Shown: positions 1 to 27,430 of the stretch, one piece after another | Layout: each line of letters begins with the position of its first letter | How positions within the stretch are numbered: position 1 is the first letter of the stretch | Source of the DNA: a virus | Length of the DNA stretch: 27,430 bases | Strand: one strand, 5' to 3' | IMG/VR virus record: IMGVR_UViG_3300030430_002235 | Span: 1 to 27,430 of that record | Notes under the pieces: generated by a model | What the model was told of the DNA's origin: nothing | What the model saw: only the letters and a program-made list of their open reading frames with translations | Databases searched by the model: none | Made by a program: the position numbers and the translations under genes

Positions 1-3000
1 CACAATCAAATGCACTATTATCTGATAAAAATCCTACCGTAGTAGATTCTTGTGAATATACTTCAAAATAATCTATTTTATCTACACCATCATAATTTTT
101 GCTTAATGCTGGAGCATTTAAACCATTAACAGCGCCAGTAGGCAATAAATAATCGCCTCTTTTAAAATGTTCGTGATGAGTATAGTCAAAATTTATTTTA
201 GATTCTATAGGAATAGAAACTGAACCAGAGCCAAGCTGTGTTCCATTATTTTCTGTTTCCGTATCCGCTCCCATACCTTTATATTTATTATAAGCAAATA
301 TATTTACAAAAGTATCTCCCCCTGAAACATCAGCAGCATAACTATTAGCATCTTGTGTTACTGCAGTAAAATGTCCTGTACTAATATATCTAGTAGAAGC
401 TATTGCACTATCAGAATTACCACCATATTGATTTGGTAAATCTCTAACTATATTGCATAAATATCTATATGGGAAAAAGAATAAAGATTTTGATTCTCTT
501 GTATATGCATGTTTATGCGCTATAGGTTTTATACTTGCATCATCAAATCTATAATCTAAAACTCTTTTACCATCTATACTTACCAAACTAGGTAAGCTTA
601 CATTTTGTCCAACTAAACCATCACCAGCTAAATAAAATTCTGGTAGTAAATTTATACCTAATATTGAACCGTCTATTCTTAAACCTAGAGTTGGATTACA
701 TATATCATAACTTGAAGTATAATGACTATTAGGAAGATAATGGCCATCTGCTTCAGAATTTCTATCTTTTTTTGTAAGAGATATAGGTACAATATGTTTT
801 AAAAATCCAGACTCACCCATTACGCCATTACTAGAAGTAGCATTAAAAGAAAAAGTTGAAGCATTATTTATTGAGCCTGGATTAGAAAGAGTATATACTT
901 TTTCTGGAGAACGCCAAGAAGTAAAAGTCATATCATGTGCACCTCTGTTTACCATACCTGCACCTACAAAACCCATAAATGAATTTTTTACTTCACCAAA
1001 ACCTATATCTTCAGAATCTAATATATCAAAATTATTATCTAATACACCTTGGCTGTCATGATTAACTAAATTGCTAAATTGATTTTCATAAGCTCTTTTA
1101 TTATATAACCCTGTGTCTTCTACATACCACTCTACAAATGAATGCTCTCTTCTTCTTCCAGAGTTACCTAATTCAGTTAAAATTTTCTCATTAGTAAATT
1201 GAGCTGTTTCTGGCAGAGCTGCATTTTGTACAAAATCGTTTTGACCTATATGACCTGCTTCTGATATAAACTGTAAATTATGTTGAGGAGTACTTGTTTG
1301 GTTATATGGTAAATTATTTTGAACTATACCAGGATTATAATTGTATGCATTAAATGTAGCTCCTGAAGGCGTTCTCCAACTTAAACCGTGGTCTTTTCTA
1401 AGTTGAGAAAATTGTGATAATACACTTACTATTTTTAATTTATCACCTGACTTTCTTTGATATGGTATCATTCCACCCATAACATCTAAAGAGTCAAATG
1501 TAAAATAATTTGGATGTGTAGCTTTAGAATTTGCAGGCCATCCAAATTTATAAGTATTAGAAGCATCTATATATCTAAAACTAATAAACTCATTATTTTC
1601 ATTAAAAGTTTCAGTTAAAGGAGTTGTTGCACCGTTTTTATACTGAAAACCTGAATTTACATTTGTTGGCCCAGTATAAGAAGTACTTAACCCTCTTGCT
1701 CCAAGTCCTGCACCTGCAAAATACGCAAAACCTAATTTTGCTGAATAAAGTTCACTTCTTTCTGGTACATTTTTTCTTACACCAAAATTTATAGGCATTA
1801 ATCTAAATGAATAAATACCATTATAATCATGATTAATTATTGTAGGAGTAAAATCAGCACCATCATCTGACCAGTCTCCTGCAGTATCAAATTGATATTT
1901 ATTAGCAAAAGAATGTTTTTCAGCTTCGACTTCTGTAATAAAAGGCCCAATATTTCCTGGAATAAATCTTTGTGATAAATTATCATTACCTCCAGCTATA
2001 CCCATAGGATTTAACATTCCTTGTGTTATGACTGTTCTATCACCATCTGTTCTTTCTGCTCTAACTATTTTAAATCCAGATATAGATTCTTTAACAGCAT
2101 TAGATAATTTTACCTCAAACCTTATATATAAATCTGTAAGTCTATGTACATACTCAGCTTCACCTAAAGTTCCACCTTTAAAACCTTTTGGTAAATAACC
2201 TCCTGCTACAGGATTACTAGAATCAGTATATACACCATTATATATTTTATCTACTTGAGCAGGCCCCCAAAATCCTTCTACATAACTTAATCTGTAGTCA
2301 GGACAATTAGCATCTATTTCACAAGTTAATGTTCCTGATGAACCTGCAGTTTTTGTATTAGACCTAGAAAATCTCCAATAATCATCTTCGTGATTAGGCA
2401 TCTGTATATCTCCTATATATCTAGCAAATCCAGGATTACCCATTCTATCATAGAAGACTATAGCAAATCTATATATTTCTCCTCTTTGGTATCCTCTTTT
2501 AACACTTGTATATAATGGATTAGCGTGAGCTTGTGCATTACCTACACTTATAGGATATTCATTTAAAAATGGATTAGGGGTTTGTCCAATTATAGATTCA
2601 GTTATTGGCCCTGAATTAGTACTTGCGCTATTAAAACTACCTTTATTTCCAGCTATCCTATCTTCCATGTGAAACGATACTCTAATACCATTATCAGAAT
2701 TATCAAAATCATCTGTATGTCCACCTAAAATTCTTCTAAACTTAGAGCTATCTTTAGAATCTTTAATAGGTAATTGCCAATATCTATGTATAGAATTTTC
2801 GAATGAAGAATCATTAGTTATAAAACCACTTGATGCAGCAGCATTATCCGTTCGAGCAGATATAGCTTGTAATTTAGGGTCTGAGGTTGTAGCTGAACTT
2901 ATACCTTTGTATCTTTTTATTTGAGCATCAAATGTAAATGTTTCAGGTAAACTTCTAAGATTAGCTGCAAATAATATATTATCCTTAACCTCTATAGCTT

Positions 3001-4390
3001 TACAGAATCTCCAAGTATTATTTTGTACTGTAAATTCTTCTAATATTAAAGGACTTGATAAATCTAATTCTGAATGTACATAAGTAAATTCATCACCTGA
3101 AAATGTTTCTTCTGTAACTTCAAATAACTGTCCAGCTCCTGCTAAATTATTTGCATAATAAATTACATAAAGTTTTATAGTATCAAAATTAGTATCTAAT
3201 CCTTTTATTTTTATTTCTAAACTTTTCCCAGAATTATCTACACCAATAGCAATATCACCTATCATATCAAATGTATTGCCATCAAAATCTCCTAAACCAA
3301 CAGGAACAAGATTACTTAGTGTAGATACACTTGTATCACCTCCTCCTGCAGAAAGTAATTTGTATCCATATTCATACATACCTGTAGGTAAAGAACCTGC
3401 AGATACATTAGTAACAATAGGATGACTTAATTGGTATTGTGGTGTAGCAGATAAAGACTCCAAAGACAAAGCAGATAAATTATCATCTAATACATTTATT
3501 GTTCTTAATGGATTTAAATTATCAGTCCATACTAATCTTTGTACACAATTATTTTCTATTATACCTCTAACAATTAATTTATGTGTATCTTGAAAAGTTA
3601 ATGCATTTCCATAGATTACTTCTTGTGATATAAGTTCTCCACTAACATCAAAGACTAATTTATGTATATGACCAAATTGTGTCTGACCAGGTATCTTATC
3701 TTGTGTATATAAATACAATTCATTAACAAATGAATAATGTCCCACTACTACAAATCTATCTGTAAAAGGATATATAGAAGATTGCTCTAGCCACATACCA
3801 GCACTAAAACTATTAGTATCAGTTTCATTCCCTAATTCATCAGGGTCTGTTGCAGTTCCTAATTCACCTATAATGATTCTTTGTAATACATATCCTGCAT
3901 TTATCGAGCTTTGTGATAATGTGTATGATAAACCATCTTGAGTTGCCTGAAATGTAATATGTTGTGTTATAGCTGCAACAGAGTTAAATGCATTAGCTAT
4001 TGCTGTATATAAATCTAAAACACTATTCATTACAAATTGTATAGCAGGATTATCAACAGCAACTGCTGCAGCACTAGATGAACCAGGCAAACCTAAATAA
4101 ACTCCTAGCGTAGCACCTGTTCCAGATATATCATCTACCAAATATGTTTCACCAGGAGTAAAATCTGTTTTAGGTCTAAAAACAAATAACTCTTTACCTG
4201 GAATAGCATTTAATGTTACCTTTATACTAGTACCATTTATATTTTGTGCTGCAAAATGTTTACCATCTAAACTAGTTATACGAATATTTGTAGCATCCCT
4301 ATAACTTCCTGCAGGTTGTAATTGCTCAGTAACATCAGTAACAATACCTTTATTGAATGTTTCTGGTTTAGATTTTCTTGTATTGCTCAT
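1..4390 (-). CDS. Giant tail-hub (stabilisation/muzzle-like) protein, partial
   Basis: An uninterrupted reading frame starts with ATG at 4390 and runs off the left edge; I translated it through and saw no stop, giving at least 1463 residues. The N-terminus (about residues 10-50) has the pattern 'FNKGIVTDV ... PAGSYRDATNIRI', which I recall from very large beta-rich tail-hub or stabilisation proteins of crAss-like and related podoviruses. The rest is rich in Asn, Ser, Thr, Gly and aromatic residues, without membrane segments. It overlaps the upstream ring-type gene by one base (TAATG), so the two are translationally coupled. It lies at the distal end of the virion operon, where tail proteins are expected. 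The coding call is very safe; the role is inferred from position, size and the N-terminal pattern. A tail-spike or other tail protein is the alternative. Confidence 0.62.
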   Translation of the reverse strand, partial: MSNTRKSKPETFNKGIVTDVTEQLQPAGSYRDATNIRITSLDGKHFAAQNINGTSIKVTLNAIPGKELFVFRPKTDFTPGETYLVDDISGTGATLGVYLGLPGSSSAAAVAVDNPAIQFVMNSVLDLYTAIANAFNSVAAITQHITFQATQDGLSYTLSQSSINAGYVLQRIIIGELGTATDPDELGNETDTNSFSAGMWLEQSSIYPFTDRFVVVGHYSFVNELYLYTQDKIPGQTQFGHIHKLVFDVSGELISQEVIYGNALTFQDTHKLIVRGIIENNCVQRLVWTDNLNPLRTINVLDDNLSALSLESLSATPQYQLSHPIVTNVSAGSLPTGMYEYGYKLLSAGGGDTSVSTLSNLVPVGLGDFDGNTFDMIGDIAIGVDNSGKSLEIKIKGLDTNFDTIKLYVIYYANNLAGAGQLFEVTEETFSGDEFTYVHSELDLSSPLILEEFTVQNNTWRFCKAIEVKDNILFAANLRSLPETFTFDAQIKRYKGISSATTSDPKLQAISARTDNAAASSGFITNDSSFENSIHRYWQLPIKDSKDSSKFRRILGGHTDDFDNSDNGIRVSFHMEDRIAGNKGSFNSASTNSGPITESIIGQTPNPFLNEYPISVGNAQAHANPLYTSVKRGYQRGEIYRFAIVFYDRMGNPGFARYIGDIQMPNHEDDYWRFSRSNTKTAGSSGTLTCEIDANCPDYRLSYVEGFWGPAQVDKIYNGVYTDSSNPVAGGYLPKGFKGGTLGEAEYVHRLTDLYIRFEVKLSNAVKESISGFKIVRAERTDGDRTVITQGMLNPMGIAGGNDNLSQRFIPGNIGPFITEVEAEKHSFANKYQFDTAGDWSDDGADFTPTIINHDYNGIYSFRLMPINFGVRKNVPERSELYSAKLGFAYFAGAGLGARGLSTSYTGPTNVNSGFQYKNGATTPLTETFNENNEFISFRYIDASNTYKFGWPANSKATHPNYFTFDSLDVMGGMIPYQRKSGDKLKIVSVLSQFSQLRKDHGLSWRTPSGATFNAYNYNPGIVQNNLPYNQTSTPQHNLQFISEAGHIGQNDFVQNAALPETAQFTNEKILTELGNSGRRREHSFVEWYVEDTGLYNKRAYENQFSNLVNHDSQGVLDNNFDILDSEDIGFGEVKNSFMGFVGAGMVNRGAHDMTFTSWRSPEKVYTLSNPGSINNASTFSFNATSSNGVMGESGFLKHIVPISLTKKDRNSEADGHYLPNSHYTSSYDICNPTLGLRIDGSILGINLLPEFYLAGDGLVGQNVSLPSLVSIDGKRVLDYRFDDASIKPIAHKHAYTRESKSLFFFPYRYLCNIVRDLPNQYGGNSDSAIASTRYISTGHFTAVTQDANSYAADVSGGDTFVNIFAYNKYKGMGADTETENNGTQLGSGSVSIPIESKINFDYTHHEHFKRGDYLLPTGAVNGLNAPALSKNYDGVDKIDYFEVYSQESTTVGFLSDNSAFDC

Positions 4391-5034
4391 TATAAATTCT
4401 TAAATCCATTATTAGTTATTACAGGAACTAATGTATTCCACATTCTAGCAACAGCTTCCATTTCGTGCTGTGAAGGCATATTATCATTACCTCTTGCTTG
4501 TCCACATAACCAATACCATCTTTTCTCTAAGTCTCTAAATATATACTGAGGTAGTTTTTGATTATAATAATCTATAGCTTTGTGTCTCCACATAATATAG
4601 GCTGATACAGCATCTACATGTGAAGTTTCTATTAATGGAAAACCTTCATCATCTGTTTGTATTCCTAAATAAGATATTTTTATTTTATCTACATCACCAG
4701 AAAAATGAATAAACTCATCATCAACATAGTATCTTTGTGACCTACCACCAGAATCTTTATCACTTCTGAATGTATGATTTGTAGGTAAATAGAAAGTATC
4801 ACCCGCTTTCAAATCAATTAGTTTATAGAAATCACAAGGGAGTTTAACTTTTTTATTTTTTACTTCTAGCTCTACTGTAATTTCAGAAAATGTATCTTTT
4901 GAACCTATTTTGATTTCAGCTTCAAATGCCCATTCAATAAAATTTATAATATGATTGTTAGTATCTCGCAAACCTAAATTACGAGCTACTGCAGCAGCCA
5001 CTGTATATATGCTTGTTTTTCCTTTATGTGACAT
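4390..5034 (-). CDS. Ring / tail-tube-like connector protein
   Basis: A 214-residue protein. Residues about 60-80 read 'VKLPCDFYKLIDLKAGD', followed by a 'YLGIQTDDEGFPLI' stretch and a C-terminal helix-rich region with 'RWYWLCGQARGNDNMPSQHEME..ARMWNTLVP'. This combination recurs, as I remember it, in tail-tubular or ring proteins between the portal and the large tail protein in crAss-like podoviruses. It probably forms a ring of the short tail below the portal. The start ATG follows the stop of the 135-residue gene by two bases, and its stop overlaps the start of the giant tail gene by one base. There is no signal peptide or transmembrane segment. The structural role is well supported by context; the exact ring position is not determinable here. 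Confidence 0.65.
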   Translation of the reverse strand: MSHKGKTSIYTVAAAVARNLGLRDTNNHIINFIEWAFEAEIKIGSKDTFSEITVELEVKNKKVKLPCDFYKLIDLKAGDTFYLPTNHTFRSDKDSGGRSQRYYVDDEFIHFSGDVDKIKISYLGIQTDDEGFPLIETSHVDAVSAYIMWRHKAIDYYNQKLPQYIFRDLEKRWYWLCGQARGNDNMPSQHEMEAVARMWNTLVPVITNNGFKNL

Positions 5035-5036
5035 AA

Positions 5037-5444
5037 TTAAAAGTCGTTTTCTTTAGTAAAATCCTTTATACTATCTTTCAATAATGTTAAAGGCATAATC
5101 TTACACTTACCCATAGTTCCTTTACGATGCCACATTAATTTATAGTAATAGTCATCAAGTATAGGAACTTTATACTTTACCAACTCTCCCTGCTTTTTTG
5201 TTTCTGCCCAATCAACTCTAATGTGAAAAGGTCTTTTATGTTCATTCTTTTTTATGTAGCAATAACCCATATTATTAGGTAAATGTACAACTTCTCTGCT
5301 ATACACTACTTCTTGTGTAAAAGCATTATAGAATGATTTTAAGAGCTTTTTATACTCTTTTAGACTAATGTCTATATTGTCCCCCAACTGCTCATATATC
5401 TCATCTATTGCGATATATTTATGTTTATACGTCTTACTTACCAA
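5037..5444 (-). CDS. Conserved virion-module protein, unknown function
   Basis: A 135-residue basic protein. The centre contains 'HKRPFHIRVDWAETKKQGELVKY', then an aromatic stretch 'DDYYYKLMWHRKG'. I recall proteins of this pattern sitting next to ring proteins in crAss-like phages, where some are labelled IHF-like or simply structural; I cannot assign a biochemical role. The start overlaps the end of the preceding 244-residue gene by eleven bases, and the stop lies two bases before the next start, so it is clearly part of the late operon. Possible roles are tail assembly or DNA binding near the portal. The coding call is safe. Confidence 0.6.
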   Translation of the reverse strand: MVSKTYKHKYIAIDEIYEQLGDNIDISLKEYKKLLKSFYNAFTQEVVYSREVVHLPNNMGYCYIKKNEHKRPFHIRVDWAETKKQGELVKYKVPILDDYYYKLMWHRKGTMGKCKIMPLTLLKDSIKDFTKENDF

Positions 5445-6168
5445 CTTTCTTTCCTGCTACAGAGAAATCTTCTACTCCGTTATTAAAGTTATCTTGAGGT
5501 GTTCTTAATGTATAAGCCAACTCTGATTTCAATACTCTATCTACCAATACTGGTAAATGTTCATCTGGAAATGGAAATGGTGTAGTTTCATCATCAAATC
5601 TAATTAATGGTAAAGTTGTACTTGTTCCATTAATTTTATCTCCATCTCTAGGGTCTTCTAATATACCTCTAATATTTACATAAGACATTTCATTATCTAA
5701 TGGTAAAACTAAATATAGTTCTTTATCTATAAAGTATGCTCTTCTATGATTTTTACCAAATCTATTATACTTTCCTAAATAAAGATTATGTTCATCTATT
5801 AATGGTATAGGTGTAACTTTATCTACAAGACCTACAAAAGTTACTCCTCTTTTATTATTAAACTTTAAAAATTGTGGTAAAAAACCATCTCGACTATAGT
5901 TTAAGTAATTAACTTTATATACATTCTCACCATAAATTACTCCTGGAGCATCTGCTATATCAACTTTAACTACAGGTACTGTACCCAAATCTTGTTCTAC
6001 TTGTAAAGGTATAAACCTACCGTTGTTAGTAATCTCAAGCAATATTTTATTTCTATGATAAATAACCCACAGCTTGATTTGTGATAATGATATATCAAAA
6101 TCATCAGAAGCTCTACCATTGGTTGCAATGTTTTTAATATTGTACGCTATTTCGTTTAATGTAGCCAT
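5434..6168 (-). CDS. Ring / adaptor-type tail protein
   Basis: A 244-residue protein beginning 'MATLNEIAYNIKNIA' followed by 'DISLSQIKLWVIYHRNKIL' (about residues 25-43). An amphipathic N-terminal helix pair followed by 'EQDLGTVPVV' matches the ring or adaptor proteins of crAss-like phages as I remember them. The middle and C-terminus are beta-rich. It probably contributes a ring between portal and tail nozzle. A TAnnTTTG box ends four bases before its ATG, and a long hairpin lies further upstream, so this gene may begin its own transcript. No family-specific catalytic residues are visible. The structural assignment rests on the N-terminal pattern and position. Confidence 0.62.
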   Translation of the reverse strand: MATLNEIAYNIKNIATNGRASDDFDISLSQIKLWVIYHRNKILLEITNNGRFIPLQVEQDLGTVPVVKVDIADAPGVIYGENVYKVNYLNYSRDGFLPQFLKFNNKRGVTFVGLVDKVTPIPLIDEHNLYLGKYNRFGKNHRRAYFIDKELYLVLPLDNEMSYVNIRGILEDPRDGDKINGTSTTLPLIRFDDETTPFPFPDEHLPVLVDRVLKSELAYTLRTPQDNFNNGVEDFSVAGKKVGK

Positions 6169-6172
6169 ACTA

Positions 6173-6180
6173 CAAAAATA
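6173..6180 (-). promoter_or_regulatory. Bacteroidota-type -7 box (TATTTTTG)
   Basis: On the minus strand TATTTTTG fits TAnnTTTG. It is followed by TAGT and then the ATG at 6168. No TTTG lies at the usual 17-23 base spacing; one occurs only 13 bases upstream. The position four bases before a start codon is shared with the boxes at 16953 and 18150, which supports a real promoter giving a leaderless or nearly leaderless transcript for the tail genes. Confidence 0.45.
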
Positions 6181-6196
6181 ATATAATTATAAGCAA

Positions 6197-6234
6197 AATG
6201 GGCCGTCGTAATTAAATAATTACTCGAGCCCATT
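6197..6234 (-). repeat. Two-part 14-bp hairpin between virion genes
   Basis: AATGGGC at 6197-6203 pairs with GCCCATT at 6228-6234. Inside it GTAATTA at 6208-6214 pairs with TAATTAC at 6217-6223. A symmetric four-by-four internal loop separates the two stems. It fills the 90-base gap between two virion genes. On the minus strand it is followed only by TTTTGC, a poor uridine tract. It could be a weak terminator, an RNA-processing site or part of the control of the downstream promoter. A smaller stem, ATTGC at 6242-6246 with GCAAT at 6253-6257, lies beside it. Confidence 0.6.
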
Positions 6235-6258
6235 CCACGTGATTGCAGGGGAGCAATA

Positions 6259-6855
6259 TTACCTGTTCTGTGCTGCTGTCTCCCCAGCTTGAGCAGCATA
6301 GAATTGTTTAGAAGCATCTATATTAGCAAGCATCTTTCTTGCTGCTATATTTACTGTTTCAAAATGTGTGTGTTGAGGTAAATCATTTATCTGATTACCT
6401 GCAGTTGTATCCATCGTAGGATTTTTTAAATATCTTAAAACACCTGATGCTGGTACAGCACCTATAATTCTAAGAGTATTGCCTTGACTTACCAATATAG
6501 GATTAGTAGCTGATGCTCTATTGAATGGGTCATTTATAGTAGCATCTACATCATCTATTTGATAAAACTTTAAACTATAAGGTATATTGTTAATTGTAAC
6601 ATTTGCTGATAAAAAATATCTAAAATCAGCAGGATATGCTACTGTGTCACTAGTTATAGAAGTTGTATCTTCTACAACTAATGTTCTTAGATTATCTCTT
6701 GACTCTTGATTAGTTTCAAATCTTAAATAATTTTGTTCTACAAAGTCATGTGTTGCAAGTTCAATAAAAGTTTGTATCTCTGCATCTGTAAAATACGGAG
6801 CATCTGCTTTATCTAATAATAATCTTATAGTTTCTAAGGCAACAGTATTAGTCAT
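6259..6855 (-). CDS. Probable head-tail connector / head completion protein
   Basis: A 198-residue protein. The N-terminus 'MTNTVALETIRLLLDKADAPYFTDAEIQTFIELATHDFVE' is all helical, followed by 'YPADFRYFLSANVTI' and an Ala-rich C-terminal helix. A helical N-terminus, a small beta sandwich and a C-terminal arm is the usual layout of phage head-tail adaptors. It overlaps the end of the 230-residue gene by eight bases and is followed by the hairpin-containing gap. The position after the capsid gene and before the ring genes agrees with a connector. Alternatives are a tail-completion protein or one of the ring proteins. There is no sequence motif that proves the role. Confidence 0.5.
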   Translation of the reverse strand: MTNTVALETIRLLLDKADAPYFTDAEIQTFIELATHDFVEQNYLRFETNQESRDNLRTLVVEDTTSITSDTVAYPADFRYFLSANVTINNIPYSLKFYQIDDVDATINDPFNRASATNPILVSQGNTLRIIGAVPASGVLRYLKNPTMDTTAGNQINDLPQHTHFETVNIAARKMLANIDASKQFYAAQAGETAAQNR

Positions 6856-7540
6856 CTATCTCTTTTATTTTTACAGGCTTCATTTTATTTGTAGCTTTAA
6901 TTTTTTTAGGCTTACGCATTTCATTCTTTAAAAGTGCATAAACATCTATATTATCTTTAAGCCATACAATAATTGAGTCCTTAGTCAATCCTACATTAAT
7001 GTTACCATATTTCCAGGTACCATTACTAAATTGAAATATTTTACTTGATATAGCATCATGTAAAAATGTTCTCATTTCCTTATCATCATCATGATATATA
7101 CCTAAAAATTTAGTTGGATTATCATAAGCCATTTTAATAACTTTAGATTTTAAAACTTCATCATTAGATGTTTGTCCAAACCCTGCAAGTTTAGCAAAAT
7201 CACGATATTCTTTTGTATTCATTTTAGCTGCAATAATTACAGCATCTGCAGAGTTAATAGCTTGTTCTGCTACTAACATTTCTTTTTCTGTTTGGTCTTC
7301 AACCTTAACAAGTCCTTGATGTGTTAATGGATGGTCTTTAATAAATTCATATAATCTTACATGAAAATCATTATCTAAGTTTAATGTTAAAACAGGTCGT
7401 TCCATAGTAAACTCTCTCATTACAAGTCCATTGTTGTCTACTAATTCTTGTCGAATACCATTTCGATTATTATAAGAAGAAAAAGATAAAAATCCCATCT
7501 TCTTAGGTTTTTTAGCCGTTATTGTTACAAAGTGTGGCAT
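6848..7540 (-). CDS. Virion-module protein, unknown function
   Basis: A 230-residue protein that I do not recognise with certainty. The N-terminal half looks beta-rich ('MPHFVTITAKKPKKMGFLSF..'). The middle (about residues 95-130) is helical with 'INSADAVIIAAKMNTKEYRDFAKLAGFG'. The last 25 residues are strongly basic and Lys-rich. It begins nine bases after the 69-residue gene, and its end overlaps the start of the connector-like gene by eight bases. Location between capsid and connector genes suggests an auxiliary capsid protein or a head protein that touches packaged DNA through the basic tail. The coding call is safe; function is inferred only from position. Confidence 0.5.
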   Translation of the reverse strand: MPHFVTITAKKPKKMGFLSFSSYNNRNGIRQELVDNNGLVMREFTMERPVLTLNLDNDFHVRLYEFIKDHPLTHQGLVKVEDQTEKEMLVAEQAINSADAVIIAAKMNTKEYRDFAKLAGFGQTSNDEVLKSKVIKMAYDNPTKFLGIYHDDDKEMRTFLHDAISSKIFQFSNGTWKYGNINVGLTKDSIIVWLKDNIDVYALLKNEMRKPKKIKATNKMKPVKIKEIDD

Positions 7541-7549
7541 ATTGAAAAT

Positions 7550-7759
7550 TTATTTGTTATTACTCCCTTTAGTCCATTTTAATTGTCCTTTGCTATTAGC
7601 TTGGATTCTTGGGTTGGATGCTCCCTTGGGTTTACCCCATTTTAATTTAGGTACACTCATATATGCAGACCTAAAATGTTTTTTTGTATCTGGCTCTTGT
7701 GGTATGTCATTAACATCTACAAGTTTGCCATCTATTAGTTTATATATTGTTTTCCCCAT
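7550..7759 (-). CDS. Small basic head-module protein
   Basis: A 69-residue Lys-rich protein with no recognised family. It has a short N-terminal segment 'MGKTIYKLIDGKLVDVNDIP', then a basic, Pro/Gly-rich tail without predicted secondary structure. It starts directly after the strong terminator that follows the capsid gene and ends nine bases before the next gene. It would therefore be made only from transcripts that read through the terminator or start internally. It may be a minor decoration or cement protein. The opposite strand also carries an open frame over the same bases, but the minus-strand frame fits the operon. Confidence 0.55.
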   Translation of the reverse strand: MGKTIYKLIDGKLVDVNDIPQEPDTKKHFRSAYMSVPKLKWGKPKGASNPRIQANSKGQLKWTKGSNNK

Positions 7760-7762
7760 ATT

Positions 7763-7793
7763 AAAAAAGAGGAAGGGTATTAACCCCTCCTCT
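7763..7793 (-). terminator. Intrinsic terminator after the major capsid gene
   Basis: AGAGGAAGGGT (plus-strand 7768-7778) pairs with ACCCCTCCTCT (7783-7793) across a four-base loop, eleven pairs with one G-U. On the minus strand the stem is followed by a run of six T. It lies 12 bases past the capsid stop. It is a strong rho-independent terminator and probably lowers transcription of the tail genes relative to scaffold and capsid. Confidence 0.85.
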
Positions 7794-7805
7794 AATAATT
7801 ATTAA

Positions 7806-9263
7806 TTATACAGCAGACAAGATACCGCAAGAAAGTGGATTTCTTACAATAATTCCTGACTCTGATAATAAGTGACATTCGAAGTTATCATCTCCAGAAG
7901 CTGCCATCATTGAACCTGCATCAAATGGATTAACCATTCCAGGAACATATTTCTTGATATAGTTTCTGTTAATGCCTTCAGCACCTTTAGCAATTAATTC
8001 AACATTTGAAACACCTGAAGTAGTTCCAAAGTCCATAAATACCATCTTACCTGATTCTTTCTTTCTAGCTGCGCTAAATGAATCAGTATCAGATACTGTC
8101 GCTGAGTGTACGTTAGGGTCATCAAATACTGGGCAGTAAGCCAAAGTAATTTTGTTTCCTAATGCATAGTAAGTAGTAAAGTTACCACCTAACTCAATAT
8201 CACGACCAGCTTGAGAATCAAAGATAGTAGCACCACCAGCACCGCTAGCAACAATTAAGTTTTTCATAGCTTGGTGGAATGCAATCTTACCTTCCATACC
8301 TGTAAATACTACATACTCATTACCTTCTGGCATTTGAGAACTTAATGCTAACTTAGCAATAAACTCAGTAATAATTTCCTCAGTTAAACCACCACCTGTA
8401 TAAGTAGCTTGATTAACTGCATCAATTTGCTCTAATATACCATCACCAGTAACAATTTCTCCACCTAATGCTGCATCATTTACTAATGTATCACCATTAT
8501 CACCAGGGAAATCATCTGCTGAAGAAGCAGCATATGAAGCTTTACCATACCATCTTTGTAATTCCATTTCATACATAAACTGCTTTTCTTTAATATCTTC
8601 AGCAGTGAAGTACCATAAACGGTGTCCGTTATTTTCAATCCAAGTTACATCTGTTAAAGCAGAACCTGTAATAACTGACTTACGTCTGTGTGTAGTTAAC
8701 CAGTTCTTATATGTATCTGGATACACTAAGTTTTGTCCTACTGCAGAACCTAAAGAACCTTCACCAAATGCTGTACCGATAACACCGAATACATCATTTA
8801 CTGCATAATCCTCAGTACCTCCTATAGCATCTAACATAACGAAATCTACGTCTGCTTGTCCACTATTTGTAGTTTTATCTACAGCTTTAACAATCGCACG
8901 CTTTCCATCAGGGAAACGTACTTTATCATTTACTTGTAGTGCACATGGCTCTGCTGTTGTATCTTCAAAGATAAACTCACCGTTAGCCGTTGTAGAACCT
9001 ACAGCAGTTGCAGTAGCATTAGTTCGTGCAGTTTTTAAAGTAGCTGGGCGACTATAACGACCCATTACTTTCCATTCGAAAGAATTGTTACCTAAAACTT
9101 TTTCTCTCGCGCCTCTACCTGCTTTTTCTAGCAAGTATGTTAATGTGTATCGAGGATACAAATCAATCAATGTCTTTGCAATCTCTGGATACTTAATCAA
9201 ATTCGCAACAACCGAGTTAGACTCTTGGTTATCTGACGAATATGTACCTGTTGTAATTTTCAT
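7806..9263 (-). CDS. Major capsid protein
   Basis: A 485-residue protein placed directly after the acidic scaffold-like gene and followed by a strong terminator, the arrangement expected for the most abundant virion protein. The length fits HK97-fold capsid proteins of crAss-like podoviruses, which as I recall are near 500 residues. The N-terminus has helical 'IKYPEIAKTLIDLYPRYTLTYLLE', then an Ala/Thr-rich segment. The remainder is mixed, with many Gly, Asp and Thr, and no long hydrophobic stretch. Codon use is slightly richer in C-ending codons than the neighbours, in line with high expression. The fold itself is inferred from context and size, because HK97 capsid proteins have no short diagnostic motif. 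Confidence 0.82.
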   Translation of the reverse strand: MKITTGTYSSDNQESNSVVANLIKYPEIAKTLIDLYPRYTLTYLLEKAGRGAREKVLGNNSFEWKVMGRYSRPATLKTARTNATATAVGSTTANGEFIFEDTTAEPCALQVNDKVRFPDGKRAIVKAVDKTTNSGQADVDFVMLDAIGGTEDYAVNDVFGVIGTAFGEGSLGSAVGQNLVYPDTYKNWLTTHRRKSVITGSALTDVTWIENNGHRLWYFTAEDIKEKQFMYEMELQRWYGKASYAASSADDFPGDNGDTLVNDAALGGEIVTGDGILEQIDAVNQATYTGGGLTEEIITEFIAKLALSSQMPEGNEYVVFTGMEGKIAFHQAMKNLIVASGAGGATIFDSQAGRDIELGGNFTTYYALGNKITLAYCPVFDDPNVHSATVSDTDSFSAARKKESGKMVFMDFGTTSGVSNVELIAKGAEGINRNYIKKYVPGMVNPFDAGSMMAASGDDNFECHLLSESGIIVRNPLSCGILSAV

Positions 9264-9308
9264 CTTACTCTTAATTTAAAATATTAAAACTTTTTTTAAT
9301 AAAGGAAA

Positions 9309-9371
9309 TTAAGTAATCCAATCTTGAGCTTTGCTCTTATCTTTGTTTACTCTGATTGACCCCTTTTGCAT
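9309..9371 (-). CDS. Possible 20-residue micro-ORF between scaffold and capsid genes
   Basis: An ATG at 9371 follows the scaffold stop by seven bases and opens a 20-codon frame ending in TAA. The peptide is Lys-rich, with 'VNKDKSKAQDWIT' at its end. It is tightly spaced and in the operon direction. Without it the 115-base gap between two major virion genes is otherwise empty apart from a small GAGC-AAA-GCTC hairpin. It could be a genuine minor peptide, a leader for translational coupling to the capsid gene or a chance frame. Confidence 0.3.
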   Translation of the reverse strand: MQKGSIRVNKDKSKAQDWIT

Positions 9372-9378
9372 AGTCAAT

Positions 9379-10380
9379 CTATTTAGCCATAAACTGAGCA
9401 GGGTCAAAACCTGACGGCTTTGGCGCCTTCCTAGCTCCAGCTCTTCTACCTAAATCGGGAGAAGTTATGTTATCAAGAACTGAACTTTTTCCTTTCTCGA
9501 AACCATCATTAGAAATCATCTTAAATATCTTCTTGTGATTCTTCCATAAAAATGCCATCTGTGCAACATTGGCGTGAGATGCATTCATATCATTATCAAA
9601 TCCTCCAGAAGTAACATATTTAAAAATGTCTTCTCTTTCTTTTCTTGAAACCTTACCACCAAAGAATCTTTCATTTTCTTTTAAATAGTTTATTAATTGG
9701 TTTCTATTTTCTTCTACAGCTTTTATTTCTTCAGCTTCAGAATTTCTTTGTTCTTCAACTAATCTTCTTTCTTCAGCATCTGCTGCATTTCTTATATCTT
9801 TCTTTAAAGCTAAAGCTTCTCTTTTTAATAATCCAACTGAATCTAGATTATCAACTTCTTGTTTAGCTTCTTCTTTTGTCATCCCCTGAGCAACAAAATC
9901 AGCCATCATTATTTGTTTATCTGTAAACTTTAGATAGCTTCTTAGTTGTGTTACCTTATCATTTACAGGTACAGGATTAACTGCTGAATCTATAGCTTTA
10001 ACTAATTGGTCATACGATTCAACCTCAAGGCCTAAGTCATTAGCTAATGTTTCCCAAGAAGCTACTGTTCCTGTATCTTCGCTTTCATTCTCAACTTCTT
10101 CATTTTCGAAGTTCCAAGAATCTTCATTATTCTCTGTCGTTTTTTCTTCTGTTGTTTCTTCTTCAACTTTGATATTATCCCAAGCAAATCCATCTTCGGA
10201 TTCTTCTGAAGTTGTTTCAGAGCTATCAGTTTCATTTTCACTAACGACTTCTTCTGTTTCTGTTTCTTCTGCATTTTCAGTATCAACTGTTTTAGTTGCT
10301 GTAAATGCTGCTGCATCAAACTCATTGGTTTCTTCTTTTATAGTTTCTTCAATAAGTCCTTCTTTTTTTTCTTCTGACAT
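9379..10380 (-). CDS. Scaffold-like acidic protein
   Basis: A 333-residue protein. The first ~110 residues are extremely rich in Glu, Asp, Thr and Ser. A long charged helical region follows (about 180-245, with 'ALKKDIRNAADAEERRLVEE'), and the last 25 residues are basic ('LGRRAGARKAPKP'). Acidic disordered N-terminus, central coiled coil and basic C-terminal capsid-binding tail, placed between portal and capsid genes, is the classical layout of a phage scaffolding protein. Scaffold would guide procapsid assembly and then leave or be degraded; no protease domain is visible in it. A TAnnTTTG promoter-like box lies 31 bases upstream. Repeats of Glu codons make the other frames open over long stretches, which explains spurious frames here. 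Confidence 0.72.
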   Translation of the reverse strand: MSEEKKEGLIEETIKEETNEFDAAAFTATKTVDTENAEETETEEVVSENETDSSETTSEESEDGFAWDNIKVEEETTEEKTTENNEDSWNFENEEVENESEDTGTVASWETLANDLGLEVESYDQLVKAIDSAVNPVPVNDKVTQLRSYLKFTDKQIMMADFVAQGMTKEEAKQEVDNLDSVGLLKREALALKKDIRNAADAEERRLVEEQRNSEAEEIKAVEENRNQLINYLKENERFFGGKVSRKEREDIFKYVTSGGFDNDMNASHANVAQMAFLWKNHKKIFKMISNDGFEKGKSSVLDNITSPDLGRRAGARKAPKPSGFDPAQFMAK

Positions 10381-10410
10381 ATAATTGTTTTTTTATTACT
10401 CCCTATTTTG

Positions 10411-10418
10411 CAAATATA
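10411..10418 (-). promoter_or_regulatory. Bacteroidota-type -7 box (TATATTTG) before the scaffold gene
   Basis: The minus strand reads TATATTTG in the 45-base gap between portal and scaffold genes, leaving about 25 bases of A-rich leader before the ATG at 10380. No clear -33 TTTG is seen at the usual distance; that region falls in the end of the portal gene. With the terminator at 7763-7793 it would delimit a scaffold-capsid transcript. Confidence 0.45.
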
Positions 10419-10425
10419 TATAAAA

Positions 10426-12624
10426 TTACTTACCTTCTTTTAAATCTGCTTCTAAAACTTTTTTGTCCATAGATACCTTTTCTTTCATATCAGCTATATC
10501 TCTACTATCTTGAGAACGTATTTCAGCTTCTTCTATTCTACCTTCAGACATAATTTTTGCAGATTCTATTCTTGCATTAGCTTCTATAGTTGCTATTTCT
10601 TTTTGATGTGCTCTTTTAGCTTCATCAGATTGCATAGCCATTTGTTGTTGCTGTTGTTGTGCTTGCATTTGTGCTTGCTGTGATTTTTTAACAGCTTCCA
10701 TACCAGCTTCTAGTATATGCTCTGCCTCTGTCATACTATCAGCTTTCAATACTTTTATAATGTCTAACATTGTTATTGAACCTGATTGTAGTGCTGACTG
10801 AGCAAGATTTTGTACTTGTAGTTTAATATTATCATCTCTACCAGAATCTCCTATATATACTCCATAATCATTAAGTGCAATATCAGGAAATACTGATAAA
10901 AAGTTAAATGCTCCATCACCTAAAAAGAAACCTGCTTTTTTACCCTGTGACCAACAAACTTTCATTAACTCTACCATTCTTTCAAAAGCTATACGCTTTA
11001 ACATATTGTGTTGATAGAACCAAGTTTCTGTAATTGTAGCAGAAGATACAACACTTCTTTGTACATTACCTACCTGCTCATATTGACCTACAGAACCTTC
11101 TCTTTGTCTTGTAACACCAGATATTTGTCCAGCAGTTTGCTCTAGCATCATTTTTAAATTAATAAGCTGTTGCACAGAATTAGATAAAGTAAAATCTACT
11201 TGTTGAAACTGATTGAATGATGAAGTTTGATTACCTTCATCTTTTGAGTTTATAGGTATAATACCATCATTTTTAATATGATATAATATAGTTTGCATAT
11301 CCATGCCTAAGCCTGTAGGCATTTGCGAAACATCATATACTACAGCTTTACCACCTGCTCTAGACAATGTAAGTTCTATGTGATACATAACAACATTGTA
11401 TAGCATCTGTATATGCTTTAATAAATCTACAAGAGACATAGTTTTACCTCCTGTATTGTTTTTAACTAAACCTATATATGATAAGTTAGCTTTTGATACA
11501 TTATCTACAGAACGAACCTGATTAGGTCTTCGTCTCCACTGCACCATAATTGTTCCACCAATTTTAGTAGCTTCCCAAATATCATCAACATATCTAGTTT
11601 CTATAACATCATTTTTCTTTGGCTTATATCCTGCTCCTACTAATTTTTTAAATGGTTTATCTTCATCATATTTATTAGGAGATATTTTATATTGTAATGC
11701 TCTTATAGATTTCCATTCTACAGAAACTACTCTAACTCTAGAACCTTTATCTCTATGATAATCTACCCATTCATATTGACTATTATAGTGAGATAAATCA
11801 TCTGGCCCACCAACTTGTCTCATAGCCTCTATCTTTTTAACATCATCCTCATCAAGATAGTCGTGATATTCATCAAGTATTTCATTAGCAGTCATCCATC
11901 TTTCTTCACCTGCCCACATTGCTTCATCTAAATAATCGCTATCAAAAGGTATATCATATACAAAACTTCTAGGGTCTATTCTTCTAATATATGGGTCGCC
12001 ATTCCTTACATATACCTTATAAAATTCTTTACCTGTTACAAGTAAATCTCTAAATCCGTGTGAAAATAAATCTCTTAAACGATATGTATTTACTAAATAT
12101 TCTAATCCATCCTGAGCTGTTTCCTCTACCATTTCACGATAATTATAACGCATGTATGCATCTATATCTTCAGGCATAGGAAAATCACCACCCTCTATAT
12201 TTAAATCTATATTTGAATATTCTTTAATCTCTCTATGAACATCTTCAAGTAATTTGTTCATAATTATAGAAACTTTAAAATCTTCTTTTCTAATTATAGC
12301 TTCTTTATTAACTGTAGTAACTTTGTAATCTAATGGTCTCTTTAATTCTTCACCAACAAGTAAATCTATTTTAGGAGTAATAATAGGATAGTTTTGCATA
12401 GAAGCTGGATATGGTTGTCCATACTGCTCTGTAATATACATAAAGTCTCTATCATTTAGTTTACCATTATATAATTCATAGTTTTCAATATCTCTAATTC
12501 TAGTTGAATTATATGAGCTACCTTTATGCCCTATGTAATCTACAATTGCATCAACCCATGATTCACACCATGCTTTATCTTTTTGTTCTTCTGGTACGTT
12601 TTGTTGTGGAAATTGTTTTGACAT
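10426..12624 (-). CDS. Portal protein
   Basis: A 732-residue protein forming, by inference, the dodecameric channel through which DNA enters the head. The N-terminal part contains 'YPIITPKIDLLVGEELKRP' (about residues 79-97), a signature I recall from portal proteins of crAss-like and other Bacteroidota podoviruses. Residues around 180-260 carry the 'TGKEFYKVYVRNGDPYIRRIDPRSFVYD' pattern typical of portal clip and wing regions. The last ~95 residues form a long charged helix with a poly-Gln stretch, fitting the barrel or C-terminal coil. Its ATG lies three bases after the terminase stop, and it precedes the scaffold-like gene, the standard portal position. The start is supported by the tight spacing. 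Confidence 0.88.
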   Translation of the reverse strand: MSKQFPQQNVPEEQKDKAWCESWVDAIVDYIGHKGSSYNSTRIRDIENYELYNGKLNDRDFMYITEQYGQPYPASMQNYPIITPKIDLLVGEELKRPLDYKVTTVNKEAIIRKEDFKVSIIMNKLLEDVHREIKEYSNIDLNIEGGDFPMPEDIDAYMRYNYREMVEETAQDGLEYLVNTYRLRDLFSHGFRDLLVTGKEFYKVYVRNGDPYIRRIDPRSFVYDIPFDSDYLDEAMWAGEERWMTANEILDEYHDYLDEDDVKKIEAMRQVGGPDDLSHYNSQYEWVDYHRDKGSRVRVVSVEWKSIRALQYKISPNKYDEDKPFKKLVGAGYKPKKNDVIETRYVDDIWEATKIGGTIMVQWRRRPNQVRSVDNVSKANLSYIGLVKNNTGGKTMSLVDLLKHIQMLYNVVMYHIELTLSRAGGKAVVYDVSQMPTGLGMDMQTILYHIKNDGIIPINSKDEGNQTSSFNQFQQVDFTLSNSVQQLINLKMMLEQTAGQISGVTRQREGSVGQYEQVGNVQRSVVSSATITETWFYQHNMLKRIAFERMVELMKVCWSQGKKAGFFLGDGAFNFLSVFPDIALNDYGVYIGDSGRDDNIKLQVQNLAQSALQSGSITMLDIIKVLKADSMTEAEHILEAGMEAVKKSQQAQMQAQQQQQQMAMQSDEAKRAHQKEIATIEANARIESAKIMSEGRIEEAEIRSQDSRDIADMKEKVSMDKKVLEADLKEGK

Positions 12625-12627
12625 ATC

Positions 12628-14448
12628 TTATTTTTTATACGGAACAAGTCTGCCGCCTTGTTTTTTGTAATATATAAACCCTAATTTTTTTTCTTTCTGT
12701 TCTTCTAAAATAACTTTCTTTTTATATTCGTCTAGTTTATGCAATAAACATAAACCAAAAGCAAATACTCTATCTGTATTTCTTAAACCATAATCAGCAA
12801 GTTCATCTAACAAATCTATAAACCAAACATCTTCTATATTAGTTTTAAGATAATCATCTATTACTTGCTCCATCAAATCTTTTACCTGCTTTGTCATATG
12901 TAGTCCATATCTATTTCTAGCAACAGAATGAGGACTATGTGCACTAGCAGGTTTTTCTTTTAAATATTTTAAAGCTCCCTGTCTTTTAAAATAATCAAGT
13001 ATACCTATTCTTGTATACTCAACTAACATTTTAGTATTATAATATACAGCTAATTTTAAACAACCATCATAAAACTCATCTGCTGTTGGTGGTCTTTCTG
13101 TATATTCTGCTACAGGATAATCTCCAGGTTCATTTAAATTTAAAAACCTTTGATATACCATAGCTGAACCAAGAGAAGTAGACTTACCTGCCTTATCTTG
13201 GTCATATGAGTCAATACCACCTACATAAAGATTCTTAAAATCTTTTGGGTGGTTAAGTATTTTATAAGGGCCATTCTTATCAGCTATCCATTCTACTTGA
13301 TTAGTTTTACCTGAATCATCAAACTTCCACTCTAAATAACCTCTACTTATTTGTTTTTCTAAAGACTTGCTAGATAATATTCTGCTTCTTTGTGCATTAA
13401 TTAAAGCTATATTAAATCTAGAACCTTTAGTTTTTAAGAAAGCTTCTTCTACAGTAAGTGGATAGTTTTGTATATGTAGGTTATATGCTGTTCTATCTTC
13501 TTTATCTTGTAGTTTTTCTCTATCTAATAACAACTTATCTTTAGCTCCACTCTCATCTTCTTCACCAGTTTTAACATCAAAGAAGCCATAGTATGCTTTT
13601 GATGCTGGAATAAACATAGGTATTAAATTAAATGAATCAGCATTATAATACATATCCATAAAATCTTTAGAAGCTTTGCCTATATCTCCACCTGTTCCTC
13701 CAATAATAGGTACACCAAATTGTATATCTCCATCCATAAAACAAGCCTTAGATGACATATAAGCATTAAGTAAATGTTTAAATTCACCTGCTTCTTCAAA
13801 TACCATAACTCCTAAACGCTCACCTTTAAATACTTCAGGGTTATCCATAGTCCTGCAATATATAGCAGATTGATAACCACCTACCTCCCACTTACCGTCT
13901 TCTCGTTTTCTTCTAAAACCAGAACGTATAAGCTCATTAGTATCTTTTAATGAAGAATGTCTAATGTTCGAGTGTAGAGCATTAAGCCCTTTTTTAACTT
14001 TGTCAAAGAACGCTGTTGCAGTTTTTTCTAAACCTGCACCGATACCCACCTCATTGTATGGGTAAAACGTATATTCGTGTGCAAGGATACCAGAGTTCAT
14101 ATATGAGAATCCCTTATCCCTTGCTTTTATAATAATCATACCCTTTTGCTCTTCTTTGCAGGTATCAAACAAATCGAAATATTCTTTATCAAGATGTCTG
14201 TACCAAGGGTCTGCTAATATTTTTCTTCCACCTTTGTGGCCTGAGCTTCTAAGTATCTTATAGAAATTTAAATAAAAATAATGTTTGCCTGTAATTTTAG
14301 GCATACCTGATGGCTTATAGCCATTCTTACATCTATCTATTTGCTCATCCCACCACTCAGCGTATTCAATGCTTTCAACATTAAAATCAGGAAATCCTTT
14401 TGTAATGACTGGGCAATACTTTTCAGGATTAAATCTGATTTTAGTCAT
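12628..14448 (-). CDS. terL: Terminase large subunit
   Basis: A 606-residue DNA-packaging motor, ATPase plus nuclease. A Walker-A-like loop 'IIKARDKGFSYMNS' lies at about residues 106-119, with Lys/Arg-Asp-Lys-Gly-Phe-Ser replacing the classical P-loop, as is common in terminases. Walker B with the catalytic Glu is 'GVMVFEEAG' (213-221). A 'GGTGGD' coupling motif lies at 250-255. The RNase H-like nuclease has Asp413 in 'GGIDSYD', Glu477 in 'MLVEYT' and a likely third acid, Asp559, in 'NTDRVFAFG'. The start ATG lies inside the last codons of the upstream 82-residue gene (eight-base overlap). The small subunit is not recognisable and may be one of the upstream small genes. Confidence 0.93.
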   Translation of the reverse strand: MTKIRFNPEKYCPVITKGFPDFNVESIEYAEWWDEQIDRCKNGYKPSGMPKITGKHYFYLNFYKILRSSGHKGGRKILADPWYRHLDKEYFDLFDTCKEEQKGMIIIKARDKGFSYMNSGILAHEYTFYPYNEVGIGAGLEKTATAFFDKVKKGLNALHSNIRHSSLKDTNELIRSGFRRKREDGKWEVGGYQSAIYCRTMDNPEVFKGERLGVMVFEEAGEFKHLLNAYMSSKACFMDGDIQFGVPIIGGTGGDIGKASKDFMDMYYNADSFNLIPMFIPASKAYYGFFDVKTGEEDESGAKDKLLLDREKLQDKEDRTAYNLHIQNYPLTVEEAFLKTKGSRFNIALINAQRSRILSSKSLEKQISRGYLEWKFDDSGKTNQVEWIADKNGPYKILNHPKDFKNLYVGGIDSYDQDKAGKSTSLGSAMVYQRFLNLNEPGDYPVAEYTERPPTADEFYDGCLKLAVYYNTKMLVEYTRIGILDYFKRQGALKYLKEKPASAHSPHSVARNRYGLHMTKQVKDLMEQVIDDYLKTNIEDVWFIDLLDELADYGLRNTDRVFAFGLCLLHKLDEYKKKVILEEQKEKKLGFIYYKKQGGRLVPYKK

Positions 14449-14689
14449 GTTGTCTTAATACACCGCCGTGGCCAAATTCATCATAATAAACTCCAGTACG
14501 AGGCGAAACTTCATCTTTAGCAATAGTAATATTACCAAAATCACTTCTACGAACTTTATTTTGACGATAGGCTTTACCTCTTCCTAAAATTTCTTTTGCT
14601 TTTTTATTTGCAGCTTTACGTGCTTTGTTAAACTCTTTACGAGTCATACCAGCATCATCTCTTTTTTTCTTATCTGTATGTCCAGGCAT
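14441..14689 (-). CDS. Small basic protein with C-terminal HGGVLRQHD tag
   Basis: An 82-residue Lys/Arg-rich protein directly upstream of the terminase gene. The body 'TRKEFNKARKAANKKAKEILGRG' is a basic helix. The C-terminus 'GHGGVLRQHD' belongs to a motif shared with three other small proteins of this module. The last three codons and stop (CAA CAT GAC TAA) contain the ATG of the terminase gene, so translation of the two is coupled. I do not recognise a family. A DNA-binding or internal virion protein would fit the charge and position. A small-terminase role is conceivable, but I see no evidence for it. Confidence 0.65.
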   Translation of the reverse strand: MPGHTDKKKRDDAGMTRKEFNKARKAANKKAKEILGRGKAYRQNKVRRSDFGNITIAKDEVSPRTGVYYDEFGHGGVLRQHD

Positions 14690-14706
14690 ATTATTAAAAT
14701 TTAATA

Positions 14707-15024
14707 TTAGTCGTGTTGAATGATACCACCGTGCGCATATCGCTTATCAGCCATTTTTTTAACACTATGTTTACCACCCCCACCTTTTACTTTTTCCATA
14801 TCCATAGTACCGCCATATGCTTTCATTCCTAATTGCTTCATAGCGTCTGCTCTAGTCAAACTAGGGTCAATGTCCATTAATCTTGCAATAGCAGCTTCAC
14901 CTTTATAACGTTTTCCTGTTACTTCTCCAGAAGCATCTTTTGTTATTTCTACCTCACCCCCACTTTTATGTTTGTGTTTTGTGGTAGTGCTTCCTTTTTT
15001 CTTTTTATCTTTTTCGTCTGACAT
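14707..15024 (-). CDS. Small Lys/Gly-rich protein with C-terminal HGGIIQHD tag
   Basis: A 105-residue protein. The N-terminal 25 residues are Lys/His/Thr-rich and look disordered. The middle has a short acidic-to-basic region 'ARLMDIDPSLTRADAMKQLGM' that may fold as helices, and then a Gly run. It ends 'DKRYAHGGIIQHD', the tag shared with the genes at 14441, 15051 and 16631. An internal 'AYGGTMDM' at about residue 70 resembles a degenerate second copy of the Gly-Gly motif. It lies 17 bases upstream of the next gene, with an A/T-rich spacer and no Shine-Dalgarno. The function is unknown; an internal virion or packaging accessory protein is the simplest guess. Confidence 0.65.
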   Translation of the reverse strand: MSDEKDKKKKGSTTTKHKHKSGGEVEITKDASGEVTGKRYKGEAAIARLMDIDPSLTRADAMKQLGMKAYGGTMDMEKVKGGGGKHSVKKMADKRYAHGGIIQHD

Positions 15025-15050
15025 TTTTCTAAAATTTAATTAGTTAATTA

Positions 15051-15335
15051 TTAGTCATGTTGCATTATTCCGCCATGGGTATAACGCACATCTTTCATTG
15101 AGCCGCCTGGACTTTTAGTTTTATTATGCTTTCCACCATGTGCTTTACTTTTTTGTCTTTCTTCTGCTTGCTTTTTTTCTTCTTTACTATAAGCTTTTTT
15201 AAAACCTGCAATTGGATTATTAGGTATACCGTCTCCCATAGGCTCATTTAGAGCAGCACTTGCTCCTAATATACCTTTACCAATTTGTTTTGCTTCATCT
15301 AATGCTTTTTGTGCTAAAGTTCTATTATCTGGCAT
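15051..15335 (-). CDS. Small basic protein with C-terminal HGGIMQHD tag
   Basis: A 94-residue protein. Residues 1-30 form a likely amphipathic helix ('TLAQKALDEAKQIGKGILGASAALN'). A Lys/Glu-rich helix (50-63) and a disordered Gly/Lys/His segment follow. The end 'RYTHGGIMQHD' is the shared tag; an upstream 'KAHGGKH' at about residue 65 looks like a partial extra copy. It sits in a run of same-strand small genes with 15-27 base spacers. I know no family for it. The tag and the neighbourhood imply the same cellular destination as the other tagged proteins. Confidence 0.65.
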   Translation of the reverse strand: MPDNRTLAQKALDEAKQIGKGILGASAALNEPMGDGIPNNPIAGFKKAYSKEEKKQAEERQKSKAHGGKHNKTKSPGGSMKDVRYTHGGIMQHD

Positions 15336-15351
15336 TTTTTTAATTATTTAA

Positions 15352-15885
15352 TTATTTATTATTACTTGCTTCAAATCTAGACTCAAGAAAAGAAAGTTCT
15401 CTACCTCCTTGTATCTTTTGTCTTTTACCACGCTTTTCTATAGCGTCTATAATTTTTTGTCTGGTATTAAGCACCTTCTCAATACCAATCATTATCTTTT
15501 GAATATCGGCTGCATTGTCAGGTGTCACTGGCATTTTATCCATAAGAACCGTATATTCATTTATTTTTTTATTAAAGGCTATATATTGCTCATCTAAAGG
15601 GTCAAACTGCAAAGTTTTATACTTTTCAACAGCATTGTCAATAACCTTCCTATTTGCAAATTTAATATTATATTTCCCATATATGTCTCTTGTGACAACT
15701 TTTTTTCGTTCTTCAATGGGTAAATAGGAGTATGGGCTATCATAATCAGTCATAAGAGCTACCCATTTTAATGCATCACTACCTAAACCTTCTTCGCTTA
15801 ATACAGCCATAAATTCTGGTACAAGAGTTACATTTTCATCTTGTAACCTTACATCCCCTTTCTTATCAACATTTAATATATACAT
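15352..15885 (-). CDS. Helical virion-module protein, unknown function
   Basis: A 177-residue protein, predominantly helical after residue 70 ('NRKVIDNAVEKYKTLQFDPLDEQYIAFNKKINEYTVLMDK'), with a basic segment 'KRGKRQKIQGGRE' near the C-terminus. The N-terminal part contains 'DALKWVALMTDYDSPYSYLPIEERK'. I have the impression that similar proteins occur near terminase genes of other Bacteroidota and marine phages, but cannot name a family. It overlaps the gene before it by one base (TAATG). A helical protein of this size near the large terminase could be a small-terminase analogue, but this is a guess. Confidence 0.6.
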   Translation of the reverse strand: MYILNVDKKGDVRLQDENVTLVPEFMAVLSEEGLGSDALKWVALMTDYDSPYSYLPIEERKKVVTRDIYGKYNIKFANRKVIDNAVEKYKTLQFDPLDEQYIAFNKKINEYTVLMDKMPVTPDNAADIQKIMIGIEKVLNTRQKIIDAIEKRGKRQKIQGGRELSFLESRFEASNNK

Positions 15886-16193
15886 TATCTAAGTTTAAAA
15901 TAATATATAGCTTTCCAATTTATTGGCCCTATAGGATAGCTTTTTTTACGAGAAACATTTACTTCAAGTTCTTCATCATATTCTTCATAGTAATAGTTAA
16001 CATGATTTCTATTACCCATAAATATTTTACACTCCTTGAATAAATATCCTTCATCAATTAGAAAAGGAATTATCTTTTCCTCATCTTCAAATATTCTCAT
16101 AAAGTTTTCGTAATTGATTTCTAGTCTGACATTAACATTGTCTTCCTCTACTATTAGTTCACCGTACGGAGTTTTATAATTTTTCACAAACAT
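15885..16193 (-). CDS. Small acidic protein, unknown function
   Basis: A 102-residue protein, unusual in this stretch for being acidic (many Glu and Asp) and rich in Tyr and Phe. It has beta-like segments 'YGELIVEEDNVNVRLEINYENF' and 'HVNYYYEEYDEELEVNVSRKK'. No membrane segment or known motif is seen. Its stop and the next start overlap by one base, so it is coupled to the 177-residue gene. The 54-base gap upstream holds two hairpins. I do not recognise it; a small fold that pairs with the helical protein downstream would fit the coupling. Confidence 0.55.
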   Translation of the reverse strand: MFVKNYKTPYGELIVEEDNVNVRLEINYENFMRIFEDEEKIIPFLIDEGYLFKECKIFMGNRNHVNYYYEEYDEELEVNVSRKKSYPIGPINWKAIYYFKLR

Positions 16194-16203
16194 AATAAAA
16201 TGA

Positions 16204-16227
16204 GACGCGTAGCGTCGAATTTTTTTT
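16204..16227 (+). terminator. Possible plus-strand terminator inside the minus-strand operon
   Basis: GACGC-GTA-GCGTC (16204-16216) is followed by GAA and eight T on the plus strand. The stem is only five pairs but GC-rich. On the minus strand the same hairpin is followed by TCATTTTATT, a weaker tract. It would stop transcription antisense to the virion operon. Directly beside it, ACCCATCC (16228-16235) pairs with GGA-G-TGGGT (16240-16248) with one bulged G, touching the stop of the 127-residue gene. Confidence 0.5.
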
Positions 16228-16247
16228 ACCCATCCTGACGGAGTGGG

Positions 16248-16631
16248 TTAATTATATTGTAAATATGGGGAGTTGCCATATGCACAATTTACATCCATTC
16301 TTCTTGCAGAATCTTTTCCAGAATAATTATATTTGGATATTACTCCTCCGCGTTTCTTGTTTTGCCTCTTGAGTGATTGAACTCTTCTTGGTTTGCCAGC
16401 AGGCTGTCCCAATCTATTTTTTTGTGCTATTCTGCTTCTTTTTTCTCCAGCAGTTAATTCTGATGCAGTCTTTGGAGTTTTGCTACTTATACGTTTCTTT
16501 GGCCTACAATATGGCGTGCCACGTTTTTCACCTTTACGTCTACCGCAAGGCTTGCCTGTCTTAACATCAACCCAGTTCTCTTTAAACCAACGCTTAAGAG
16601 CTAAACCTTTTTTAGTTTTTCTTACTGCCAT
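16248..16631 (-). CDS. Small basic protein of a widespread viral family (LKRWFKENWVD type)
   Basis: A 127-residue Arg/Lys-rich protein. The N-terminus 'LALKRWFKENWVDVKTGKPCGR' followed by 'GTPYCRPKKRISSKTPKTASELT' is a pattern I recall as a short uncharacterised family found both in phages and in large eukaryotic DNA viruses. Two Cys (in 'KPCGR' and 'PYCRP') could bind metal. It ends 'KKRGGVISKYN...' followed by an unusual tail, and lacks the Gln-His-Asp tag. It begins with a one-base overlap (TAATG) with the stop of the tagged 105-residue gene and ends at a hairpin. The role is unknown; abundance of positive charge suggests nucleic-acid contact. Confidence 0.65.
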   Translation of the reverse strand: MAVRKTKKGLALKRWFKENWVDVKTGKPCGRRKGEKRGTPYCRPKKRISSKTPKTASELTAGEKRSRIAQKNRLGQPAGKPRRVQSLKRQNKKRGGVISKYNYSGKDSARRMDVNCAYGNSPYLQYN

Positions 16632-16948
16632 TAGTCGTGTTGACGGATAGTTCCTCCGTGATAACGAGACTTACTCATTTTTTTTGCATGACTTTCTACT
16701 ATCTTAGCTTGTCCTGCGTGTTTTTTAGATGCTCCTTTTAATGCCTTAGCAACATCCATAAGTTTTTTACTTTCGTTTTTAACATTCATAATACCACCTT
16801 CGTCTTTTTTCCTTTTTTTCTTTTTACTATTTCCCCAGTTAGCAGCGCCAACTTTACGACATTTAGCTATTGCACCACTAGCATAAGCTGATGGAAAAAC
16901 TTTATATCGTCTTTTTACTTTGAAATAACAAGCATCTTTTTTACTCAT
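16631..16948 (-). CDS. Small basic protein (KDACYFKVKRRYKVFPSAYAS type) with C-terminal HGGTIRQHD tag
   Basis: A 105-residue protein. Its first 40 residues, 'DACYFKVKRRYKVFPSAYAS' then 'AIAKCRKVGAANWGN', match a short family that I remember from phages and giant viruses (a DUF5872-like pattern; the name is from memory). The rest is Lys-rich: 'KKKKRKKDEGGIMNV', a helix, then 'SRYHGGTIRQHD', which is the shared tag fused to a widespread domain. The family usually begins with 'M..KDAC', so the ATG at 16948 is the true start. That places it only four bases after a TAnnTTTG box, hence a probable leaderless message. Two Cys (in 'DACYF' and 'KCRK') may bind metal. Confidence 0.72.
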   Translation of the reverse strand: MSKKDACYFKVKRRYKVFPSAYASGAIAKCRKVGAANWGNSKKKKRKKDEGGIMNVKNESKKLMDVAKALKGASKKHAGQAKIVESHAKKMSKSRYHGGTIRQHD

Positions 16949-16952
16949 GAAA

Positions 16953-16960
16953 CAAAGATA
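16953..16960 (-). promoter_or_regulatory. Bacteroidota-type -7 box (TATCTTTG)
   Basis: The minus strand reads TATCTTTG, then TTTC, then the ATG at 16948. The spacing to the start codon is the same four bases as at 6173 and 18150. Directly upstream lies the T-run of the terminator at 16962-16995, so a new transcript would begin just where the previous one stops. No -33 element is seen. Confidence 0.45.
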
Positions 16961-16961
16961 T

Positions 16962-16995
16962 AAAAAAAAGACCTTCCAATTACGAAAGGCCTTTT
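16962..16995 (-). terminator. Intrinsic terminator within the small-protein cluster
   Basis: On the minus strand AAAAGGCCTT pairs with AAGGTCTTTT (ten pairs, one G-U, ten-base loop), followed by further T residues (plus-strand A-run 16962-16969). The plus-strand version has an A-C mismatch, so it works best for minus-strand transcripts. It lies between the genes at 17083 and 16948, splitting the small-protein cluster into two units. Confidence 0.8.
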
Positions 16996-17045
16996 AACAA
17001 AACAAAAATCAAAACTATGAAGAATACATAGTATTAAGAAGACTA

Positions 17046-17077
17046 CAAAGTTAAGTCTACTTACTGCATACTACAAA
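17046..17077 (-). promoter_or_regulatory. Complete Bacteroidota-type promoter (TTTG-N20-TAACTTTG)
   Basis: The minus strand carries TTTG (17077-17074), a 20-base spacer and TAACTTTG (17053-17046), an exact fit to the Bacteroidota -33/-7 consensus. Transcription would start near 17040. The RNA would form a small ACTATG/CATAGT hairpin and then meet the terminator at 16995-16962 after about 45-80 bases, so it may make a short RNA or an attenuated leader for the genes beyond. Confidence 0.62.
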
Positions 17078-17082
17078 TCTTT

Positions 17083-17457
17083 TTACTTTTTTTTATTATG
17101 AGTTTTTCTCAACTGCTCTTTACCTTTTTTAAATATACGAACAACTTCAGTCTTTCCCATTACTTTAGCTCGTTGTTCACCAACAGTTAAGATTTGAATT
17201 TTTCTAGCATAAGGTTTGTTAATTTTTTTAACCTTAGCTACAGTGGCTCTAGCATCAGCAGGTGTAGCAAACTTAATACCTACAGTATCTTTTGGATTTT
17301 CATCAGTATATAATCTACGCCCACTACCCTTTGGCTTTTTTCCTGTACCGACCTTTGGGTCACGTTTTTTCTTATACTTCCCACCAACATTAAATTGATA
17401 GATAAGTGTATTAGATATGGATGGTTTCTTAATTTTTTTTAAACCAGGCATAAACAA
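17083..17457 (-). CDS. Small basic protein (RLYTDENPKDTV type) of a widespread viral family
   Basis: A 124-residue Lys-rich protein. The segment 'DPKVGTGKKPKGSGRRLYTD', then 'IKFATPADARATVAKVKK', then 'YARKIQILTVGEQRAKVMGK' is a pattern that I recall from phages and large eukaryotic DNA viruses, without known function. The region after residue 60 looks like a small alpha/beta fold; both ends are basic and disordered. Two in-frame ATGs lie at the start ('MFMPGLKK'); the second, at 17451, is equally possible. The gene overlaps the upstream Cys-rich gene by 29 bases (or 23 from the second ATG). A nucleic-acid-binding virion protein is plausible. Confidence 0.68.
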   Translation of the reverse strand: MFMPGLKKIKKPSISNTLIYQFNVGGKYKKKRDPKVGTGKKPKGSGRRLYTDENPKDTVGIKFATPADARATVAKVKKINKPYARKIQILTVGEQRAKVMGKTEVVRIFKKGKEQLRKTHNKKK

Positions 17458-17656
17458 TTTCTTTTATCCTATCCCAAAGACTAGCATCTCTTCTACATAG
17501 ACACTCATTCCACGGACATTCAGGCAACCCTCTACAGCAATCGCATGTTTCTTTTAAACAAGTATTATACTTGCAATTATTGTTTTGAAAAAAATTCATT
17601 TCTTGTTCTGCGCTCATATTCCTAGTATAATCATAATAATATTTAGACTTCTTCAT
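17429..17656 (-). CDS. Cys-rich small protein
   Basis: A 75-residue protein with eight Cys packed between residues 28 and 54 (28, 33, 38, 40, 41, 47, 52, 54), an aromatic N-terminus and a C-terminal amphipathic helix 'DRIKEIVYAWFKKN'. The density of Cys suggests binding of two zinc ions or an iron-sulphur cluster; no standard zinc-finger spacing is obvious. It begins three bases after the previous stop, and its end overlaps the next gene by 29 bases, so it belongs to the operon. It is the only protein of this kind in the virion module. I do not recognise a family. Confidence 0.6.
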   Translation of the reverse strand: MKKSKYYYDYTRNMSAEQEMNFFQNNNCKYNTCLKETCDCCRGLPECPWNECLCRRDASLWDRIKEIVYAWFKKN

Positions 17657-17659
17657 CCC

Positions 17660-18145
17660 CTACCACTTGACCTTATGAGACCAATATCTTGCAGAAAACT
17701 TATTAGGCCTAGCATCTTGTGCATTATGTCTTGCATAATAAGATTTCTTTCTTGCTTTATCTTTTTTACTCTTTGGATTCTTTCCAGCACCTCTTACCCC
17801 TTGCTGCCCGAAACGAATCAACTTAGTCTTATCCCCCATCTTCGCAACCACAACGTGAGACTTTGTAGGATGATTAGGAGTTCGTTTAGCTTTATTATAG
17901 CCAGACACACCTGCCCTAACCAACTTCGGGTCTCTCTTTTTTACTCTCCCACCTTTCTTAAAAGTACCATACTTATTCGCCTTAGCTATATTCATTTGGC
18001 TATTCAAACCACTTTTGAACATAGGCTCATCCAAATTGTCTTTTAACTTGTTGTACAAATCCTTTATCTTCTTCTTTGCTTTGCCAACGTAATAGTTAAG
18101 CTTTGGCTTAGATGAATCAGTACTCATTTTACTTTTATTATTCAT
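17660..18145 (-). CDS. First gene of the minus-strand operon; basic protein (RKSYYARHN type)
   Basis: A 161-residue strongly basic protein. The C-terminal half has 'KSHVVVAKMGDKTKLIRFGQQG' followed by 'KARKKSYYARHNAQ' and ends 'FSARYWSHKVKW'. I recall this C-terminal pattern from many phage and some giant-virus small proteins of unknown function. The N-terminal third is helical; a 'KKGGRVKKRDPKL' link lies in the middle. Two starts are possible: ATG 18145, four bases after a TAnnTTTG box, or ATG 18127 (residue 7), which would have an A-rich 18-base leader of the kind favoured in Bacteroidota. As the first gene it is transcribed from the divergent control region. Confidence 0.68.
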   Translation of the reverse strand: MNNKSKMSTDSSKPKLNYYVGKAKKKIKDLYNKLKDNLDEPMFKSGLNSQMNIAKANKYGTFKKGGRVKKRDPKLVRAGVSGYNKAKRTPNHPTKSHVVVAKMGDKTKLIRFGQQGVRGAGKNPKSKKDKARKKSYYARHNAQDARPNKFSARYWSHKVKW

Positions 18146-18149
18146 TCTA

Positions 18150-18157
18150 CAAAAGTA
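18150..18157 (-). promoter_or_regulatory. Bacteroidota-type -7 box (TACTTTTG) of the virion operon
   Basis: The minus strand reads TACTTTTG-TAGA-ATG. It is nearly identical to the site at 6173 (TATTTTTG-TAGT-ATG). A TTTG lies 12 bases upstream rather than at the usual 17-23. The perfect dyad at 18168-18184 overlaps that upstream element and could be an operator. Confidence 0.5.
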
Positions 18158-18167
18158 TAAAAAGTTT

Positions 18168-18184
18168 CACAAAAAAATTTTGTG
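18168..18184. promoter_or_regulatory. Perfect dyad CACAAAA-AAA-TTTTGTG, possible operator
   Basis: Seven-base arms around a three-base centre, located 11 bases upstream of the minus-strand -7 box. Position and symmetry suit a repressor site timing late expression. The A/T content lowers its significance. Confidence 0.4.
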
Positions 18185-18212
18185 TATTCTCGAAAAGGTG
18201 AACCCCATGTCT

Positions 18213-18273
18213 GTAGGCCCCCGTCGCACGCGTTATTTTAGGGCACGGCCCTATGCATAACGCTTTTTCCTAC
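18213..18273. repeat. Nested GC-rich inverted repeats in the divergent control region
   Basis: Three nested pairs are seen. GTAGG (18213-18217) pairs with CCTAC (18269-18273), GCGTTAT (18230-18236) with ATAACGC (18257-18263), and AGGGC (18240-18244) with GCCCT (18248-18252) around ACG. On the plus strand the structure is followed by five T within CTTTTTCC, so it can act as a terminator. It is an island of high G+C at the point where the two transcription directions part. A terminator, a replication-related cruciform or a regulator-binding site are all possible. Confidence 0.6.
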
Positions 18274-18294
18274 ATATATACATACACATACTAT

Positions 18295-18346
18295 GTTACT
18301 ATAGCTTGACGCTCACGTTCGTTCGCTTATCCTTTTTTATAGTAAC
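18295..18346. repeat. Inverted repeat GTTACTATA / TATAGTAAC before the first early gene
   Basis: Perfect nine-base arms at 18295-18303 and 18338-18346, 34 bases apart, the right arm ending 14 bases before the ATG at 18361. TTGACG at 18305-18310 resembles a sigma-70 -35 element, but no -10 lies at the right spacing. The paired sites could bind a dimeric regulator or form a loop in the early leader. No TAnnTTTG box is visible for this strand. Confidence 0.5.
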
Positions 18347-18360
18347 TTATTTTATTAATT

Positions 18361-18846
18361 ATGTCGAAAGCTCGCAAAGCTTCTCAGAGCAGCAAGGCTG
18401 CTTCTGAGAAACGCTCGCAGGGTGCGAAAACCCCTGCAATGTCTTCGATGCTAGCGCATCTTGACAGTCTTGGTGTTTCTACACCTCGTCTTGCCGCTCA
18501 GGCAGGTATCTTCACTGGCTCCGCCACCGAAGAACCTAAGCCTTTTACTAAGCAAGACGGCACTTCAGGTTTGTCGTGTATTTTCCACAGTTCCTGTGGA
18601 AACTACAAGCATACCTTACTAGCAAGTATGAACGACCAAGGTCGCTATACTTTGCTAGACGGTATTGCTATCGACAACCAACTTGAGTCGCTTGCCCATC
18701 TGTTCGATGGTCGCGACATCAAGTTCGCAGTAACCGAAAACGGCAAGACCGTTTCCACTACTGCGTTCAATGCCTACGGATTATCGCAGTCTAACGACAG
18801 CTCAAACCGTAGTCGTCTGTTATCACGACTAACTAGTCGTAGATAA
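18361..18846 (+). CDS. First early gene; G+C-rich, unknown function
   Basis: A 161-residue protein. The first 30 residues are Ser/Lys/Ala-rich and probably disordered. The centre (about 60-140) looks like a small beta-rich domain ('GTSGLSCIFHSSCGNYKHTLL', 'RDIKFAVTENGKTV'), and the end is Ser/Arg-rich ('SNRSRLLSRLTSRR'). Counting the first 60 bases gives 53% G+C, against roughly one third around it. Arg is mostly CGN and Asn AAC, whereas the operon genes prefer AGA and AAT. This suggests recent transfer or adaptation to very high early expression. The last codons and stop lie in a 12-pair hairpin (18819-18847). I do not recognise a family; a host-takeover protein is a guess from its first position. 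Confidence 0.75.
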   Translation: MSKARKASQSSKAASEKRSQGAKTPAMSSMLAHLDSLGVSTPRLAAQAGIFTGSATEEPKPFTKQDGTSGLSCIFHSSCGNYKHTLLASMNDQGRYTLLDGIAIDNQLESLAHLFDGRDIKFAVTENGKTVSTTAFNAYGLSQSNDSSNRSRLLSRLTSRR

Positions 18847-18847
18847 C
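18819..18847 (+). repeat. Hairpin covering the stop codon of the first early gene
   Basis: GTTATC (18819-18824) pairs with GATAAC (18842-18847), and CGACTA (18826-18831) pairs with TAGTCG (18834-18839), with a one-by-two internal loop. The TAA stop at 18844-18846 is inside the stem. It could protect the message 3' end or influence termination. Confidence 0.6.
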
Positions 18848-18879
18848 AAACTTTCTTGGATGTGATGCTAACACATCAC

Positions 18880-18906
18880 GGGGCAGTCTTGCGACTGCCT
18901 CGTTTT
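18880..18906 (+). terminator. Terminator of the first early gene
   Basis: GGGGCAGTC-TTGC-GACTGCCTC (18880-18901) forms nine pairs including one G-U, followed by G and four T. A GTGATG/CATCAC hairpin (18862-18867 / 18874-18879) precedes it. The T-run is short, so termination may be partial. Confidence 0.6.
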
Positions 18907-19189
18907 CCATTGGCCACAGGCTGTAAAGATACTATAGAAAGACTGTATAATAAGTCAATGCAACCCAAACGGACAAGTATTTGGCATCCATTGACAACAG
19001 CATCTGTAGTTTTTGCGTGTATGCACGAGTCTGTGAAGGTGTGTCAGATACCCTTTTCAGGCTACATATTAAGCAAATAAGTACATTTTTACTACTAATA
19101 ATTAGTTTAACTTGCTGATTTACAGTGAGTTAGGCTTCTTATTAGGTCTGTAGTCCAAAAAAAAAGTATTAACTATTTATTTAAATGTT
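18907..19189 (+). other. Non-coding stretch with several RNA hairpins
   Basis: No convincing gene. A 74-codon frame opened by TTG at 18856 overlaps the terminator and reads poorly. Structure seen on the plus strand: GTCAATG (18954-18960) pairs with CATTGAC (18989-18995), with CCAAA/TTTGG (18965-18969 / 18980-18984) inside it behind a symmetric four-by-four internal loop. AACTTGCTG (19109-19117) pairs with CAGTGAGTT (19123-19131), nine pairs including two G-U. It may be one or two small RNAs or the leader of the gene at 19190. No promoter box of the TAnnTTTG type was found. Confidence 0.45.
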
Positions 19190-19477
19190 ATGAAAGATTT
19201 AACACCACTTCAGTCTTGTCAAGTGTCATATATGGCTTTGACAAGCTTGCAAACGACTTTTGCAATCGAATTAAACGCTGCTACAATAAAAGATTATAAT
19301 AAATCTACTGTTGAAGAGCTAAGGCAGTATGCAACTATTAAGAAAAGTGTTGCGGAATGCGTTAGAGAATGTTACAGCGCGTTGATAAGTGTAAAACCTA
19401 AACTTTGTGAAGAAATATATCAGAAAGTGTTAGCCGTATACATAGAGTTTCTAGCTATTCAAGCGGCTAATATATAA
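19190..19477 (+). CDS. Small early protein, unknown function
   Basis: A 95-residue, mostly helical protein with five Cys ('SCQVSYMALTSLQTTFAIEL', 'VAECVRECYSALISV', 'KLCEEIYQKVL'). There is no signal peptide and no transmembrane segment long enough to be certain. The leader upstream is A/T-rich without Shine-Dalgarno. It stands alone between a non-coding stretch and a terminator, so it is probably a single-gene transcript. I do not recognise a family; early phage position suggests a host-interaction protein. Confidence 0.6.
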   Translation: MKDLTPLQSCQVSYMALTSLQTTFAIELNAATIKDYNKSTVEELRQYATIKKSVAECVRECYSALISVKPKLCEEIYQKVLAVYIEFLAIQAANI

Positions 19478-19484
19478 CCACTAT

Positions 19485-19506
19485 CCCGCCAAAGTTCGGG
19501 TTTTTT
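19485..19506 (+). terminator. Terminator after the 95-residue gene
   Basis: CCCG (19485-19488) pairs with CGGG (19497-19500) over an eight-base loop, followed directly by six T. The stem is short but fully GC and ideally placed seven bases after the stop codon. Confidence 0.65.
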
Positions 19507-19562
19507 ACAGACAAATGCAAATTATTATGTTAAGTTAGTTGCATTTTGTTAATAATTAATTT

Positions 19563-19699
19563 AAGAAAGTTAGTCGATTGGCAGATTCTGTGTTTGACTA
19601 CCAGATAAAAAACAGAGATAAGGAAGCGTAAATCGTATTGTAGGGACTCTGTACTTTCTTTTTAGGTTGCTATCCTTTTTGGGTAGTAACCTTTTTTTT
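19563..19699 (+). ncRNA. Candidate structured RNA: three-way junction plus terminator
   Basis: AAGAAAGT (19563-19570) pairs with ACTTTCTT (19653-19660). TAGTC (19571-19575), stacked directly on it, pairs with GACTA (19596-19600). ACAGAG (19612-19617) pairs with CTCTGT (19647-19652), which abuts the outer stem on the other side. The junction thus has no unpaired bases at two of its three corners, which argues against chance. A strong terminator follows at 19665-19699. It could be a free-standing RNA or a regulatory leader for the lipoprotein gene at 19718. The layout recalls a tRNA, but the T-loop and CCA context are missing. Confidence 0.6.
19665..19699 (+). terminator. Strong intrinsic terminator upstream of the lipoprotein gene
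   Basis: GGTTGCTATCC (19665-19675) pairs with GGGTAGTAACC (19681-19691), eleven pairs including two G-U around a T5 loop, followed by eight T. It ends 18 bases before the ATG at 19718, so the lipoprotein operon is either controlled by readthrough or started from a promoter that overlaps this element. Confidence 0.85.
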
Positions 19700-19717
19700 A
19701 ACTAAAAAATCTCACAA

Positions 19718-20185
19718 ATGAAACAGATTATTTTATTGCTTGCAGTTAGTCTAGGACTAGCTTCTTGCACAAAAGATGAGTTTAGCCACGAAGAGTTAAA
19801 CGCAACACACGTAAAAATTATGGGCGATAATTTTGTTACAGCTAGTGCTATATCTAGTTGTACGGGATTAGATACATCTTGGACTGTTCAGTTTGGTGTT
19901 GCTATGTGTATTAACATAGCTAACTTACCAAATATTGATGATGTCCGATATGACGACTTTGAGTTTTATGCTATGGTAAATGGTAGGAAAACAGTCGGTA
20001 TGCAAGGTATTAAAGACCAAATAAGTGATAGAGCAATGGCCATTATAGATGGCAACATTACTATGCAACTTAATGGACATACAGACCTTGCAGTTTATTT
20101 GCTTGCAGAAAACTACTATAACGCAGAGTTTTTTGTTGAAGCTAATGGAATTAAAACAAGAATTAATTTAAGAGAAGTTTACTAA
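19718..20185 (+). CDS. Surface lipoprotein
   Basis: A 155-residue protein with a type II signal peptide: 'MKQIILLLAVSLGLASC', lipobox Leu-Ala-Ser-Cys with the lipidated Cys at residue 17. The next residues, Thr-Lys-Asp-Glu, match the K/D/E-rich export signal that in Bacteroidota sends lipoproteins to the outer surface. The mature part looks beta-rich, with four further Cys (none closely spaced apart from the region 'SSCTG' to 'AMCIN'). It is the first gene of a four-gene coupled unit with a secreted protein and two membrane proteins. A likely but unproven role is blocking further phage adsorption, as lipoproteins of other phages do; a spanin-like lysis role is an alternative. Confidence 0.8.
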   Translation: MKQIILLLAVSLGLASCTKDEFSHEELNATHVKIMGDNFVTASAISSCTGLDTSWTVQFGVAMCINIANLPNIDDVRYDDFEFYAMVNGRKTVGMQGIKDQISDRAMAIIDGNITMQLNGHTDLAVYLLAENYYNAEFFVEANGIKTRINLREVY

Positions 20186-20577
20186 TGAAACATTTAAAAG
20201 CCTTTTTGGTATGCCTAGCAGTTTCTATCCTGCTAGGTATATCGGCTAAAGCACAGCAGATAGATACAGTTATAGTTATGTTTTCAGGTGATGAAGTATT
20301 GCACTTTAATACTGATAATGAAATTATTGACAAAGAAATACATAGTGATAATTATGTAATCAATTTAGATACTAATCAGATTTTATACTTAGACTTTTAT
20401 GATAAAAAGCATAGGAAAAATATTTTTGACAAAAAAATGTCAAGATGTATTACTTATGGAGCTATCAGTAATGGAGAACTTATAGAGTTAAAAGAAACTC
20501 TTTCGTCATATGCATATGGCATTAAGATTCCTGGAACTAAAGTAAGATATATAATCGTAACACCAATGCACAGATGA
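20185..20577 (+). CDS. Secreted / periplasmic protein
   Basis: A 130-residue protein with a clear type I signal peptide, 'MKHLKAFLVCLAVSILLGIS' then Ala-Lys-Ala with probable cleavage before Gln24. The mature part is about 107 residues, beta-rich ('QIDTVIVMFSGDEVLHFNTDNE', 'YIIVTPMHR'), with a Lys/Asp-rich middle. Its start overlaps the lipoprotein stop by one base (TAATG), and its stop overlaps the next start (ATGA), so the proteins are made together. No enzymatic motif is seen, and I do not recognise a family. It probably acts at the cell envelope with the lipoprotein. Confidence 0.72.
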   Translation: MKHLKAFLVCLAVSILLGISAKAQQIDTVIVMFSGDEVLHFNTDNEIIDKEIHSDNYVINLDTNQILYLDFYDKKHRKNIFDKKMSRCITYGAISNGELIELKETLSSYAYGIKIPGTKVRYIIVTPMHR

Positions 20578-20729
20578 AAAAGATAGTTAAAGATTCAAAT
20601 GGAATACCAATCGGTTATGGCTACGGCTTTTGGGATTGGGTAGGTTTTGTAGCAGTTATAACTTGCACAGTTAGTGTGATTGCTACTGTTTGCATAACAT
20701 TATTAACAACAACATTTCAAGTTTTATGA
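20574..20729 (+). CDS. 51-residue single-pass membrane protein
   Basis: ATG at 20574 overlaps the previous stop (ATGA), and the frame ends in TGA at 20727-20729. The protein begins with a short charged segment, has a Gly/aromatic stretch 'GYGYGFWDWVGF' and then a hydrophobic Val/Ile/Thr/Cys segment of about 25 residues that can span the membrane. Coupling on both sides makes it a real gene despite its size. A holin-like or inhibitory membrane peptide would fit, but nothing proves this. Confidence 0.65.
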   Translation: MKKIVKDSNGIPIGYGYGFWDWVGFVAVITCTVSVIATVCITLLTTTFQVL

Positions 20730-20908
20730 TGTCTAAGCGTGATAGAATTTTTTGGTGTTTAGTATTGCTTGGTATAGTGTGTGTCTTATGGCACATACTA
20801 GCCAGCTATACAGTTAGTTATATAGTAGAGTTGGGACTAATAATCTCAATTTTTACTACCATTGTTTTTATGGGTAGTCTCATAATAGATGATGATAAAA
20901 TAAATTAG
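20726..20908 (+). CDS. 60-residue two-pass membrane protein
   Basis: I start this at ATG 20726 (or the adjacent ATG 20729), which overlaps the previous stop. An upstream TTG at 20690 would extend it by 12 residues but would place a long overlap and a polar tail before the membrane segments. The protein has a basic start 'MMSKRDR', a first hydrophobic segment (about 9-28), a short turn, a second segment (33-53) and an acidic end. Two membrane spans and small size suit holins, antiholins or exclusion proteins. It is the last gene of the envelope unit; its stop codon is already inside the first stem of the RNA pseudoknot. Confidence 0.62.
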   Translation: MMSKRDRIFWCLVLLGIVCVLWHILASYTVSYIVELGLIISIFTTIVFMGSLIIDDDKIN

Positions 20909-20941
20909 GCTTTGAGAGTTGCCTAACGCGACTAAAACTCT
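20905..20941 (+). other. H-type RNA pseudoknot
   Basis: Stem 1 is TTAGGC (20905-20910) with GCCTAA (20921-20926). Stem 2 is AGAGTT (20915-20920, within the loop) with AACTCT (20936-20941). Loop 1 is four bases, there is no base between the stems, and loop 3 is nine bases: ideal geometry for coaxial stacking. It starts at the stop codon of the last envelope gene. Confidence 0.65.
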
Positions 20942-21030
20942 TGACACTTGACTTTACGGAATCTGCAGTTCTATTGGTCACTCATTGAAATAGCATACGT
21001 TGACTTGACTATTTATGTGTAAAGAGTGTC

Positions 21031-21081
21031 CTATAATATGGATGTGTGTCCATACTGATGATTCCAAAAGGATGAATATAG
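21031..21081 (+). other. Hammerhead-like three-way junction
   Basis: Order: CTATA (21031-21035), A21036, hairpin TATGGA/TCCATA (21037-21054), CTGATGA (21055-21061), hairpin TTCC-AAAA-GGAT (21062-21073), GAA (21074-21076), TATAG (21077-21081), which pairs with CTATA. This is the strand order of a hammerhead with stem III open. Two near-invariant positions differ: 15.1-16.1 is U-A instead of A-U, and 10.1/11.1 is U-U instead of G-C. It may be inactive or only a look-alike. Confidence 0.4.
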
Positions 21082-21256
21082 ATAATATAAATATAGTAGG
21101 CTTAAAAATAAGCACACCTTAATGACGATTGAGTGTTGGAGACGAACTACTAGTGTTAGTGGAGTGGTGCACCGCTCGCGACTAACCTAACAAACCCTAG
21201 TGGCCTACTATTAGCATAAAGAATCCGTAATTCCTGAACAAAGGTTGGGTTTTTTT

Positions 21257-21316
21257 GTAGCAAGTAGCAAGTTGTGTATGAGGTTCTTAGCCCTCCCTTC
21301 TTGCTTACTTAGCTAC
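21257..21316 (+). repeat. Fifteen-pair hairpin in the leader region
   Basis: GTAGCAAGTAGCAAG (21257-21271) pairs with CTTGCTTACTTAGCTAC (21300-21316), with two single-base bulges, over a 28-base loop that contains GAGG/CCTC. It follows directly on the T-run of the large RNA. It could be a separate RNA or part of the same one. Confidence 0.6.
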
Positions 21317-21326
21317 TTTATTTAGA

Positions 21327-21351
21327 ATATAAGGATTGTATCCTTTTATAT
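21327..21351 (+). repeat. AT-rich hairpin, possible weak terminator
   Basis: AAGGAT (21331-21336) pairs with ATCCTT (21340-21345) over TGT, extended by ATAT/ATAT after a two-base bulge. The plus strand continues with TTTTATATAA, so weak termination is possible. Confidence 0.45.
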
Positions 21352-21370
21352 AATAACCCTTCCTTTTAGT

Positions 21371-21452
21371 GAGATTAATGGAAGAGTGGTAAAGCATGGC
21401 AGTATTTTTCTAATACTTGTTTTTACTGCCTTTGCTTTACTTGTTAAATCTC
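21371..21452 (+). repeat. Long three-part hairpin just before the replication operon
   Basis: GAGATT (21371-21376) pairs with AATCTC (21447-21452). GTAAAGC (21389-21395) pairs with GCTTTAC (21434-21440), and GGCAGTA (21398-21404) with TACTGCC (21424-21430). An alternative inner pairing AGTATT/AATACT also exists. It ends 14 bases before the ATG at 21467, so it may control entry into the operon. Confidence 0.6.
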
Positions 21453-21466
21453 TGGTTGAATATTAA

Positions 21467-21790
21467 ATGATTTTAAAAGTGAATTTAAAAGAGAAAGATG
21501 AAGAAAAGTTAGTTGCTACGCTTCAGAAGCTACAGACAACTGAACGACAAACTAAACATGCGAAGTTTACTGAGCTGTTTAAGAAACTGCGTGACTGTGA
21601 TGTAAGTTATATTATGTCTAAGAAACGCAAGAACCTTGTAGACTTTATAGTATATAAAGGTGTAAAGATGAAGTTGATTTGGTTCAACAATGATGTGTAT
21701 TTACAGATGCCTGGTGGCTCTAGAGAATACGGGATTAGTTTTGCAAACAAAATATTAACAGAAAAAACAATTGATATATGTGTGGATTAG
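21467..21790 (+). CDS. Small protein at the head of the replication operon
   Basis: A 107-residue protein, charged and helical for the first 50 residues ('KDEEKLVATLQKLQTTERQT'), with a beta-like second half ('KRKNLVDFIVYKGVKMKLIWF'). There is no known motif. A frame overlap of 13 bases with the amidotransferase gene means that the two are coupled. It follows the long hairpin at 21371-21452, so its translation or transcription may be regulated by it. I do not recognise a family. The same segment contains no better frame. Confidence 0.6.
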   Translation: MILKVNLKEKDEEKLVATLQKLQTTERQTKHAKFTELFKKLRDCDVSYIMSKKRKNLVDFIVYKGVKMKLIWFNNDVYLQMPGGSREYGISFANKILTEKTIDICVD

Positions 21791-22704
21791 TAGGATACAT
21801 AGGTAAAGAAAAGATGAGTAGTATAGATTTATTTCATCTTTTATTAGAAAATGATAGTAGAGGTGGACACTCTACAGGTTTTTATAATGGTGATGAGTTT
21901 TATAAATGTGTTGGTAATAGTGAAAATCTATTTCAAGATATTAGAAAGTATAACTCTAACTTTATTATAGGACATACAAGATATGCAACGCATGGTGAGC
22001 ATACATTAGAGAACCAACATCCTTATGTTTACGGTAATGTTATTGGTGCTCATAATGGTGTAGTTGGTAATTATTTAGAGGTTGGTGATGAATATGGTCT
22101 AGAAGCTACTACTGTAGATTCTCAGATGATATTTAAAGTTCTTAATCATACTAATGATGTGCAAACTTTAGGTTTATTTTCAGGTACACTAGCTACTATA
22201 TTTACTAAAAGTGATGGTACTCTATGTGCTTATCGTAAAGGCAATCCTTTATTTGTAGGACAAAATCCTAGTGGCACTTATTTTAGTTCTATTAAATCAT
22301 CTTTAGAAGATTTAGAATGTGATAGTATATGGCAACTTAAAGAAGGTAAGCTATATACATTTAATGACAAAGGTACTGTGTCTAACAAAATAGATATTAA
22401 ACATAAACCTATTCCAACTATAAATAACTTTAATTCAGATTGGAAAAGTTATGGTAAAACTACAAGTCCTAGTTTATTTTCTAAAGCTGTAAAGTCTTGT
22501 GAAATAGACACTTACAATAATTCTTATACATATTATAACAATAATAATAATTTGTATGATGATGAAACGTATTTAGAAGTTTTATCTGAAAGATTGTTTG
22601 ATATTATAACTAAACACCAACAACAGTTTAGTCAAGATGAGTTACATATATTAGAAGAAACTCTACAATATGTACAAGATAATGCATGGGAATTTTATAG
22701 ATAA
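21778..22704 (+). CDS. Class II glutamine amidotransferase
   Basis: A 308-residue protein starting Met-Cys-Gly: the Cys at position 2 becomes the N-terminal nucleophile of the GATase II (Ntn hydrolase) fold after Met removal. Other class II motifs are Arg28-Gly-Gly, 'GHTRYATHG' (65-73), 'HNGVVGN' (92-98) and the Asp of 'VDSQ' (113-116). It should hydrolyse glutamine and pass ammonia to a partner. There is no sugar-isomerase or synthetase domain; residues after ~200 are Asn-rich and then helical. The amidoligase two genes downstream is the obvious acceptor enzyme. Such GATase-amidoligase pairs are known from phage gene neighbourhoods in the amidoligase literature. The start is fixed by the need for Cys2, despite the 13-base overlap with the gene before. 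Confidence 0.9.
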   Translation: MCGLVGYIGKEKMSSIDLFHLLLENDSRGGHSTGFYNGDEFYKCVGNSENLFQDIRKYNSNFIIGHTRYATHGEHTLENQHPYVYGNVIGAHNGVVGNYLEVGDEYGLEATTVDSQMIFKVLNHTNDVQTLGLFSGTLATIFTKSDGTLCAYRKGNPLFVGQNPSGTYFSSIKSSLEDLECDSIWQLKEGKLYTFNDKGTVSNKIDIKHKPIPTINNFNSDWKSYGKTTSPSLFSKAVKSCEIDTYNNSYTYYNNNNNLYDDETYLEVLSERLFDIITKHQQQFSQDELHILEETLQYVQDNAWEFYR

Positions 22705-22708
22705 TGAT

Positions 22709-22894
22709 ATGGAAAAGTTATTAAAATTATTAAGTGACGAACAGCTTGTAAATGATTTACTACAGGCTGTTCAGTCTTTTATAGATAGAAAGGGTAGCAA
22801 TCCTGATATTAAAGAATTAAAAGACAAGATAAAAAATATAAAACAATTATTAAAACCGATAGATTATGGAAAATCAAATAGTAATATGCCATAA
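22709..22894 (+). CDS. Small helical protein between amidotransferase and amidoligase
   Basis: A 61-residue protein that I start at ATG 22709, four bases after the amidotransferase stop. An upstream ATG at 22670 would add 13 residues overlapping the previous gene and is less likely. The sequence 'MEKLLKLLSDEQLVNDLLQA' continues into a Lys-rich amphipathic helix. It overlaps the amidoligase start by 29 bases. It could be a small subunit or bridging protein between the two enzymes; no family is recognised. Confidence 0.6.
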   Translation: MEKLLKLLSDEQLVNDLLQAVQSFIDRKGSNPDIKELKDKIKNIKQLLKPIDYGKSNSNMP

Positions 22895-24254
22895 TGGTGA
22901 TGAACTACCTGTTAGTAAATGCGAATGGATTGAGTGTTTAAGTTCATATTATCCTCAACCAAAATATTGTCGAGAAGGTGAGCCTATACCAATTTATTGT
23001 GGCCATCAAGACGAATGGTTTATTAGTGGTGAAATGTATGGATGTCTAGATTTAGACCCTACTATAAATCAAGGTATAGAAATATCACATCAAGATTATT
23101 GTGTAGAAGCTCAACATTATTATGATGATTGGGTTTGGATGTTAGAATATATACACGACGATAATGGCGCTTGGTGTCAAGATGAAAGATGGGTAAGCTC
23201 TGGACATTTAAATGATGCAGGATATTATTGGAATGAAAGAGCTGATGATTATGTTCACGAAGATGATGATTCGTATGATGACGCTGATAATATGCGTGAT
23301 TATAACAACAAGTTTGATGTTAAATCTACAACATTTTTAGCTACATCTTCTATGAAATATACATTTGGTTTAGAATTTGAAACAAATAGTATGGGTTATT
23401 TAGATGAATACTTTGTTACCCGAGACAATCTTTCATTAGCTGCAATAGATGATGGTTCTATAAGTGGCAAAGAATATGTGACTGGTGTTTTAGCTGGTGA
23501 TAAAGGTGTTGATATGCTTGCAAGAATTTGTGAAAGTTTAAATGGCTCTGACTGTAGAGTTAATAGTAGTTGTGGTTTACATGTTCATATAGGTGGATTT
23601 CAAGATAATCGTAGATTTAGTATGTTAGCTTTGAGGCTAGGTAAAATACTAGAACCTCAGTTATTTAAAATGCTACCTCCTTCTAGACAAAACAGTACTT
23701 TTTGTAAGAAAATACCATATGATTTAGATAGCCTTGTATTATCTAATACTAATAGAATTCTTGCTGAATATGTGTTTGATGCTGAAGCTTTAGACAAATA
23801 TAATAACAAGGGTACACATACAGAAAGATATACTAGTCAAAGGTATCGTTGGTTGAATTTAGTTAATTGTAATTCTAATACTAGATATACTACTATAGAG
23901 TTTAGACAACATAGTGGTACTTTAAGTTTTAATAAAGCATACAATTGGATGTTAATATGTATGTCTTTTGTAAACTTTGTTGAGAATCAACCTCGTAGAA
24001 TTATGAGAGGTAACGTTACTCTTCAAGAAATTGTTAGATATAGCGTTAAAGGTGAGTTAGGTGATAATGTAATCAAGTATATCAAATCTCGTTATGAAAA
24101 GTTTGGTAATGATTTTGTATTAGAAAGTCCTAGCTTTCATAATTTATCTAGAAGACGAATCGAAAATATTAATGAATTTCTAAAACAGTTAAATGATGAA
24201 GAAAAGCAAAGACAAGTTTTTAGAGCAACAGATAGAAAGGTTCTCTCAGCATGA
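22866..24254 (+). CDS. Amidoligase (COOH-NH2 ligase, glutamine-synthetase-like fold)
   Basis: A 462-residue protein. The catalytic region spans about 163-400, with amidoligase_2 motifs 'FGLEFET' (167-173, metal-binding Glu170 and Glu172), 'DGSISGKEYVTGVL' (196-209), 'CGLHVHIGG' (236-244, His239 and His241), 'RYRWLNL' (326-332) and 'TIEFRQHSGTL' (343-353). These predict ATP-dependent amide bond formation. An unusual N-terminal region (1-150) is rich in Trp, Tyr, Asp and Cys, with repeats of the type 'W..DD..W..E.IHDDNGAWCQDERWV' and 'YYWNERADDYVHEDD', possibly a metal- or substrate-binding appendage. Together with the class II amidotransferase it forms a modification module whose target is unknown. 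Confidence 0.85.
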   Translation: MENQIVICHNGDELPVSKCEWIECLSSYYPQPKYCREGEPIPIYCGHQDEWFISGEMYGCLDLDPTINQGIEISHQDYCVEAQHYYDDWVWMLEYIHDDNGAWCQDERWVSSGHLNDAGYYWNERADDYVHEDDDSYDDADNMRDYNNKFDVKSTTFLATSSMKYTFGLEFETNSMGYLDEYFVTRDNLSLAAIDDGSISGKEYVTGVLAGDKGVDMLARICESLNGSDCRVNSSCGLHVHIGGFQDNRRFSMLALRLGKILEPQLFKMLPPSRQNSTFCKKIPYDLDSLVLSNTNRILAEYVFDAEALDKYNNKGTHTERYTSQRYRWLNLVNCNSNTRYTTIEFRQHSGTLSFNKAYNWMLICMSFVNFVENQPRRIMRGNVTLQEIVRYSVKGELGDNVIKYIKSRYEKFGNDFVLESPSFHNLSRRRIENINEFLKQLNDEEKQRQVFRATDRKVLSA

Positions 24255-24387
24255 TGCCGAGAGAATCTTTAATTATCTAGAGCATCTAGAAAAAGAAGAA
24301 AGAGACTATTGGGCTCAAAAAGAATATGAAGAATGGTTAAAAAAAGAATGTGATGAAAAAAGAAGAAAGGATAGTATTTATAAATAA
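24193..24387 (+). CDS. Small charged protein in the operon
   Basis: A 64-residue, Lys/Glu-rich, fully helical protein ('EERDYWAQKEYEEWLKKECDEKRRK'). It overlaps the amidoligase end by 62 bases and the DUF932 gene by 35. Overlaps this long raise doubt. Without it, however, a 98-base gap would exist in an operon where neighbours otherwise touch or overlap, and the start ATG-ATG is good. No family is recognised. Confidence 0.5.
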   Translation: MMKKSKDKFLEQQIERFSQHDAERIFNYLEHLEKEERDYWAQKEYEEWLKKECDEKRRKDSIYK

Positions 24388-25252
24388 AGGATTGAATTAT
24401 ACAGTAAGTAAGAGAAAGTTTCATCTACCTAGTATAGGTGAAACTAATTATTACGCTATTGTTAATGATAGTACAGAAGAAGTTATATCTACTTGTAAAG
24501 AAAGATATAAGGTTGTACAGAATGATGAGATTATGGATATTATAAAAAGTATATTTCCAGATAGTACATTAATAGACTGTGGACATTTTGATAATGGAGG
24601 TAAAACATATTATTTCTTGAAGCCATATGAACAAGATATTGTTCCGCATACTGTTGGCTCTCACGAGATAGATTATTATTACTATGTATTAAACTCTCAT
24701 GATGGTACATCAGGTTTAAGATTTGGTACTGCTTCTAAAGTAATTAGTTGTTCTAATATGTTTTCTACACTGCCTGGTGATAGTTCTTTTGTTATTAAGC
24801 ATACTACTAATTTAGAAGAAAATGCTAATATAAAAGCTAGTATTATAGCTGGTTTAAATATTATGATTACTGAAGAGCATGACACATACTTAAATTGGAG
24901 GTCATCTCCGTTATTCATTCGTGAATTAAATAATCCTCAATGTGAAAATATTATCAAAAGAGCTATGGGTGTAGACCCTAGAATTCCTAATGATAAACTA
25001 TCTGCTAAGCAGATGATTAGATTTAATACATTGAAAAACTTTTGTTCTAAAGAAATGACAAGATTAGGTAGGAATTTGTTTGGTTTTTATAATGGCTTTA
25101 CATATTATTGTACTAATATTCTAGGTGCTCGAGCATCTGATAAAGGAATCAATCCTCACAAAACAATATTAAAAGGTGTTGGTAGTGAAATAAATACCAG
25201 AGCTTTTAAAGCAACACAATTATTATATGAGAGCAGACAAGCGCCGTCTTAA
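24353..25252 (+). CDS. DUF932 phage/plasmid-like protein
   Basis: A 299-residue protein. Typical family features are 'CKERYKVVQNDEIMDIIKSI' (about 48-67), 'GKTYYFLKPY' (about 83-92), 'YYVLNSHDGTSGLRFGTASK' (about 109-128) and 'VISCSNMFSTL'. These fit the DUF932 / TIGR03299 family common in phages and plasmids, usually next to replication or recombination genes; its biochemical function is not established. I choose ATG 24353 rather than the GTG one codon earlier. It overlaps the small charged gene and the loader-like gene (26 bases). Conservation through the C-terminal half looks complete, so it is probably functional. Confidence 0.78.
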   Translation: MKKEERIVFINKGLNYTVSKRKFHLPSIGETNYYAIVNDSTEEVISTCKERYKVVQNDEIMDIIKSIFPDSTLIDCGHFDNGGKTYYFLKPYEQDIVPHTVGSHEIDYYYYVLNSHDGTSGLRFGTASKVISCSNMFSTLPGDSSFVIKHTTNLEENANIKASIIAGLNIMITEEHDTYLNWRSSPLFIRELNNPQCENIIKRAMGVDPRIPNDKLSAKQMIRFNTLKNFCSKEMTRLGRNLFGFYNGFTYYCTNILGARASDKGINPHKTILKGVGSEINTRAFKATQLLYESRQAPS

Positions 25253-25664
25253 ATTTCTGAGACAACAACTAACTGGTGGAGTTTCACAGCTCGTTAAATA
25301 TCTTAATGAGTATGTGAAACTTTATAGTAAGTTGTCGCAAATAGATAATAAGCTTGATGAGGATACTCTTGTTAATTATTGGACAGAGTTTTGGAAACTA
25401 TATCCTATACGCAAAGGCAAACTAAAAGCTGCTGAAGCATTTGAAAAGAATATAGTAGATGATAAAACATTTCAATATATGATGAGTGAATTACATAAAC
25501 AGATTGCATATAAAGCACATTGTGATAATAAGAATATTTTTCATCCTGAGTTTCCGTTTCCACAAGGTTGGTTAAACCAGCACAGATGGGAAGATGAAAC
25601 ACCTGATGTAAAGAGCACAGGTTATATAACCCCTAAAAATACTATAGATGATAGACTTAAGTAA
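25227..25664 (+). CDS. Probable helicase loader / replication accessory protein
   Basis: A 145-residue basic protein. Residues 51-70 read 'YWTEFWKLYPIRKGKLKAAE', and near the end comes 'FPQGWLNQHRWEDE' (112-125). The pair 'FW..YP.R.GK..A..' and 'WL...RW.D' is characteristic of phage replication proteins, DnaT/loader-like or the C-terminal part of replication initiators, that sit beside DnaB-type helicases. Here the helicase gene follows, with a 17-base overlap. A longer initiator with a DNA-binding N-terminal domain is absent; the first 45 residues are only a basic helix. The start ATG lies 26 bases inside the DUF932 gene; no later Met would leave the domain intact. Confidence 0.65.
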   Translation: MRADKRRLKFLRQQLTGGVSQLVKYLNEYVKLYSKLSQIDNKLDEDTLVNYWTEFWKLYPIRKGKLKAAEAFEKNIVDDKTFQYMMSELHKQIAYKAHCDNKNIFHPEFPFPQGWLNQHRWEDETPDVKSTGYITPKNTIDDRLK

Positions 25665-26955
25665 ACAATTCGAAAAGGTTGTATTAGCAAAACTAATTGA
25701 CAATCCTAAACTATATTATGATTACTATCAGTTTCTTAGTACAGATTTATTTGAAGAAACAAACTATAAATTACTTTATAGTTATATAGAAAATAAAATA
25801 TCTGAAGGAGCAAAGGAGTTTGATATTATGATAATAGTAAAAGATTTGAGAGGTAAGTCTAGTGATATTCATGTTACTATTTCAGATATAATACAAGAAC
25901 AGTATTCATCTTTAGGTATTCAAGTAGCTATATTATCTCTTGTTGAAAAACAAAAGTTTAAAAAAATGCAGGAGTTAAATCACAGAACTGCTATTATGTT
26001 GGAAAACAAAGATGATGTATTTGAAATTATTGAAAGTGTGCAAACTAAATTATCTGAACTGCAAGTCGATACTAAAAATAAAAGTATTGATTTTGCCCAG
26101 CATATACATGAAGCTATAGAAACTATAAAGTCTCGTATGTGTGGTGTAGATAGTTTTGGTATAACAACAGGTTATAATAATCTAGATAAATTTACAGGTG
26201 GTTGGCGTACTACAGACTTAATAATTGTAGGCGGTTCCTCATCAATGGGTAAAACAAGTCTTGCCGTATCGTTTGCAGTTAACGCAGCGAGAAACGCTAC
26301 ACCTTCTGTTATCTTTTCTTACGAGATGGGTATACAACAGTTGGTTACCAGAATAATATCTAGTGAGTCAGAACTTAATAGCAGGTGGCTACAGCGTGGT
26401 GCTATCAATGATGACGAATATGAAATGCTTGTTAGAGTTACAGATAATATTAAAGATATGCCTTTGTATATAGATGAGTGTAATAATAGTAGTTTAAAAT
26501 ATCTTGTTAATAGAATACGACAGTATGCTATAAGTCAAGGTGTTAAAGTATTTGTTGTAGATTATCTTCAGCTAGTACAACACAGAACAAAAACTATTAA
26601 CTCTCGTGAGCAAGAGATAGCTCACATTGCCAGGACATTAAAGAATGTAGCTAAAGAACTTAATATAGTTGTGATTGCTTTATCGCAGTTGAATCGTGGT
26701 GTTGGTAATAGAGATGGTGGCAAACCTACTATGTCAGATTTGCGTGAGTCAGGTGAAATAGAACAAGCTGCTGATATAGTATTGCTTATCTATAGACCTG
26801 AATACTATGGCATTGAGTCTACAGGTGATGGTAAAAGCACAGAAGGTTTAGTAGAGCTTATATTTGCTAAAGGTAGAAACATTGGGACAGGAACTATTGT
26901 TATGAAGTTCCAGAAAGAATTAACAAAATTTAAAGACGAAGAAGATGAGTTATGA
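25648..26955 (+). CDS. dnaB: Replicative DNA helicase, DnaB type
   Basis: A 435-residue hexameric helicase of the RecA superfamily. The N-terminal helical domain (1-130) starts 'QFEKVVLAKLIDNPKLYYDY', as in DnaB. The linker helix is around 150-165. The motor domain has Walker A 'GGSSSMGKTS' (195-204), Walker B 'VFVVDYLQLV' (301-310), 'IALSQLNR' (343-350), 'DLRESGEIEQAADIVLL' (364-380) and a final 'FAKGRNIGTGT' (406-416). The start ATG overlaps the loader-like gene, and the stop overlaps the Cys-containing gene by 11 bases. It would unwind phage DNA at the fork; primase and polymerase are not in the window and probably follow. The length is normal for the family. Confidence 0.95.
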   Translation: MIDLSKQFEKVVLAKLIDNPKLYYDYYQFLSTDLFEETNYKLLYSYIENKISEGAKEFDIMIIVKDLRGKSSDIHVTISDIIQEQYSSLGIQVAILSLVEKQKFKKMQELNHRTAIMLENKDDVFEIIESVQTKLSELQVDTKNKSIDFAQHIHEAIETIKSRMCGVDSFGITTGYNNLDKFTGGWRTTDLIIVGGSSSMGKTSLAVSFAVNAARNATPSVIFSYEMGIQQLVTRIISSESELNSRWLQRGAINDDEYEMLVRVTDNIKDMPLYIDECNNSSLKYLVNRIRQYAISQGVKVFVVDYLQLVQHRTKTINSREQEIAHIARTLKNVAKELNIVVIALSQLNRGVGNRDGGKPTMSDLRESGEIEQAADIVLLIYRPEYYGIESTGDGKSTEGLVELIFAKGRNIGTGTIVMKFQKELTKFKDEEDEL

Positions 26956-27169
26956 CAATTGGAAACTTTCTAATCCACAGGATGATGGATACTATAGTGA
27001 TATGGTAAACACTTGCTGTGGAGGTGAAGGTACTTACACTAGGTTTATTGATGATGAAGAGATTACAGTATGTTTGGATTGTGGTCAAGCATATCCAGAC
27101 CAGATAGAAAAGTATGAGTATGATGAGATTCAAAGAGAGAATTACTATGAGTTTAATCGAGATGAATAA
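26945..27169 (+). CDS. Small acidic protein with zinc-ribbon-like Cys pairs
   Basis: A 74-residue acidic protein. Cys24-Cys25 and Cys43-x2-Cys46 ('NTCCGGEGTYTRF', 'VCLDCGQAYPDQ') resemble a small zinc ribbon with a modified first knuckle. The C-terminal 25 residues are Asp/Glu/Tyr-rich. It is the last gene of the replication operon, overlapping the helicase stop by 11 bases and followed by a terminator. Possible roles are a replication accessory or a regulator binding protein or nucleic acid. No specific family is recognised. Confidence 0.65.
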   Translation: MSYDNWKLSNPQDDGYYSDMVNTCCGGEGTYTRFIDDEEITVCLDCGQAYPDQIEKYEYDEIQRENYYEFNRDE

Positions 27170-27190
27170 ATACTTATTTATTTAAGTATT
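27169..27190 (+). terminator. AT-rich terminator of the replication operon
   Basis: AATACTTA (27169-27176) pairs perfectly with TAAGTATT (27183-27190) over a six-base loop, followed by TTAATTAATT. It begins on the last base of the stop codon. The stem is weak in GC, so termination may be partial. Confidence 0.55.
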
Positions 27191-27216
27191 TTAATTAATT
27201 ATTAATTTATTTTTAT

Positions 27217-27224
27217 TATATTTG
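27217..27224 (+). promoter_or_regulatory. Bacteroidota-type -7 box (TATATTTG)
   Basis: TATATTTG is followed by CAT and then the ATG at 27228. This three-base spacing would put the transcription start on or next to the ATG. No -33 TTTG is visible in the A/T-rich upstream bases. A second ATG at 27243 with an A-rich leader is possible for translation. Confidence 0.55.
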
Positions 27225-27227
27225 CAT

Positions 27228-27430
27228 ATGACAAAAATCACTATGAAAGGTACAGGTTTATATCAACCTATAGACAGACCTTCAAACAAAACAGAAGCTG
27301 TTCTAAAACACTTAATGGAAAACAAAAATGGTATTACAAGTTTAGAGGCTATCCATAAATGGGCAGCTACTAGACTATCAGCTATTATATTTAACTTAAG
27401 AGAACAAGGCTACCCTATCATCTCTACAGA
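27228..27430 (+). CDS. Winged-helix DNA-binding protein, partial
   Basis: A reading frame open at the right edge, 67 full codons. After a short N-terminus comes 'NKTEAVLKHLMENKNGITSL', then 'EAIHKWAATRLSAIIFNLRE' and 'QGYPIIST'. This fits the small winged-helix family in phages that I know as HTH_39 (name from memory): a helix, 'GIT..EA', the recognition helix 'TRLSAIIFNLR..G' and the wing strand. It probably binds DNA as a regulator or as part of a replication protein. It has its own promoter after the operon terminator. ATG 27228 would be leaderless; ATG 27243 is the alternative start. Confidence 0.72.
   Translation, partial: MTKITMKGTGLYQPIDRPSNKTEAVLKHLMENKNGITSLEAIHKWAATRLSAIIFNLREQGYPIIST

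Follow-up and report, generated by a model that had tools for sequence, protein, structure and literature searches.

Hammerhead ribozymes are RNAs that cut themselves. ROOL and OLE are large structured RNAs, GOLLD and ROOL form RNA cages, and GOLLD is often located near phage tRNA genes. Symmetric kissing loops have been described for OLE, ROOL, and GOLLD, with palindromes for OLE and GOLLD (PMC12286853). A natural hammerhead with a U15.1-A16.1 pair self-cleaves slowly (Perreault et al. 2011, PMC3088659), and in vitro such variants lose at least a factor of ten in rate (PMC3088659). U10.1-U11.1 mismatches are tolerated in hammerheads, and phage PaP3 is listed among the active hammerhead variants (PMC3088659). 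In a literature search, no paper linking GOLLD with hammerheads was found.

The window (the whole stretch of 27,430 nucleotides that was analyzed) belongs to a virus record of 58,248 bases (IMGVR_UViG_3300030430_002235, which may be incomplete). Phage PaP3 carries an element near-identical to a hammerhead in the window, with three stems, an open stem III, the core CUGAUGA...GAA, and the loops UGUGUG and AAAA in common. When compared with named phages by blastn, a 37-nt stretch (21040-21076) had a nearly identical intergenic match in about 70 Pseudomonas bruynogheviruses, and in these, too, a stem adjoins stem III on the 5' side. The window hammerhead differs in having U-A instead of A-U at 15.1-16.1, in scoring under the Rfam cut-off, and in its fusion to a pseudoknot with a three-way junction, both conserved, which were not seen in the bruynogheviruses.

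The gene-free block and its surroundings

The hammerhead lies in a block at 20905-21466 (+ strand) between the ORFs 20690-20908 and 21467-21790; a 107-aa ORF and a glutamine amidotransferase-like gene are found downstream. A preliminary description had considered the block gene-free, which was borne out, all internal ORFs being 45 aa or shorter. The terminase was distantly related (<60% identity; ~30% in the best matches) to those of crAss-like, Flavobacterium, Cellulophaga, and Bacteroides phages, and judging by these distant relatives, the host probably belongs to Bacteroidota. No tRNA was found in the window, the plasmid comparison yielded chance-level matches only, and the promoter and terminator scan showed no excess.

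Another stretch of the window, 18340-18920 (+), was hyper-structured (z = -11.1 over 581 nt), with a G+C of 0.47 vs ~0.33 in the surroundings. It sits where two operons diverge and contains a 161-aa ORF (18361-18846), for which Pfam and named-phage searches gave no relative. In syntenic relatives sharing the amidotransferase and helicase genes, the hammerhead module was sought and was absent, other structured spacers being present instead. Structured gene-free blocks were located upstream of the amidotransferase gene in four relatives (L019:3267-3763, L020:2978-3470, L021:1467-1866, and L026:336-699); the first three are mutually related (76-94% identity) and unrelated to the window block.

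The block had been described as one ornate RNA of 558 nt, based on a set of helices. Both of the named repeats exist, i.e., TTACGGA (20954-20960) with TCCGTAA (21224-21230), and the nine-pair repeat ATAGTAGGC (21093-21101) with GCCTACTAT (21203-21211). By simple arithmetic, about ten perfect 7-bp complements and 0.6 nine-bp ones are expected in 560 random bases, and because chance yields helices of such length, the repeats alone are weak evidence. The TTACGGA closing stem was rejected: it overlaps the covarying hairpin P2b (20958-20972) and is thus probably not a native pairing.

Folding of the whole block gave z = -3.1 for the + strand and z = -4.4 for the - strand, and the mean z of 120-nt windows was -1.17 inside the block vs -1.01 outside. 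Folding energy was rejected as evidence, since it is non-specific and fails to single out the block, so the case must rest on comparison. The helices supported by comparison are P1 (20943-20948/21025-21030), P2, P3, and the hammerhead stems.

For the 3' part (21082-21466, 385 nt, + strand), neither the named phages nor the loci compared gave a homologue. It showed no sequence similarity to the bodies that follow the junction in L030, L247, L248, and L140, and was rejected as a homologue of a GOLLD, L248, or L140 body. Its folding z of -2.94 compares with an average of -2.61 over 38 stretches of 383 nt elsewhere in the window, 10 of which folded at least as well. Hairpins are possible at 21093-21211, 21255-21325, and 21366-21456. 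The preliminary description had proposed covariation in homologues as a check; covariation was found for 20905-21081, and no homologue for 21082-21466. The first third of the block is a real RNA element, and the remainder, as well as a 558-nt ornate RNA across 20905-21466, is unproven.

The hammerhead and the upstream three-way junction

The hammerhead core had been overlooked in the preliminary description. The ribozyme (21031-21081, + strand) is a type III hammerhead with a U15.1-A16.1 pair, identified by the bruynoghevirus match, by a core shared among 122 phage hammerheads, and by a match to RF00008 that stays under the cut-off. Stem III (21031-21035/21077-21081, CUAUA/UAUAG) is open and followed by H17 (A21036), with the predicted cut at 21036|21037. 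Stem I (21037-21042/21049-21054, UAUGGA/UCCAUA) has the loop UGUGUG and leads to CUGAUGA (21055-21061), stem II (21063-21065/21070-21072, loop AAAA), and GAA (21074-21076). The bases C3 U4 G5 A6 N7 G8 A9...G12 A13 A14 and H17 are all present, the stems are paired, and their order is that of type III. There is also a U10.1-U11.1 mismatch. The A15.1-U16.1 pair is absent, which is no bar to hammerhead membership, because the natural U15.1-A16.1 variant has been published as slower but active. The RF00008 (Hammerhead_3) score was 22.2 bits (E 8.3e-4), the sole match in the 58-kb record and below the curated cut-off of 48.5 bits; two hammerheads of L029 with the canonical pair were also under the cut-off (42.4 and 35.1 bits).

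Pattern scans, with a filter for four of the five stem III pairs, yielded 122 hammerheads, no two of them identical and almost all from viral contigs. The A15.1-U16.1 pair was present in 115 of them and U15.1-A16.1 in seven, including the window; none was mismatched. The swap is common to the window, L150, L030, and L027/L028. U15.1-A16.1 hammerheads were also seen in genome contigs of Candidatus Gottesmanbacteria and Shapirobacteria (L243:6376-6410, - strand, and L244:476-510).

Upstream of the hammerhead on the same strand, the hairpin P0 (20905-20910/20921-20926) was read by hand in all four members of the family examined (the window, L150, L140, and L030). Its loop (20915-20920) can pair with 20936-20941 in three of the four, and the letters of this pseudoknot are changed in the window, L150, and L030. 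The 5' pseudoknot of the preliminary description thus gained support from three hand-read homologues. The element (20905-20941) stands directly 5' of P1, which closes a three-way junction (20943-21030) with P2 (20949-20953/20976-20980), P2b (20958-20962/20968-20972, loop CUGCAG), and P3 (20988-20995/21006-21014). The 3' strand of P1 adjoins stem III of the hammerhead.

The viral contig L150, obtained in the second scan, was 75% identical over 186 nt (window 20906-21091, E 2e-33), a similarity that spans the hammerhead and 130 nt upstream. In two-sequence folding of the window and L150, 10 of 39 pairs were doubly compensated, with all cells paired (0/500 in shuffles), and slid-structure controls failed. 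A covariance model of the junction, R1, was trained on the same two sequences. Its independent finds were, in a search of 1.0 Mb, L140 at 79 bits (E 3e-15) and L030 at 74 bits, and later L260, L261, and L272. In the four hand-read members, P1, P2, P3, and hammerhead stems I and III were fully paired. L140 has the canonical A-U pair and a wholly different P1 (GCUCUC/GAGAGC), and stems III and I covary across the window, L150, and L140.

The P3 hairpin, the P2 loop, and giant phage RNAs

The P3 hairpin with its surroundings (20980-21019, + strand) has the conserved loop AUAC-N-UUGANUU and a UUG/A internal loop, and is supported by covariation and by a match of 53.2 bits to a second model, R2. 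A pattern derived from P3 matched 30 viral contigs, a few of them being unrelated A+T-rich matches. The loop was kept, with small exceptions, in 15 distinct aligned copies, and these had 41 doubly changed cells vs 13.3 in shuffles (0/500). The hairpin occurs ahead of hammerheads, before GOLLD, at the head of an RNA of ~0.8 kb, and directly after tRNA genes. It was absent from the typical GOLLD loci L154, L157, and L158 and from the other hammerheads searched. The copies directly 3' of a phage tRNA gene (L253:8157-8196, L254:7680-7719, L259:8484-8523 on the - strand, and L264:12859-12898 on the - strand) are possibly processing or binding tags.

The P2 loop contains a 6-nt palindrome in four of six lineages (CUGCAG, UUGCAA, CUAUAG, and UGCGCA), for which simulation with loop limits set by hand gave a chance of ~2e-4. 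The RNA could dimerize through this loop, which resembles the symmetric kissing loops of ROOL, OLE, and GOLLD (PMC12286853). The junction, whose P3 loop is conserved and whose P2 loop is often palindromic, is probably engaged in a contact of tertiary, dimer, or protein type.

Kinship with GOLLD or ROOL had been suggested earlier, with a search of the Rfam covariance models, GOLLD and ROOL included, as the check. No family passed gathering in the window, and the large-RNA families yielded nothing within 20800-21600 at E ≤ 10, where a divergent partial relative could escape. The GOLLD model RF02032 (conserved 3' region, 416 positions) had no match in the whole record at E ≤ 10. The block was accordingly rejected as GOLLD and, for lack of a covariance-model match, as ROOL or another Rfam family. 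The lack of any Rfam large-RNA match sets it apart from ROOL and OLE, and the window has no tRNA gene of the kind near which GOLLD is often found. The typical GOLLD loci, in turn, lack P3 and the hammerhead. What held of the suggestion is that a conserved structured RNA is present, and that its type of 5' junction stands directly upstream of GOLLD in L030 and L247 (spacing 414 and 408 nt). These two loci align over 760 nt (74% identity), with a hammerhead in between in L030 and another stem in its place in L247. The pattern used for collecting GOLLD gave ten matches, three of them true GOLLD loci, none with an upstream hammerhead. The proposed extent did not hold, as homologues and unusual energy were both missing beyond 21081.

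The same three-way junction and P3 hairpin were found at the 5' end of a gene-free RNA of ~0.8 kb in five viral contigs (L248:654-1420; L256:4245-5011; L269:9857-10455; and, on the minus strand, L252:2673-3439 and L258:2168-2934). Its body of ~0.7 kb is unlike the window, and a simple hairpin replaces the hammerhead. Of 203 predicted pairs, 45 were doubly compensated. Rfam gave no match at E ≤ 0.01 for L248 and L269 and none at gathering for L252, L256, and L258, named phages did not match L248, and L256 had no ORF longer than 61 aa. The RNA is apparently undescribed and a candidate for a new class of giant phage RNA.

Probable self-processing and alternative readings

We consider 20905-21081 to be a co-transcriptional self-cleavage module ahead of a downstream RNA, with a probability of about 0.7. 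Transcription through it would form the pseudoknot and the three-way junction, with P1 ending at stem III, and the hammerhead would then sever itself after A21036. This would leave the upstream transcript with a compact structured 3' end (P0-P1-P2-P3) and give the downstream RNA a defined 5'-OH end starting with stem I. The module appears portable, in that phages set it before different RNAs: in L030 it is followed by GOLLD, in L140 by a short RNA ending in a terminator, in L150 by a coding gene, and in the window by the uncharacterized 385-nt block. Transcription, cleavage, and the purpose of cleavage are what we infer from the conserved structure, covariation, core, and contexts, and so is the rate: in-cell cleavage of the window hammerhead is not assured, given the in vitro rates of U15.1-A16.1 variants, which are reduced at least ten-fold (PMC3088659). 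The sub-cut-off Rfam score, the small number of whole-module homologues, and the minimum-energy fold of the window sequence alone, which prefers another structure (-29.1 vs -23.6 kcal/mol for the consensus), speak against the module.

A modified form of the earlier idea, compatible with self-processing, is that 20905-21452 is one GOLLD-like giant non-coding RNA with the junction as its head, a hammerhead trimming the 5' end, and a diverged body (21082-21452). The order junction, hammerhead, GOLLD in L030 fits this, as does the junction ahead of GOLLD in L247 and of the ~0.8-kb RNA in the L248 group. It is nevertheless doubtful: the record lacks GOLLD even at E ≤ 10, the body resembles none of those in L030, L247, L248, and L140 and folds unremarkably, and the variant hammerheads of L150 and L028 lie shortly before coding genes, so a hammerhead needs no RNA body. 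An ordinary spacer with chance helices would explain the unremarkable folding energy; the covariation and the hammerhead core make it highly improbable for the block as a whole, and for 20905-21081, covariation refutes it, while 21082-21466 may be such a spacer.

It is unlikely that the hammerhead fold of this group has lost all or nearly all of its catalysis and persists for a structural or protein-binding function, e.g., as a leader controlling downstream genes. The U-A swap, whose published effect is a loss of activity (PMC3088659), recurs in the window, L150, L030, and L027/L028, three of which belong to the junction family. However, the remaining core bases are intact in all these sequences, the variant has been published as active (PMC3088659), and L140, L260, L261, and L272 retain the active A-U pair within the same architecture. 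Even less probable is a junction RNA that serves transcription antitermination or binds polymerase, in the manner of put or nut sites, and aids polymerase through long untranslated regions until the hammerhead removes it. That the junction or the P3 hairpin precedes long untranslated RNAs and directly follows tRNAs agrees with such a role, but this support is purely contextual, the L150 junction precedes a coding gene, and none of the known antitermination sequences was recognized.

Beyond the self-cleavage module itself, the pseudoknot and junction, with the AUAC...UUGANUU loop of P3, may be an undescribed module and a common 5' head of giant phage RNAs (GOLLD, the L248 group, and hammerhead-processed ones). 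Through the palindromic P2 loop, the head would recruit these RNAs to a partner that they share or assemble them into homo-oligomers, and the hammerhead would be one joint among several that can be exchanged between head and body. We put this tentatively, at slightly less than an even chance. A separable module of ~130 nt in GOLLD, in an apparently undescribed giant RNA, and in ribozyme-bearing RNAs offers a handle for cloning, pull-down, and mutation, and with a hammerhead between head and body, some giant phage RNAs would process themselves.

Stem-loops (p ≤ 0.05) were located directly 5' of 58 of 119 phage hammerheads vs ~6 expected, a count inflated by related contigs. This fits a processing role, and with about half of the hammerheads placed directly 3' of a stem-loop, a general use as processing points in phage transcripts is suggested. 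A cut at such a site would put the stem-loop at the 3' end of the upstream RNA, and the downstream RNA would start in stem I with a 5'-OH; in the window, the junction replaces the stem-loop. Three or more hammerheads within a few kilobases were seen in L029, L055, L071, L096, L114, L120, and others, often with a stem-loop of the kind GGGNGGUGUCU..AGACACUNCCC immediately before the hammerhead, and these phages are candidates for having transcripts punctuated by hammerheads.
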